DNA from: Clostridiaceae bacterium
GTDB taxonomy: Bacteria; Bacillota; Clostridia; Oscillospirales; Acutalibacteraceae
NCBI GenBank assembly: GCA_016288315.1
Contig: JAEEYU010000007.1
Coordinates: forward strand, 1-64,000
Reading direction: 5' to 3'
DNA: 64,000 bases
Position numbers and translations under genes: made by a program. Position 1 is the stretch's first letter, and each line of letters starts with the position of its first letter. The notes beneath the pieces were generated by a model. That model was not told the DNA's origin and did no database searches. It worked only from the letters and a program-made list of their open reading frames with translations. This document shows, piece after piece, positions 1-64,000 of this stretch.

Positions 1-173
1 AATATGCACAAATTTCATCTCTTTGAGGTGCGAAGCAGTTTTCACGCAAAAAAAGAGCCGCAGAACAAGGAAGATTTGTGAGAGCATACTTAATGTATGG
101 TAAGCAAATCTGACGATGTTATGCGGCTTTTAGTTTGATGTGAAAACCAATACTGGTTTATGAGTGACTGCCC
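1..173. repeat. Dispersed structured repeat, copy 1 (truncated by the window start)
   Basis: Nearly identical (2 mismatches seen by eye) to 42707..42879. Contains nested inverted repeats: GTTTTCACgcaaaaaaaGAGCCGCA / TGCGGCTTTTagtttgatGTGAAAAC, AGATTTG/CAAATCT, CATAC-TTAAT-GTATG. Confidence 0.9.
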
Positions 174-270
174 AAGGCGGGATTTTTCTTTTTCGGAACG
201 CCGATTTAACTTATAGAACAAAAAAAACGCCGAAACAGTAAAAAAATAAGCTATTTCGACCAAAAAATTG

Positions 271-299
271 TTGACAAAAATAATGTTATCATTTAATAT
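271..299 (+). promoter_or_regulatory. Sigma-A-type promoter upstream of the sigma factor gene
   Basis: TTGACA (271-276), 17 nt spacer, TAATAT (294-299). Confidence 0.6.
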
Positions 300-328
300 A
301 TAGCAGATAAGTGTTTTGCGAGGTGTCT

Positions 329-916
329 ATGTTACCCGCCGATGAGAACAAATACCGCGAAGACGAAGAGCTTGTTAAGCTTGCGCTCTCCGGTGACGAT
401 TCCGCAATGGCGCAGCTTGTTGCCGTTGCAATGCCCATAGCGGGCGCAAAAGCGGCGGCGCAGCAGGCAAAAAACAACCGCCTTTCTACAGAAGATCTCG
501 TCCAGGAGGGCATGCTGGGTTTTCTCAGTGCCTTAAAAACCTACTCAGCGTCAAAAGGCACATCGTTTCGCACCTACGCAGGCGCCTGCATAGGCAACCG
601 CATCATTTCGGCAGTGCGCCTTCACAACAACACGGGCAACTATTCGCTGACATCCGCCGTGCCCATCACGGATGAAACGGGTGTTTCCGCAGCCGAACAG
701 GATCCGCAGAACATTATGATTGAACGCGAAAAGCTTGAAGATTTTTACAGTCTCATCGGCAGCGGCAAGCTCCTCTCCGATTTTGAAAAAAGCGTTCTTC
801 GTTGCCGTCTTGCAGGGCTCTCCTACAGCGAAACGGCTCAAAAACTCGGCACGGGCACAAAAGCCGTTGACAATGCGCTCGCCCGCATCCGTAAAAAAAT
901 CCGTAATTCCGTTTAA
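329..916 (+). CDS. RNA polymerase sigma factor, sigma-70 family (SigH-like)
   Basis: Region 2-like 'LSTEDLVQEGMLGFLSALKTYSASKGTSFRTYAGACIGNRI' and a C-terminal HTH 'LSYSETAQKLGTGTKAVDNALARIRKKI'. ATG at 329 preceded by GAGGTG. Confidence 0.85.
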   Translation: MLPADENKYREDEELVKLALSGDDSAMAQLVAVAMPIAGAKAAAQQAKNNRLSTEDLVQEGMLGFLSALKTYSASKGTSFRTYAGACIGNRIISAVRLHNNTGNYSLTSAVPITDETGVSAAEQDPQNIMIEREKLEDFYSLIGSGKLLSDFEKSVLRCRLAGLSYSETAQKLGTGTKAVDNALARIRKKIRNSV

Positions 917-973
917 TTTTACATCACGCAAACAAGGCGTATTCCGCAATAACCTCGGTGCCGCCTTAATATA

Positions 974-1043
974 TGCCCCCGTAGCTTAAACCAGTCAGAG
1001 CGTTGTTCATCACAAAGGTGGCGGTGCAATCCCGTCCAGGGCA
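974..1043 (+). other. tRNA-like sequence (degenerate, Met-type CAT loop)
   Basis: GCCCCCG-TA-GCTT..GAGC D-arm-like; TTG-TTCATCA-CAA shortened anticodon-like arm; GGCGG-TGCAATC-CCGTC T-arm-like; 3' CAGGGCA partly pairing with 5' TGCCC. About 70 nt, no CCA. Confidence 0.4.
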
Positions 1044-1070
1044 AAAATTTTTTCAAAAGAGGTATATCTC

Positions 1071-1388
1071 ATGTACGAAGACAGAACACTCAAATGCAAG
1101 GAATGCGGCGAAGAATTCGTATTCACAGCAGGCGAACAGGAATTCTATGCTGAAAAAGGTTTCGTAAACGATCCTCAGCGCTGCAAGGCTTGCCGTGATG
1201 CACGCAAAAACGCCAGCCGTGGCGAACGCGAATGGTTCGAAGCTACCTGTGACGAATGCGGCGGCATTGCAAAGGTCCCCTTCAAGCCCCGTGAAGACAG
1301 ACCCGTTTACTGCAGCGAATGCTTTGCAAAGAAGCAGGCAGCGGCAGCAGGCGAAGCAGTTGAAGAAGCTGCTGAAACAGAGGAATAA
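1071..1388 (+). CDS. Zinc-ribbon domain protein
   Basis: Three CxxC-type knuckles: CKECG, CKAC, CDECGG...CSEC. Confidence 0.75.
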   Translation: MYEDRTLKCKECGEEFVFTAGEQEFYAEKGFVNDPQRCKACRDARKNASRGEREWFEATCDECGGIAKVPFKPREDRPVYCSECFAKKQAAAAGEAVEEAAETEE

Positions 1389-1411
1389 TATTTCCCGACT
1401 TGCAAAAACAG

Positions 1412-1450
1412 GCGGGCGCTTTCGGATGAAAGCGCCCGCTTTTTCTTTTT
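1412..1450 (+). terminator. Intrinsic terminator
   Basis: GCGGGCGCTTTC-GGAT-GAAAGCGCCCGC followed by a T-rich run. Confidence 0.85.
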
Positions 1451-1452
1451 GT

Positions 1453-3165
1453 TTAATCCTCTATTGCCGCTTTGCGTGTATTTACCTTGTGGAAAAACTT
1501 CGTGTCGAATTTTTCACTGCGGTCGTAATAGTAGCATCCGTTCTGTTCCTGTTCAACGTCGGTCAGCTGTGTGTAGCAAAAACCGAACATCATCGGGTGG
1601 TCAAGCAGTGCGTCGGTGAGCCCCTTGTAGCGCTCGTGATATTCCTCCGCCGTTTTGGGAGCGTTGCCGTAGCCCCAGGAAGGTCCCGTCTCAGTTTCTC
1701 TGCTCCATTTGATTCCGCCGTATTCGCTGACAAAAATCGGCTTGCCCTTTTCATAGGTCTGACGGTCGTTGCAGAAGTTCTTTATTTCCCCCTTTTCTTC
1801 AAGGTCGGCATAATTTGACGCCAGTATTTCGGGGTTCTGCTCATAGTCGTGAACGTCGAATATATCCGTTTCAACGTGATAGTTGCCGCTTGTGTCGATG
1901 CAGGGGCGCGTTGTGTCAATCGATTTTGTAACCCTGTAAATCATTGAGAGGAAGGGGTCAAACTGCGGACGCCCTTTGTAATTCCATGTCTCGTTGAGCG
2001 GGCACCAGCCGATGATTGCGGGGTGATTGAAGTCTCTGTTTACCTCATCAATCCATTCGGGCAGAATATGGTAAACCGCCTCCGGGTCGGAGTGGTCCAG
2101 CCCCCAGTTGGGGTATTCGCCCCATACAAGGTAACCCTCTTTGTCGCAGTGGTAAAGGAATCTCTCTTCAAATACCTTCTGGTGAAGGCGCGCACCGTTG
2201 AAGCCGAACTTCTTTGAAAGCTTTATATCTTTCAGAAGCGCCTTGTCCGAAGGGGCTGTGTATATACCGTCGGGATAAAAGCCCTGGTCAAGAACAAGCC
2301 GCTGGAATACCGACTTGCCGTTGAGCATAAATTTATACCCGTCAAACCAAACGTTGCGAAGACCGAAATAGCTTTTTACTCTGTCTTCACCGAATTTTAT
2401 TTCGGCATCATAGAGCTTGCCGTCGCCGACGTTCCAGAGGTGCTTTTCTTTTAACTTCTGAGTCAACGTTACCGTGCCTGCGGCGTTTTTGATTTTTGAA
2501 ACGCCCATATCCCTGCCTTCAAACGATGCGCTGAATTCAAGGTCGGCGCAGCCGCAGAGCTTTGCCTCAACCGTTACGCTCCCCGTAAGATAATCGGGAT
2601 AATATCTGACGCTCTCAACAAACGTCTTTTCGGTGAATTCAAGCCACACAGTCTGCCAGATACCCGTTGTGCGCGTGTAGTCGCAGCCGTGTGAATAATA
2701 CTCCTCACTCTGCTTTCCGCGGGGAATCATTCTGTCTCTCGTGTCATCCTCGCAATAGATTACAATGTCGTTTTTGCCCTTTCTGACAAACTCCGTTATG
2801 TCAAAGCTGAACGAAACATAACCGCCTTCGTGAACGCCTGCTTCGCTGCCGTTGACAAACACCTTTGTTCTGTAATCTGCCGCGCCTATGTGAAGCACCG
2901 TTCTTTTGCCTGCATATTTCTGCGCTATGCTTACCTCTTTTTTATACCATACTCCGTAGGTGAAATCTTTGATTCCTATGCCGGAAAGTTCTGATTCCAT
3001 ACAGAAAGGCACTGTGATTTTTCTGTCAAACGCAGATGAATCTTCATAGATTTTTCTTGCCTCGCCGCTTCTGCCGTTGTCAATGCAGAACAGCCACTCG
3101 CCGTTGAGATTCATCCAGTTTTCTCGCTCAAACTGGGGCTTGGGGTATTCTTTTCTGGGAGTCAT
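1453..3165 (-). CDS. Glycoside hydrolase family 2 (beta-galactosidase/beta-glucuronidase-like)
   Basis: GH2 sugar-binding start 'YPKPQFERENWMNLNGEWLF', catalytic region 'IIGWCPLNETW' and 'KPIFVSEYGG'. ATG at 3165 preferred over the upstream M. Confidence 0.85.
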   Translation of the reverse strand: MTPRKEYPKPQFERENWMNLNGEWLFCIDNGRSGEARKIYEDSSAFDRKITVPFCMESELSGIGIKDFTYGVWYKKEVSIAQKYAGKRTVLHIGAADYRTKVFVNGSEAGVHEGGYVSFSFDITEFVRKGKNDIVIYCEDDTRDRMIPRGKQSEEYYSHGCDYTRTTGIWQTVWLEFTEKTFVESVRYYPDYLTGSVTVEAKLCGCADLEFSASFEGRDMGVSKIKNAAGTVTLTQKLKEKHLWNVGDGKLYDAEIKFGEDRVKSYFGLRNVWFDGYKFMLNGKSVFQRLVLDQGFYPDGIYTAPSDKALLKDIKLSKKFGFNGARLHQKVFEERFLYHCDKEGYLVWGEYPNWGLDHSDPEAVYHILPEWIDEVNRDFNHPAIIGWCPLNETWNYKGRPQFDPFLSMIYRVTKSIDTTRPCIDTSGNYHVETDIFDVHDYEQNPEILASNYADLEEKGEIKNFCNDRQTYEKGKPIFVSEYGGIKWSRETETGPSWGYGNAPKTAEEYHERYKGLTDALLDHPMMFGFCYTQLTDVEQEQNGCYYYDRSEKFDTKFFHKVNTRKAAIED

Positions 3166-3260
3166 AAACGCACCTCTTTCTTTTAAACCGCACAATGCGG
3201 TTTTTTGTTTATGCGAATAATATTATATAAAAATAAATTGTTAAAATCAACATTATAATA

Positions 3261-3288
3261 TTGACATATTGTAAAAAATGTTTATAAT
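3261..3288 (+). promoter_or_regulatory. Consensus promoter of the marR-ABC operon
   Basis: TTGACA (3261-3266), 16 nt, TATAAT (3283-3288). Confidence 0.75.
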
Positions 3289-3370
3289 AGTTAAATGGTT
3301 AATAATTAATAAGTTAATAATAAACATTTTAAGTTGTTTTTGTATTGACAAAACCGGAAAGGAGATTGTT

Positions 3371-3841
3371 ATGGACGAAAAAAACCGCATATCGCTCATA
3401 CATAAGCTCATGGCGCTGGACCGTCTGCACCACGCCTGTGTGGATAAAAGCATCAACTCGCTCGGCTTTGACCTGCACCGCACACAGCACATGACCCTCA
3501 TGTATCTGTCAAAGGTCGGCGGAGCCGCCTCGCAAAAACAGATTGCCGATGAATTCAACGTCAGCCCCGCCGCTGTTGCGACCCTGTTAAAACAGCTTGA
3601 GGCAAAGGGCTATGTCGAGCGCAGGCAAGACAGCGCCGACACACGCCGCAACCTTGTTCAGGTCAGCGAAAAAGGTCTCGATGTAGTTAAAAAATCACAC
3701 GAAAAATTCACCGAGGCGGATGCAAATATGACAAAGGGGCTTTCTCAGGAAGAGCTTGAGTCGCTTGAAAAAATAATCGACAAAATGAAGGCGAATATGT
3801 GTGAATTTGCCGCATCGGCAGGAGTGGAGGTGCGCAGATGA
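3371..3841 (+). CDS. MarR family transcriptional regulator
   Basis: Winged HTH 'ASQKQIADEFNVSPAAVATLLKQLEAKGYVERRQDSADTRRNLVQVSEKG'. Confidence 0.9.
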   Translation: MDEKNRISLIHKLMALDRLHHACVDKSINSLGFDLHRTQHMTLMYLSKVGGAASQKQIADEFNVSPAAVATLLKQLEAKGYVERRQDSADTRRNLVQVSEKGLDVVKKSHEKFTEADANMTKGLSQEELESLEKIIDKMKANMCEFAASAGVEVRR

Positions 3842-5628
3842 AAAGATGGGCAAGCTATGCAGGGCCGTATAAAGCATATTTTATTTTAGGTCCCCTCTGT
3901 ATGATTATTGAAGTCATAGGCGAAGCGCTTATGCCGAAGTTCCTTGCAAATATCATAGACTACGGCACCGGTCAGGCAGATATCTCGGAAGCGGCTGCAT
4001 TTTACCAGTGGCTCTATGCCCGCACCGGCGGAGCATCACCCTATATTGTGGCAATTATGTGCGCCATGATTATAACCGCCCTGCTTATGATGATTGGCGG
4101 CGTCGGCGGCGCCTATTTTGGTGCAAAGGCATCGGTCAACTACGCCGCAGACCTGCGCTCGGATATCTATAAAAAAGTTCAGCAGTTCTCGTTTGCAAAC
4201 ATTGACAAATTCAGCACCGGCTCGCTTGTCACAAGACTTACAAACGACGTTACCCAGATTCAGAATTTCATTAATATGCTCCTGCGTATGTGCCTGCGCT
4301 CACCCGGTATGATGATAGGCGGAGTAATAATGGCAATAATGGTAAGCGGCAAACTCACCCTCTGCCTTCTTATGGTTCTGCCTATGGTTGTGGTCTCCGT
4401 CTTCTTCCTCATCAAGGTTGCTCTTCCCCGTTTTACAAGGCAGCAGAGCAAAATCGACGCTCTCAACTCAACCGTTCAGGAGAACGTCACAAACATCAGG
4501 GTCGTCAAGTCTTTTGTGCGTGAGGAGCACGAAAAAGAAAAGTTCGGCAAGGCAAACAGGGAATTAAAGCAGAGCGCATTTGACGCTATGCGCACAATGA
4601 TTATGATGCAGCCGGCGATGACTCTGTTTATGAATATTACCATAATCGCAATCGCCTGGTTCGGCGGCAATATGCTTATCCGCTCAACGCTCACCGCAGG
4701 CAACCTCACGGCGTTTATCACCTATATAATTCAGATTCTTATGTCGCTCGTTATGATGACCATGATTTTTGTCGCTCTCTCAAGGGCGATGGCATCGGGC
4801 AGACGTATTTCAGAAGTGCTCGATGAAGAAACCGACATAAAAGACAACGAAAGCGAAGAGGCGAAGGATATAACCGTCCGAAACGGCGAAGTGGAGTTCA
4901 GAAACGTCTCGTTCCGTTATTATAAAAACAGCGATGCAAAGGTGCTCGACAACATAAATCTGACTATCCCCGCAGGCAAAACCGTCGGCATAATCGGTTC
5001 AACGGGCTCAGGCAAGAGCACCCTTGTTTCAATGATAGCCCGCCTCTATGACGCAGACGAGGGCGAGGTTCTTGTTGACGGCGTAAATGTTAAAGATTAC
5101 AAGCTTTACAACCTTCGCGAAGGCGTCGGCTTTGTTCTTCAGAAGAATCTTCTTTTCTCCGGCACAATCAAAGACAATCTCCTCTGGGGCAACTATGAGG
5201 CAAGCGATGAAGAAATAAAAGAAATGGCATCCTACGCCCAGGCGGACAATTTCATAACCTCGTTTGAAAACGGCTATGACACCGTCATCGAGCAGGGCGG
5301 CACCAATGTTTCGGGCGGTCAGAAGCAGCGCCTCTGCATAGCAAGAGCTCTTCTGAAAAAACCGAAAATACTTGTGCTCGACGACTCTACCAGCGCCGTT
5401 GACACCGCAACGGAAAAAAGAATACGCGAAGCTTTTGCAAACGAGCTTCAGGGCTCCACAAAAATCATAATCGCTCAGCGCATCTCCTCGGTAAAGGATT
5501 CCGATATGATTGTTGTTCTTGACGACGGCAGGGTAACGGGCGTGGGAACCCACGACGAGCTGATTGAGAACAACCCCGAATACCAGGAGATTTACTGGTC
5601 GCAGGTTGACAAAAAGGAGGGAGCATAA
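3838..5628 (+). CDS. ABC transporter, fused permease/ATPase (multidrug exporter type)
   Basis: Six-TM domain, Walker A 'GSTGSGKST', signature 'VSGGQKQR', Walker B 'ILVLDDSTSAVD'. Overlaps marR by ATGA. Confidence 0.92.
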   Translation: MKRWASYAGPYKAYFILGPLCMIIEVIGEALMPKFLANIIDYGTGQADISEAAAFYQWLYARTGGASPYIVAIMCAMIITALLMMIGGVGGAYFGAKASVNYAADLRSDIYKKVQQFSFANIDKFSTGSLVTRLTNDVTQIQNFINMLLRMCLRSPGMMIGGVIMAIMVSGKLTLCLLMVLPMVVVSVFFLIKVALPRFTRQQSKIDALNSTVQENVTNIRVVKSFVREEHEKEKFGKANRELKQSAFDAMRTMIMMQPAMTLFMNITIIAIAWFGGNMLIRSTLTAGNLTAFITYIIQILMSLVMMTMIFVALSRAMASGRRISEVLDEETDIKDNESEEAKDITVRNGEVEFRNVSFRYYKNSDAKVLDNINLTIPAGKTVGIIGSTGSGKSTLVSMIARLYDADEGEVLVDGVNVKDYKLYNLREGVGFVLQKNLLFSGTIKDNLLWGNYEASDEEIKEMASYAQADNFITSFENGYDTVIEQGGTNVSGGQKQRLCIARALLKKPKILVLDDSTSAVDTATEKRIREAFANELQGSTKIIIAQRISSVKDSDMIVVLDDGRVTGVGTHDELIENNPEYQEIYWSQVDKKEGA

Positions 5629-7499
5629 TGCAGGGTCGCAGTCTTGATGAATTGCAAAAAAGATACAACAAAGCGGCGGCTGACAAAAAGCATAATTTCG
5701 GCCCTCCCGGCAGACCCGGCCGCCACCAGCAGGGCTCTTCAAAAGGCAAGCCCAAAAACACGGGCAAAACAATAAAACGCCTCTGGAGCTATATAGCCAA
5801 ATACAAATACCGCCTTATGCTCGTCATTCTGCTTATGCTCACAAGCACAGGCACAGCACTTGCGGGCTCATACATAATGCGCCCCCTCATAAACAAGCTT
5901 GTCTATGACGATGCACCCGCACAGCAGAAAATCGCCTATCTTGCGCACATGCTGTTTTTAATCGGCGGCATCTACCTTGCGGGCATAGTCACCGGCTACC
6001 TGCAGAACCGCCTTATGCTGCGCGTTTCCACCTCGGCATCGGAGAAAATCAGGAACGATCTTTTCAACCGGCTTCAGGCGCTCCCCGTAAGATTTTTTGA
6101 CAGCGAAACAACCGGCAACATAATGTCGAGATTTACAAACGATATTGACAATATCGACCTTATGATGAATCAGACAATAACCCAGCTTGTCTCCGCCGCA
6201 ATTACTCTTGTGGGCACTTTCTGCCTTATGGTTTACACAAGCTGGCAGCTCACCATAGTAATTGTCGCCTTTATTCCCGTTTTGCTCCTCGCAGTGCGCT
6301 ATGTTGCATCAAGGTCGGCAAAATATTACACCGCCCAGCAGTCGGCTCTCGGTGCCGTCAACGGCTATATTGAAGAGAGCGTAACGGGTCAGAAGGTTGT
6401 CAAGGTGTTCAACCACGAAGATGCGTGTATTGACGAGTTCGAGCTGCTCAACAACGATATGCGCGAAAAGCAGATGGGCGCGCAGTTCTTCGGCGGTCTG
6501 ATGGGACCCGTAATGCATAACATCACGCAGATATGCTACGCCGTCACGGCAGGCGTCGGCGGTCTTCTCTGCGTGCTTGCCGGCTTTGACATCGGCGGTG
6601 TTTCGATTTTCGCAAGCTACGCAAGGCAGTTTTCAATGCCTATAAGCACCGTCTCACAGCAGACTTCCACAATTTTTGCAGCTCTTGCCGGCGCAGAGAG
6701 AGTCTTTGCCGTAATGGATGCAGACCCCGAGAATATAAACGACCTTATAAACTCTCAGCCCGAAATCAAAGGCAACGTCGAACTCAAAGACGTAACCTTC
6801 GGCTATCTGCCCGAAAAAACGGTGCTTAAAAACATCTCTCTTCACGCGGAGCCCGGCAAAAAAATCGCTTTCGTCGGCTCAACGGGAGCGGGCAAAACCA
6901 CAATCACAAACCTTATTAACAGATTCTATGAAATTGACAGCGGCTCAATTTCCTTTGACGGCACGGATATCAAAGAAATCGACCGCAGCTATCTGAGGAA
7001 GAACATCGCAATGGTTCTTCAGGACACCCACCTCTTCACGGGCACGGTTATGGAGAACATCCGCTACGGCCGTCTTGACGCAACGGACGACGAGGTCGTT
7101 CAGGCGGCAAAAACGGCGAGCGCGCACTCCTTCATTATGCGCCTTGCCGACGGCTACAATACTGTTATCGAAGGCGACGGCGCCAATCTCTCGCAGGGTC
7201 AGCGCCAGCTTCTCAATATAGCAAGAGCCGCTATTTCAAAAGCGCCCATCCTCGTTCTTGACGAGGCAACAAGCTCAGTTGACACCCGCACAGAGCGCCA
7301 CATTGAGCACGGTATGGACCGCCTTATGAAAAACCGCACAACATTTGTAATAGCTCACCGTCTTTCAACCGTGCGCAATTCCGATGCGATTATGGTGCTC
7401 GAACACGGCAGCATCATCGAGAGCGGAACACACGAAGAGCTTCTTGCACTCAGGGGCAGATACTACGAGCTCTATACGGGCTTGCGCGAGCTTGACTGA
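5628..7499 (+). CDS. ABC transporter, fused permease/ATPase (heterodimer partner)
   Basis: Walker A 'GSTGAGKTT', signature 'LSQGQRQ', Walker B 'ILVLDEATSSVD'. Overlaps the previous gene by 1 nt. Confidence 0.92.
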   Translation: MQGRSLDELQKRYNKAAADKKHNFGPPGRPGRHQQGSSKGKPKNTGKTIKRLWSYIAKYKYRLMLVILLMLTSTGTALAGSYIMRPLINKLVYDDAPAQQKIAYLAHMLFLIGGIYLAGIVTGYLQNRLMLRVSTSASEKIRNDLFNRLQALPVRFFDSETTGNIMSRFTNDIDNIDLMMNQTITQLVSAAITLVGTFCLMVYTSWQLTIVIVAFIPVLLLAVRYVASRSAKYYTAQQSALGAVNGYIEESVTGQKVVKVFNHEDACIDEFELLNNDMREKQMGAQFFGGLMGPVMHNITQICYAVTAGVGGLLCVLAGFDIGGVSIFASYARQFSMPISTVSQQTSTIFAALAGAERVFAVMDADPENINDLINSQPEIKGNVELKDVTFGYLPEKTVLKNISLHAEPGKKIAFVGSTGAGKTTITNLINRFYEIDSGSISFDGTDIKEIDRSYLRKNIAMVLQDTHLFTGTVMENIRYGRLDATDDEVVQAAKTASAHSFIMRLADGYNTVIEGDGANLSQGQRQLLNIARAAISKAPILVLDEATSSVDTRTERHIEHGMDRLMKNRTTFVIAHRLSTVRNSDAIMVLEHGSIIESGTHEELLALRGRYYELYTGLRELD

Positions 7500-7508
7500 C
7501 GACAAAAT

Positions 7509-7545
7509 ACGGACTTGCAGGTTCAACCTGCAAGTCCGTTTCTTT
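7509..7545. terminator. Terminator hairpin between convergent genes
   Basis: Perfect 15-bp arms ACGGACTTGCAGGTT / AACCTGCAAGTCCGT, then TTTCTTTT. Confidence 0.85.
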
Positions 7546-9596
7546 TATTCAACGCCTCTGTAATAAAGTCCTCTTGTAAATTCGCCTTCGGGCGGTTTTT
7601 CTTTCTTATATGCGTCAATTATTCTTTCGCACTCCCCGCGCGTCTCGTTGGTGAAATACAGCAGAATAAAATCGACATTGTGAATTTCACTCTGCCTGTC
7701 TGCGAGATATACAGGTCTTGAATTGAGAAGCTCCGAGCAGCCGTTTGAACAGATTACGGGGAAATCTATACCCATCCTGTCGGTTAAGTGCGATCTGCCC
7801 TTGCATGCCGCACAGTCGGTTGCGGTCTTCACAGGGCAGTTCCTCGTCAGCATAAGCGGAAGCGAGCCGTATGCAAGCACTCCCCTTTTGATTTTTCCGC
7901 CGAGAGCCGAAATCTGCCTGAGTGTAAGCTCCGGTGAAACAAGAGCGCCGAGCGCTCCGTATTCTTCAAGCATTGCGAGCGCCTGAGTGTTGAATATATT
8001 CATCCCGAAGCCCGCTTCAAAGGGCATCCCCGCGTCAAGAGCAAGCTTCATACCGTCAATCGTGCCTGCAACCGCCTTCTGAGCTCCGTTTGCCTGAGCT
8101 GCCTTCAGCATTTTGCGGAATTTTTCACTGTTGCCGAAGAACGCCCTCGGAATTTCAACACTTGCCGCGACTCCCGCCTCACGGCACTTTTCATACGTAT
8201 CTTTACCTGCGTCAACCGGAAGAACAACCTCGCTTATTCCGCCAAGGTCAGACGGCAGCTGTTCCTCTCTGAAGAGTCTTATCCGCATCTGTCTGCCGTC
8301 CGTTTTGTGAGCGGTGAAAGCGGCAGAGTATTTGCCGCAATTGTATGTTTCTTGTTTTGTAAAAGTGCGGTCAAGCTTTTCAAGGGCATCTCTTCTTAAA
8401 GCGTTGACCGCCGAAGCGGGAACGCTCAGGTTCTCACCGCACTCAATTTCAACATTTTCTGCGTAAAACTGCGTGCCTCCGCATTTTGAAACACGTTCTT
8501 TCAGTTCATCTGCTGTAACCGCTCTGTTGACCGCCGTCTGCGGCACTGTTTCGCTCTGCGAAAAAACTGTTCTTCCGCCCGCCTTCGCACTCAGCGAAAG
8601 CGGCTCATTTTCTATGCAGGTCAGTGCAAAGCCGACAGGTATAAGCGGTGTCTCTTTATCATAAAGATTTGCAAGTTTTTTAAGAACGGGAGCGGCACTC
8701 TGCACATCCTCCTTGCGCCTCGTGCCGAACATGTGACCGCCTCTCTGCCCTTTCAGATATCCGTCCGTAAAGCCGGAACGTGAAAAAACGCTCTGTAAAT
8801 CGCCGGCAAGCTCTGACGAATACTCTCCTTCAAGACTTTTTCTGCAAGCGGTAACCGCCGCCGCAACATATTCGGGACGCTTCATTCTGCCTTCGATTTT
8901 AAACGAAACAACTCCTGCATCGCTAAGCTCTGCAAGGTTTTCAATAACCGACACATCTTTAAGGCTGAGCGCATGCCCCTGTGCTCCGTTCACTCCGAAA
9001 GGCAGACGGCATGGCTGGGCGCAGAGCCCTCTGTTGCCGCTTCTGCCGCCGAGCACGGCGCTTAAAAGGCATTGCCCCGAAACGCACATGCAAAGCGCTC
9101 CGTGAACAAAGACCTCCAGTTCCGCCCCGGTCTGACGGCGTATCTCTTTTATCTCTTCAAGCGAGAGCTCCCTTGCCAGCACCACGCGTGAAAAGCCCGC
9201 CTCTTCAAGCAGCTTCACACCCTGTGCGCTCTGCACCGACATCTGCGTTGATGCGTGCAGCGGCATATCGGGAGCAATCTCTTTTATAATTCTGACAAGC
9301 CCCGGATCCTGCAAAAGAAGCGCGTCCGCAGGCAGACTGCAGGCGCGTTCGATTTCTTCAGATGCGGTTTTAAGTTCGGTGTCATTGACAAGCGTGTTTA
9401 AAGTCATATAAACCTTCACGCCGTGTGAATGGCAGTAATCCACCGCCGTTCTGAGTTCCTCGTTAGAGAAATTGGCGGCGTTGCGCCTTGCGTTGAATGC
9501 CTTTGACCCGAGATAAACCGCGTTCGCTCCGCAGCGCACGGCGGCATAAACGGAGTCAATACTCCCCGCAGGTGCAAGAATTTCGCTGTTGTTCAT
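7545..9596 (-). CDS. Peptidase U32 family protein
   Basis: 'EILAPAGSIDSVYAAVRCGANAVYLGSKAFNARRNAANFS' and 'VFVHGALCMCVSGQCLLSAVLGGRSGNRGLCAQPCRLPF'. Confidence 0.93.
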   Translation of the reverse strand: MNNSEILAPAGSIDSVYAAVRCGANAVYLGSKAFNARRNAANFSNEELRTAVDYCHSHGVKVYMTLNTLVNDTELKTASEEIERACSLPADALLLQDPGLVRIIKEIAPDMPLHASTQMSVQSAQGVKLLEEAGFSRVVLARELSLEEIKEIRRQTGAELEVFVHGALCMCVSGQCLLSAVLGGRSGNRGLCAQPCRLPFGVNGAQGHALSLKDVSVIENLAELSDAGVVSFKIEGRMKRPEYVAAAVTACRKSLEGEYSSELAGDLQSVFSRSGFTDGYLKGQRGGHMFGTRRKEDVQSAAPVLKKLANLYDKETPLIPVGFALTCIENEPLSLSAKAGGRTVFSQSETVPQTAVNRAVTADELKERVSKCGGTQFYAENVEIECGENLSVPASAVNALRRDALEKLDRTFTKQETYNCGKYSAAFTAHKTDGRQMRIRLFREEQLPSDLGGISEVVLPVDAGKDTYEKCREAGVAASVEIPRAFFGNSEKFRKMLKAAQANGAQKAVAGTIDGMKLALDAGMPFEAGFGMNIFNTQALAMLEEYGALGALVSPELTLRQISALGGKIKRGVLAYGSLPLMLTRNCPVKTATDCAACKGRSHLTDRMGIDFPVICSNGCSELLNSRPVYLADRQSEIHNVDFILLYFTNETRGECERIIDAYKKEKPPEGEFTRGLYYRGVE

Positions 9597-9943
9597 TATC
9601 TGTTTGCAGCTCTCAGAGCGGAAAGCTCCTTGGCAAGTCTCTCTGCCTCGCGTTTGGCTATCTCGGCGTCTGTTCTTGCTCTTGCCGCGTCTTCAAGATA
9701 CCCCTGAATCTGCGAGCGGAGATTGTCCGCACTGCCCTCTCCCTTGTTTGCCTCATCGGCGTATTCAAGCGCTACCAGAATTGCCGCCTGGGTGACGGAT
9801 GCCCTGGGGTTTTTGCTCATTATGTCGCGGACTCTGCCGTCAATATCTTCGCCGAGCTTTGCAACATAATCAAGGTCGTCATCCGTTGAAATGATATATT
9901 CCGTTCCCGCTATCATAAGCCTGACTTTCTGCATTTGTTTCAC
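9596..9943 (-). CDS. zapA: Cell division protein ZapA-like
   Basis: Short N-terminal 'KVRLMIAGTEYIISTDDDLDYVAKLGEDIDGRVRDIM' plus coiled-coil tail; adjacent to a U32 peptidase gene. Confidence 0.75.
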   Translation of the reverse strand: MKQMQKVRLMIAGTEYIISTDDDLDYVAKLGEDIDGRVRDIMSKNPRASVTQAAILVALEYADEANKGEGSADNLRSQIQGYLEDAARARTDAEIAKREAERLAKELSALRAANR

Positions 9944-10112
9944 CCCGAAAAATTTTGATACGGATGTATTATACTATATTTACGCGCAGGAATAAAGAGA
10001 TTTTTTAAAAAATTTTTAAACTTGTGCTTTTTGCGTTTTTCCTCTGTTGCACAAAACAACATATTGTGGTATATTAATTTGGTAACATCATAAACGAAGG
10101 AGGTGCGGCGGC

Positions 10113-11081
10113 TTGATTAAAAAGATAACGGCTCTTTTACTGGCTTTTTCACTTTGCCTTGCCCTGTCATCCTGCTCCCTTTTTCAGGCGGATGAGGCGG
10201 TGATTTCCGTCTCCGGCGCGGATATTGACAAAGAGATTTTCGCCTATTATCTTGACAAGGTCAAAGCCAGACCCTCAGACTACGGTCTTGATGAAAAAGC
10301 CGACGCCTCCGATTACGCCGACAAGGCGGTTGAACTCTGCACAAGGTATGTCACCGTAAACACAATGTTCGCAAAATACAATCTCAAGCTTACAAACTCG
10401 CAAAAATTCAGCATTGCCGACAACGTCAGCAACAAGTGGACCTGCTACAGCAACCACTACAAAAAAATCGGCGTCTCCCGTGCGACAATCTCAAAAATCG
10501 TTACAAATGAAACCTATGAGAACACAATTTTCACCACCCTCTTTGACAATTCCGATGAGGAAGCAGAAAAAAAGGTCCGCAAATATTTTGCTGAGAATTA
10601 CATAATTTTCCGCGCCGTCTGCGGCTACTTTGTCACAACAGATGCGGCAGGCAGCGCCATTGAAATGAGTGATGCGGAGAAAGACAAGGTCGAAGCAAAA
10701 TTCAGATCCCTCGCCGAAAAAATTGTTGATATATCGGGGCTTGAAACCGCCGCAAACGAGCTCAGCTACACGGCATCCTCCGCAATTCTTCTCAAAAAAA
10801 CCCAGTGCGAGGGCTACCCGGACGGCTTTTTTGAGGATGTCAACTCCCTGCAGAACGACTCCGCCTCCGTGCTGAGATACGACGACTGCATTTTTATCAT
10901 CTGGAAATATAATCCCGATGACAGAGAAGAGGAATACGCCTCCTGCCGCTCACAGTGCGTCAAGGATATGTATTCCGCCTTCGGCGAAGCGTCCTTCCGC
11001 TCAATAGAGGAGACTTTTCAGGTTACCCGCAGCGAAGCAATGATTAACTCGTTTATCAAAAATATTGAAATATACGGCTGA
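10113..11081 (+). CDS. Lipoprotein, SurA/PrsA N-terminal-like (putative foldase)
   Basis: Lipobox 'LALSSCS', then 'ISVSGADIDKEIFAYYLDK'. Start is TTG after AAGGAGGTG. Confidence 0.55.
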   Translation: MIKKITALLLAFSLCLALSSCSLFQADEAVISVSGADIDKEIFAYYLDKVKARPSDYGLDEKADASDYADKAVELCTRYVTVNTMFAKYNLKLTNSQKFSIADNVSNKWTCYSNHYKKIGVSRATISKIVTNETYENTIFTTLFDNSDEEAEKKVRKYFAENYIIFRAVCGYFVTTDAAGSAIEMSDAEKDKVEAKFRSLAEKIVDISGLETAANELSYTASSAILLKKTQCEGYPDGFFEDVNSLQNDSASVLRYDDCIFIIWKYNPDDREEEYASCRSQCVKDMYSAFGEASFRSIEETFQVTRSEAMINSFIKNIEIYG

Positions 11082-11091
11082 GGTGCAAAAA

Positions 11092-11643
11092 ATGAGAGAA
11101 ATTATCGACAACCCCGTTATTTCCGAAATACTCAACAGACAGACAATCAGAACCTTCACTCCGGAGCAGATTTCGCAAAAGGAGCTCGACACCCTCATCG
11201 CCTGCGCAATCAAGGCGCCAAGCGGCAGAAACTCGCAGCCCTGCAACGTCAGATTCGTGCAAAACGCAGAAATGCTCAAAGAAATGAATATCGATTTCAA
11301 AGATAAAATCGGCTGGGATACCCCGGCTTACACAAGATGGGACACCGACCCGTTCTACCACGACGCCCCCACCTTCGCCGTCATCTTTGCCGAAAACGAG
11401 AGCTATATGGATGCCGGTCTTATGACTGAGAATATCTGCATAGCCGCAAAAGCAATAGGGCTCGGCACCTGCATTGTCGCCAGCGTCGCCCCTCTTTTCG
11501 AGGGCGAAACAGGCGCAAAGTGGAAAGAGAAACTCGGCGTTCCCGAACAGTGGCATTTTCTCATCGGCATCTGCATCGGCCGCCCCGATGAGAAGCCCGA
11601 ATTCAAGCCCCGTGACGAGAGCAAATTTGTTGTTATTAAATAA
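11092..11643 (+). CDS. Nitroreductase family protein
   Basis: 'ILNRQTIRTFTPEQISQKELDTLIACAIKAPSGRNSQPC' and 'ICIAAKAIGLGTCIV'. Confidence 0.9.
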   Translation: MREIIDNPVISEILNRQTIRTFTPEQISQKELDTLIACAIKAPSGRNSQPCNVRFVQNAEMLKEMNIDFKDKIGWDTPAYTRWDTDPFYHDAPTFAVIFAENESYMDAGLMTENICIAAKAIGLGTCIVASVAPLFEGETGAKWKEKLGVPEQWHFLIGICIGRPDEKPEFKPRDESKFVVIK

Positions 11644-11668
11644 TTTTTAAAAATATCTCATTTTTCAC

Positions 11669-11697
11669 TTGACGAGTTGAAAGATTTATGATATATT
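11669..11697 (+). promoter_or_regulatory. Promoter of the tRNA pair
   Basis: TTGACG (11669-11674), 17 nt, TATATT (11692-11697). Confidence 0.6.
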
Positions 11698-11723
11698 AAT
11701 CGAGCGTTCAGAGCAACGCTTAC

Positions 11724-11799
11724 GCTGGTGTAGCTCAGTTGGTAGAGCAGCTGATTTGTAATCAGCAGGTCGGGGGTTCGAGTCCGTCCACCAGCTCCA
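11724..11799 (+). tRNA. tRNA-Thr (TGT)
   Basis: GCTGGTG acceptor, TAGCTCAGTTGGTAGAGC D-arm, CTGATTTGTAATCAG anticodon arm, GGTTCGAGTCC T-arm, encoded CCA. Confidence 0.95.
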
Positions 11800-11808
11800 A
11801 CTTAATAT

Positions 11809-11893
11809 GGGAGAGTTCCCGAGCGGCCAAAGGGGGCAGACTGTAAATCTGTTGCTGATAGCTTCGGTGGTTCGAATCCACCCTCTCCCACCA
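11809..11893 (+). tRNA. tRNA-Tyr (GTA), long variable arm
   Basis: GGGAGAG/CTCTCCC acceptor, CAGACTGTAAATCTG anticodon arm, GGTTCGAATCC T-arm, encoded CCA. Confidence 0.95.
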
Positions 11894-11927
11894 GAAAAGA
11901 GCACTTGTATCAACAAGTGCTCTTTTC
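11894..11927 (+). terminator. Terminator of the tRNA operon
   Basis: GAAAAGAGCACTTGT-ATCA-ACAAGTGCTCTTTTC. Confidence 0.85.
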
Positions 11928-12093
11928 AGTGAAGTCGCCCCTTGCGGGCTGATGAAGACAATTCGCTAATGAAGAAATGAAGGCGCTCACGGAGTTCGCA
12001 GATGACGAAAGGCGACTTTGCTTCATTTGCGCCGAAGGCGCATGTTTCTATACAACCCCTCATCTCCTCATAAACCCTGCCGAACAGCAATAC

Positions 12094-12130
12094 TCCCGCC
12101 CGTCTGACAGCTGGGCGGGACTTCTTTTTT
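12094..12130 (+). terminator. Terminator-like hairpin
   Basis: TCCCGCCC...GGGCGGGA followed by CTTCTTTTTT. Confidence 0.6.
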
Positions 12131-12236
12131 CCTGTCACCCGGTAAAAAACATCCCGTAACACAAAACCCCTTTATTTTTTTTAAAATTTAGAGTATAATT
12201 AACAAGTATACTTTAAAAAACGACGGAGGTATCTTT

Positions 12237-12626
12237 ATGACTCTTGAAGAAACCCGCGAGTTTTTCTCAGCGGACCGCTTTGCCACCTTCAAAACTGGCA
12301 TAACCATCGATGAAACCGGCAGAGATTACGCAAAATGCTCTTTCACTGCAACCGAAGACGATGTTGCCGCTCACGGTGCGGTTATGGGCGGCGCGATTTT
12401 CACCCTTGCGGATTTTACCTTCGCTGTTTCAACAAACACAAAGGAACAGCTCACAGTCACAACATCAAGCACAATCAATTTTATAAGCATGCCAAAAGAT
12501 AAAAAGCTCATCGGTGAGAGCAGATGCCTCAAAAACGGCAAAAAGGCGTGCTTCTTTGAAATAACAATCGTTGACGGCGCAGGCAATCTTGTTGCCACGG
12601 CGCTTTTCAACGGAATACATCTGTAA
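12237..12626 (+). CDS. PaaI-like hotdog-fold thioesterase
   Basis: 'DVAAHGAVMGGAIFTLADFTFAVSTN' hotdog motif. Confidence 0.85.
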   Translation: MTLEETREFFSADRFATFKTGITIDETGRDYAKCSFTATEDDVAAHGAVMGGAIFTLADFTFAVSTNTKEQLTVTTSSTINFISMPKDKKLIGESRCLKNGKKACFFEITIVDGAGNLVATALFNGIHL

Positions 12627-12641
12627 TTCCGAGGTGAAAAG

Positions 12642-14438
12642 ATGAAGGAATATGTAATGGGCAACGGTGCAATAGCTTTGGGTGCCCTGGCGGCGGGAGT
12701 CAATCTTGTTGCGGGTTACCCCGGCACGCCGTCCTCCGAAATAATTGAAACAGTTTCAAAATATCCGCACGAGGGTGTGCACCTTGAGTGGTCTGTCAAT
12801 GAGAAGGCGGCTCTCGAGGTTGCCGTCGCCGCCGCCTACAGCGGAGCGCGCGCCCTTGTTACAATGAAGCAGATGGGTCTCAACGTCGCGTCCGACCCGC
12901 TGATGAGCGTCGCCTATGTAGGCGTCAAAGGCGGGCTTGTCCTCGTCAGCGCCGACGACCCCGGCCCCATCTCCTCCCAGACGGAGCAGGACACCAGACG
13001 CTACGCCGATTTCTGTCGCATCCCCGTCTTTGACCCCTCCTCACCCGAGGAGGCATACACAATGATAGGCGATGCCTTCGAATACTCCGAAAAATACGGC
13101 ACTCCCGTTCTTTTCAGACCAACCACAAGGGTCTGCCACGCCTACGCTTCAATCGATATTCCCGACAAAACCTCGCCCAAGGAATATGACGGCTTTATAA
13201 AAGATTCGGGCAGATGGGTAATTTTCCCCCGTCTCTCATATTTAAATCACGGCAGAATCGAAGAGCGCAATGTTGAAATCGGCAAAGATTTCTCGGCTTA
13301 TTCCTTCAACACCGTGCAGAACCCGGAAGCCGAAAAAGCGGTTGTAACCTCGGGCATCAGCTACGCCTATGTCAGGGAGTGCCTCAAAAACCGCAGCGAT
13401 GTCCGGCTCATCCGCATTGCCACCGCCTTCCCGTTCCCCGAAGATTTTGTTCTCGGCGCCCTCGACGGAGTCAGCGAAGTGCTCTGCATCGAGGAGCTCA
13501 GCCCATATATTGAAGAGCAGATTTTAAAAACCGCAGGCATGCATCACCTTGATTTAACCGTTCACGGCAAGCTTGACGGCAGTGTTCCCCACAACGGAGA
13601 AAACAGCGTCGAGCTCTCTGCAAAGATCCTTTCCGGTTTTCCCGGTGTGCAGACGGCTAACGGTCAGGTTGACCTCTCCGGTTCTCCCGCACTTCCCGTG
13701 CGCCCTCCCGTACTCTGTGCCGGCTGCCCGCACAGGGCGTCCTTCTACGCCGTCAAGCAGGCGATGAAAGGTCAGAAGGCGTTTTTCTGCGGCGATATCG
13801 GCTGCTACACTCTCGGCAACGCCATGCCCCTCGACATGGTTGACACCTGCCTGTGCATGGGCGCAGGCATCACTATGGCTCAGGGTATGAATTACACTAA
13901 CGACGGCGTCTGCTTCGCCTTCACCGGCGACTCCACGTTTTTTGCTTCCGGTATGACGGGCGTTGTCAATGCGGTTTACAATGAGGCGGATATCATCCTG
14001 TGCGTGCTTGACAATTCCACAACCGCAATGACAGGTCATCAGCCGCACCCGGGCACGGGCCGCAATATGATGGGCAACTTTGTCGAAAAGGTGGATATAG
14101 CAAAGGTTCTCGAGGGTATGGGTGTCAGAAAGATTGTCACCGTAAATCCGCTCGACCTTGAAAAAAGCATAAAAGCCGTCAGGGAATGCGCCGCCGAAAA
14201 AGGCGTTAAGGCAATTATTTTCAAATCCCCCTGCATAGCGATTACAAAGCCCTCGGGCAGATGCTCGGTTGATTCCGGAAAATGCATAAACTGCAAAAAA
14301 TGCATCCGCGAAATCGGATGCCCCGCCCTTGTCACTGCAGACGGAAAGGTAACCATTGACCGCAACCTCTGCACGGGCTGTTCGCTCTGCTCGCAAATCT
14401 GCCCCGTCGGCGCAATCGGAGGTGAAGAGCATGAATAA
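12642..14438 (+). CDS. iorA: Indolepyruvate ferredoxin oxidoreductase, alpha subunit
   Basis: TPP-binding domain 'GDIGCYTLG...GAGITMAQGMN...FTGDSTFFASGM' and two C-terminal CxxCxxC ferredoxin clusters. Confidence 0.93.
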   Translation: MKEYVMGNGAIALGALAAGVNLVAGYPGTPSSEIIETVSKYPHEGVHLEWSVNEKAALEVAVAAAYSGARALVTMKQMGLNVASDPLMSVAYVGVKGGLVLVSADDPGPISSQTEQDTRRYADFCRIPVFDPSSPEEAYTMIGDAFEYSEKYGTPVLFRPTTRVCHAYASIDIPDKTSPKEYDGFIKDSGRWVIFPRLSYLNHGRIEERNVEIGKDFSAYSFNTVQNPEAEKAVVTSGISYAYVRECLKNRSDVRLIRIATAFPFPEDFVLGALDGVSEVLCIEELSPYIEEQILKTAGMHHLDLTVHGKLDGSVPHNGENSVELSAKILSGFPGVQTANGQVDLSGSPALPVRPPVLCAGCPHRASFYAVKQAMKGQKAFFCGDIGCYTLGNAMPLDMVDTCLCMGAGITMAQGMNYTNDGVCFAFTGDSTFFASGMTGVVNAVYNEADIILCVLDNSTTAMTGHQPHPGTGRNMMGNFVEKVDIAKVLEGMGVRKIVTVNPLDLEKSIKAVRECAAEKGVKAIIFKSPCIAITKPSGRCSVDSGKCINCKKCIREIGCPALVTADGKVTIDRNLCTGCSLCSQICPVGAIGGEEHE

Positions 14439-15024
14439 AGATATTCTCATCTGCGGTGTAGGCGGTCAGGGCACCGTTCTTGCGTCAAAGATTATCGCCG
14501 CCTCCGCAATGCAGGAGGGCAGCGTTGTTCACTCCGCCGAAACAATAGGTATGGCTCAGCGCGGCGGTCCCGTCACCAGCCACGTCAGAGTGGGCGAAAA
14601 CGCCTTTTCTCCGCTGATTCCGTCAGGCAGTGCGGATATCATCCTCGCATTTGAGCCCGGTGAAGCGGTGCGCAACCTTAAATATCTCAAAAAAGACGGC
14701 ATTGCAATCGTCAACACCTGTGCGGTCAAGCCCGTCACCGAGTCGCTTAACCCCTCCGGCTATGAAGGAACGGCGCAGGTTGAATACCTCAGAAGCAGGT
14801 GCTCCTGCATTTTTGTAAGCTCCGATGAGGTTTGCAAGCCATTCGGCTCGTCAAAGTTTTTCAATATTATCATCCTCGGAGTCGCAGCGGGCTCGGGACG
14901 TCTCGGCATAAGCAAAGAGACTGTCCTCGCTCAGATTGAAAAACGCGTTCCTCAAAAATTCATACAGACAAACAAAAACGCCTTTCTCGCAGGTTTTGAA
15001 ATCGGCGAATCGGCTGTGAAATAA
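14431..15024 (+). CDS. iorB: Indolepyruvate ferredoxin oxidoreductase, beta subunit
   Basis: 'ILICGVGGQGTVLASKIIAASAMQEG' gamma-type 2-oxoacid oxidoreductase; overlaps iorA. Confidence 0.92.
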   Translation: MNKDILICGVGGQGTVLASKIIAASAMQEGSVVHSAETIGMAQRGGPVTSHVRVGENAFSPLIPSGSADIILAFEPGEAVRNLKYLKKDGIAIVNTCAVKPVTESLNPSGYEGTAQVEYLRSRCSCIFVSSDEVCKPFGSSKFFNIIILGVAAGSGRLGISKETVLAQIEKRVPQKFIQTNKNAFLAGFEIGESAVK

Positions 15025-15036
15025 AGGAGAACTCTT

Positions 15037-16278
15037 ATGAAAATCAGCGAAAAACAGCTGTCCCTGGTTGACAAACAGATAAAGCGTATTATCGCAAGCG
15101 GCAACTATTACAGCGAGATTTATAAAAAAGCGGGCATAACCGGCGTTTCAACTCCCGAAGATTTTGAGAAAATCCCGTTCACCGACAAAGCGGATCTCCG
15201 CAATGCCTACCCCCTCGGCATTCAGGCGGTTCCCAACAGGGATGTCGTGCGCATCCACTCCTCTTCGGGCACAACCGGCAAGCCCGTAATTATTCCCTAC
15301 ACCCGAAAGGATGTTGACGACTGGGCGGAGATGTTTGCAAGATGCTACGAAATTGCAGGCATAACCCCGGAAGACCGAATCCAGATTACTCCCGGCTACG
15401 GTCTGTGGACTGCGGGCATCGGCTTTCAGGCGGGCTGCGAAAAGCTGGGCGCAATGGCTGTTCCGATGGGTCCCGGCAACACAGAGAAGCAGCTTCAGAT
15501 GATGATTGACCTTGAAACAACCGTCATCTGCGCCACATCGTCATACGCCCTGCTTCTTGCGGAGGAAATAAACAAACGCGGTTTAAGAGATAAAATCAAG
15601 CTCAGAAAGGGCATTATCGGCTCCGAGCGCTGGAGCGACGCAAAACGCAATTATATTGCCAGAGAGCTCGGCATTGAATTATATGACATCTACGGTCTTA
15701 CCGAAATCTACGGCCCCGGAATAGGCATAAACTGCCCCGACCAGACGGGTATGCATATTTTTGACGACTACCTTTACACCGAGATTATCAACCCCGAAAC
15801 GGGCGAGGTTCTTCCCGACGGCGAAGAGGGCGAAATAGTCATCACAACCCTTGTCAAAGAGGGCGCGCCCCTCATCCGCTTCCGCACACACGACCTGTCA
15901 AGAATCATCCCCGGCAGCTGCACCTGCGGCAGAACCTACCCCCGCCTTGACACAATCAAAGGCAGAAGCGACGATATGTTCAAAGTTCACGGCGTCAATA
16001 TGTTCCCGAGCCAGGTTGAAGAGATTCTCGGTCAGGTTGACGGCGTCTCAAGCGAGTATAAAATCGACATTGCCCACGATGAAAACAAAAACAGAGATAT
16101 CATTATGATTACTGCTGAAGCGGACGGCAGAGTCGATTTTGAAAAGACTGCCGAAAACATCAAAAACCTCTTTAAATCAAAGCTCAACATCACCCCGAGC
16201 GTCGCCATCGTCTCGCTCAACACCCTTCCCCGCTCCGAGAAAAAAACGCAAAGAGTCTTCGACCACAGAGGAGACTGA
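15037..16278 (+). CDS. paaK: Phenylacetate-CoA ligase family protein
   Basis: AMP-binding 'IHSSSGTTGKPVIIPYT', 'YDIYGLTEIYGPG'; follows iorAB. Confidence 0.88.
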   Translation: MKISEKQLSLVDKQIKRIIASGNYYSEIYKKAGITGVSTPEDFEKIPFTDKADLRNAYPLGIQAVPNRDVVRIHSSSGTTGKPVIIPYTRKDVDDWAEMFARCYEIAGITPEDRIQITPGYGLWTAGIGFQAGCEKLGAMAVPMGPGNTEKQLQMMIDLETTVICATSSYALLLAEEINKRGLRDKIKLRKGIIGSERWSDAKRNYIARELGIELYDIYGLTEIYGPGIGINCPDQTGMHIFDDYLYTEIINPETGEVLPDGEEGEIVITTLVKEGAPLIRFRTHDLSRIIPGSCTCGRTYPRLDTIKGRSDDMFKVHGVNMFPSQVEEILGQVDGVSSEYKIDIAHDENKNRDIIMITAEADGRVDFEKTAENIKNLFKSKLNITPSVAIVSLNTLPRSEKKTQRVFDHRGD

Positions 16279-16291
16279 GAATATCATTTTT

Positions 16292-16325
16292 AAAGGACTG
16301 TCTGCGGACAGTCCTCTTTTTTATA
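16292..16325 (+). terminator. Intrinsic terminator
   Basis: AAAGGACTGTC-TGCG-GACAGTCCTCTTTTTT. Confidence 0.85.
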
Positions 16326-16361
16326 AATAATTAAATAATTATTAAGAACATTATGAAAATA

Positions 16362-16402
16362 ATGACAAATTGTAACCTGCTGTTGTATAATGTTGCAGGT
16401 TA
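16362..16402 (+). promoter_or_regulatory. Promoter with overlapping palindrome upstream of the AMP-ligase operon
   Basis: ATGACA (16362-16367), 18 nt, TATAAT (16386-16391). Palindrome TAACCTGC-N14-GCAGGTTA (16373-16402) encloses the -10. Confidence 0.55.
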
Positions 16403-16466
16403 AGCGCTATATAATATATATAATTATTATTTATTTTTCTAAATACACAAAAAAGGATTTTTTCGG

Positions 16467-18026
16467 ATGATTAATTACGGTAACGACAGCGGCTACAAAG
16501 CGCCTTCAATACGTCAGATTCTCGACGCCTCCGCCGCAAAATACGGCGACCGCACGTTTATTAAGTTCATAGAAGACGGCACCGTTCAGGAGAGAAGCTT
16601 CCGCCGCCTCAGGCAGGACAGTCTCGCCGTCTGCCGTTTTCTGCGCAACCTCGGCAAAGAAAAGCTGCATATCGCCGTCGCCGCAAAAACAAGCTACGAA
16701 TACATCGTGTTTGTCACCGGCATTCTCACAAGCGGCAATGTGCTCGTTCCCTTCTCACCCGATACTTCGGAGAAAGAATCTCTTTCGCTTTTTAAGCGCG
16801 CCGATATTGACATCCTTTTTTATGATGACGCCTACAACTGCACCGACAGGTTGAAAAAGCAGTTTGACTCCGTTATCTCACCTATGAATATCTCAGGCGA
16901 GGGTGTGCTCGCTTCAATAACCGAAAAATACTCCGACTCCTCCGTTTACGCCCCCCTCTCCGATTACAAAGTCAACATTGACGATTGCGCGGTAATCATC
17001 TACACATCCGGCACCACAGGCACGCGCAAGGGCGTAATGCTTTCAATGAACGCTCTTGTGGGCAACATTATGTATGACGAGTATGTTGACATACTCAACG
17101 AAAAAGCGGTTGTGCTTTCGGTTCTGCCGATGTTTCACGCCTACTGCCTTTCGGGCGACTATGTGCGCAACCTCAAGGACGGTCTCACCGTCTGCCTCAA
17201 CGGCAGCATGCGCGACCTGCCCGAAAGTCTCAAAACCTTCGAGCCCACTGTTATGCGTGTTGTTCCCATGATTGCGCAGACATTGCTGAAGCTTGTCAAA
17301 ATGAAAGAGAACCGCCATCCTGAATTAACACCCCGTCAGGCAGCCGAGGCGGTTTTCGGCAAAAACATAAAATGGCTCATTTCGGGCGCCGCCTACCTGG
17401 ATCCCTCCCTTGTCAGAGAATATGACCGGTTCGGCATTTTTCTGCGCCAGGGCTACGGCATGACCGAGGCCGGCTGCAGAATCTCCGTTCCCGATGCGGA
17501 CTGTTCGCTTGAATCCGTCGGCAGAGTCACAAATATGTTTGTCACCCGTATTCAGGGCGGCGAAATACAGGTCAAAGGCCCCACGCTTATGATGGGTTAC
17601 TACAAAATGCCCGAAGAAACAAAGGCATCCTTCACCGAAGACGGCTGGCTGAGAACAGGCGACATCGGCGAGGTTTCAGAAAGCGGCGAGCTTTTCATCA
17701 CGGGCAGGCTGAAGAATCTTATTATTCTCTCAAACGGCGAAAATGTTTCGCCCGAGGCAATCGAAAAGAAATTTGCCGATTATGATATCGTCTCGGAAAT
17801 ACTCGTCTATTCCGAAAATGACAGAATAACGGCTGATATATATCCCAACTTCGGTTACTGTTCCGACAATGACATTGACGACCCCAAGGAGTTCATAACC
17901 GCAATAATCAAGCAGATGAACGAAGGCGCCAAACCCTCCCATGTCATAACTCAGGTGCGTGTTGTCAATGAACCTCTCCCCAGAACACAGACCGGCAAAA
18001 TAATAAGAAAGCAGGCTGAGATATGA
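16467..18026 (+). CDS. Stand-alone AMP-dependent acyl-CoA/acyl-ACP ligase
   Basis: 'VIIYTSGTTGTRKGVMLS', 'QGYGMTEAG', 'GWLRTGDIGEV', 'TGKIIRKQ' adenylate-forming motifs. Confidence 0.85.
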   Translation: MINYGNDSGYKAPSIRQILDASAAKYGDRTFIKFIEDGTVQERSFRRLRQDSLAVCRFLRNLGKEKLHIAVAAKTSYEYIVFVTGILTSGNVLVPFSPDTSEKESLSLFKRADIDILFYDDAYNCTDRLKKQFDSVISPMNISGEGVLASITEKYSDSSVYAPLSDYKVNIDDCAVIIYTSGTTGTRKGVMLSMNALVGNIMYDEYVDILNEKAVVLSVLPMFHAYCLSGDYVRNLKDGLTVCLNGSMRDLPESLKTFEPTVMRVVPMIAQTLLKLVKMKENRHPELTPRQAAEAVFGKNIKWLISGAAYLDPSLVREYDRFGIFLRQGYGMTEAGCRISVPDADCSLESVGRVTNMFVTRIQGGEIQVKGPTLMMGYYKMPEETKASFTEDGWLRTGDIGEVSESGELFITGRLKNLIILSNGENVSPEAIEKKFADYDIVSEILVYSENDRITADIYPNFGYCSDNDIDDPKEFITAIIKQMNEGAKPSHVITQVRVVNEPLPRTQTGKIIRKQAEI

Positions 18027-19402
18027 ACAACCGCGAATATTTTGAATTCTCCCCCGCGCAGGAAATGATCAACTTCATGCTGAAGTATTCATTTTTTCAT
18101 AAACAGGTTATACAGATTCCCGCTTCAATAGTTGTCAAAAGAAAAATAGATTTCGACCTTCTTCAGAAGGCGCTTGAAATCGAGGTTCAGCGCAACGACT
18201 GTATGCGCCTTCGCTTTGAAAAAAAAGGCGGCTTCAGACAGTATTTTGAAGACAGCATAAACATCGGCAAAATCCCCGTTCTCAACTTTAAAACCCAGAA
18301 AGAGCAGGATGATTATTTAACAGCCGACGCGCAGAAGCCCGTTCGCTGCTTCAAGGGCGAAACCTACCGCATTTATTTCTTCAACACCCCCGACGGCAGA
18401 AACGGAATTTACATAAACGTCATCCATCTTGCCATGGATGCCCCCGCAGTGTTCATCTTCTTCTCCGACCTCCTCGCCGTTTACGAGGCGCTCGAAGCGG
18501 GCACGGAGCTTCCGAGACCTCTCGGCAGCTACAAAGAAACGCTTAAAAAAGAAATCGAATACAAACACAACGCCGACAAGCTCAAGGCAGACAAAGATTT
18601 CTTCGTCAACTACTTCCTCAAAGACGGCGAACCCATCTGGAACGGCGTTATGGGCGCAGGTCCCCTCGACAAGGCAAGAATCAAAAAGAAGAACCCCGAG
18701 CTTCGCGCCTGCGGCAGCTTTGACCCGATTCACGACAAAGCCGAACTCGCCCGCAGACCTCTCTCGGTTGAAGACAGTAAAATAATCCTTGATTATATGG
18801 AGCAGAACCGTCTGAGCGGCGAATGCGTAATCCAGCTCGGTATGCGCCTTCACGTCAGCAAAATCAACCACCGCCACGACGACACCCACTTCCTCGTTCT
18901 CTCCAACAGGCGCAAAACCGTCAACGACAAGCGCTGCGGCGGCACAATGGCTTCCGCCCTTCCGTGGAGAATCATCCTGCCCGAAGAGCTCACCTTTAAT
19001 GAAGCGGTTGAAAAGCTCAGAGTGCTCCAGGCGGAGATTATGCGCCACAACAACTACCCCTTCATCACCTGGCTCGAAAACGAGAGGGAGCTCTTCAACT
19101 ACAGCATGGTTGACGGCACATCAACAATGATGTTCTCCTGGTTCCCGCTTGAAAACGATACAATGAACGGCTGGGAATATGAATTCCACAGCTACAGCTT
19201 GGGCAGATACGTTATGCCGCTCTACACCTACTCAATGAAGGATTCCGTAACAGGCGGTCTGCGCTTTGCCTACCTTCACAGAATAAACCAGATTTCCACA
19301 GCCGATATAGACTCCCTTCACGACAACACCGTCAAGGCGCTCGTTCTCGGCTGCGCAAATCCCGATATGACGCTCAAAGAAATTCTTGATAAAATAGACT
19401 GA
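18023..19402 (+). CDS. Stand-alone condensation-domain-like acyltransferase
   Basis: HxxxD-type motif 'VIHLAMDAPAV' and an N-terminal acyltransferase-like layout 'QIPASIVVKRKIDFDLLQKALEIEVQRNDCMRLRF'. ATGA overlap with the ligase. Confidence 0.65.
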   Translation: MNNREYFEFSPAQEMINFMLKYSFFHKQVIQIPASIVVKRKIDFDLLQKALEIEVQRNDCMRLRFEKKGGFRQYFEDSINIGKIPVLNFKTQKEQDDYLTADAQKPVRCFKGETYRIYFFNTPDGRNGIYINVIHLAMDAPAVFIFFSDLLAVYEALEAGTELPRPLGSYKETLKKEIEYKHNADKLKADKDFFVNYFLKDGEPIWNGVMGAGPLDKARIKKKNPELRACGSFDPIHDKAELARRPLSVEDSKIILDYMEQNRLSGECVIQLGMRLHVSKINHRHDDTHFLVLSNRRKTVNDKRCGGTMASALPWRIILPEELTFNEAVEKLRVLQAEIMRHNNYPFITWLENERELFNYSMVDGTSTMMFSWFPLENDTMNGWEYEFHSYSLGRYVMPLYTYSMKDSVTGGLRFAYLHRINQISTADIDSLHDNTVKALVLGCANPDMTLKEILDKID

Positions 19403-19422
19403 GATACGAAAGGAAGAGAAAA

Positions 19423-19662
19423 ATGTTTGAGACTCTGAAAGCTCTTATTCTTGAATATGTTGATGTTGACCCCGAAATCATTACTCCCGATGCAAACCTG
19501 CGCAGTGATTTCTCGCTCAACTCCCTTGATATCATCAACCTCGCGGTTGCCATCGAAGACGAAACAGGCATTTCCGTCAGCGACCGCAAAATGGCTTCCT
19601 TCTACACACTCGGTGAGGTCGCCGATTATCTTGAAAGCGCAGCTGCAAAAAAGCAGGCGTAA
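19423..19662 (+). CDS. Acyl/peptidyl carrier protein
   Basis: 79 aa acidic protein with phosphopantetheine motif 'DFSLNSLDIINLAVAIEDETGISVSD'. Confidence 0.85.
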   Translation: MFETLKALILEYVDVDPEIITPDANLRSDFSLNSLDIINLAVAIEDETGISVSDRKMASFYTLGEVADYLESAAAKKQA

Positions 19663-19677
19663 GCACGCCTTTCAATG

Positions 19678-19706
19678 TTGACATCCCTATTTTAAGATGT
19701 TATATT
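19678..19706 (+). promoter_or_regulatory. Promoter of the small membrane protein pair
   Basis: TTGACA (19678-19683), 17 nt, TATATT (19701-19706). Confidence 0.6.
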
Positions 19707-19744
19707 AATTATTAAGAAAAATAACTTTTCCGGAGGAATTTATA

Positions 19745-20155
19745 ATGGCATGTTTTGTAGTTCCCGGCACTGAGGCAATAGTTGCCACAGCCGTATTAAT
19801 CGCAGTCAGACAGCACGAGAAAAAGCTTGCAGCCCCCAAACTCGGCAACGGCACAGCAGTTGAAAAAGAGAACAAAACTCCGTTCTCCAAAAAACTCGGC
19901 TGGCTCTGCTCCCTTCTCTGGGGCGGAGTTGCCCTTCTTGCATTTGAACACATCTGGCACGGCGAGGTAGTCCCCTTCCCGCCCTTCCTGACAGCCGCGG
20001 CAGACCCCGTCTCCAAGGCGGAAATGCTGCACGAAATGGGAACATCCGGCGTCGCCATGGCTCTTCTCGTTACGCTCATCTGGCTCGGTATGGTTATAAT
20101 CTCCACCGTGCTTGAAAACAAAACCGAAGCAAAAGCAGCGGAGGAAAACGTATGA
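19745..20155 (+). CDS. Small membrane protein of unknown function
   Basis: 136 aa, predicted TM segments by eye, good RBS (CGGAGGAATTTATAATG). Confidence 0.7.
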   Translation: MACFVVPGTEAIVATAVLIAVRQHEKKLAAPKLGNGTAVEKENKTPFSKKLGWLCSLLWGGVALLAFEHIWHGEVVPFPPFLTAAADPVSKAEMLHEMGTSGVAMALLVTLIWLGMVIISTVLENKTEAKAAEENV

Positions 20156-20454
20156 CGCTCCTCATTACCGTTTTTGCTGCGTGCATCGCAACTGCAGTCT
20201 GGTATAAAACAAGCGGCACAAACGAAATGAAGCCCGGCGTTCTTGCCCTTATGTATTGGGGCGCATCAATTATGTGGTTTGTTGACGCCGTCGTTGAGTA
20301 TGCGGAGCTTAAAAGCGAGTATTTCACTCCCGCTCCCGCCGATATGCTCAATGACTCCTTCCTCGGCTTCTCTGTTGTAGCCCTCGGTCTTATTATCTGG
20401 CTCGTCATTGTTATGATTAAAGACCCCAGAGGCGTAATAAGAAAAAAGAATTAA
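20152..20454 (+). CDS. Small membrane protein of unknown function
   Basis: 100 aa, about three hydrophobic stretches, ATGA overlap with the upstream gene. Confidence 0.7.
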   Translation: MTLLITVFAACIATAVWYKTSGTNEMKPGVLALMYWGASIMWFVDAVVEYAELKSEYFTPAPADMLNDSFLGFSVVALGLIIWLVIVMIKDPRGVIRKKN

Positions 20455-20463
20455 CACTTGCGG

Positions 20464-20500
20464 CGGCTTTGCCTGACGGCAGAGCCGCTTTTTGAAACTT
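20464..20500 (+). terminator. Intrinsic terminator
   Basis: GCGGCTTTGCC-TGAC-GGCAGAGCCGC followed by TTTTT. Confidence 0.75.
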
Positions 20501-20514
20501 TAAAAGGTGATTAT

Positions 20515-21270
20515 ATGAACAGTCAGACAAAGCAGATTCTTCGTGCTGTCGCAGACGGCACAATGAGCGTTGACGACGCACTCTTAAAACTCAAAACCGA
20601 GCCCTTTGAAGACCTCGGCTTTGCAAAGGTTGACCTTCACCGCAATATCAGACAGGGCGCCTGCGAGGTTATTTACGGTGCGGGCAAAACCCCGCAGCAG
20701 ATTGTTTCGATTCTGCGCTCAATGAAGGCAAACTCCCAGCCGCACATCCTCATCACCCGCCTTTCAGAAGAGTCTGCAAACGAAATCGGCAAAGCCGAAA
20801 AAATCGAATACTACCCCGAGGCAAAAATCGCCCTGTGCGGCGGTATGCCCGCACCCGACGGCATCGGGAGCATCGTTGTTGCAACTGGCGGCACAAGCGA
20901 CATCCCCGTAGCCGAAGAGGCGGCTGTCACAGCCGAAGCGCTCGGCAACACGGTTGTGCGCCTCTATGATGTAGGAGTCTCTGGCGTTCACCGCCTTCTC
21001 TCACACGCAAATGAGATTATGACGGCAACCGTAATAATTGCCGCAGCGGGTATGGAGGGCGCCCTCGCAAGCGTAATCGGAGGCCTTGCCGACTGCCCCG
21101 TAATCGCCGTTCCCACAAGCGTCGGCTACGGCGCTGCCTTTGAGGGTCTTACCGCCCTTCTCTCAATGCTCAACTCCTGTGCCAGCGGAGTCTCGGTTGT
21201 AAATATCGACAACGGCTTCGGCGCCGGCTACCTCGCAAGTATGATTAATCACATGGAGGCAAAACAATGA
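20515..21270 (+). CDS. larB: Nickel pincer cofactor biosynthesis protein LarB
   Basis: AIR-carboxylase-like 'ATGGTSDIPVAEEAAVTAEALGN...YDVGVSGVHRLL...AAGMEGALASVIGGL'; followed by larC and larE. Confidence 0.92.
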   Translation: MNSQTKQILRAVADGTMSVDDALLKLKTEPFEDLGFAKVDLHRNIRQGACEVIYGAGKTPQQIVSILRSMKANSQPHILITRLSEESANEIGKAEKIEYYPEAKIALCGGMPAPDGIGSIVVATGGTSDIPVAEEAAVTAEALGNTVVRLYDVGVSGVHRLLSHANEIMTATVIIAAAGMEGALASVIGGLADCPVIAVPTSVGYGAAFEGLTALLSMLNSCASGVSVVNIDNGFGAGYLASMINHMEAKQ

Positions 21271-22451
21271 GAAAAATTTTTCTTGACTGCTCAATGGGAG
21301 CAGCGGGCGATATGCTCACAGCAGCCCTCATCGAACTCACCGCAAACCCCGACGAATACATAAAAAAACTCAACTCACTCGGTATCCCGGGAGTTGAATA
21401 CATAAAAGAGAAAAGCGAAAAATGCGGCATTACCGGCACGCATATCTCCGTTAAGGTAAACGGCACCGAAGAGGGTGAAGAACATCATCACGGTCACGAA
21501 CACGAGCACCACCACGAGCACAGCACCCTTCACGGCATAACTCATATTATTGAAGATTTAAACGTTCCCGAAAAGGTCAAAGCCGACGCCCTCGCCGTCT
21601 ATGAGAGCATAGCAAAGGCGGAAAGCGAGGTTCACGGCAAAACAGTTGATGAAATTCACTTTCACGAAGTCGGCTCGCTCGACGCTGTTGCGGATGTCAC
21701 CGCCGTCTGCCTGCTTGTTCACGACCTCAACGCAGAAATATACTCAACCCCCGTCAACACGGGCAGTGGCTCGGTCAAATGCGCGCACGGCGTTCTCCCC
21801 GTTCCCGCACCCGCAACCGCAAATCTCCTCAAGGGCATTCCGGCATTTTCCGACGGCACGCAGGGCGAACTCTGCACGCCCACGGGTGCGGCTCTGCTTA
21901 AATATTTTGTCAGAGATTTCTGCAATATGCCCGTTATTGCCGCCGAAAAAATCGGCTACGGTATGGGCAAAAAAGATTTTGAAAGAGCAAACTGCCTTCG
22001 TGCCGTTCTCGGCGAAGAGCAGGGCACCGACACCGTCACCGAACTCTCCTGCAACATTGACGATATGACTGCGGAAGCCGTCGCCTTTGCCTGCGAACAG
22101 CTTTTAAAAAGCGGCGCTCTCGACGTGTGGACCACTCCCGTAGTTATGAAGAAAGGCCGCCCCGCCGTTATACTCAGCGTCCTTTGCAAAAATGAAGATA
22201 AAGCCCGCCTTGTCCGGTCAATTTTCAAACACACCTCCACAATCGGTGTCCGCGAAAATGTTATGAACAGATACACCCTTGAGCGCAAAGAGAGTGCGGT
22301 TTCCACCCCGCTCGGAGATGTCAGAATAAAAACCTCCTCGGGCTACGGCACCGAAAAATCAAAATTCGAATACGACGACCTCACTGAAATCGCGGATAAA
22401 AACGGGCTGAGTATAACTAAAGTAATTGAAGAGATAAACAAAAGCTTATGA
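21267..22451 (+). CDS. larC: Nickel insertion protein LarC (single ORF)
   Basis: 'DCSMGAAGDMLTAALIEL', His-rich 'EEHHHGHEHEHHHEH', 'FHEVGSLDAVADVTAVCLL'. Confidence 0.93.
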   Translation: MRKIFLDCSMGAAGDMLTAALIELTANPDEYIKKLNSLGIPGVEYIKEKSEKCGITGTHISVKVNGTEEGEEHHHGHEHEHHHEHSTLHGITHIIEDLNVPEKVKADALAVYESIAKAESEVHGKTVDEIHFHEVGSLDAVADVTAVCLLVHDLNAEIYSTPVNTGSGSVKCAHGVLPVPAPATANLLKGIPAFSDGTQGELCTPTGAALLKYFVRDFCNMPVIAAEKIGYGMGKKDFERANCLRAVLGEEQGTDTVTELSCNIDDMTAEAVAFACEQLLKSGALDVWTTPVVMKKGRPAVILSVLCKNEDKARLVRSIFKHTSTIGVRENVMNRYTLERKESAVSTPLGDVRIKTSSGYGTEKSKFEYDDLTEIADKNGLSITKVIEEINKSL

Positions 22452-23260
22452 CACTTACACAAACACTTACAGAAAAAATACAAACACTTGAAAACTGCGT
22501 GCGCTCGACCGTCGGCGGCATTGCCGTCGCATTTTCATACGGAGTTGACTCGACCTTCCTGCTTAAATTTGCGCACGATATTCTCGGCGATGAAGTCGTT
22601 GCCGTAACGGTCAGGTCGCCTTTTGTTCCCTCCGAAGAAATTGACGGTTCAATAAACTTCTGCAAAAAAGAAGGCATAAAGCAGATTATTATCGACGCCG
22701 ACATTCTCTCATCAGAAGACGTCTGTTCCAATCCTCCCGACAGGTGCTATATCTGCAAAAAGTATATTTTTTCGCAGATTACCTCAGCCGCAGAATTGGC
22801 GGGCATAATCAATGTTTACGAAGGCACGAACGCGGACGATATAAACGACTACCGTCCCGGTATGAAAGCACTCGATGAGCTCTGTGTTCAGAGTCCGCTT
22901 ATATATGCGGAACTCACCAAGGCGGAAATCCGCGCCCTCTCGGAAGAACTGAATCTCCCGACAAGCTCAAAGCCCTCCTTCGCCTGCCTTGCAACACGAA
23001 TTGCCGTCGGCGAACAAATCACAAAAGAGAAGCTGCAGATGGTCGAAAAAGCCGAGAGCTTCCTGCACAAAAACGGCTTTTATCAGGTGCGCGTGCGCGT
23101 TCACGGCAATATTGCGCGTATCGAGACCGAAAAACCCGACATCCTGCGCCTTGCCTCCCTCGCGGATGAAACAAGCGCATATCTCAAAGACCTCGGCTTT
23201 AAATTTGTTTCTCTCGACCTCTCCGGCTACAAAACGGGCAGTATGAACCTGCCGCTCTGA
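22448..23260 (+). CDS. larE: ATP-dependent sulfur transferase LarE
   Basis: PP-loop 'AFSYGVDSTFLLKFA', 'NPPDRCYICKKYIF', 'SSKPSFACLATRI'. Confidence 0.9.
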   Translation: MTLTQTLTEKIQTLENCVRSTVGGIAVAFSYGVDSTFLLKFAHDILGDEVVAVTVRSPFVPSEEIDGSINFCKKEGIKQIIIDADILSSEDVCSNPPDRCYICKKYIFSQITSAAELAGIINVYEGTNADDINDYRPGMKALDELCVQSPLIYAELTKAEIRALSEELNLPTSSKPSFACLATRIAVGEQITKEKLQMVEKAESFLHKNGFYQVRVRVHGNIARIETEKPDILRLASLADETSAYLKDLGFKFVSLDLSGYKTGSMNLPL

Positions 23261-23283
23261 CCTGACAAAACCCGTTTGCCCCC

Positions 23284-23311
23284 TTGACATCCCACCTCTT
23301 TTGTCTATAAT
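23284..23311 (+). promoter_or_regulatory. Promoter of the thi operon
   Basis: TTGACA (23284-23289), 16 nt, TATAAT (23306-23311). Confidence 0.7.
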
Positions 23312-23333
23312 AATTAATGTAATAAAAATATAA

Positions 23334-23419
23334 ACGGTGAGCTGACTGCAGTCGGCTGAGAGGAGACTGATGCTGTCTCGAACCATAACCTGATTTGGGT
23401 AATGCCAACGTAGGGAACT
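23334..23419 (+). promoter_or_regulatory. TPP riboswitch (THI box)
   Basis: Conserved 'GGCTGAGAGGAGACTGATG' and 'ACCTGATTTGGGTAATGCCAACGTAGGGAA'; upstream of thiS. Confidence 0.95.
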
Positions 23420-23427
23420 TGAATTTT

Positions 23428-23461
23428 CAGCAGGCATACCCTCGGGTGTGTCTGTTTTTTA
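23428..23461 (+). terminator. Riboswitch expression-platform terminator
   Basis: CAGGCATACCC-TC-GGGTGTGTCTG followed by TTTTTT. Confidence 0.8.
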
Positions 23462-23471
23462 AGGAGTAAAA

Positions 23472-23666
23472 ATGGTTACTATAAACGGAGAAAACGTCAA
23501 TGCGGCAGGCAAAACCGTCGCGCAGTATATTGATGAAGCGGGCTATAACGCCTCCCGCATAGTCGTCGAGCGCAACCTTGTCATTTTAAAGGCGGACGAA
23601 CTTTCGTCAACCGTGCTTGAAGACGGCGACACCGTAGAAATTCTCAACTTTGTCGGAGGCGGCTGA
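23472..23666 (+). CDS. thiS: Sulfur carrier protein ThiS
   Basis: 64 aa, C-terminal GG ('VEILNFVGGG'). Confidence 0.92.
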   Translation: MVTINGENVNAAGKTVAQYIDEAGYNASRIVVERNLVILKADELSSTVLEDGDTVEILNFVGGG

Positions 23667-23667
23667 T

Positions 23668-24285
23668 ATGATTTCAAAGCAGGAACTTGACCGTGCGTTT
23701 GATGCCCGTTTTGATCCAGGAATAAAAAATAAACTGCAGAGCGCTCGCGTGGCCGTCGCAGGTCTCGGCGGGCTCGGCTCAAACATAGCCGTAATGCTCG
23801 CGAGGAGCGGAGTCGGTCACCTCTTCCTTGTCGATTTTGACAGGGTGGATACCACAAATTTAAACCGCCAGGCATACACCGTTTTCCATCTCGGTATGAA
23901 TAAAACCGACGCCATCCTGCAGATTTTAAACGACATCAACCCCTACCTCGACATAAAGACCGAATGCGTCAGGGTAACACCCGAAAATGTCGCCTCCCTC
24001 TTCGGCGGCTTTCCCATTGTCTGCGAGGCGTTTGACAAGCCCGACCAGAAGGCGATGCTCGTGCGCGAGCTTCTCACTCAGACCGAAGCTGTCGTAGTCT
24101 CGGGCAACGGTATGGCGGGCTTCAACGACGCAAACACTATAAAAACAAGCAAATTAAACTCACGCCTCTTCGTCTGCGGCGACCGGACGACGGATGTCGG
24201 CGGCGGCACGGGGCTTATGGCTCCCAGAGTTGCCGTGTGTGCAGGCCATCAGGCAAACAAGGTTATTGAACTTATATTAAAATAA
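23668..24285 (+). CDS. thiF: Thiamine biosynthesis protein ThiF
   Basis: E1-like '[41 protein letters not shown]'. Confidence 0.92.
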
Positions 24286-24302
24286 CTCAGCGAGGAAACA
24301 TT

Positions 24303-25067
24303 ATGGATGACAAACTCATTTTAGGCGGTCACGAATTTACAAGCCGCTTCATTTTAGGCTCCGGCAAATATAACATAAACCTCATAAAGGCGGCTGTCGA
24401 GCAGGGCGGAGCGCAGATTATCACCCTTGCCCTGCGCAGAGCCAACACACAGCAGAGTGAGAGCATTCTCGACCACATTCCCGAGGGCGTAACCCTCCTC
24501 CCCAACACGTCAGGTGCGCGAAATGCGGATGAAGCCGTGCGTATTGCCCGCCTGAGCAGAGCTATGGGCTGCGAAGATTTTGTCAAAATCGAGATTATGC
24601 ACGATGCAAAATATCTTCTTCCCGACAATTACGAGACCGTGAAGGCAACAAAGATTCTCGCAGACGAGGGCTTTGTGGTTCTGCCCTATATGTATCCCGA
24701 CCTCAACATCGCAAGGGATCTGCAGAGCGCGGGCGCAGCCGCAGTAATGCCCCTTGCCGCCCCCATAGGCAGCAACAAAGGGCTTGCCACAAGAGATTTC
24801 ATACAGATTCTCATAGACGAAATCGACCTGCCGATTATTGTTGATGCAGGCATCGGCAAGCCGTCTCAGGCGTGCGAAGCCATGGAGATGGGCGCAGCTG
24901 CAGTTATGGCAAACACAGCAATAGCAACCGCGGGAGATGTTCCCGCAATGGCGGGCGCCTTCCGTCAGGCGATTGAGGCGGGGCGCACAGCATATATCAC
25001 CGGTATGGGCAGAGTCCTCGCAAGAGGCGGCAGCGCCTCCGACCCGCTCACCGGCTTTCTCAGATAA
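24303..25067 (+). CDS. thiG: Thiazole synthase ThiG
   Basis: '[12 protein letters not shown]', '[37 protein letters not shown]'. Confidence 0.95.
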
Positions 25068-25083
25068 AAGAGGTGCTTGAATT

Positions 25084-26352
25084 TTGACTCCCGTAAATGA
25101 AGAAAATAAAGTTTATTTCATAGATTCCGACGAGCTTCCCCCTGCGGCTCTCGAGCGCAAGCATGCGCTTGAAACCGACCCTTCGAGCCGCACAAACCAT
25201 ATGGAATATCTCCCCGGTATGGAGGTTATTGATTCCGACGTCAAGGATATTGTTCTTAAAGCGGTGAGCGAATACGATTACAGCTCATACACGGCAAGAG
25301 ATGTTGAGCTCGCTTTAAGCAAGGACACCTGCTCGGTTGAAGATTTCAAAGCTCTCCTTTCTCCTGCTGCCGCCCCTTATCTTGAGCAGATGGCGCGCAA
25401 GGCGGAGAGAATAACAGCTGAGCATTTCGGCAACACCGTCTATATTTTTACCCCCATCTACATAGCCAACTACTGCCAGAACTACTGTGTTTACTGCGGC
25501 TTCAACTGCTATAACAACATCCGCCGCAAGCGCCTGAGTTTTGAAGAGATAGAGCACGAAATGCAGGTCATTGCAAAAACGGGTATGGAAGAGATTCTTA
25601 TGCTAACCGGCGAGAGCCGCAAATACTCCGATGTTGAATACATCGGCGAGGCGGTTAAAATCGCAAAAAAGTATTTTCGCAACATCGGTATTGAAATCTA
25701 CCCCGTCAACACGGATGAATACAGATATCTTCACGAATGCGGCGTTGATTATGTAACCGTTTTTCAGGAGACCTACAACACCGACAAATATGAAACTCTT
25801 CACCTCATGGGGCACAAACGCGTCTGGCCCTACCGCTTTGACGCGCAGGAGCGTGCGCTCAGGGCGGGTATGAGAGGTGCGGGCTTCTCCGCCCTTCTCG
25901 GGCTTGACGATTTCCGCAGGGATGCCCTTGCCACCGCACTGCACGTCTATCACCTCAACCGCAGATATCCCCATGCGGAACTAAGCTTAAGCTGTCCGCG
26001 TCTGCGTCCTATTATCAACAACGAAAAAATCAACCCCCGCGACGTCGGCGAGAAGGAGCTCTGCCAGGTGCTCTGCGCCTACCGCATCTTTCTCCCCTTT
26101 GCAGGCATAACCGTCTCAAGCCGCGAGAGCAAGGAATTCCGCAACGGTATAGCAAAAATCTGCGCCACCAAGGTTTCGGCAGGCGTCTCAACGGGCATAG
26201 GCGACCACGAGGAGAAATACACCGGCAGTCAGGAGGATGACGCCGGCGACGAGCAGTTTGAAATAAACGACAGCCGCTCCTTCCGCAATATGTATGACGA
26301 TATGGAGCGGGGCGGTCTTCAGCCCGTTCTCAATGATTATATATATGTCTGA
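25084..26352 (+). CDS. thiH: 2-iminoacetate synthase ThiH (radical SAM)
   Basis: 'NYCQNYCVYCGFNCYNNIRRKRLS' CxxxCxxC. TTG start. Confidence 0.94.
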   Translation: MTPVNEENKVYFIDSDELPPAALERKHALETDPSSRTNHMEYLPGMEVIDSDVKDIVLKAVSEYDYSSYTARDVELALSKDTCSVEDFKALLSPAAAPYLEQMARKAERITAEHFGNTVYIFTPIYIANYCQNYCVYCGFNCYNNIRRKRLSFEEIEHEMQVIAKTGMEEILMLTGESRKYSDVEYIGEAVKIAKKYFRNIGIEIYPVNTDEYRYLHECGVDYVTVFQETYNTDKYETLHLMGHKRVWPYRFDAQERALRAGMRGAGFSALLGLDDFRRDALATALHVYHLNRRYPHAELSLSCPRLRPIINNEKINPRDVGEKELCQVLCAYRIFLPFAGITVSSRESKEFRNGIAKICATKVSAGVSTGIGDHEEKYTGSQEDDAGDEQFEINDSRSFRNMYDDMERGGLQPVLNDYIYV

Positions 26353-26908
26353 TTATTCAAAACTCATTGTCATAACAAACCGTCTGCTGTGTGAGGGTCC
26401 TTTCATCTCTCAGATTGAAAAGGTCTGCTCCTTAAAGCCCTGCTCCCTCATCCTGCGCGAAAAAGATTTGCCGGCAGACGAATACGAGGCACTCGCCTTA
26501 AGTGTGAACGCAATCTGCGAAAAAAACGGCGTTGCGTTTTATATTCATTCCCATATTGAAACGGCAGTTAAAAACGGCTTTAAGAATATTCACCTCTCAA
26601 TTCCCGCCCTGCGTGAGGGCTTAAACGACCTCTCCCGGTTTGAGAATATCAGTGTCTCCTGCCACTGCAAAGAGGATGTTCTTGAAGCGGAGAAGGCGGG
26701 CGCAACACGCATTATTCTCGGCACGGTATTCGAAACGGCCTGCAAAGAAGGTCTCAGAGGCAGGGGCGTTTCATTTGTCAAAGAAATCTGCAAAACAACC
26801 GACCTGCCCGTTTACGCAATAGGCGGCATTACCCTGCAGAACATTGCCGGCGTCCTTTCGGCGGGCGCCGCAGGCGGATGTATGATGTCGGGCTTTATGA
26901 AAATGTAA
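26345..26908 (+). CDS. thiE: Thiamine phosphate synthase ThiE-like
   Basis: 'VSCHCKEDVLEAEKAGATRIILGTVFETACKEGLRGRGVSFVKEIC...VYAIGGI'; overlaps thiH. Confidence 0.85.
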   Translation: MSDYSKLIVITNRLLCEGPFISQIEKVCSLKPCSLILREKDLPADEYEALALSVNAICEKNGVAFYIHSHIETAVKNGFKNIHLSIPALREGLNDLSRFENISVSCHCKEDVLEAEKAGATRIILGTVFETACKEGLRGRGVSFVKEICKTTDLPVYAIGGITLQNIAGVLSAGAAGGCMMSGFMKM

Positions 26909-26921
26909 GGAAAGTGATTTT

Positions 26922-27851
26922 ATGTTCTACGAATTCAACGGCAGCGCTGTTATCGAAATCGACTTCCTCCCGTCTGATGACGGCTCTCTTTATGCGGGCT
27001 ATGTCGATGTCGGCGAGCTTGAAAAAATCTACCCGCAGCTTGGCTTTTCCGAAACGACCGTTGAGGACTGCCGCACAGCCGCAGGCCGATTCCGCTCCGG
27101 CGTTGAGATTCACGACCGCTACAACTTCACGGAGCTTCGCATTATCAGCGCAGACCGCAAACACGACGACTGCGTTGCCCTATACATCAAAAAGAATCTC
27201 TTTCTCGTCGTCGATGTTGAAGACAACGACGGCAGCATAAAGCAGCGCTTTCTGTCGGCAATCAGACGCTACCCCGCCTCAAACATAAATCTTGAAAAAC
27301 TGATTTTCGCTTTCTTTGACAAAATCCTCTACGCCGACGTCAAGACCGTTGAAGACACCGTAACAAAGCTCACCGAGCTTGAGGAGTTCCTCTTCTCCAA
27401 CGAGGCGGATGACTCCTTTATTGCCGACCTTCTGGGCATAAAAAAAGATCTGCTCAGGCAGCATAACTACTATGAGCAGATTCTTGATATTACCGAAGCT
27501 ATTGAAGAAAATGAAAATGATATTTTTACTCAGGAGAATCTCATCTACATAAGCAATATTTCCAAAAAGGTCGAGCGCCTGCGCGAAGACTCCGACAGCT
27601 GCAAAAACACCGTCGAACATCTGCAGAGCGCTTACACCTCACAGCTTGACGCCCGTCTGAACTCCACAATGAAGACTCTCACCGTGCTGACGAGCATCTT
27701 TTTCCCGCTGACTATCATCGTCGGCTGGTATGGTATGAACTTTGAGTCAATGCCCGAGTTCAAGTGGCGCTTCGGCTACCTTTTCGTAATACTGCTTTCA
27801 ATCGCAATAAGCACAGTTATGATACTTATCGGAAAGAAGAAGAAGTGGTAG
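26922..27851 (+). CDS. corA: CorA family Mg2+ transporter
   Basis: C-terminal 'TSIFFPLTIIVGWYGMNFESMPEF' GMN motif and a second TM. Confidence 0.9.
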   Translation: MFYEFNGSAVIEIDFLPSDDGSLYAGYVDVGELEKIYPQLGFSETTVEDCRTAAGRFRSGVEIHDRYNFTELRIISADRKHDDCVALYIKKNLFLVVDVEDNDGSIKQRFLSAIRRYPASNINLEKLIFAFFDKILYADVKTVEDTVTKLTELEEFLFSNEADDSFIADLLGIKKDLLRQHNYYEQILDITEAIEENENDIFTQENLIYISNISKKVERLREDSDSCKNTVEHLQSAYTSQLDARLNSTMKTLTVLTSIFFPLTIIVGWYGMNFESMPEFKWRFGYLFVILLSIAISTVMILIGKKKKW

Positions 27852-28773
27852 TCTCAGCCGCCGATGTCTTCTCCTGCCTCTGATACTCCCTTTCGTGAGG
27901 AACATATTCTTTCTTTTTCGCCTTTGTTGTCGTCTCGATAACGGAGGCGGTTTCTGTTTCTTCGGGGATTTCGCTTAACTCTTCCTCATCCCCGTCTTCA
28001 TCATAATAGACGGCGCCGCCGCCCTGCGAGTATGATTTCGGCATAGTGTAGTTTTCGACTACATAGTATTGCCCCATTCTCTCGATTATGCTCTTCGAAT
28101 AGGCGGAATAAAAAATTCCCTGATTCCACTTTCTCTGCGCTCCGCCCTCACCTAAGTTGTAGCACATGAGCGCCTTGTTGTAGTCGTTGTATTTTCTCAT
28201 ATACGCTGATATGTAGTAAACTCCGCAGTCAATATTCTTGTAAGGGTCGAGCAGGTCATACATCGATGTAATGCCGATTTTCTGACTGAGAAAACTGAAA
28301 TTTGAGGAGTTTATCTGCATAAGACCGTAGTCGTAAGTGCCGTTGGTGTTTCTTCCGATGGAGTTGGGGTTGAAGTTGCTCTCTCTCCACATAATGCAGA
28401 AAACCAGGTCGGGGTCTATTCCGTTTTGCTGTGCCTTGTAAATCGTGTAAAGCGCTATGTCGTATGAGAGCGGCAGCGGTCTTGTGCTGTTGGCGTATTT
28501 CAGGTTGTGCGAGGTGTCCTCGCCTTCTCCGCCCTGCCTCGCTCCCGCAAAGGAGGCAAGAAAATCCGGGTCCTGCGCGAGCATACTTATGAACCGCTTG
28601 CGCTCTTTTTCAGACATAATCACTATTTCCGGCTCATCGTCCTGCACCGTTGTTGCAGGAGGCTGAGCCGTCGCTTTTTTAACTGCCGTGCGGTGCGCCG
28701 CTATAACAAGGGCTGTTGCCGCCGCCGTAACAACGGCAATAACTGCGAGCACTGCTGCCATTTTATTCTTCAT
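27826..28773 (-). CDS. Lytic transglycosylase (SLT domain), membrane-anchored
   Basis: 'AQQNGIDPDLVFCIMWRESNFNPNSIGRNTNGTYDYGLMQIN', 'ALMCYNLGEGG'. Confidence 0.9.
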   Translation of the reverse strand: MKNKMAAVLAVIAVVTAAATALVIAAHRTAVKKATAQPPATTVQDDEPEIVIMSEKERKRFISMLAQDPDFLASFAGARQGGEGEDTSHNLKYANSTRPLPLSYDIALYTIYKAQQNGIDPDLVFCIMWRESNFNPNSIGRNTNGTYDYGLMQINSSNFSFLSQKIGITSMYDLLDPYKNIDCGVYYISAYMRKYNDYNKALMCYNLGEGGAQRKWNQGIFYSAYSKSIIERMGQYYVVENYTMPKSYSQGGGAVYYDEDGDEEELSEIPEETETASVIETTTKAKKKEYVPHEREYQRQEKTSAAETTTSSSFR

Positions 28774-28811
28774 CGGTTTTTCCTTTTTTGTTCCGCTTTA
28801 ATATTTTAAAA

Positions 28812-29873
28812 TCAGATGCTTACCATCAGCGAAATCGCCGTTTTAATCGTGTCTCTGAACATAAAGCGCAGTGAGCGAATCATTTTGCCAAGCATATTGA
28901 AAACGGTTGAACTGTTCTGCTCAACAAGCTTCGTGCCCTCAATCTGCCCGCCGTTGTATGCGGATTTATATCTGCAAAGCCAGGAGATAAGTCCGTCGGG
29001 CGCAGTGAGCCTGACGGTTTTGCCCGTGGCGTCTGTAGTCGTCATATTCGGGTAGTCGCCGTTTTCATAGGTGAACATGTCGTTCGAGGCGGCAAACCAT
29101 ACGTGATGGTTGCTGTCCGCCTTTTTGCCGTCCGGCAGGCAGACCTTGCCTATAACCGACATACGGCAGTCCGAAGGTCTTTTTGTGTATTGGCAAACCT
29201 TCTCCCAGATATCCTTACCGTAAACATAGTAGCCCGCAAGAATATCAAACTTCGAGCAGGAGAACCACAGCGGTATGTCCGCAATTTCTTTTAACTGGTC
29301 GTCGCTCGGAATATATGCGGGGCACATCGGGAAGGCAGCCGCAAACATTTCGGGATAGGTTGAAAGCATCTTGAGCGTCATCTTGCCGCCCATCGAATAA
29401 CCGCCGATATATATTCTTGTAAGGTCGATGTTATCCTTATGCCTTGCAATAAAGTCCTGTATTGTCTCATACAGCGGGCGAACCTCGTCGTCAGTCCACG
29501 TTCCCATCGCTTCCTTCGACTCATCCGAACGCGGAATCATAAAGAAAGCCGCACCGTTCGTGAACTTTGCCTGCATCTGCTCGCTCGCAAAGGCGGGGAA
29601 GTAGTTGTCTTCAATCTGCTCGCGTGGCTTTCCGCCCTGACCCATGCCGTGCAAAAGAACAACCAGCGGATATTTCGTCTGACTCTTTAAATTCCTCGGC
29701 GTGTAGCTGACATAGTCTATAGTCAGCCCGTCAACCTCAGGACCTTTTTCATCAATGAATTCGTCCGCCAGCTTCGCTATCCAGTCCGGGTCTTTGTAAG
29801 CAAAGGCGCACACGGCGCACGAGCCCGCGATAATGACAGACATCAGAATGCATAACAGTTTTTTCATAAGCAA
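28812..29873 (-). CDS. Secreted alpha/beta hydrolase (esterase/PHB-depolymerase-like)
   Basis: Signal peptide, 'PLVVLLHGMGQGG', nucleophile elbow 'GGYSMGG'. Confidence 0.8.
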   Translation of the reverse strand: MLMKKLLCILMSVIIAGSCAVCAFAYKDPDWIAKLADEFIDEKGPEVDGLTIDYVSYTPRNLKSQTKYPLVVLLHGMGQGGKPREQIEDNYFPAFASEQMQAKFTNGAAFFMIPRSDESKEAMGTWTDDEVRPLYETIQDFIARHKDNIDLTRIYIGGYSMGGKMTLKMLSTYPEMFAAAFPMCPAYIPSDDQLKEIADIPLWFSCSKFDILAGYYVYGKDIWEKVCQYTKRPSDCRMSVIGKVCLPDGKKADSNHHVWFAASNDMFTYENGDYPNMTTTDATGKTVRLTAPDGLISWLCRYKSAYNGGQIEGTKLVEQNSSTVFNMLGKMIRSLRFMFRDTIKTAISLMVSI

Positions 29874-29911
29874 ATCTCCCTGCTTTTATTGCTCCGCCCG
29901 TCGGCGGTTGT

Positions 29912-30181
29912 TTACTCTGTTTCTTCCTCTTCGGCTGAGCCGTATCTGATTTCATCAAGGCATTTTGCGCAAACGGGTCTGCCCTTGAAATCGCCGAGCT
30001 TTCTTCTCGAACGGCAGAAAATGCAGGTCTCCGCCGACTTTGAAACGGTAACAACCCCGTTTTTGCAGGTCAGCAGCACCTCTCCGCCCTCTTCGGGAAT
30101 ATTCATCTCCTTGCGGTATTGCTTAGGTATAACCACTCTGCCGAGGCGGTCAATCTCTCTTAAATAACCCGATTTTGCCAT
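29912..30181 (-). CDS. AbrB/SpoVT family regulator with a C-terminal zinc-ribbon
   Basis: 'GYLREIDRLGRVVIPKQYRKEMNI', then CIFC...CAKC. Confidence 0.85.
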   Translation of the reverse strand: MAKSGYLREIDRLGRVVIPKQYRKEMNIPEEGGEVLLTCKNGVVTVSKSAETCIFCRSRRKLGDFKGRPVCAKCLDEIRYGSAEEEETE

Positions 30182-30189
30182 AATTCACC

Positions 30190-30915
30190 TCATATCAGCG
30201 CAATACTGCCCGCAATAAGCATCTGCGCAAAAAAGTATGTGTAAATATAAATACTGCGAACGCCGAGCGTGTCAAACCTTTTGCCTGCAAACAGTTTGAG
30301 CGCAAGCGTAAAGTCAGACACAACAAACAGCAGTGACCCTGCCGCCGCAGCCGCTCCGAAAGCGGCGCTTTCGCCTCCCGTGACTGCAAGAAGCCAGGCG
30401 GAGCTGAGCATTGTCAGCAGCATAACCGCATAGATCGCAACCGCAGGCGCAAGCTTGCCGAGTTTAACCCTGAGCGCAGATTTAATAACAATCACAACGC
30501 CCATCAGCACGGCAATCATAATAACAAGTGCGCAAACCGTCTTACTGCTGCCCGGGTAAAGCATCATAAAAAATGCGATTATGTAAAATATATGACCTGC
30601 AAGAAATGCGAGACCGCCCATAACTCCGGCAGCCGCCTTTGCCGCCTTTGATTTGTTGACAAGGAAGGGGTCGAACGTCATAAACACATCGCCTATCCAG
30701 CCGAGAGCAAGCCCCGCAATAATAAGATTGCGATAGCTTTCGTTTTTTGAAACAATTCCGCACAAAATGCCGGAAATCAGGAACACGCTCGATGCCGCCA
30801 TCTTGAAGAAGAAACCCTTCTTTGTCGATTTCGGCCAGCCCGCCCTGCAAAAAAGGGTTGCAAAAACAAACTCCGCCGCGAGCAGCGCAATCACAATAAC
30901 AATCTTCAGAGCCAT
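30190..30915 (-). CDS. YhhN/TMEM86-type lysoplasmalogenase-like membrane protein
   Basis: Polytopic, 'LALGWIGDVFMTFDPF...LAGHIFYIIAF' and 'LFVVSDFTLALKLF'. Confidence 0.75.
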   Translation of the reverse strand: MALKIVIVIALLAAEFVFATLFCRAGWPKSTKKGFFFKMAASSVFLISGILCGIVSKNESYRNLIIAGLALGWIGDVFMTFDPFLVNKSKAAKAAAGVMGGLAFLAGHIFYIIAFFMMLYPGSSKTVCALVIMIAVLMGVVIVIKSALRVKLGKLAPAVAIYAVMLLTMLSSAWLLAVTGGESAAFGAAAAAGSLLFVVSDFTLALKLFAGKRFDTLGVRSIYIYTYFFAQMLIAGSIALI

Positions 30916-30925
30916 ACAGAACCTC

Positions 30926-32365
30926 TCAGTTGAAATTCCTCATAAGTTCAATATAGAAATCTATTCCGTCAAGATACGCCTGCACGCCGATCGTCTCGTT
31001 GTTGCCGTGCATGCCCGCAAGGTTTTCGCTTGTGAAGCGGAAACCCGCAAAGCGGTAAACATTCCTGCTGATTTTTGCGAAATGCTTTGAATCTGTGCCG
31101 CCCGTCATAATCATCGGAGAAATACCCACATCCGGATAAACCGTGTTGATGGTGTTTTTCAGTATGTCGAACTCCCTGCATTTGTAATCCGAAACGGGCG
31201 AGGGTTCAAACGAGTATTCGGCTGTGACTTTTGCCTTTTTGCCGATTGCCTTCTGAATTTTCGCGAGCACCTTGTCAACGCTGTCCCACGGCGCGATTCT
31301 CACGCTGTAGCCCGCCTGCGCGGTCGCGGGAATGACATTTATGGTGTCGGAACCTTTAAGCTGTGTAAGGCAGATTGTTGTGTGCATAACGGCGTTTGAC
31401 TCGCCGAAATGTTTCATTACCGTTTTGATCACCGGGGTGAACAGCCACATGTTGCCGATTGCGAGGCGCAGATAAAACGGGCAGTATGCCCCGATTCCTT
31501 TAAGCATATCGCGCACTGCGGGCGCCAACTTCGGCCTGAAATGTATTTTGCGGATATCCTCAATGCACTGAACAAGCAGGTCGGGCGCGTCGCCGGGCAT
31601 GGGCGTTGACGAGTGGCCGGGTTTTGCCTCCGCCGTAACGAGAGTGTCGCAGATGCCTTTTTCGCACACGCCTATCATTGCCAGATCGTCTTTTACCCCG
31701 AGGTCGGGGCTGTTGACTATTGCGCCGCCCTCATCGAGCACAAAGCGGGGTTCGACGCCGTTCTGTTTAAAGAACTCAACAACGGCGGGTGTTGTGTCTC
31801 CGCCGGTTTCCTCATTGTTTGTGTAGGAGAACCAGATGTCGCTCTCCGGCTCAAACCCCTTTTTAAGAAGGAAAGTAACCGCCTCAAGCTCTGCAGAAAT
31901 GATACATTTTGTGTCGATGGCTCCCCTCGCGTAAACGGAGCCGTCGTGAATCTCCGCTCCGAACGGCGGATAATTCCATTTGCTTTCGTCAACCTCAACA
32001 ACATCGTAATGCGCCATAAGCACATACGGCTTCGCTTCGGGGTTTCTTCCTTTCCAGCGGAGAAGAATGCCGTAATTGTTGATTGTGTTGACTTCAAGCA
32101 CCGAGAAAGCGTCGGGATATAGCTCTTTGAGCAACGGCAGAAAGGCGTCGAACTCGGCGTAATCAATTTCGCCGTTTCTCGGCCAGACCGTTTTTTTGCG
32201 GAGAATCTCGCAAAAGCGATCAACCGCCGTGTCATCGTCAAATTCTTTTTTGTGCTCCGCGTTCTTTGCGGGTTTTGCCTTTAAGCGGACGGCGTTTATA
32301 ACGCAAACGGCCGCGACCGCCGCAATGACCGCGAGAACGGCAATGAGGATTTTCATGATAATCAT
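30926..32365 (-). CDS. M20 family metallopeptidase
   Basis: 'PYVLMAHYDVVEVDESKWNYPPFGAEIHDGSVYARGAIDTK', 'SYTNNEETGG'. Confidence 0.9.
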   Translation of the reverse strand: MIIMKILIAVLAVIAAVAAVCVINAVRLKAKPAKNAEHKKEFDDDTAVDRFCEILRKKTVWPRNGEIDYAEFDAFLPLLKELYPDAFSVLEVNTINNYGILLRWKGRNPEAKPYVLMAHYDVVEVDESKWNYPPFGAEIHDGSVYARGAIDTKCIISAELEAVTFLLKKGFEPESDIWFSYTNNEETGGDTTPAVVEFFKQNGVEPRFVLDEGGAIVNSPDLGVKDDLAMIGVCEKGICDTLVTAEAKPGHSSTPMPGDAPDLLVQCIEDIRKIHFRPKLAPAVRDMLKGIGAYCPFYLRLAIGNMWLFTPVIKTVMKHFGESNAVMHTTICLTQLKGSDTINVIPATAQAGYSVRIAPWDSVDKVLAKIQKAIGKKAKVTAEYSFEPSPVSDYKCREFDILKNTINTVYPDVGISPMIMTGGTDSKHFAKISRNVYRFAGFRFTSENLAGMHGNNETIGVQAYLDGIDFYIELMRNFN

Positions 32366-32427
32366 CTTCTTTATAATAAAATATATATTACATTATAACA
32401 ATTTGATTTGCCGTTGTAAAGAAAAAA

Positions 32428-32466
32428 AGCGGGGCGCAGGTAAAATCCTGCGCCCCGCGGGGTTTT
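32428..32466 (-). terminator. Terminator
   Basis: GCGGGGCGCAGG-TAAAAT-CCTGCGCCCCGC, with an A-run on the + strand. Confidence 0.8.
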
Positions 32467-32475
32467 TATCCGGGT

Positions 32476-35400
32476 TTAGCCGAGAAGTCCTTTAACAACG
32501 TTGATGATTGTTTCAAGAGTCTTCGCAGTTTCTGCGGGGTTGAGCCACGATCTCGGAATTGTTACAGGTCTGCCGACAATGTAAATGTGCTTCCACATAT
32601 CGGGGCTGAAGAACTTCTTGATGTTGAAGTTGATCAGTTTGAACTGATACCAGATAATAACGTCGTTTTCGGAGTTCGGGTTGACAACGGCTTCTTTTCT
32701 GCCTACCTGCTTGCCTTCATGCCAGTAGATAGTCTTGAGATCCTTGCCGACTGTCTTGTAGATATTGGCGTTGAACGACTTCTGAAGTTCTTCGGAGAGA
32801 ATCTGTTCAATCGTTCTGCCGGTGTAGTCGCCTACGAGTTCTTCAATCTTGCCGGGCTCTAATTCTTCGCCGCTGAAGTTGAAGAGTTCTCTGATTGCGC
32901 GCTCTTTGTCGATAATACCTTCAAGAATTGAACCGATGAGGTAGCTTGTGTCGCTGTCATACATAATGAGCCAGCAGTCTTCAAACGGCTTGTAGCTTGT
33001 TGTGTAAGCCATGTTGCCGGTAATCTGACCGTGGTCGCCGAAGCTGTCAACAAATTCAACCTCTTCGCCGTTTTCATCCGTGAAGGTGTAGGCGGGTGCC
33101 ACGCTCCAGCCCATAAGCAGGCTGTAGGGAGCCCATGCGTAAGGAGCAACCATGTCGGTGCCTTCCTGCTGAAGGTCTGCGCCGTCCATCTCGCAGTATT
33201 TGCTCAGAACGTAGCAGCCGGCAACTTCGCCGTTGTAAAGCGCTTCATAGTCAAGTCCTTCTTCACCGAGGTCTTCATATACAAAGAATATCTTGACGGG
33301 CTTGCCGTAAATCATGGGAACGAAGGTGGTCGCCTCTGCGCCCATGGGTTCGTTGGGCTGCCATGAAATGAACGAGCAGTTCTCTTTCTCGGGAACGCCG
33401 AACGCTTCCTCTGCCATCGCTCTGATGGAGTCTGCGCTTGTGCCTGTTGCAATCCAGAGCTCATGAACAGTTGAGCCGTCCGGGAACGCCGCATTGACCT
33501 GGCCGCAGTCGAATGTTGCTTTGTAATAAAGAGGTCTGATGTTTGCCTTGACATTGATGATGTGCTGGTCTGTGAACTCACCCATGTTGGGAACATAGGA
33601 GTGGTCGGGGTTGACCGTGTATGCTGTTTCGTTGTCGATTGTGGCAAGCTCGTTGCCGCCTCTTACAACGCTCCAGTTTGTGATGATGTAGCCGTCTTTG
33701 CCCCAGTCGCTGAGCGTATTTTCATAAAGCTCGGTGCTCTTTGAAGGATCGGCGTCTATATCGGGAATGTTTTCGGGAATTACCGGGAAGCCGGTGTAGG
33801 GCTCATAGTCTGTTGTCTCGTCGCCGAGCGTGAAGGTCTCGCCGTATTTGAGTTCAGCCGTGGCAATGTAGCTGTCAATGCTGAATACAAGAACATAGAC
33901 TATGTCTTTGTAAACGGGGTAATAGTTGTGCTCGCCGTATGCAAGGTTGATTGTCGCATTCGAGGTTGTAAGTGTGGTCTCAACTTCATTGCCGTCTTCG
34001 TCAACGAAGTAGCCCGCAAATTCCTTGCCCTCGGGCGCTTTTTCTTCAATCTTGCTGAGCAGGACGCTCAGTGTGTTGCCTTCATACTGACCGTTCTTCT
34101 GGTTGTCTGTAAGGAGTGATTCGCCGCCCTCGCTTGCAAGAATATCGGTGCTCGAAAGTCTCTTGCCGCCGATGAAGTATGCAGTGTTGGTAACGGGGTC
34201 GTTTACTGTAACAACCGTGTTGCCGCTTGCGTCTTTACCGTCGAGGGTTACAACACCTTCAGTGCCTTCCTCATTGGTATACCACTTGGCGAGGTTTGCT
34301 CTTTCAACAGCGTTTGAAGAGGTTGTCTGGTATGCGTAGCCGAGCTCTTCCGCCTTTGCGTCGAGTGCGCTCTTGATTGTTGCCCATGTTGAGCTTGTAA
34401 CGTTTGCGTATGTGCCTACAAGCACCCATTCGCCCTCGTTTTCAACGCTGGGAATGTAGAAGGAGAATGTCGAAGCGTCAACCCAGCTTGCGTAAACCTC
34501 AAGGTCGCCGTCATTTGTGTATTTGCCGTTGCCGGCAGGTCTTGTTTCCATTGTGGAAACTGTGTCGCCGTTTCTGTTGATCCATGCGACAAACGCGCTG
34601 TTTTCAGGTGCGCCCGCCTGAGCGGAGGGCTTGTCAGCGGCTGTGAGTGCGGGAATGTTTGCGTTGTAAGTTACCGCCAGAGTCTTGTAGGGCTCTGTCG
34701 CATCTTCGGTAAGGTAAACCTTGATGCTGTATTCTTTCGCGGTCCATACCGCGTAGAAGGTCTTCGCCGCTTTGACTTCGCCGAGAGTTTCGGGAGCGGT
34801 CGCGGTCTTTGACGAAGCCCAGCCTGCGAATGTGTAGCCTGTTTTTGTATATGTGCCTGTGGGAGCGATTGTCGAAGCGTCTGTGCCGTATGCAACATTG
34901 TTTACCTTGACATTTTCCTGGTCGCCGCCGTTCATGTCGAAGGTTACGATAAATTTCTTGACTGAGTAAACGGGATAGAAGGTGATTTCGCTTTCGTCTG
35001 TGTCAACAATATAAGGAAGAGTTACTAATTCGTCGGGGTCGTCGCGAACGGTGCTCCAGCCCATGAAGTTCTGGCCTTCAATTGCGGGAGCGGAGGGGAA
35101 GTCGTCTATTACATCGCCGTTGAATGCAGTGATTTCTTCGTTGCCGAAGATGAGGGTTACGGGTTCGTCTGTTCTGAAGAAAGCGTAGTATGTTACATCA
35201 CCGTTAATTGTCTGCGGGAATGTTACTATTGCGTCTTCAACGCCCTTCTCGGTTGTCCAGCCCTTGAAGTTTTTGCCTGCCTCGCTTGCGGGACTCTCAA
35301 TGGCGTCAATCTTGCTGCCGCTGACAATGTCTTCTATTGTTTCAATAACGTTGCCTTCGTCATCGCAGAAGGTTGCTGTGTAGGTGTCAACAACGCCGGG

Positions 35401-36372
35401 TCCCTCAGGAGCATCGCCGATGCAGAGAGTAGCGCCGAAGTCGTTGTAATCAAATGTGCCCGTGAATAAGTTAAGCTGGACGTTTGCAGAGGGTTTTTCG
35501 GCGGTCGATGTAACTACCGTGCCCTTTCTCTTGCCTGCTTCACCGGCTGCAAGTCCGGGGAATTTCCAGAACGTCTGGCTTGCATCCTTGAGAGGAATAT
35601 AGATTGAACCCATTGTGCCGTCGGGAAGACCAGTTTTGACTTTGTAAAGAATACCGAGTGACCACATATCGGCTTCGCCGTTTATTCTCGGAGCTGCGCC
35701 GATTTTGTAGCCGAGGTATCTGTTCATCGACACTTGTTCGCCTTCTGTCTGCGAATAGCCGCAAAGCGTTGTAACCGATGAGGTAGCCTCCCAGACGCTG
35801 TATGCGTTTGATGTTACCTTGTAGGTCATACCGTAGTTAACAGAGCTTTCCGGGTTAACATCGGGGTTGTTGTAGTTCATTATGTGACCGTATGACTCAA
35901 GGTTTGTGTTTGAAGAATCCATCGGAAGAAGAGGAAGCTGGTAGTTGTCGTTTTCTGCAACACTGAAGAAGTCGATATCATGTGCAATCCAGTATGTGTT
36001 TGCACTCATGTTTGCCGCACTGGTTGTGCACTTGACAAGCATAATTACATAATCACCTGAATTTACATAACCGTCGGTAGGTGTGATATGGCTTTCAAAA
36101 TCATAAGCGGGTGTGTAATTTGCGTCAAACTCATATACAGTGCCCGAAAGGTAAACATATCCGCCGGGATACTCCTGGGCAAGTTCCGCCTCCGTTTTGG
36201 GCGTTGAACTGCCGTGCTGTCCCGGTGTCCTGACAATGCCGTCAAGGTTGTCAGTCTTGGTGGGGACTTCCGCCTTAACTTTGAGCCCGGCAATACTGCC
36301 AAGGCAGGCAACGGTCCCGACAATCAGAGCAATTGCGAGCACCAGGCTTATCGCCTTTTTGATTGTTGACAT
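32476..36372 (-). CDS. Large secreted protein with InlB B-repeat/Flg_new-type repeats
   Basis: Signal peptide, then repeated 'YTATFCDDEGNVIETI...KNFKGWTTEKG', 'VTFDMNGGDQENVKVNNVAYGT...TGYTFAGWASS'. No LPXTG seen. Confidence 0.8.
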   Translation of the reverse strand: MSTIKKAISLVLAIALIVGTVACLGSIAGLKVKAEVPTKTDNLDGIVRTPGQHGSSTPKTEAELAQEYPGGYVYLSGTVYEFDANYTPAYDFESHITPTDGYVNSGDYVIMLVKCTTSAANMSANTYWIAHDIDFFSVAENDNYQLPLLPMDSSNTNLESYGHIMNYNNPDVNPESSVNYGMTYKVTSNAYSVWEATSSVTTLCGYSQTEGEQVSMNRYLGYKIGAAPRINGEADMWSLGILYKVKTGLPDGTMGSIYIPLKDASQTFWKFPGLAAGEAGKRKGTVVTSTAEKPSANVQLNLFTGTFDYNDFGATLCIGDAPEGPGVVDTYTATFCDDEGNVIETIEDIVSGSKIDAIESPASEAGKNFKGWTTEKGVEDAIVTFPQTINGDVTYYAFFRTDEPVTLIFGNEEITAFNGDVIDDFPSAPAIEGQNFMGWSTVRDDPDELVTLPYIVDTDESEITFYPVYSVKKFIVTFDMNGGDQENVKVNNVAYGTDASTIAPTGTYTKTGYTFAGWASSKTATAPETLGEVKAAKTFYAVWTAKEYSIKVYLTEDATEPYKTLAVTYNANIPALTAADKPSAQAGAPENSAFVAWINRNGDTVSTMETRPAGNGKYTNDGDLEVYASWVDASTFSFYIPSVENEGEWVLVGTYANVTSSTWATIKSALDAKAEELGYAYQTTSSNAVERANLAKWYTNEEGTEGVVTLDGKDASGNTVVTVNDPVTNTAYFIGGKRLSSTDILASEGGESLLTDNQKNGQYEGNTLSVLLSKIEEKAPEGKEFAGYFVDEDGNEVETTLTTSNATINLAYGEHNYYPVYKDIVYVLVFSIDSYIATAELKYGETFTLGDETTDYEPYTGFPVIPENIPDIDADPSKSTELYENTLSDWGKDGYIITNWSVVRGGNELATIDNETAYTVNPDHSYVPNMGEFTDQHIINVKANIRPLYYKATFDCGQVNAAFPDGSTVHELWIATGTSADSIRAMAEEAFGVPEKENCSFISWQPNEPMGAEATTFVPMIYGKPVKIFFVYEDLGEEGLDYEALYNGEVAGCYVLSKYCEMDGADLQQEGTDMVAPYAWAPYSLLMGWSVAPAYTFTDENGEEVEFVDSFGDHGQITGNMAYTTSYKPFEDCWLIMYDSDTSYLIGSILEGIIDKERAIRELFNFSGEELEPGKIEELVGDYTGRTIEQILSEELQKSFNANIYKTVGKDLKTIYWHEGKQVGRKEAVVNPNSENDVIIWYQFKLINFNIKKFFSPDMWKHIYIVGRPVTIPRSWLNPAETAKTLETIINVVKGLLG

Positions 36373-36462
36373 TTCTTTTCCTCCTTGTTTTTGCGAAGAT
36401 TTTGTGTGCCAAAGGGCACAAATCCATAATATGCAGAATAATTATTGCATAAACATTAAAAA

Positions 36463-36516
36463 AAATCAACAATCCTTATATAAATAAATATTTATTATAA
36501 TAAAGATTGTTGATTT
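36463..36516. terminator. Long AT-rich inverted repeat, probable terminator
   Basis: AAATCAACAATCCTT ... AAGATTGTTGATTT arms around an AT-only loop. Confidence 0.6.
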
Positions 36517-36556
36517 CCGCTAAAATATTCTGTTTTGTTTTGTGCAATTCGCAAAG

Positions 36557-38218
36557 TCAGGCGTTGCTTTTCAATTCCGCTCTTTTTTCAGCATATCTTG
36601 CGCACGCTTCCTCGCCTCTGTCCGCCGCTTTTCCGGCAACGGAATCAAACACGGTTGCTTTATTGCCGTTATAGTTCAGAACGCTTTCGTAATAGCTGCC
36701 ATACTCCATCTCAACAAGCTGATTGCGTATCTGCTCGTATGCGTCAAGGTCGCCTTCGTTAAGGCCGTCAAAAACATAAAGACCGTATCCTATGCTGATT
36801 CTGAAAATTCCGTAATCGCCTTTTTTCCTTTCAGGTGAATACAACCACTTTTCAACAACATATTCCGATGATGAAGGGAACACTCTTTCTCTTTTTCCTT
36901 TTGTGGCGTAAGATTCATAGCTTTCATTATAAATCTCTGCAACATTTTCAAATGCCTCAACCGTGCCTCCGCCCTGTTTAAAATATTCAAGCTGCTGATC
37001 TGCGGAGAGTTTTGCATTTTTGTCCTCTTCATCGTTCTTCGATGGTTGCAGCATGTCGTTGAAATATGTAATGCATTCGTGAAAATTCACGCTGTCGAGG
37101 GTGTATTGCGGTTTTTCCACATAAATCAGTCGGTTAAATTTTTCACCCTTTATAACGTCAACATCTCCGGCTTTTCTGCCGTCGGCAAAGCACCAGTCTG
37201 CGACCTGCTCATCAAACTTGACAACAAGGTCCTCATATTTTGCGAAGTGCTTTCTCGTCTCTGTTTCCTGTATTTTGTCGTAATTCGGTAATTTTTCCTT
37301 GAAATAATCCCTGCCGAATTTAAAGAAACTGTCAAGGTCCTTAACCTCTTTTTTTGCAAGCGCAGCGGCTTCACTGTCATCTGCAGGCATTTCAAATACA
37401 CGCACATCGACATAATTGTATTTTGACGGATTCTTTTCGTATATCCCTTTGACCTCGCTGTCGGAATGGGAATTATACATTGTGTTCCTGACAAGCGCCT
37501 CGTATTCTGAAGCATAACTTCTCAGAATCAGATTCCGTGCGCACAGCCCGAGTGTTGCTCCGTCAAAATAACTGCCGGCAATCTCTTCGTCGGGCGATAT
37601 TCCTTTTTCGCCGGCCTTTGTCTTTACGCTCTCATAAAAGTCCGCCAGCTCTCCGGCCGCCGCATCCGAAAGCAGAAAACCGTTCTCAAGCGCCTCTTCA
37701 AAAAGAACATATCTTTTATGCAGAAGATTCGCCGTCTCGTGATTCACCCTGTCCGCCCAGGTCTGACCGCTGTCACCGTATGCCTGTTTTGACGGCGCCG
37801 CCGTGTCTTCGGGGTAAAGCCCCTGCGGGTCGGTTATCTCCCCGTTGTAGAGGTAAATAAACACGTCAAAATATGTCATTGCATACTCTGTCGCAGAAAT
37901 ATTATTGCTGCCGACCGTCATTGCAACACCGTGCTTTTTGCAGGCCTTTTCGCTGTCCTTTTCCGCCTGCTCCAGAATTTCGACAAATGCCGCAGGAACC
38001 TTGCCGCCCTTGTATTGCGCGGTTTCATAGCTGACGGAGGCGGGCGTGATTTTTACGCTCTTCTTTGAGTCGGAGCCGCCGCCGAATTCCGTGCCGCCCA
38101 TGTGATTCGGCTTATACCAGACGAAGTATCCCGTCACAATAACAGCCGCCGCCAGAAAAACGGCAACTGCGGAAATTATAATCTTTTTTGCTTTCGAATT
38201 ACCTTTTGCCATAAGCAC
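36557..38218 (-). CDS. Membrane-anchored SurA/PrsA-like protein
   Basis: N-terminal TM, 'ISATEYAMTYFDVFIYLYNGE' SurA-N-like, helical middle 'SEVKGIYEKNPSKYNYVDVRVFEM'. Confidence 0.5.
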   Translation of the reverse strand: MLMAKGNSKAKKIIISAVAVFLAAAVIVTGYFVWYKPNHMGGTEFGGGSDSKKSVKITPASVSYETAQYKGGKVPAAFVEILEQAEKDSEKACKKHGVAMTVGSNNISATEYAMTYFDVFIYLYNGEITDPQGLYPEDTAAPSKQAYGDSGQTWADRVNHETANLLHKRYVLFEEALENGFLLSDAAAGELADFYESVKTKAGEKGISPDEEIAGSYFDGATLGLCARNLILRSYASEYEALVRNTMYNSHSDSEVKGIYEKNPSKYNYVDVRVFEMPADDSEAAALAKKEVKDLDSFFKFGRDYFKEKLPNYDKIQETETRKHFAKYEDLVVKFDEQVADWCFADGRKAGDVDVIKGEKFNRLIYVEKPQYTLDSVNFHECITYFNDMLQPSKNDEEDKNAKLSADQQLEYFKQGGGTVEAFENVAEIYNESYESYATKGKRERVFPSSSEYVVEKWLYSPERKKGDYGIFRISIGYGLYVFDGLNEGDLDAYEQIRNQLVEMEYGSYYESVLNYNGNKATVFDSVAGKAADRGEEACARYAEKRAELKSNA

Positions 38219-38283
38219 TCCGTTATTTCACAAAACGGGCACGTGACCGTGCCCGCAATTGTGTTTCTTTAATGTGAATCTAC

Positions 38284-39456
38284 TCAGATTCTCGCCACTC
38301 CGCTGTCTCTCGCCGCCTGAGCAACCGCCGCCGCAACTGCGGGACCTACTCTCGGGTCGAACGCCTTGGGAATGATGTAATCCTCGCTGAGCTCATCGTC
38401 GGAGATGAGATTTGCAAGAGCATGTGAAGCCGCCATCTTCATCTCTTCGTTGATATCGCTTGCGCGAACGTCAAATGTGCCCCTGAAAATGCCGGGGAAC
38501 GCAAGAACGTTGTTAATCTGGTTCGGGAAGTCGCTTCTGCCAGTTGAGATAACTCTCGCTCCGCCCGCCTTTGCGTCGTCGGGGAAGATTTCGGGAGTCG
38601 GGTTTGCGCATGCAAAAACGATGGCGTCCTTGTTCATTGTTTTAACCATTTCGGTTGTGACAGTGCCGGGAGCCGAAACACCGATAAAGATGTCGGCGCC
38701 TTTGATAACGTCGGCAAGGGTGCCCTTTTCGCCATTGAGATTAGTAACCTCAGCCATCTCTTCCTTAATCCAGTTGAGACCGTCTCTGCCCTTGTAGATA
38801 GCGCCTTTTCTGTCGGTCATGACAATATTTTTGAAGCCCGCAGAAAGCAGAAGCTTTGTGATTGAAATGGCTGCAGCGCCTGCACCCGATGTAACGACTT
38901 TAACGTCTTCCATCTTTTTGCCTACTACTTTAAGGGCGTTGATAAGACCTGCAAGCGTGATTATCGCAGTGCCGTGCTGGTCGTCGTGGAAGATGGGGAT
39001 GTCGCACTTCTCTTTGAGCTTGCGCTCGATTTCAAAGCAGCGGGGAGCGGCAATATCTTCAAGGTTTATTCCGCCGAAGGAGCCCGACATAAGGTAAACG
39101 GCGTTTACAAATTCGTCAACATCCTTTGTCTTTACGCAAAGAGGGAAGGCGTCAACGCCGCCGAAGGATTTGAAAAGAACACATTTGCCTTCCATAACGG
39201 GCATACCCGCCTCGGGGCCGATGTCGCCCAGACCGAGAACGGCAGTGCCGTCGGTGATAACGGCGCAGAGATTGTGTCTTCTTGTGAGCTCATAGCTCTT
39301 TGAGGGGTCCCTCTGTATTTCAAGGCAGGGCTGTGCAACGCCCGGTGTGTATGCGAGTGAAAGGTCATCCTTGCTCGCTACGGGAACGGTTGCTATAACC
39401 TCGATTTTTCCCTTCCATTCTTCGTGTAAACGTAATGATTCTTTTGCGTAGTCCAT
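38284..39456 (-). CDS. NAD(P)-dependent malic enzyme
   Basis: 'LAYTPGVAQPCLEI', 'GTAVLGLGDIGPEAGMPVMEGKCVLFK', 'IPIFHDDQHGTAII'. Confidence 0.95.
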   Translation of the reverse strand: MDYAKESLRLHEEWKGKIEVIATVPVASKDDLSLAYTPGVAQPCLEIQRDPSKSYELTRRHNLCAVITDGTAVLGLGDIGPEAGMPVMEGKCVLFKSFGGVDAFPLCVKTKDVDEFVNAVYLMSGSFGGINLEDIAAPRCFEIERKLKEKCDIPIFHDDQHGTAIITLAGLINALKVVGKKMEDVKVVTSGAGAAAISITKLLLSAGFKNIVMTDRKGAIYKGRDGLNWIKEEMAEVTNLNGEKGTLADVIKGADIFIGVSAPGTVTTEMVKTMNKDAIVFACANPTPEIFPDDAKAGGARVISTGRSDFPNQINNVLAFPGIFRGTFDVRASDINEEMKMAASHALANLISDDELSEDYIIPKAFDPRVGPAVAAAVAQAARDSGVARI

Positions 39457-39498
39457 TGTATATCTCCTTAAATTTTATTTTTCATTAAATAATATTGC

Positions 39499-41022
39499 TT
39501 ACGGTCTTGCCCAGTCGCGGGAACGGTCAACCGCTCTCTTCCAGCCCTTATAAAGCTCGTTGCGCTTTTCAAGCGGCATCTTGGGGGTGAACACCTTGTC
39601 AATCTCTCTGTTGGAGATTATTTCCTCTTTGTTCTTCCAAAAGCCGACTGCAAGTCCCGCCATGTAGGCAGCTCCGAGAGCCGTCGTCTCAACCGTCTTC
39701 GGGCGGACAACCATGCAGCGTATAAGGTCTGACTGAATCTGCATCATAATGTTGCTGACCGATGCGCCGCCGTCAACGCGCAGCTCGGTGAAGTTGATGC
39801 CCGAATCCTCCTTCATCGCTTCAAGAAGGTCGGTCATCTGGTAAGCGATTGCCTCAAGCACGCTCCTTGCTATGTGAGCGCGGTTGACGCCTCTGGTAAG
39901 GCCGACTATTGCGCCTCTCGCATACATATCCCAGTAGGGAGCGCCGAGACCCGTGAAAGCGGGAACAAAGTAGATTCCGTTTGCATCGGGAACGCTCTCC
40001 GCAAGCTCGTCGCAGCGTCTTGCCGTGTTGATGAGCCCGAGCTCATCGCGCAGCCATTTGATAACGGAGCCCGCATTGAAGGCGGAACCCTCAACGTCGT
40101 ATTCAACCTCATCGCCGATGCCCCAGGCAACGCCGGTGAGAAGCTTTTTCTTTGATTTTGTGCGGGTCTTGCCCGTGTTCATAAGCAGGAAGCAGCCCGT
40201 GCCGTAGGTGTTCTTCGCCTGCCCTGCCTCAAAGCAGCACTGACCGAAAAGAGCCGCCTGCTGGTCGCCTATTGCGCCGCTTATCGGAATACCCTCAAGG
40301 TCCTCAAGGCCGACTATGCCGCCCGCCACCTTGCCGTAAACCTTGCTTGAAGGCACCGGCTCGGGCAGAATGCTCATCGGAATGCCGAGCTTTTCGCACA
40401 GCGTCTCATCCCAGCAGAGCTTGTCAACGTCAAACAGCATCGTGCGCGAAGCGTTCGAGTAGTCCGTTACGTGAACTGCCGTGTCGCTGAGTGTCGCGCC
40501 GCCCGTAAGGTTCCATATAAGCCAGGTCTCAACCGTGCCGAAGAGGAGCTTTCCTTCGTCGGCAAGCTGACGCGCCTCGGGAACATTGTCAAGTATCCAC
40601 TTGATTTTCGTGCCCGAAAAATAAGCGTCTATAATAAGTCCCGTGTGCTCCTGAATATAGTCCGAAAGCCCTTCTTCTATAAGCTTTTCGCATATATCGG
40701 CGGTGCGTCTGCACTGCCACACAATGGCGTTGTAAACGGGCTTGCCCGTCTCCTTGTTCCAGAGAATCGTCGTCTCACGCTGGTTTGTAATGCCGATTGC
40801 GGCAATGTCGTCTGCGGAAACTGTCCCCTCCGCCATAATGCTTGTCAGCGACTGCAGCTGGCTGTAAAGAATTTTCATCGGGTCGTGTTCTACCCAGCCC
40901 GCCTGCGGATAAATCTGGTCAAATTCATTTTGTGCCTTTGCGATGATGTTGCCCGCCTTGTCAAAGGCGATGGCTCTTGAACTTGTCGTGCCCTGGTCGA
41001 GAGCGATAACGTATTTTGCCAT
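39499..41022 (-). CDS. glpK: Glycerol kinase
   Basis: '[18 protein letters not shown]', '[19 protein letters not shown]', '[10 protein letters not shown]'. Confidence 0.96.
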
Positions 41023-41043
41023 AAAAGCACCCTTTCTTATATG

Positions 41044-42456
41044 TTATATTTCAATTCCGAAATAATTGACCGCATTGTTGTATGATATATCCCTGACAAT
41101 ACCGCACAGTGTTTCGTAATCCTCGGGGTAAAGCCCGTTTTCCACCATATCGCCGAGCAGGTTGCAGAGTATGCGTCTGAAATATTCGTGTCTCGGGTAT
41201 GAGAGGAAGGAACGCGAATCCGTCACCATACCTACGAATTTGCTTATCGCTCCGAGATTTGCCAGCGCCTTCATCTGCTCGCGCATGCCGTCTATATTGT
41301 CATTGAACCACCACGCCGAACCGAACTGAATCTTGCTCTGCGCCTCCTCCGTCTGGAAGTTGCCGAGCATCGAGCCGAGCACGTAGTTGTCTTTCGGGTT
41401 GAGTGTAAAAAGAACAGTTCTCGGCAGCAGATTCTCCTGCGCCACGCTGTCCATAAAACGCGAAAGCTTCCTTGCCACCTCGCGGTCGTCTATGGAGTCA
41501 AATCCCGCATCGGGACCCAGCTTGTTGAACATTGCGGTGTTGTTGTTTCTCATCGGACCTATGTGAAGCTCCATACCCCAGCCGCGTTTTGCATATTCTT
41601 TTGCGAGAAAACGCAAAAGCTCGGTCTTGAATTTTTCAATCTCCGTATCGGTCAGCTCTTCGCCCTTTGCCGCTTTGCTGAATATCAGCTCAACCTCCGC
41701 CGCAGACGCCCTGAGGTAAGGGAATTCGCCGAAGGCGTGGTCGCTCGCGCGGCAGCCGAGCGATGCATAATAATCTATTCTGTCCGTCAGAACCTCGGTG
41801 AGCGCCGTCCAGCTCTCTATTCTGACACCTGCAGTCTTTTCCATGGCGGCAAGCCAGTCTCTCCAGCCCGGCAGCTCTATTCCGAGCGCCTTGTCGGGGC
41901 GGAAGGCGGGAATGACTTTGACACCGAAGGTCTCATCGGCGGCAAGCTTAACGTGGTATTCAAGCGTGTCAGCGGGGTCGTCGGTCGTGCAAAGGCAGGT
42001 AACGCCCGAGTTTTTTATAAGCTCGCGGGGAGTGAATCCGCCCGACTTTATTTTCGCGTTTGCGCGCTCCCAGATGCTGTCGCAGGTCTTCGCGCTCAGC
42101 GGCTCGTATATGTCAAAATATCTCTGCAGTTCAAGGTGCGTCCAGTGGTAAAGAGGGTTGCCGATGAGGCAGGGCATAACTTCTGCCAGCGCCCTGAATT
42201 TTTCATATCCCGTCGCGTTGCCCGTTATGTATTTTTCGTCAACGCCGCAGGAACGCATCGCTCTCCACTTATAGTGGTCGCCGGCAAGCCATAAATAAGC
42301 GATGTCCTCCGGCTGCCTGTTCTCATATATTTCTTTCGGAGAAAGGTGGCAGTGCCAGTCAAAAATCGGCATATCCTTCGCAGCTGCAAAAAGCTTTTTT
42401 GCGGGCTCACTGTCAAGAAGAAAATCCGCATCCATAAATTTCTTTGCCAAAACCAT
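41044..42456 (-). CDS. uxaC: Glucuronate isomerase
   Basis: 'MPIFDWHCHLSPKEIYEN', 'DSRSFLSYPRHEYFRRILCN'. Confidence 0.95.
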   Translation of the reverse strand: MVLAKKFMDADFLLDSEPAKKLFAAAKDMPIFDWHCHLSPKEIYENRQPEDIAYLWLAGDHYKWRAMRSCGVDEKYITGNATGYEKFRALAEVMPCLIGNPLYHWTHLELQRYFDIYEPLSAKTCDSIWERANAKIKSGGFTPRELIKNSGVTCLCTTDDPADTLEYHVKLAADETFGVKVIPAFRPDKALGIELPGWRDWLAAMEKTAGVRIESWTALTEVLTDRIDYYASLGCRASDHAFGEFPYLRASAAEVELIFSKAAKGEELTDTEIEKFKTELLRFLAKEYAKRGWGMELHIGPMRNNNTAMFNKLGPDAGFDSIDDREVARKLSRFMDSVAQENLLPRTVLFTLNPKDNYVLGSMLGNFQTEEAQSKIQFGSAWWFNDNIDGMREQMKALANLGAISKFVGMVTDSRSFLSYPRHEYFRRILCNLLGDMVENGLYPEDYETLCGIVRDISYNNAVNYFGIEI

Positions 42457-42583
42457 ACCTCCCGGCAGTCATTTGTTTCCGATTTTATATTTTACCACAA
42501 CCCCCACCGCATTTCAACAATCTTTTTTATTACATTATGTAAATGTTTTAAACAGATAAATCACATTTTGCCGCGCCGCAAAA

Positions 42584-42895
42584 AAAAGGACCTGCCCTTG
42601 GGCAGTCACTCGTAAAACAGTAATGCCTCAAAGAGCGACCTTCGCACGTCTTTGCAGGTATTCCTCTTCGGAATACATCAAGTATTCCTCATCGTCATAA
42701 CCCGCAAATATGCACAAATTTCATCTCTTTGAGGTGCAAAGCAGTTTTCACGCAAAAAAAGAGCCGCAGAACAAGGAAGATTTGTGAGAGCATACTTAAT
42801 GTATGGTAAGCAAATCTGACGATGTTATGCGGCTTTTGGTTTGATGTGAAAACCAATACTGGTTTATGAGTGACTGCCCTTAGGCAGATCCTTTG
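42584..42895. mobile_element. MITE-like non-coding element, copy 2, with terminal inverted repeats
   Basis: Ends AAGGACCTGCCCTTGGGCAGTCACTC (about 42587-42612) and GAGTGACTGCCCTTAGGCAGATCCTTT (about 42868-42893) are near-perfect inverted repeats. The internal 42707..42879 matches copy 1. No transposase ORF. Confidence 0.7.
42628..42717 (-). CDS. Possible mini-ORF inside the element (29 aa, TTG start)
   Basis: Reads (M)CIFAGYDDEEYLMYSEEEYLQRRAKVAL*. Protein-like composition but weak start context. Confidence 0.2.
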   Translation of the reverse strand: MCIFAGYDDEEYLMYSEEEYLQRRAKVAL

Positions 42896-42902
42896 ATTAT
42901 TA

Positions 42903-44045
42903 TCACAGAATTGATTTTTGCTTTATGTCGCTGAGGTAGGATTTTGCGACCTTTGTCATATTTGTATAACCCGAAGGTATTGCAAAGGCGTCTGAGGGGA
43001 CGTTTTGCGAGAGGGACGAGATTTCTATAATGAAGTTCGTGCCGTCCGAGTTGAGAATCTCAATTCTCTCGATTTTGTCGCCCAGACAGTAGTATTTGAC
43101 CGCCTGAGAGTCAGATGTTCTGTATTCCTCAACCGTGTAATCCTTTCCGCCGAGAGTAACGGTGGCTGTGTCGAGCGGTTGAGCACCGCCGTCGGTCGAG
43201 GTAACAGGTTTGATTATATCGTCAAACACCTGCTTTTTAAACTTGTATTCATTGGCGTCGCCGCCGTTGACATACGCTTTCAGACTGCGTATGACAAACA
43301 CGAATTTTCCGTCCTCAAGCAGAATTTCAACGCCGACCGTGTCATCTTCAGAAACGTTGATGTCAGTAAAAACGGCGTATTTTCCGTTTTCCGAATAAAT
43401 CTTGAAGGCGGTCGGCCTGCCGTTGCCGCGCTTGACCGTTGCCTCCATGACGTATTTACCGGAGTTGAGAATTTCTTTGTCGGTCTTTGATGCCGGAGCC
43501 GCGGGAGTGCCCGCTGTGTCGCCGCTGCCCGAGCCGGAGTCTGAACCTAAACCCGAACCCGAGCCGCCGCCCGAGCCGGATCCCGAGGAGTTTCGCTTTG
43601 TTGTAACGGGTTTGACCTCTTTCAATGATGTGGTCTCGGTGATAAGTCCGTCCGAGAGCTTCATTGTAACCTCGGAGGTTCTCTTCTCGGTAATATTTTT
43701 GAGATTAATGCCGAGCTCTTTGATGATTTCCATTTCGTCGTCGGAAAGCATCCCCTTCTTTGCGGCGGTTGTTGCCGCGGCGGAAGCAGATTCCGTCTGC
43801 GGGGTTTTCGCGGAGGTTTTCTCTTGCTTTTTCTTCTCTTTACCGCTTGTTCCGGCTTCCTGGTCTTTGCCGAAAAGACGGTTGAACACTCCGCGGGAGG
43901 CGGTTTCGGTCTCCTGCGTCTGTTCTTCCGACTGTTGAATTGTGGTTGTTTCGCTCTGCGTTTTAATCTGCTGCCTTGCGCGGAAAAGCGCGCACGACAA
44001 AAAGATTATTACAAACAGAGGAATCAGCAGCAATAGTCTTTTCAT
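42903..44045 (-). CDS. Secreted/membrane-anchored protein of unknown function with a Ser/Gly/Asp linker
   Basis: N-terminal hydrophobic segment, 'SSGSGSGGGSGSGLGSDSGSGSG' linker. ATG overlaps the TGA of the GH3 gene. Confidence 0.65.
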   Translation of the reverse strand: MKRLLLLIPLFVIIFLSCALFRARQQIKTQSETTTIQQSEEQTQETETASRGVFNRLFGKDQEAGTSGKEKKKQEKTSAKTPQTESASAAATTAAKKGMLSDDEMEIIKELGINLKNITEKRTSEVTMKLSDGLITETTSLKEVKPVTTKRNSSGSGSGGGSGSGLGSDSGSGSGDTAGTPAAPASKTDKEILNSGKYVMEATVKRGNGRPTAFKIYSENGKYAVFTDINVSEDDTVGVEILLEDGKFVFVIRSLKAYVNGGDANEYKFKKQVFDDIIKPVTSTDGGAQPLDTATVTLGGKDYTVEEYRTSDSQAVKYYCLGDKIERIEILNSDGTNFIIEISSLSQNVPSDAFAIPSGYTNMTKVAKSYLSDIKQKSIL

Positions 44046-46462
44046 CAATCTGTTCCTTTATTTTTCAATTCTTTATCCAATGCGACTGCAAGAACTTCTT
44101 TTGCGTTTTTCCTGATTTCGGCGTAGGTTATTCCTCCGTCTGCCCCTGCGTTTTTAAGCAGTGTGCCGTCGGGATGCTTTCTGTAATAGCCCGCGCGTCT
44201 GCCGCCCGGCATAAGCACGTTTACGCCTGCGCGCACACGGTATGCCTGGTCTTTGACCTTGGGGAATTCGGGCGAGACCGCGCTTCTCATCCACCAGTCG
44301 GTCATAACGCTGCCCTCATAGCCCCACTCGTTCCGGAGAATGCCCGTAACAAGCTCGTAGTTGTAGTGCCCCCACACGCCGTTTATACGGTTGTAGGAGG
44401 TCATAAGATTCTTCGGCTTCGCCGTCTTCACACAGATTTCAAAGCCGAGAAGGTAGATTTCGCGAAGCGCCCTCTCCGACAAAACGGAGTCGGCATAGGT
44501 GCGGTTTGTCTCCTGATTGTTGCAGGCGAAATGCTTGGGGCAGGCGGAAAAGCCGAACCTCTGCACGCCTTTCACAACGGCGGCTCCGCATTTGCCCGCC
44601 ACAACGGGGTCTTCGGAGAAATATTCAAAATTCCTTCCGCAAAGAGGATTGCGGTGGATATTCATACCGGGAGCAAGAAGAACGTCGGAGCCCCTTGCCT
44701 TCATCTCTTTGCCGACCTCTTCATACAGCGCCTCAATGAGCTCGGGGTTCCAGGAGCACGCAAGGCATACGCCTATCGGCAGAAGGGATGATGTCGCCCT
44801 CAGCCGTATTCCGCTCGGTCCGTCGGTGCATATAATTGCCGGAACTCCTTTTTTTCGCAATGATGCGGTGATTCCGCCGAAAGCACCTGCGTTGCCGGGT
44901 GCGCCGAGAGGGCTGTTCATTGTGAAATCGCCTCTCGAAAGCGCCTCGAGGTCCGCATCCGCAAGGGTGCCGACAAATTCGTCAAGCGTCGCCGTGCCGT
45001 TTATTACATCGGCAAAGCTTATATCTTTAACGCAGGGCTTTATCTCTTCGGGAACGGATGAGAGAATATCCTGCCTTAAATTGCGTTCTGAAAGGGGAAC
45101 ATCCTTGTAAACCGGAGCTCCGTTCTCATTGACAAGACGCCTGAAGCTCTTTACGGGCGCGCCTCTCTGAGAAAGCTGCTGAGCGGTTGTCTCTTCTGTT
45201 ATTTCATATTCTCCGCAGGGCTCAGCCGAGCGGACGTCTGTGCCGAGATATATTGTGTAAACGCCTTTTTCGAGGATATAGGCGCTCTTTTCTTCATCGT
45301 ATGATGACATTTCGCTCACGGGGAACGAGAGCGTTATATGTTCGCTTGCGCCCGGAGCAATCTGCCCTGTTTTTTTGTAGGTTACGAGCACTCTCGCGGG
45401 CTTGCCGAGCCGCCCCTGAGGCGCTTCAGAATAAACCTGCACGGTCTGCATGCCGCCGCACCCGCCCGTGTTCCGGACATCAAGTGCAATATCAATTTTT
45501 TCGCCCGCGGCGAACTGTATATTTTCAAGTGAAAATGTTGTGTAGCTCAGCCCGAAACCGAAGGGGTATATTACTCTGTCCCTCGCAAAGGTTTCAAAAT
45601 AGCGGTAACCGACGTAAATGTCTTCAATATAGAAGTTTTCTTCCCTGTTGCCGAACTGCTCCGAGCCGGGGTAGTCGGCGTAGCTTTTTGCTATTGTGTC
45701 GGCAAGCTTGCCGCTCGGGCAGGTTTTTCCGCAAAGCACATCGGCGGCAGAGTTTCCGCTCTCCATACCGCTTTGCCAGATATACATAACAGCGGAGATT
45801 TTATCGCCGTAAGCGTCAATTTCGCCCATATCCATAATACTGCCGCAGTTGAGGAGCAGAATCACGGTGTCAAACGCCGCAGTCACGCGGTCAAGCAGAG
45901 TTTTTTCTTCATCGCTCAGAAGGTAACTGCCCTTTTCGAGCTTAAGCTCTCTGTCTTCGCCCGATGACCTGCCGATAATCACAACCGCCTTGTCGCTTTT
46001 TCCGGCGGCCTTCCTGCAGATTTCTTCGGGTATGTCAAGCTCGTCATAGCTCATCGGCCAGTGACCCCAGTAACCGTTGTCAACGGGGTTTCTGTCGCAG
46101 AGATTTTTATAATAAGAAGCAAGCTCTTCGTTGATTTTGATGCCGTCGCCGCGCAGGCCCTCCATAAAGCCCGCCCTGTAAGGCGCGTTTACGTCTCCGC
46201 CCGAGCCGTAACCGACATAGAAATAATCGTTCTGAACCCTGCCGAATACGCTGACCGTCTCGTCCTTTCTGACGGGAAGAGCGTTTTTTTCGTTTTTGAG
46301 AAGAACCGCGCCCTCCGCGCCCGCCTGACGGCACAGAGCGGAAATGCGTTCGCTTATTTCAAACCGCTCGGACTCCTCACCGGTTGTCTGAGCCGTAACG
46401 GATGAAAAGCGGTTAATTGCTTTGCCTATAAGTCTGTTAATCTTTTTTGAGATTCCGCTCAT
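44045..46462 (-). CDS. Glycoside hydrolase family 3 with permuted domain order
   Basis: N-terminal half is the GH3 C-domain ('AGAEGAVLLKNEKNALPV...') plus Fn3-like; the C-terminal half is the catalytic barrel ('GVPAIICTDGPSGIR', 'CPKHFACNNQE', 'GSVMTDWW'). Confidence 0.9.
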   Translation of the reverse strand: MSGISKKINRLIGKAINRFSSVTAQTTGEESERFEISERISALCRQAGAEGAVLLKNEKNALPVRKDETVSVFGRVQNDYFYVGYGSGGDVNAPYRAGFMEGLRGDGIKINEELASYYKNLCDRNPVDNGYWGHWPMSYDELDIPEEICRKAAGKSDKAVVIIGRSSGEDRELKLEKGSYLLSDEEKTLLDRVTAAFDTVILLLNCGSIMDMGEIDAYGDKISAVMYIWQSGMESGNSAADVLCGKTCPSGKLADTIAKSYADYPGSEQFGNREENFYIEDIYVGYRYFETFARDRVIYPFGFGLSYTTFSLENIQFAAGEKIDIALDVRNTGGCGGMQTVQVYSEAPQGRLGKPARVLVTYKKTGQIAPGASEHITLSFPVSEMSSYDEEKSAYILEKGVYTIYLGTDVRSAEPCGEYEITEETTAQQLSQRGAPVKSFRRLVNENGAPVYKDVPLSERNLRQDILSSVPEEIKPCVKDISFADVINGTATLDEFVGTLADADLEALSRGDFTMNSPLGAPGNAGAFGGITASLRKKGVPAIICTDGPSGIRLRATSSLLPIGVCLACSWNPELIEALYEEVGKEMKARGSDVLLAPGMNIHRNPLCGRNFEYFSEDPVVAGKCGAAVVKGVQRFGFSACPKHFACNNQETNRTYADSVLSERALREIYLLGFEICVKTAKPKNLMTSYNRINGVWGHYNYELVTGILRNEWGYEGSVMTDWWMRSAVSPEFPKVKDQAYRVRAGVNVLMPGGRRAGYYRKHPDGTLLKNAGADGGITYAEIRKNAKEVLAVALDKELKNKGTD

Positions 46463-46564
46463 AACCGCCCCTCCTTTGCGCCTTGAAATATTATTATTAC
46501 ATATTATGAAAAATTTTTCAATAAAAGAGGCGGCTTTTAAACAGTATTGTTTTGCTTTGTATGA

Positions 46565-47494
46565 TTATTCATCAAACAGCGGAGTCGAAAAATACCTTTC
46601 CGCCGTGTCGGGCAGAACGGTAACAACGGTTTTGCCCCTGCCGAGCTTTTTTGCAAGCTTGATTGCCGCAGCAACATTTGTTCCGCTGCTGATTCCGCAC
46701 ATGATTCCTTCCTTTGAGGCAAGCGCCTTCGAGGTGTTTATTGCCTCCTCGTCGGTGATTATGCATATATCGTCATAAATATCCGTGTTGAGAATTTCGG
46801 GGATGACGCCGTCGCCTATGCCCATCTGATTGTGTGTGCCGATTGCGCCGCCCGAGAGCATCGCAGCGTGTTCCGGCTCCACCGCCCAGATTTCAATGTC
46901 CGGGTTTGCGTCGCGCAGAACCTCACCTATGCCGGTGATTGTTCCTCCCGTGCCTATACCCGAGCAAAAGCCGTCAACCGGTCCTCCCACCTGTTCAAGA
47001 AGCTCTCTCGCAGTCTGCTTTCTCTGAACCTCGGGGTTCGCGGGGTTTTCAAACTGCTGAGGAACAAAAACAGCAGGGTTTTCTCTCTTCATTTTTTCGG
47101 CAAGAGCCACGCATTCTTCAATGCATTTGCCTATGTTGCCCGCATCGTGAACAAGAACAACCTCCGCTCCGTAGTGCTTTACGAGCTTGCGTCGCTCCTC
47201 GCTGACGGAGTCGGGCATAATGATAACCGTTTTATAGCCCCTGATTGCGCCGACGAGGGCAAGACCTATGCCCTGATTGCCGCTTGTGGGCTCGACTATT
47301 ACCGAATCGGGACCTATCAGCCCTTTCTGCTCGGCATCCTTTATCATGTTGTAAGCGGTTCTCGTCTTGATTGAGCCGCCGATGTTGAGTCCTTCAAATT
47401 TTACCAGAATCTGCGCCCCGTCGGGGTCTGCAAGGCGGTTGAGGCGCACCACGGGTGTGTTGCCCATTGCCTCAAGAAGATTGTTGTAAACCAT
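46565..47494 (-). CDS. cysK: Cysteine synthase family PLP enzyme
   Basis: 'MGNTPVVRLNRL', 'GLNIGGSIKTRTAYNMI', 'EPTSGNQGIGLA', 'GIGTGGTITGIG'. Confidence 0.9.
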   Translation of the reverse strand: MVYNNLLEAMGNTPVVRLNRLADPDGAQILVKFEGLNIGGSIKTRTAYNMIKDAEQKGLIGPDSVIVEPTSGNQGIGLALVGAIRGYKTVIIMPDSVSEERRKLVKHYGAEVVLVHDAGNIGKCIEECVALAEKMKRENPAVFVPQQFENPANPEVQRKQTARELLEQVGGPVDGFCSGIGTGGTITGIGEVLRDANPDIEIWAVEPEHAAMLSGGAIGTHNQMGIGDGVIPEILNTDIYDDICIITDEEAINTSKALASKEGIMCGISSGTNVAAAIKLAKKLGRGKTVVTVLPDTAERYFSTPLFDE

Positions 47495-47550
47495 AATCAC
47501 ATTACTCTTTCTTTTAAATAGCTAAATGATTTTAACATAATATATTAAAA

Positions 47551-47769
47551 TTACAAGGGCGCAGACATAAAATTGAATAAAGTGTCAAATATTGCGTTCT
47601 TTTTCTCACTTTTTTGTAATAGAATTATAACAATATAATCGCCGCATAACATCCGCCCGACAACAGCCGTTAATTCAAAAACGACTCCCGCAGTCATTTC
47701 AATATTGCCCTTTATGAGGATGCTTCCGTCTCTCGCCGCAAAGGCAGCAGTATGTCCCAATCTCCGCAT
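47551..47769 (-). CDS. Possible small protein of unknown function (72 aa)
   Basis: Preceded by a strong Shine-Dalgarno (GGAAGGAGAGCTT-ATG) in an otherwise empty intergenic region. Confidence 0.4.
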   Translation of the reverse strand: MRRLGHTAAFAARDGSILIKGNIEMTAGVVFELTAVVGRMLCGDYIVIILLQKSEKKNAIFDTLFNFMSAPL

Positions 47770-48068
47770 AAGCTCTCCTTCCGCTGTAGGTGATTGCCAA
47801 TTATCTCTGTCAATTTGCCCTAATATTATTCTGCGGTTTGTTTATTGTGACGAATTGTTGATAAATATAAACAAAAAAGCGGCACAACGTCTTGAAAAAT
47901 ACCGAAGGTGTATTATAATAATCTTCTAATTGTTTTTAGTATTATATACAACTTTATTGGGTTTTTCTCAAGTGCTCTTTTGCCGCCGGCGTTTTGCGCT
48001 GCCGGCACCGCAGATTATAAACTGCTTGAATAAAAGCCGAAAGAAATCTTCAGGAAAGGCAAATACAG

Positions 48069-49172
48069 ATGAAAAAAATAATTGCAGTTGTTCTCGCGCT
48101 TATTATCTCGATGTTTGCGGTTCTGCCCGCCTTTGCGGCGGATTCCCCGCAGGTAGCCGAGAGGAGGAAGGCAATACCCGACGTTATGGTTGCGGATGAA
48201 TTCCGCACCTCCGACACTGCAAAATATTCCGAGTCGCAGGGCGAAAAAATCATCACGCTCGATCTCATCTCCGACACGCACATCGGTGCGCGCAACGCCG
48301 AGCCCTATGTTCGCAAGGGGCTTGCAACAATAAATGCGGAGAAGGATGAAATTGACGGCGTTATTGTCGCGGGAGACCTTACCAACAACGGGTATGACGC
48401 ACAGTTCACTGAATTATACTCCATTCTTGAAACATATACCGGCGATAATATGGTTACAGTCAACGGCAACCACGACTACGGCAGCGGCAAAAACAGACCC
48501 ACTGCCATAAAGCACCGCAACAGGTTCCTCGGCCTTGACACGCAGAAGGATTATTTCAGCACGGACATCAAGGGCTACAAGGTTGTTGTAATGGGCAGCG
48601 AGGGCGACAAGCCAAACAGCGCCTATATCAGCGACGAGCAGCTTTCGTTTGTGCGTCAGGAAGTCAGCGAGGGCGCACAGGGCGGCAAGCCCGTGTTTGT
48701 TCTGTGCCACTGGCCGATGAGGAACACCCACTGCGAGCGCATATCCTGGCCGATTATCCCGGGCGGAGCACTCGACACGACCACAACAAAGAAGCTTCAG
48801 AGCATTCTCGGAGCTTATGAGAACGTATTTTACATCAGCGGTCATCTTCACGCAGGTCTCAACGGGCGCCTTACCCGCCTGCTCTTCCGCGGCTGCTGCG
48901 TTGAACAGCGCAACGGAATCACCTGCATAAACGTCCCCTCTCTCGGCAAAGGCAACCACCTCGGCAAAACCTCGAGAGGAACGGGAATGCGCCTGACCGT
49001 TTACAGCGACAAGGCGATTGTCGAAGGCAGAGATTATTACACCGGCGAATGGCTCACCAACTATGTTTATGAGATTTCGCTCAGAAATGTTTCCGCTGTT
49101 ACCTCTCCCGACTCCATGCCCGCGCTTGTTCCCGATGCGCCTGTTCTCAATGATGAAGAGAACGCCGCATAA
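48069..49172 (+). CDS. Secreted calcineurin-like metallophosphoesterase
   Basis: Signal peptide, 'DLISDTHIGARN', 'VIVAGDLTNNGYD', 'TVNGNHDYG', 'FYISGHLHAG'. Confidence 0.92.
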   Translation: MKKIIAVVLALIISMFAVLPAFAADSPQVAERRKAIPDVMVADEFRTSDTAKYSESQGEKIITLDLISDTHIGARNAEPYVRKGLATINAEKDEIDGVIVAGDLTNNGYDAQFTELYSILETYTGDNMVTVNGNHDYGSGKNRPTAIKHRNRFLGLDTQKDYFSTDIKGYKVVVMGSEGDKPNSAYISDEQLSFVRQEVSEGAQGGKPVFVLCHWPMRNTHCERISWPIIPGGALDTTTTKKLQSILGAYENVFYISGHLHAGLNGRLTRLLFRGCCVEQRNGITCINVPSLGKGNHLGKTSRGTGMRLTVYSDKAIVEGRDYYTGEWLTNYVYEISLRNVSAVTSPDSMPALVPDAPVLNDEENAA

Positions 49173-49223
49173 AAATCATATTAAACCATATTCCGATTAA
49201 TATATTTTAGAAGGATTGATTTT

Positions 49224-50021
49224 ATGAGAAGAACACTCGCTTTATTCCTTGCGGTTCTCACCGCATTTTTATGCTTCGCAATCTGCGCCCGCGCAGGAGC
49301 TCCCGAGGCGGACGGCACAGAGATTTCGGCTCAGGATGACTATCTGACAGATCCCGAAAATCCTCTCGACCCGGAGAATCCGCTCGACCCCGAAAACCCT
49401 GAAAACCCCGTGGATCCCGAGAATCCCACAGATCCCGAGAACCCCGTGGAGCCCGAGCCCGAAAAGCCCGACAACCCCAATGAATACGCAGAGATGTATC
49501 TCATCTCCTACTGGAATGTTGCATCGCCCCACGTTTTTGTTTATTTCAAAAACCTCACCTCGCACGACATAACAGTCGGTGCCTGCACCGTCCCCGAAGG
49601 CGGCTGCGTTTCGGTGGCAACTCTCGGTCTTTCCACCATGGACGGCGATGGAGCCGGTATCTATTATAACATGGAGCGCTACCGCATAGGTCAGGATCAC
49701 AAGTATCCGCTTGTTCTTCTGCTTAAAAAGGTGGTTTCAAAGGCGGAGCTTCAGAAGGTGACGAACTTCATTCTCAACAACAATAAGTGGGAGTTCTTCC
49801 TGTTCAACTGCGGTTGGTTTGCCGCAAAATGCTGGAATGCGGGCGGCGGCTCATACCTTGTGCCGATTACCGTTTTCCCGACAATTCTCCGCATACAGAT
49901 GCTTCTTCACCGCCCCGCCAAAAAGATTGTGCCCGAACCGGCCGGAAGGAACGAGGTTTTCAGGCAGGTAGGTAGCGGCAGCGGAGCAACGCTCAAGATT
50001 GCCGACGACAAGTCGCTGTAA
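49224..50021 (+). CDS. Secreted protein with a DPENP repeat linker and a putative permuted papain-like domain
   Basis: Signal peptide, repeat linker, 'SPHVFVYFKN' and 'FFLFNCGWFAAKCWNAGGG'. Confidence 0.55.
   Translation: MRRTLALFLAVLTAFLCFAICARAGAPEADGTEISAQDDYLTDPENPLDPENPLDPENPENPVDPENPTDPENPVEPEPEKPDNPNEYAEMYLISYWNVASPHVFVYFKNLTSHDITVGACTVPEGGCVSVATLGLSTMDGDGAGIYYNMERYRIGQDHKYPLVLLLKKVVSKAELQKVTNFILNNNKWEFFLFNCGWFAAKCWNAGGGSYLVPITVFPTILRIQMLLHRPAKKIVPEPAGRNEVFRQVGSGSGATLKIADDKSL
49350..49476 (+). repeat. Degenerate tandem repeat encoding DPENP(L/V/T)
   Basis: Repeats of GAtCCcGAgAAtCCc-type codons giving DPENPLDPENPLDPENPENPVDPENPTDPENPVEPEPEKP. Confidence 0.9.
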
Positions 50022-50048
50022 TCAGGATAACGGAATAACATAAAAAAA

Positions 50049-50078
50049 CACGGCGGGGCATTCACCCCGCCGTTAAAA
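50049..50078. terminator. Bidirectional terminator between convergent genes
   Basis: ACGGCGGGG-CATT-CACCCCGCCGT. Confidence 0.85.
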
Positions 50079-50086
50079 TATGTTTA

Positions 50087-51265
50087 TTATTCAAGCCCCC
50101 GCAGCATCTGTGCCGTTTCAAGGTAAAATGCGCGGGTTTTTTCTTTGTTTGCAAACAGGCCGATAGCCGTGCCGTGGTCGCCCGTCTGCACCGGCATAAC
50201 GTTCCAGATTCCCTTTGCGGGCACGCCTTTTCCGTCAAAATCGGCGTGCTCCTCGCCCAGAGGGTATTTCTCCGAAACGGTGTTGCAAAGCAGGTCGTTC
50301 GGTCTCCACTCGTCGTCATAGACCTGCCCCGTCTTTTCGTTGGTAAACTGCCTCTGGTGCGCTATCCAGAAGCCGAGCGGCACAATAATCGGGTTCGATT
50401 TTGCAAGCGGCATAGTCAGCCCCGTTATTCTGCCCTTTTTTGTCGAGTCAAACGGGAACGAGAAATAATAAATACTCCCCGCGGTCTTCACTTTGCTGTT
50501 GAATTCAAGAATATTCTCCGGCAGAAGGTCGTTTTCGCAGGTGTCTTTGCTGTTTTTCAGAAAAGTCCTGACCGAGCGCAGATATCTGTCGGCATCCTTC
50601 TGACCGGGCGTGTCGGAGAGCCCGAACTGCTCGAGGTGGAAGTCAACCATTCTGCCGTTCAGAAATGACCTGCCCGCCGCTCCCGTGTAGAGCGCCGTCA
50701 TAACAAGCGTTATGTCAAAAAGGCGGGTTGCCTTTACAAATTTGTAAATTGACGAGGAGTTGTGCGGGGTGCAGATTGTCGTGACGCTCGCAACAAGATT
50801 CTCTTTACCTCCCGTAAAAAGCGGAGAAACATCCTCTCCCGAAGCGTCTCTTTCCTCCTGACATCCGTTTGCCAGCAGATGCACAAGCAGGCGGATTGTG
50901 TTGCCGCCGAAGGAGTGCCCTATCAGGTGAATCTTTCTGATATTTCCGTCTTTGTCCTCTTCGCCCCAGCCCCCGCAAAGCGGTTTTGTGTATGTTCTGC
51001 CGAAGCGTCTGTGCCCGAATTTTCTGCTGTGCGCCTCGCCGTAATCAACGGTTGAACCCGTCAGCTGCGCATAGAGCTCGCACGCCCTGTCCCACGCGCT
51101 CGAAACGGGACCGACCGAGGCGGAATACGCCTCAAACCCTTCGCGGCGCAGGTAGCTCATAAGGTCGCCCGTGGTGGCTCCCCAGTAGGGCAGCACGCCG
51201 TTTATCCCTTCGCCGCCGCCCCAGCCGTTAAAGCCGTGAACAAAAATGAGCGGGTAAAAATTCAA
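50087..51265 (-). CDS. Lipase, family I.5-like alpha/beta hydrolase
   Basis: 'PLIFVHGFNGWG...YWGA', nucleophile elbow 'LIGHSFGGNT'. Confidence 0.85.
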   Translation of the reverse strand: MNFYPLIFVHGFNGWGGGEGINGVLPYWGATTGDLMSYLRREGFEAYSASVGPVSSAWDRACELYAQLTGSTVDYGEAHSRKFGHRRFGRTYTKPLCGGWGEEDKDGNIRKIHLIGHSFGGNTIRLLVHLLANGCQEERDASGEDVSPLFTGGKENLVASVTTICTPHNSSSIYKFVKATRLFDITLVMTALYTGAAGRSFLNGRMVDFHLEQFGLSDTPGQKDADRYLRSVRTFLKNSKDTCENDLLPENILEFNSKVKTAGSIYYFSFPFDSTKKGRITGLTMPLAKSNPIIVPLGFWIAHQRQFTNEKTGQVYDDEWRPNDLLCNTVSEKYPLGEEHADFDGKGVPAKGIWNVMPVQTGDHGTAIGLFANKEKTRAFYLETAQMLRGLE

Positions 51266-51280
51266 ACAAATCTCTCCTTT

Positions 51281-52447
51281 TTAATATTCCGTGTCCATCG
51301 CTATCTGCAGGGTGTAGCCGGGGAATTCCCTCTGCACCTCTTCGCAGATTTCTGCGTGAACGGCGTTCCTGTCGGGAGCGTCAAAGCTCACAACAATATC
51401 AAAACGGATGGTTTTTTCTTTTTCATCAAGATAAAATCCGTGCAGCTCGGTTACATACGGATTCTTTCCGGTAATTTCCGCTATCTTCTCCCTCGCCGCT
51501 ATTGCCTCGGGATTTTTCGTGTTGACGCTGTAGATTCCCACGCCCGTGAGAATCACGTCATATTTCTCATAGACCTCAACCGTCACCCTGCGTATAAGCT
51601 GATCCAGGTCGTCGGCGCTCAGCGTGTCGGGTATTTCAATATGCACGCTGCCCGTGTAGGTGTCGGGGCCGTAGTTGTGAAGCACAAGGTCGTAGGCGCC
51701 GCTGATTTCGGGGAAGGAGAGCACAGTGTTTTTGATGTTCTGCGCAAGCTCCGGCTCTGCGCTCTCGCCGAGTATTTTGGAGAGTGTCTCGCGCAGCATG
51801 TCAATTCCGGATTTTACGATTATCACGCCGATTACCGCACCGAGCCACGCCTCAAGCGAGATGTGCAGCAGCAGGTAAACAACTGCGGCGGCAAGGGTTG
51901 ACGCCGAGATTACCGAGTCGAGCAGGGCGTCTTTGCCCGAGTTCACGAGCGAGTCGGAGTTGACCTTTTCGCCCGTGCGCTTTACAAAAAAGCCGAGCAC
52001 GATTTTTGTGATTACAGCCGCAATAACTATAATCAGAGAGGCGGTCGAATATTCGGGAGTTACGGGGTGAATTATCTTTTTGACCGACTCGACAAAGGCG
52101 GTTATTCCCGCATAAAGAACAAGCACCGAAATAACCATGGCGCTTAAATATTCCGCTCTGCCGTGACCGAACGGATGCTTTTTGTCGGCAGGTCTGCCGG
52201 CATATTTTGCGCCGATTATGGTAATAACCGAGCTTGCCGCATCGCTTATGTTGTTGACTGCGTCGGTCGTGATGGCTATGGAGTGCGACACCATGCCGAC
52301 GAACGCCTTGAACGCCGCGAGCAGAACGTTTACCGTAACGCCGATTATTCCCGTGCGCACTATTGTTCTGTCACGCGGAACAGCTGCTGATTTCATCTGC
52401 TCAACGGCGGATTCTTCTCTCTCCCGAGTGATGTTGTTTTCAGACAT
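51281..52447 (-). CDS. Cation diffusion facilitator family transporter
   Basis: 'SIAITTDAVNNISDAASSVITIIG', 'KKHPFGHGRAEYLSAM'. Confidence 0.93.
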   Translation of the reverse strand: MSENNITREREESAVEQMKSAAVPRDRTIVRTGIIGVTVNVLLAAFKAFVGMVSHSIAITTDAVNNISDAASSVITIIGAKYAGRPADKKHPFGHGRAEYLSAMVISVLVLYAGITAFVESVKKIIHPVTPEYSTASLIIVIAAVITKIVLGFFVKRTGEKVNSDSLVNSGKDALLDSVISASTLAAAVVYLLLHISLEAWLGAVIGVIIVKSGIDMLRETLSKILGESAEPELAQNIKNTVLSFPEISGAYDLVLHNYGPDTYTGSVHIEIPDTLSADDLDQLIRRVTVEVYEKYDVILTGVGIYSVNTKNPEAIAAREKIAEITGKNPYVTELHGFYLDEKEKTIRFDIVVSFDAPDRNAVHAEICEEVQREFPGYTLQIAMDTEY

Positions 52448-52946
52448 TGTTACCTCTCCTCTCTTTAAGAACTTCTTTGCCGCACTTGCCCGTCAGGTGC
52501 AAAACGGTTATTTCAACGCAGAGCATCGTGCCTGCGGCTATGACCTCATCCGTCTCCTTTTTGCACTCCTGCGGAAAGTCGCGCGAATATTTTTCACCGA
52601 CAAGGCCTGCGATTTTTCTCAGCCCCGCCTCGTCGTCAACAATTCTCGCTTCGCCGAAGGCGATAACGCTTATGTATGCCGTCGTTCTCTCACGGGGCAT
52701 AACGTCGTCGCGCGAAACCACGCAGAACGACACCTTCGGGTTGTTCTTTATTGCGTCAATCTTGTGACCCTGCCTTGCGCAGTGAAAATAGATTTTTCCG
52801 TCTTTATAAACGTGGCTTACCGGCACCGCATACGGAAAACCGCCGTCGCCCGTCACTGCAAGCACGCCGTGCGTTGCCTCACTCAGTATCTTTTCGCTCT
52901 CTTCAACCGTGAGCTGCTGCCCTTTCCGCCTCATATCGCGAAACAT
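52440..52946 (-). CDS. Pyridoxamine 5'-phosphate oxidase family (NimA-like)
   Basis: 'MRRKGQQLTVEESEKILSEATHGVLAVTGDGGFPYAVPVSHVYKDGKIYFHCARQGHKIDAIKNNPKVSFCVV'. Confidence 0.9.
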   Translation of the reverse strand: MFRDMRRKGQQLTVEESEKILSEATHGVLAVTGDGGFPYAVPVSHVYKDGKIYFHCARQGHKIDAIKNNPKVSFCVVSRDDVMPRERTTAYISVIAFGEARIVDDEAGLRKIAGLVGEKYSRDFPQECKKETDEVIAAGTMLCVEITVLHLTGKCGKEVLKERRGNNV

Positions 52947-52985
52947 TTTACCATCTCCGTTTTTGTGTTATATGCCGGTTTATCG

Positions 52986-54341
52986 TTATCCGTTCCCGTC
53001 CGCAGGCGTAAAATCCTTCCTCGCCCTGAAATAGAACATCAGCAGCACAAAGAACGTCACGCCCCACGACAGCGGGTATGACCAGTAGAGGAAGATGAGC
53101 GTTCTGTTGAGCGGAAGCACGAAGAACACCCAGAGTATTCTCAGCCCGCAGGCAAGAAGGAGCGAGATAAGCATCGGCTCCACGCTTCTGCCCATACCTC
53201 GCAGCTGGCAACCGCCCACATCCATAAGCGAGCAGAACACAAAGAACGGCATAATAAAACGCATTCTCTGCAGGGCTATTGCCGCTACCGCCGCGTCCTT
53301 GGTGAAGATTGCCGTAATCTGCCGCGCCAGCACAAAGCCCGTCATCTCAATGCTTATTGCTACCATCGCGGCGCACAGCAGGCAGATTCTGTAAACCCTG
53401 CCCACGTTTTCATACTTCTTTGCGCCTATGTTCTGCGAGGTGAACGTCATTGTCGTCTGCGCGACGGCGTTTGTGCAGGTGTAGATGTAGCCGTCAAAAT
53501 TCGAGCCTGCGGCTATGCCCGCCATGGCGGCGGAGCCGAAGGAGTTTACGTTGCTCTGAATAATTATATTTGAAACGGAGAACAGCATATTCTGCAGCCC
53601 CGCCGGTATTCCTATCCTTAAAATCGCCTTTATTTCGGCGGAGTGAAAGCGCAGCTCCTTTATTTTCAGGCGGCAGTCGCCTTCAAGACGGCAGAGATAG
53701 ATGACGGCCGCAACGGCGGCGAGCGCCTGCGAAATAACAGTGGGTATCGCAACCCCCGCCACCCCCATTTTAAGCACAATAACAAAAAAGAGGTTTAAAA
53801 GAACATTTACAAGCCCCGTCGTCGATAAAATGATGAAGGGGCTTTTCGTGTCGCCCGTCGCCCTTATCACCGATGCGCTGAAGTTGTAAATCAGCAGGGC
53901 GGGAGCGCCTAAAAAATAGAGCTTGAGGTAGAGTGATGCAAGCTCAATAACATCCGGCGGCACCTTCATAAGTTTAAGCATCTGCGTGCTGCCGAAAAAA
54001 CCGAGAACGCACAGAAAAACGCCCGACACCGCCGAGAGCAGAATGGCAGTGTGAACGCAGTCGTGTGTTTTCCCGCTGTTTCTTTCGCCTATGTGTTTTG
54101 CGGTTATTACCCCGCTGCCCATCGACATTCCGATAAACAGGTTCACAAAGAGGTTGACCAGCGAGCCCGTCGAGCCGACAGCCGCCAGCGCCTCCTTGCC
54201 CACGAACCTGCCCACAACCGCAATATCGGCGGAGTGGTAGAGCAGCTGAAGAAGCCCCGTAAACATAAGCGGAACCGCAAAGACCATTATTTTTTTGAAA
54301 AACGGCCCCTGCGTCATATCAATCTGATTTTTACGTGTCAT
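52986..54341 (-). CDS. MATE family efflux transporter
   Basis: 'PLMFTGLLQLLYHSADIAVVGRFVGKEALAAVGSTGSLVNLFVNLFIGMSMGSGVITAKHIG'. Internal ATG preferred, which avoids overlap with the upstream gene. Confidence 0.93.
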   Translation of the reverse strand: MTRKNQIDMTQGPFFKKIMVFAVPLMFTGLLQLLYHSADIAVVGRFVGKEALAAVGSTGSLVNLFVNLFIGMSMGSGVITAKHIGERNSGKTHDCVHTAILLSAVSGVFLCVLGFFGSTQMLKLMKVPPDVIELASLYLKLYFLGAPALLIYNFSASVIRATGDTKSPFIILSTTGLVNVLLNLFFVIVLKMGVAGVAIPTVISQALAAVAAVIYLCRLEGDCRLKIKELRFHSAEIKAILRIGIPAGLQNMLFSVSNIIIQSNVNSFGSAAMAGIAAGSNFDGYIYTCTNAVAQTTMTFTSQNIGAKKYENVGRVYRICLLCAAMVAISIEMTGFVLARQITAIFTKDAAVAAIALQRMRFIMPFFVFCSLMDVGGCQLRGMGRSVEPMLISLLLACGLRILWVFFVLPLNRTLIFLYWSYPLSWGVTFFVLLMFYFRARKDFTPADGNG

Positions 54342-54342
54342 A

Positions 54343-55533
54343 TTATTCGTTGTAAGGCAGGGCGGCGGGCAGTGTCGCGCCCCCGCCGTTTTCATCTGGG
54401 AACGGAGTCAGGCAGTCATCCCTGACGGCGTCTCTCTCTTCGGGAATGCGGAAATCGGGAACCCTGAAATTCTCGCCGTGGTTAAGACAGCTCCTCCAGC
54501 CGAGTATGGCGGTCGCCGACATATTGACCGCTCTGTAAACGTCAAAAAACGGCTGTTTTCCGTTTAAAAGATATTCCTTTATATTCTGCACAACGCGGTA
54601 GTCTCCGCCGCCGTGCCCGGCATTTTTCGCCTTTTCATCGTCGTCAAAAACGGGTTCAATCAGCGCAACATTTGCATCCTGCCCCGCCGGCTTCGTGTGG
54701 TTGTGCCAGAACTGACGCACCTTCCCGTCGGGGATGTAGCCGCCCGTCTCAACACCGCTGACATCGCCGCACACACGGTATCTGCCGTAATCCGACGCCA
54801 TCGCCGTGCAGCCCGTAAACCTCGATGTCATGCCGTTAGTCATCTCGCACAGCATGTGCGCCGCTCCGTCGTAGTTGTGCCTCCAGGAGCGTATTTCATA
54901 GAGCAGGTCAGAGTGCGCCGCCCTTGCCGAGACATAGCGCACCTCGCTCTTTGTAATATACATAACGGGTCCCAGCGAGTGCGTGAGGTAGTAGGTCCTC
55001 GGCAGCCAGGCGCGCCAGTGGTATTTTCCCGGAGTCAGGCGTTTCAGCTCGTCGTTGTTGCCGCAGTGGTTGTATTCCCCCTCTGCGTAGAGCAGCGACC
55101 CGAGCGCTCCCTGCTGCGTAATCTCCTCCATTTTGAGCATCCCGTTCATAAACGGATAGTTTTCACACAGCATATATTTTCTGCCCGTTCTCTCGACCGC
55201 CTCAACAAGCTCAACACACTCTCCGAGCGTTGAAGCCGCCGTGCATTCGCTGAAAACATCCAGCCCCGCCTCCATCGCCTTTACGGCGAAGGGGGCGTGC
55301 TGATGAAAATAGTTTGCAAGAAAAACGGCGTTCATCCCGTTTTCTCTTCCCTTTGCGAGGAAGGTGTCAAAATCCCTGTATTTCGGGATTTTTTCAAGCC
55401 GTTCGTCCTCGCAGAGCGAGTCAATGTTTTTGTCGCAGATTGCCGTTATTTCAATTTCGGGCTCGTCAAGCATAAGCCCTATGTATGAGTTGCCTCTCCA
55501 GGCGCCGAAAACGCCCATTTTTATCGAAGCCAT
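54343..55533 (-). CDS. Gfo/Idh/MocA family oxidoreductase
   Basis: N-terminal Rossmann region plus 'AVFLANYFHQHAPFAVKAMEAGLDVFSECTAASTLGECVELVEA'. Confidence 0.85.
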   Translation of the reverse strand: MASIKMGVFGAWRGNSYIGLMLDEPEIEITAICDKNIDSLCEDERLEKIPKYRDFDTFLAKGRENGMNAVFLANYFHQHAPFAVKAMEAGLDVFSECTAASTLGECVELVEAVERTGRKYMLCENYPFMNGMLKMEEITQQGALGSLLYAEGEYNHCGNNDELKRLTPGKYHWRAWLPRTYYLTHSLGPVMYITKSEVRYVSARAAHSDLLYEIRSWRHNYDGAAHMLCEMTNGMTSRFTGCTAMASDYGRYRVCGDVSGVETGGYIPDGKVRQFWHNHTKPAGQDANVALIEPVFDDDEKAKNAGHGGGDYRVVQNIKEYLLNGKQPFFDVYRAVNMSATAILGWRSCLNHGENFRVPDFRIPEERDAVRDDCLTPFPDENGGGATLPAALPYNE

Positions 55534-55547
55534 AAAACGCCTCCGTC

Positions 55548-57071
55548 TTATTCGGCAGTTGTGTTCTCCCCGTTTGCGATGTTCTCGTTTTCAATATGGC
55601 GCTCGGCACGCATCTGCTCGAGCTCCTCATACATCTTCGCCTTCGTTTCGCCCTCAACGTTGTAGAGCGTCTTGAGGATGAGCGCTTTGAGCAGGTTGCT
55701 TAAAGCGTAGCCGAAAAGCAGGAAGGCGAGCAGCCACAGGCAGGTTTTCAGGTATGTGGGCTGCGCCTGCATGGTCTTTACAAGGTCGCCCTCTGCGGAT
55801 GACTGATAGCCGACCCACGCAATAAGGAAGGGGATTGCAAGCTCCTTGAGATAGTTGAGACCGGTGTTTATCCAGCCGGGGACTATGCCCTGAATCGCTT
55901 CCATACGGTCGCCCGTCTGCCACTCAAGGTAGTCGTAGTATTCAACGTTGAAGTGCGAGTTTGAAAGTTCCTGAACGCCTATGCCAACACCGAACAGGAA
56001 ATAGAACGCATAGAAGAAAATGCTGTTCCAGCCCGAGAAGAACATAAGGCCCATCTTTGCCTCCAGGAAGCAGATGAGGAACAGAACGCCCGCCGAAACA
56101 AGCGAGTAGGGTCCGCAGAATTTAAGCAGCTTTGTCGGCTCGTGCTTCTGCGAGAGCTTTGCCGTAAGCACGTTGCCCACAACCGTTCCCACGGCGGTGG
56201 GAAGGGTGAGAAGCAGGTTCTTGGAGGAGCCGACGGTTATGGCGGCAAGGAAGGTGCTGAATTTGCCCAGAGCCGCAAAGTTGTTTACCCACGCCATATA
56301 CTGATAGGCGCGGTAGTTTCTGTATTTGAAAAGGGTGAAAAGCTGTTTTGAAATCCTGACCTTTTCTTTTTTCGGCAGTTCAATACGCTCATGGCAGAAA
56401 AGACCGCACATAAGGTTGCCGAATGCGGTGACTATTGCCGCAACAACCGCAAGCGTCATATACATAGCGTTCTTGTCGTCGCTGAAAAGTCCGTAAACAA
56501 AGGTGCCGAGGTAAGCCGCGCCGTAGCCGATATAATAGGAGAGTTGCCATACGGTGGCAACCGTCTTTTTCTCCTTCGGGTTGGGCGAAATAACCTGCGC
56601 CACATTCTGACCGACGTTGTTGAACGCATTGAAAACAGTCTGGCAAAGCGCCACGCCGTAACGCCAGATAATCATTTTCTCAACGGGCCAGCCCTTGGGA
56701 ACATAGAAGAAAAGAACGGTCAGCGTGAAAATCGGGAGAAGGCAGATTATATACCACTGACGGTATCTGCCCCAACGGCTCTTCCACTTCTGAACCACAA
56801 TGCCTACAACTATGCCGATTAAAATACCCGCAACAGTCGTGAGCGTCGTCTGCACCGCAAGAATCTTCGCTATTCTGTCGGAATCAACGCCGACAGGCCC
56901 GAAATACAGCTCGTGCAGGAAGGCGGCGGCAAGTGTGCCCGTAAGGGTTGTGCCGAACATTCCGCCTATACGCGCAAGCATAAGGCAGACGTATTCGAAC
57001 TTCGTTACGTTCTTTGCGCGGTCTGCAGGCAACGCATTGTCGGGGGCTTGCTGAATTGTGTTGTTTTCCAT
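55548..57071 (-). CDS. MFS/GPH-type sugar transporter
   Basis: Polytopic, 'KWKSRWGRYRQWYIICLLPIF' GPH-like loop motif. Confidence 0.8.
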   Translation of the reverse strand: MENNTIQQAPDNALPADRAKNVTKFEYVCLMLARIGGMFGTTLTGTLAAAFLHELYFGPVGVDSDRIAKILAVQTTLTTVAGILIGIVVGIVVQKWKSRWGRYRQWYIICLLPIFTLTVLFFYVPKGWPVEKMIIWRYGVALCQTVFNAFNNVGQNVAQVISPNPKEKKTVATVWQLSYYIGYGAAYLGTFVYGLFSDDKNAMYMTLAVVAAIVTAFGNLMCGLFCHERIELPKKEKVRISKQLFTLFKYRNYRAYQYMAWVNNFAALGKFSTFLAAITVGSSKNLLLTLPTAVGTVVGNVLTAKLSQKHEPTKLLKFCGPYSLVSAGVLFLICFLEAKMGLMFFSGWNSIFFYAFYFLFGVGIGVQELSNSHFNVEYYDYLEWQTGDRMEAIQGIVPGWINTGLNYLKELAIPFLIAWVGYQSSAEGDLVKTMQAQPTYLKTCLWLLAFLLFGYALSNLLKALILKTLYNVEGETKAKMYEELEQMRAERHIENENIANGENTTAE

Positions 57072-57094
57072 AGTTTTCCTCCGCTGTTTTTATT

Positions 57095-59149
57095 TTAATT
57101 CATTGCCTTTGAAAACATTTCATTTATTTTTAAGCGAAGACCTCTGTAGTCCTCGCCTTCGAGCGCGGGATTTTCTTTAAGCATATCCGTCGCCGCCTTT
57201 CTCGTCTCACGCAAAACTGCGGTGTCGGTCATCATATCCGCAATCTTCAGGTCAGGCAGACCGTGCTGCCTCGAGCCGAAGAAGTCGCCGGGTCCCCTCT
57301 GCTTCAAATCCTCATCCGCTATTTTAAAGCCGTCCGTCGTCGAGCACATAACCTTAAGGCGGTGCACCGCCTCCTCGTTTTGTGCGTCCGAAACAAGAAC
57401 GCAGGTCGATTTGAACGAGCCCCTGCCGATTCTGCCCCTGAGCTGATGAAGCTGTGAGAGACCGAACCGCTCCGCGTTCTCAATAACCATAATAACCGCG
57501 TTGGGAACGTCAATTCCCACCTCAATAACCGTCGTGGAAACAAGCAGCTGAATGTTCCCCTTCGCAAACTCGCTCATAACCGCACGCTTTTCATCCGCCT
57601 TCATCCTGCCGTGCAGAAGCCCCATCGAAAAGCCCCTGAAAAAGCCGTCCGAAAGGTTCCGGTAAAGCTCGTTCGCGGAGATTAATTCCTGCTCCTCGCT
57701 CTCCTCTATAAGCGGGCAGACTATGTAGCCCTGCCTGCCCTCAACAAGGTGCTTCTTGACATAGCCGTAAGCCCTCTCCCGCTTTTCGGAATCGACGGCG
57801 TAGGTCTCGATTTTCTGTCTGCCCTTCGGCAGCTCGTCAAGCACGCTCAGGTCAAGGTCGCTGTATATAATCAGGGCAAGCGTTCTCGGTATGGGCGTAG
57901 CCGACATAACAAGAGTGTGCGGCTGCTCCCCCTTCTCGCCGAGCGCCGTGCGCTGGTTTACACCGAAGCGGTGCTGCTCGTCCGTGATTACAAGCCCGAG
58001 CTTTTTAAACTCAACATCCTTCTGAATAAGGGCGTGCGTGCCTACGGCAAAAGCTGTCTCCCCCGTCACAAGACGTTTTTTGATTGCCTTTTTCTCCGCC
58101 GCGGGCGTCGAGCCCGTAAGCAGCTCGACCTTTATATCCGTCCCCTCAAAGAATCTGAGGAAGGTTTTGTAATGCTGCTGTGCGAGCACCTCCGTAGGCG
58201 CCATAAGCGCACTCTGCCAGCCGTTCCTTGCCGCGTTGTAAACAAGGGCGGCGGCAACAGCCGTCTTGCCCGAGCCGACGTCGCCCTGAAGCAGGCGGTT
58301 CATCGGCACACGCAGCTTCATATTCTCAACGCACTCGGCTACCGCCCTCTTCTGTGCGCCGGTCATTTCAAACGGCAAAAGGGAGAAAAACTCCGCCGTG
58401 AAATCTCCCGGAATAACGCAGGCGGTGGTTTTGCTGTTTTTGCTCTTTAAGCGCATAAGCCCTATCTGAAGCATCAGCAGCTCCTCGAATATCAGCCGCC
58501 TCTTCGCCTCAAGCAGCATGTCCTCGTTTTCGGGCGCGTGCATGTTGCGAAGCGCCCTTTCAAGCGGCATAAGGCAGTAGGCGTTTCTCAGGCGTTCGGG
58601 CAGGGCGTCGTCAAGCTGCGTGCAGTCAAGCGCCGTGTGAATCAGCTTCTCAATCGCCTTGGAGTTGAGCCCCTCCGTCTGCCTGTAAACGGGGCGTATC
58701 CTCTTGCCGCTCTCTGCCTTTTCAAAGGCGGGCGCTGTCATTTCCGCCGTGTAGGCCCGTATTTTGACCTTGCCTGCGAAGATGTATTCCTCTCCCTCTT
58801 CCAGCAGGTCTTTGACATATTTATTGTTGAAAAACGTCAGGTTCATCAGCATAAAGCCGTCTGTCACCTTCGTTTTGTAGATTGTCATACCCTTGCGTAT
58901 CTTGTGCTCGGTAACGGGCATACAAACAGTTGCCCTTATGACGTTGACCTCATCCTCGACGGCGTCGGCTATCATAACCGTTTTGCTTCTGTCGTCGTAT
59001 GCGCGGGGGAAAAGGTAAAGCAAATCCCCGACGGTGAAAATTCCGAGCCGCGCCAGCATGGCGGCCCTTCTTTCACCGACACCCTTGAGATATTTTACCG
59101 GCGTAGCGGTTTTAAGGGCAGTCTGTTTCGGGGAATCAGTCAAAATCAT
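57095..59149 (-). CDS. recG: ATP-dependent DNA helicase RecG
   Basis: 'LLQGDVGSGKTAVAAAL', 'TDEQHRFGVNQR', 'LVMSATPIPRTLAL', 'QLHQLRGRIGRG'. Confidence 0.96.
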   Translation of the reverse strand: MILTDSPKQTALKTATPVKYLKGVGERRAAMLARLGIFTVGDLLYLFPRAYDDRSKTVMIADAVEDEVNVIRATVCMPVTEHKIRKGMTIYKTKVTDGFMLMNLTFFNNKYVKDLLEEGEEYIFAGKVKIRAYTAEMTAPAFEKAESGKRIRPVYRQTEGLNSKAIEKLIHTALDCTQLDDALPERLRNAYCLMPLERALRNMHAPENEDMLLEAKRRLIFEELLMLQIGLMRLKSKNSKTTACVIPGDFTAEFFSLLPFEMTGAQKRAVAECVENMKLRVPMNRLLQGDVGSGKTAVAAALVYNAARNGWQSALMAPTEVLAQQHYKTFLRFFEGTDIKVELLTGSTPAAEKKAIKKRLVTGETAFAVGTHALIQKDVEFKKLGLVITDEQHRFGVNQRTALGEKGEQPHTLVMSATPIPRTLALIIYSDLDLSVLDELPKGRQKIETYAVDSEKRERAYGYVKKHLVEGRQGYIVCPLIEESEEQELISANELYRNLSDGFFRGFSMGLLHGRMKADEKRAVMSEFAKGNIQLLVSTTVIEVGIDVPNAVIMVIENAERFGLSQLHQLRGRIGRGSFKSTCVLVSDAQNEEAVHRLKVMCSTTDGFKIADEDLKQRGPGDFFGSRQHGLPDLKIADMMTDTAVLRETRKAATDMLKENPALEGEDYRGLRLKINEMFSKAMN

Positions 59150-60672
59150 TCATCCTTTGTAATTATCCAGCGGTCAACGTTGCCGAAAACGTCCGTAATA
59201 CAGCAGGCGGAATCGCCGAAATCAATCGAATTTGTGTAGAGCGCAAGCCCCGAGCGGTAGCACAGCGGAATAAACGGCAGCTCAGATGAGAACACGTTTA
59301 TAAAATCCATAAGCTCGCACTCGCCCGAAAGCATCTGCACATACCTTGCGAAGGATTGCTCCTGCATGTCGGGCATAACCCCGTAGGAGCACCGTCCGCC
59401 CCTGAAAAGCGGGTAGAGATTCATATTGTCCGTCAGGCGTATTTCGCCTATATACATATCAAAATCGCCGTTTCGCACAGCGGTGTAATAATCCTCTTTC
59501 GGCAGGGCGTGAATCATAACACTGAGCCCCGCCTGCGCAAGCATCTGCCTTATCTGCTTTGCCGCGTCGAGCTTGAAGCCGTTTTCTCCGTTTACCACAA
59601 GCGAGAACGGCATTCTGCCGGGATTGTTCCCGCTCTCTTCAATCAGCGAGGCGATGTCCGAGTTTTCAACCGTCGGCGCTCCGTCGGTGCCCGCAATCAC
59701 ATACCAGTCCGGGTTAAACGGCGAAACCGCCGCCTTTGCGTGCCCCTGGAAGGAGCTTGTCACCAGCTCGTTCCTGTCAATCGCCGAGCTTACCGCCCTG
59801 CGGATGAGCGAATCGGCAAGATATTCGTTGGAGCCGTTTATGCCCAGATAAACCAGGTTGTTCATCAGCACGTTCTGAGTCTTTGCGTTCACCCTCGTGT
59901 AGCTCCCGTCCTCCAGCTCGTCAAACGAGAAGCAGGTGCTCCCGATTTCAAGCGACGAATTAGTCACAGATGAATCCTTGATTTCCGTAAGTTCAAAGCA
60001 GGTTATCGACGGCGCAAAGCCCTTTCTGTTCGGGTTTACCCTGAGCAGGAGCCGCCCCGCATCCTCCGCAAATATATATCTGCCCGTGCCCGTCGGTCTC
60101 GCCTCGTCCGAGCCCTCCTTGATAATCGGGAATGTAAGGCAGTTCTGAGCGTATATATCCGGCTCGTCGAGCGTGAATATCATATTCGAGGCGTTGGGCG
60201 TTGACACCGATGTAAAATGCGCCAGCCGCTCGCCGTAAACATCCGATTCCTTCGCAAGCTCAAACGAATAAACAATGTCCTGCGGCGTGACGGGCGTTCC
60301 GTCACTGAAACGCGCGGAAGAGTCGAGCATGACATTAACCGTTCCCGTTCCTCCCGCGCAGCCCTTCGCCACCGCTCCGTTGAGGTTGTAGGCGGAGTCG
60401 AGCGTAAAAAGCCCGTCATAAACAAGCGAGAGCAGACGGATATTTACGGAGCTTACCGCCTCATAGGGGTTGAGAGAGTCGTTTTTTGCATAGACAAGCC
60501 TCGCCTGCGCCTGAATCGAGCCGTCCTCGTTTGTCTGCGGCTCAACGGACACCTTCGTCTGTGCGCCCGGCAGCGGCAGGTCAATATCCTTACCCGAGCA
60601 TGCGCTGAAAACAAGGGCGGGAATCACCGCCGCCAGCAGAATGCAAATAATCTTCTTCATGTCTCTCTCCAC
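59146..60672 (-). CDS. Extracellular solute-binding protein family 5 (lipoprotein)
   Basis: Lipobox 'ALVFSACSG', 'ARFSDGTPVTPQDIVYSFELAKES'. Overlaps recG by 4 nt. Confidence 0.88.
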   Translation of the reverse strand: MERDMKKIICILLAAVIPALVFSACSGKDIDLPLPGAQTKVSVEPQTNEDGSIQAQARLVYAKNDSLNPYEAVSSVNIRLLSLVYDGLFTLDSAYNLNGAVAKGCAGGTGTVNVMLDSSARFSDGTPVTPQDIVYSFELAKESDVYGERLAHFTSVSTPNASNMIFTLDEPDIYAQNCLTFPIIKEGSDEARPTGTGRYIFAEDAGRLLLRVNPNRKGFAPSITCFELTEIKDSSVTNSSLEIGSTCFSFDELEDGSYTRVNAKTQNVLMNNLVYLGINGSNEYLADSLIRRAVSSAIDRNELVTSSFQGHAKAAVSPFNPDWYVIAGTDGAPTVENSDIASLIEESGNNPGRMPFSLVVNGENGFKLDAAKQIRQMLAQAGLSVMIHALPKEDYYTAVRNGDFDMYIGEIRLTDNMNLYPLFRGGRCSYGVMPDMQEQSFARYVQMLSGECELMDFINVFSSELPFIPLCYRSGLALYTNSIDFGDSACCITDVFGNVDRWIITKDE

Positions 60673-60860
60673 CGTCCTCCGCCTGCGGAATAATTTTATA
60701 CTTCAAAACGGCGTAAACAAACAAAATTCTCCGCCGTAATATTCAGCAACAAATTACAATAATAATATATTATACTCTCTGATTATAAATATTGCAAATA
60801 TATAGTGAAATTAATTACAAAATATCATCTGCATATCTCTCCCGGCAAAAATTCTTAACA

Positions 60861-60896
60861 AAAAAGGACCTGCCTAAAGCAGATCCTTTTGATTAT
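60861..60896 (-). terminator. Terminator hairpin matching the ends of the MITE-like element
   Basis: AAAAAGGACCTGCC-TAAA-GCAGATCCTTTTGATTAT; arms match 42584.. and ..42896. Confidence 0.75.
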
Positions 60897-60906
60897 ATTC
60901 TGTTGC

Positions 60907-61893
60907 TTACTGAAGGTATGCGAACAGGTCGTCGCCTGTTTTTGCCGTGAGGTATGAGGGGGCGATGTCAAGAACGGTTCTGCAGCCCCTGAAGCCCTCT
61001 GCGCTCAGGCGGTATGCCGCTCTTGCGTATGCGAGAAGAACGGAGGCGGTGAACTCGGGGTTGGAGTCGAGAGTCAGGCGGTATTCAATCATCGCCCTGT
61101 CCTCTCCGTTTTTGCCGATGCTGCCGCAGCGGAACACAAAGCCCTGGTGGGGCAGACCGCTGTGGTCGCGGTCGAGCTCCTCCTGAGTTATGAACGTTAC
61201 CGTCGTGTCATAATCGGCGAAGTAGTTGGGCATCTCTTTGATTTCTTTTTCGATTCTCGCCTTGTCCGCGCCCTCTTCTGCAACAACAAAGCACTCTCTT
61301 GTGTGCTTCTGGCGTGTCGTGAGGTCGGGGTTTGCACCGCTTCGCACAGCGTCAAGAGCGGCAGGCACGGGAACGGTATATTGTTTTGCGTCTTTGACGC
61401 CCTCAACTCTGCGTATGGCGTCGGAATGTCCCTGGCTTACGCCCTTGCCCCAGAACGCATAGTCTCTGCCTACGGGCAGAACTGCGTCGCCGTAAATGTG
61501 GTTTACCGAGAAAAGGCCCGGGTCCCAGCCGACGGAGATAACGCCTACAGTGCCGTTCTCTTTTGCAACTTTGTCAACGTTTTTGAAATGCTCCGCTATG
61601 CGCACGTGGGTGTCAAAGGAGTCAACAACATTGAAGTATTCTGCAAGCGCCGGTGTCTGAACGGGCAGGTCTGTCGCGCTGCCGCCGCAGACTATCATAA
61701 CGTCGATTTCGTCCTTGTGTGCGGGCGCGTCTTCCGATTTGTAAACGGGAACACCCTGCGTGATTGTCCTGACCGTCGAGGGGTCGCGCCTTGTGAAAAC
61801 AGCCGCAAGAACCGTGTCGGGGTTCTGCATAATTGCGTATTCAACGCCCTTTGAGAGATTGCCGTAGCCGTAAAGTCCTATTCTGATGCTCAT
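60907..61893 (-). CDS. ddh: meso-Diaminopimelate dehydrogenase
   Basis: 'RIGLYGYGNLSKGVEYAI', 'VDSFDTH', 'SVGWDPGLFSVNHIYGDAVLP', 'FWGKGVSQGHSDAIRRV'. Confidence 0.93.
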   Translation of the reverse strand: MSIRIGLYGYGNLSKGVEYAIMQNPDTVLAAVFTRRDPSTVRTITQGVPVYKSEDAPAHKDEIDVMIVCGGSATDLPVQTPALAEYFNVVDSFDTHVRIAEHFKNVDKVAKENGTVGVISVGWDPGLFSVNHIYGDAVLPVGRDYAFWGKGVSQGHSDAIRRVEGVKDAKQYTVPVPAALDAVRSGANPDLTTRQKHTRECFVVAEEGADKARIEKEIKEMPNYFADYDTTVTFITQEELDRDHSGLPHQGFVFRCGSIGKNGEDRAMIEYRLTLDSNPEFTASVLLAYARAAYRLSAEGFRGCRTVLDIAPSYLTAKTGDDLFAYLQ

Positions 61894-61899
61894 AATATT

Positions 61900-64000
61900 T
61901 TAATCCTTTCTGTTGATTAAATCCGGAACAAAGTATGCCGCCGCCGCGACAGCCGCCGCAATAAGGCAGGAGGTTATCGAGCCGGGAACATTTGAGGTCG
62001 CCGCAAGAATCACGCAAACCGCAAATCCGAGAACGGCGAGCGCGATCTGAAGCATTATACCGAAATCCGCGTTCTTCACAAGCGATGCCGCCGCCGTTAC
62101 CGCGCGCAGCATTGTGAAGGCATCGCCGTTGTGACCGAGCTTTGCGGGGGCGCTTTCCGCCTCCTCGTTTCGCCTGCGCGCAAACAGTCTGCCCGCCACG
62201 CTTCCGAGAACGCAGAACGCCGTTTTCGGCAGCCCGAATCCGCGCGAGAGCAGGTCCTCCGTGACGTTCACGTCATTTGTGCGCACAATTATCGAAACAC
62301 CCGAATCCTCAAGCTTTTCAAAGAAGGGTCGCAGGTTTAAGTCAACCGCATAGCTCACAACAAACATAGCGGCAAGCTTTCCGCACACCGCAAGGTAGAG
62401 CACCCTCTTGCCAGTCGAAGTGTATTTCTCCTCAAGCGCAGGGTCTGGAACGTTTACCCCGTGGTTTTCAAGCAGCGTTCTGTTGCCGAGCAGAACCTTC
62501 TGCGAGTGTATCCTTGCCGAAATGCCGAGCTTGTCTTCGTATGCGAGGTCCCGCACCGTCGGCAGAAGGTTGTGGTCCTCGCTTATCACGTTTTCAAAGC
62601 ATTCGCGAAGCGGACCGTTAGATTTTATGACAAGCGCCGCCGCGTAAACAAGCAGGTCGTCCATGCGAATCTGTTTGAAATCGACCATACCGTGCATACG
62701 GCATTTTGAGCGGTTGAAGATGTCGCCGCTGTCGAGCACGACGCCGTTTGTGTTAGTGAATTCAAGGGCGGAATCAAGTCCCGAAACAAAGGCGCCGTCC
62801 TTGTTGAGCGCCCTACCCGCGGAGTTGAGCGAAACGGCGGGAACAAACGAGGCAAACAGCGGTGCGCTCAGCACAAACGCGCTCACAGCCGCCGTGAATG
62901 CGGCAAGAAAATCTCTTGCAATAAAACTGCTTACGCCTGCCGTTACAAGAGCCGCAACAGCAGAGAGAGGCAGTATTCTCTTAACCGCCTTGACCTCGGG
63001 CTGACTGCTGTCGGAGTATTTCATAAAGCCCTCGGGAAAATCCGCCTTTGAGGAGTAGAGCAGGTCAGCCCTGTCAAGCATAATGCCCCTGCTGAGCTCC
63101 CTTATCTCGTTTTCATCCTCAAAATTGTGTATGGTGTAAAGCTTCTTTTCATATTTGTATGCGCACAGTTCAAAGTTCTTGATTATGCGCTTTGCGTTGA
63201 AGTAGTCCGCCGCGCTGACGGCAGCAAAGGCGAGAATGCCGAGCATCGCAAAAACGGGTGTGTCGCCGCCCTGCCTGATTTCAACCGCCGCCGAGACGGT
63301 CAGGTGCAAAAAGATAAGGGCGTTGGCAACAGCCGCAACGGATGACGAGTCGGGGCTGCCCTTGAGAACCGAGTTGAAGCCGGCTGAAAGAATCCTGCTG
63401 TTGAAAACCATAGCCGCAATAAGAATAACGGCGTTGGCTATGTAGTAGCCCGCTCCGCCCGTGCAGAAAAGGGATGACTCCGAAAAAGCCGCAACAAGGT
63501 TGAATATGAGAAGCACGATTTCAAGCAGTGCGTCAATTAAAATCTGGCGCAGGCAGATAATTCCCGCCGCATTGAGCGAGGAGTGAACGTGCCTGCGGTC
63601 TGCCGGCTCGTTGTATTCGGGCAGCGCCTTGCCCAGAGAATAGAGCCGTCTGCCGCCCGTCGTCTTTTTAGCCTTCTTCTTTTTGGGCTGTTCGGGGGCC
63701 GCGCCCGGTATTTCATCATCGGCTATCTTTTCAAACGATATTCCGTCAATTTCCTCGGGCACGTCGTCTTTAAGCTCCTCGGCGGTTACAATAAAGTCCT
63801 TTGCCTTGTGCCGCCTTGACTCGCTGAGCATCGCCTCAAGCTCCGCCTCGCTCGTGCTGTCGGGCAGAGACTCCTCGGGAACGGGCTCAAAGCCGGAGAG
63901 CTTTATCTGACCGGGGAATTCCTCATCTTTGAGTTCAATCGGGGCGGGCTCGTTCTTTTTGCCCGCAACCCTTGTTCTGTCAACCGCCTTTGCCTTGTCT
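61900..64000 (-). CDS. P-type-ATPase-like membrane protein with degenerate catalytic motifs (5' end beyond the window)
   Basis: 'FVPAVSLNSAGRALNKDGAFVSGLDSALEFTNTNGVVLDSGDIF' and 'KVLLGNRTLLENHGV...SGVSIIVRTNDVN' follow the P1B-ATPase layout. The frame stays open upstream of the listed ATG to the window edge. Confidence 0.7.
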   Translation of the reverse strand, partial: DKAKAVDRTRVAGKKNEPAPIELKDEEFPGQIKLSGFEPVPEESLPDSTSEAELEAMLSESRRHKAKDFIVTAEELKDDVPEEIDGISFEKIADDEIPGAAPEQPKKKKAKKTTGGRRLYSLGKALPEYNEPADRRHVHSSLNAAGIICLRQILIDALLEIVLLIFNLVAAFSESSLFCTGGAGYYIANAVILIAAMVFNSRILSAGFNSVLKGSPDSSSVAAVANALIFLHLTVSAAVEIRQGGDTPVFAMLGILAFAAVSAADYFNAKRIIKNFELCAYKYEKKLYTIHNFEDENEIRELSRGIMLDRADLLYSSKADFPEGFMKYSDSSQPEVKAVKRILPLSAVAALVTAGVSSFIARDFLAAFTAAVSAFVLSAPLFASFVPAVSLNSAGRALNKDGAFVSGLDSALEFTNTNGVVLDSGDIFNRSKCRMHGMVDFKQIRMDDLLVYAAALVIKSNGPLRECFENVISEDHNLLPTVRDLAYEDKLGISARIHSQKVLLGNRTLLENHGVNVPDPALEEKYTSTGKRVLYLAVCGKLAAMFVVSYAVDLNLRPFFEKLEDSGVSIIVRTNDVNVTEDLLSRGFGLPKTAFCVLGSVAGRLFARRRNEEAESAPAKLGHNGDAFTMLRAVTAAASLVKNADFGIMLQIALAVLGFAVCVILAATSNVPGSITSCLIAAAVAAAAYFVPDLINRKD

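Follow-up and report, generated by a model that had tools for sequence, protein, structure and literature searches.

The window, the whole stretch of 64,000 nucleotides that was analysed, carries on its + strand a three-gene unit (positions 16467–19662), in which, according to the open reading frame list and Pfam, a ligase gene is followed by the gene of a condensation protein and that of a carrier protein. The unit and its borders comprise the following features:

16294–16321, + strand: terminator-like hairpin with a 9 bp stem and a T run, closing the preceding paaK unit; consensus match only
16362–16391, + strand: promoter-like ATGACA-18-TATAAT ahead of the trio, matching 11 of 12 consensus positions; by itself no evidence of function
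16467–18026, + strand: A, an adenylate-forming (acyl) ligase of 519 aa (PF00501, 178.8 bits; PF23562, 31.1 bits)
18023–19402, + strand: C, a stand-alone condensation-domain protein of 459 aa and OaaC homologue (PF00668, 85.1 bits)
19423–19662, + strand: ACP, an acyl carrier protein of 79 aa with the phosphopantetheine serine Ser34 (PF00550, 49.2 bits)
19678–19706, + strand: promoter-like TTGACA-17-TATATT belonging to the following unit and delimiting the trio; consensus match only

The genes of A and C share 4 nt (ATGA), and the ACP gene starts 20 nt past the end of the C gene. A ligase, an HxxxD protein and a 79-aa carrier encoded by overlapping or closely spaced genes had been proposed from the letters alone (the sequence-only reading), and both the reading frames and the profile searches suggested there bear this out, the scores for AMP-binding, AMP-binding_C_3, Condensation and PP-binding all exceeding the gathering cut-offs. 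In agreement with the same reading, no thioesterase, reductase or large module was found in the operon by the Pfam scan; a 4HBT thioesterase gene (12237–12626) lies 3.8 kb upstream of the trio in a separate unit. An Rfam scan of the trio unit gave no match. Given the terminator-like site upstream and the promoter-like sites on both sides, all of which are consensus matches, the trio is most simply regarded as a transcription unit of its own.

The separate upstream unit (12237–16278) encodes the 4HBT thioesterase, indolepyruvate ferredoxin oxidoreductase-type subunits and a phenylacetate-CoA-ligase-type enzyme, and was read as an arylpyruvate-oxidation set. As general partners of the trio, iorAB-paaK were rejected, their homologues being found beside the trio in no other locus compared; the 4HBT thioesterase was likewise rejected, being found near the trio in only one other genome (locus L032, identical with L053). 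The downstream unit (19745–23260) starts with two small proteins of 136 and 100 aa that have no family assignment, a pair kept in L051, L052 and L054, and continues with larB-, larC- and larE-like genes, read from their translations as genes for lactate racemase cofactor synthesis. In the same genome (L156:6305–7609, contig C72 of G000), a second, remote stand-alone condensation-like protein of 434 aa (PF00668, 34 bits) is encoded, which adjoins a Na+/H+ antiporter gene and has no ligase or ACP nearby.

The two motifs noticed in the sequence-only reading were located precisely: the HxxxD motif of C corresponds to H135–D139, within NVIHLAMDAP, and the carrier serine is S34 in LNSLD. In the alignments, H135 and D139 were invariant in all 98 proteins of the clade to which the window protein belongs (window clade) and in all 14 of the clade holding OaaC, S34 was invariant in 19 of 19 carriers, and the ligase motif residues K188, E334, D399 and K511 were invariant in 85 of 85 trio-locus ligases; these counts include near-duplicates, some loci being present twice from different collections. 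C was modelled as a monomer using AlphaFold2 with 20 related sequences (mean pLDDT 91.9). The model has the condensation-domain fold that had been expected of the middle protein, and its best fold matches are NRPS condensation domains, with CDA synthetase C1 in first place (E 2.6e-28, TM-score 0.80) and the RzmA starter condensation domain also among the best. All eight modular C domains compared carry HH; the window protein carries IHLAMDA. A canonical modular NRPS (multidomain C-A-PCP with HHxxxDG) was ruled out by this motif and by the three separate genes.

Relatives of C were collected from three samples. Of 300 genomes of the same family, 52 gave a match, mostly to stand-alone homologues, and several of the weakest matches sit in large NRPS-length frames. 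In the rest of the order relatives are rare: leaving aside the window's own genome, 3 of 295 had one, and one of these belongs to the same family. In the wider phylum sample the sole other match sits in a 2348-aa frame. The best 80 named loci all come from uncultured Clostridia, and the hosts, where named, are goat, sheep, cattle, deer, reindeer, water buffalo and horse.

Gene order was compared for the 55 named loci with enough flanking DNA. The order ligase-C-ACP was present in 23 loci and C-ligase-ACP, with a ligase subtype of ~580 aa, in 15; the remainder comprised ligase-C-ACP-ligase (2/55), ligase-C-ligase (1/55), C-ACP without ligase (9/55) and C alone (5/55). Ligase and ACP were thus both beside C in 40 of the 55 loci, and in 13 of 13 loci of the OaaC clade, so that the neighbourhood check proposed at the outset favours a conserved set. 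As flanking genes vary by locus, except among close relatives, the trio itself is taken to be the conserved unit. Comparison with the nearest relatives, L051 and L054, gave dN/dS values of ~0.04–0.10 for the trio genes, with synonymous sites near saturation; all three genes are under purifying selection, and wherever all three were comparable the strongest constraint was found for C. Recurrence amid varying flanking genes and low dN/dS together place the trio far from a chance arrangement.

Several of the loci show peculiarities of their own. A second ligase gene follows the trio in L061 and L090 and the pair in L062; in L061 both ligases have AMP-binding domains. The subclade with C-ACP and no ligase (L043, L046, L093, L099, L100, L101, L103, L110, L116, L121 and L126) has the same upstream genes in several loci, and in L093 FHA-domain, FtsW-like, PBP transpeptidase and short-chain dehydrogenase proteins are encoded upstream of C-ACP. 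In L070, L072 and L096, C genes 51–52% identical to that of the window are followed by a GFO/IDH/MocA-type oxidoreductase gene, and no ligase or ACP lies nearby, L072 being close to a contig end. Directly upstream of the C-ligase-ACP trio of L109 (2096–11390; the L047 locus), a 1376-aa fusion of AMP-binding, PP-binding, thioester reductase (NAD_binding_4) and iron alcohol dehydrogenase domains is followed by a 566-aa GH3-family protein, and this region is perhaps a larger acyl-conjugate or acyl-reduction cluster. An alpha/beta hydrolase gene was observed on the same strand, ~1–1.5 kb upstream of the C gene, in the OaaC-clade loci L049, L050 and L161–L165, the hydrolases of these seven loci sharing 45–51% identity with the L049 enzyme; L049 and L050 additionally have related regulator genes ahead of the hydrolase gene, the one in L049 being of TetR type.

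In maximum-likelihood trees a 100/100 branch sets the stand-alone C proteins apart from modular C domains, and the window clade (100/100) was placed beside the clade holding OaaC (93/96), with a long branch between the two; the C tree as a whole is long-branched, and it includes few modular domains and none of the starter type. Architectures track this tree closely, 9 changes being required against a mean of 41 when shuffled. From its placement, the window clade is a sister branch to the OaaC clade, apart from modular NRPS domains. The sole strong PDB match of C in a sequence search was 12KH (residues 4–456, E 1.8e-39; the next match had E 1.3e-4), a link which was thus made by sequence and not by fold comparison. 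The protein in 12KH is the Coprococcus eutactus enzyme OaaC, which acts as the stand-alone condensation enzyme in a biochemically reconstituted fatty-acid-amide (FAA) pathway; together with the ligase OaaA and OaaACP it forms oleoyl aminovaleric acid as well as further fatty acid amides in vitro, and oleoyl-CoA is not a direct substrate (PMC13142362). OaaC is a homodimer that is opened by holo-ACP. The motif given for FAA condensation proteins is (D/H)HxxxD, then mostly S, A or G, of which the second His and the Asp are conserved (PMC13142362). The window protein, ~26–27% identical to OaaC, has the His, the Asp and the following A, and its first position is I, neither D nor H. Ahead of the catalytic His, S, H, I, C or T is found in the window clade and Asp in 0 of 98 proteins, compared with Asp in 12 of the 14 OaaC-clade proteins; the motif Asp is followed by A or N in window-clade proteins, compared with A or S in those of the OaaC clade. 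Since the residue ahead of the His has changed, the OaaC substrate should not simply be carried over to the window trio, the acceptor of which may differ.

On this basis, the trio is likely to be an N-acyl-amide synthase of the fatty-acid-amide type, built of free-standing parts and using a free small amine as acceptor. A phosphopantetheinyl transferase would turn the 79-aa ACP into its holo form at S34; this is probably AcpS, the sole such enzyme found in the genome, which is 78% complete, so that another may have been missed (one AcpS and one other ACP were found). Ligase A would then adenylate an acyl acid, most probably a fatty acid, before loading it onto the ACP. C would bind the acyl-ACP, with H135 aiding the attack on the thioester by a freely diffusing small amine, and the acyl amide would be freed without a thioesterase. 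Fatty acids are the likeliest donors, as a long-chain fatty-acid-CoA ligase is the top NCBIfam model for A, just as for the OaaC-clade ligase; it scored below the cut-off, and NCBIfam held no model above cut-off for either ligase. Of the chemistry originally proposed, activation, loading of the carrier and transfer to an amine are thus best supported, by homology; the acyl substrate, the acceptor and an amide rather than an ester are what we infer. Counterpoints to the amide-synthase reading are the low identity to OaaC (~26–27%), the long branch between the two clades, the altered residue ahead of the catalytic His, and the lack of the ligase or of both partners in some relatives.

Alternatively, the acyl group of the ACP might be transferred to a non-amine acceptor, such as a sugar, an alcohol or a lipid head-group hydroxyl, so that the product would be an ester or an altered part of the envelope. 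In favour of this, ester formation is within the reach of condensation-fold enzymes, the residues on either side of HxxxD are not the same in the window and OaaC clades, between which there is a long branch, and some C-ACP relatives adjoin cell-envelope genes (ftsW- and PBP-like). These neighbours, however, belong to another subclade and none is beside the window trio, and the sole characterised near relative, OaaC, makes amides, so we regard an ester-type product as unlikely. Still less probable is an aryl donor of the phenylacetate or indoleacetate kind, supplied by the upstream iorAB-paaK genes and ending in an arylacetyl amide: iorA, iorB and the phenylacetate-CoA-ligase-type gene do lie directly upstream on the same strand, and the solved structures closest to A include 4-coumarate-CoA ligases, but a terminator-like site separates the two units, homologues of iorA, iorB and paaK are beside the trio in no other locus compared, even where C is 88–94% identical, and A is matched best by family models of fatty-acid ligases. 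A known loading system with C inactive or incidental, either Dlt D-alanylation or an acyl-ACP synthetase, of which a ligase and a stand-alone carrier are also the core, is barely credible and was rejected, as a Pfam scan of ten adjacent proteins showed no DltB/DltD-like family, the 25 top-ranking NCBIfam models for A include no D-alanine ligase, and C, the most strongly constrained of the three wherever all were comparable, has retained the catalytic His and Asp in all relatives.

The proposed N-acyl-amide synthase has a further feature in the history of its parts. The C proteins of the window, L051 and L053–L059 are 77–94% identical and form one clade (100/99), while the ligases of the same loci come in several versions that are mutually only 52–62% identical, and the carriers diverge similarly. 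Between L058 and L060 the relation is reversed, with ligases 72% and condensation proteins 62% identical. The ligase data reject the condensation clade (AU p 8.5e-5) and the condensation data reject the L058+L060 pair (AU p 0.001), p values which are optimistic, as the groups were picked after the identities had been seen. Fast evolution alone as the cause of the low ligase identity was rejected for L058/L060 on the reversed identities, for which unequal rates alone are insufficient, and also by the AU tests. The discordant histories of C and ligase instead point to partners having been exchanged or recombined within an unchanged operon order; the carriers are too short to tell which partner they travel with. 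Tentatively, and with clearly less confidence than in the amide synthase itself, we propose that the window clade could be a separate acyl-conjugating branch of herbivore-gut Clostridia, with acceptors unlike the known FAA amines, in which C genes were repeatedly swapped between ligase (and probably ACP) partners and products diversified by the shuffling of single genes, not of modules.

Signalling fatty amides from gut bacteria, made by this route, are already known. If the trio works as proposed, fatty-amide-type signals would come from many uncultured Clostridia of farm and wild herbivores and would not be limited to a few human-gut strains. The discordant trees would moreover supply a set of partner exchanges made by nature, from which one could learn how the two halves of the product are each determined by one protein or another.

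Among known systems, the starter condensation domains CDA C1 and RzmA are lipo-initiating and use an acyl donor. They have the condensation fold in common with the window protein but, at 16–17% identity, are built into modular NRPSs, where the acceptor is bound to a carrier. VibH (1L5A), the amide synthase of vibriobactin synthesis, is a stand-alone condensation enzyme with a free amine as acceptor, yet it belongs to a siderophore pathway and takes an aryl donor, and its sequence match to the window protein is very weak (E 0.18). The closest counterpart is OaaA/OaaACP/OaaC, which like the window trio consists of three free-standing proteins (ligase, ACP and condensation protein) and has no thioesterase or large module; OaaC is homologous to the window protein over its full length and both have the catalytic His and Asp. 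The two differ in the motif, DHxxxDS in OaaC and IHxxxDA in the window protein, and in gene order, which is A-C-ACP in the window and C-ACP-A in 13 of 13 OaaC-clade loci examined. FAA clusters form a family in human-gut Clostridia, for which PMC13142362 cites Chang et al. (2021, Nat Microbiol); to the extent described there, they have the same minimal layout, whereas the window clade stems mostly from herbivore guts. The sequence-only reading had taken the trio for a candidate undescribed pathway, which we do not uphold: since it has the known minimal layout of stand-alone A, C and ACP of the FAA system of gut Clostridia, and its C is a full-length homologue of OaaC, the trio is, judged by homology, an uncharacterised further branch of the known FAA-type pathway.
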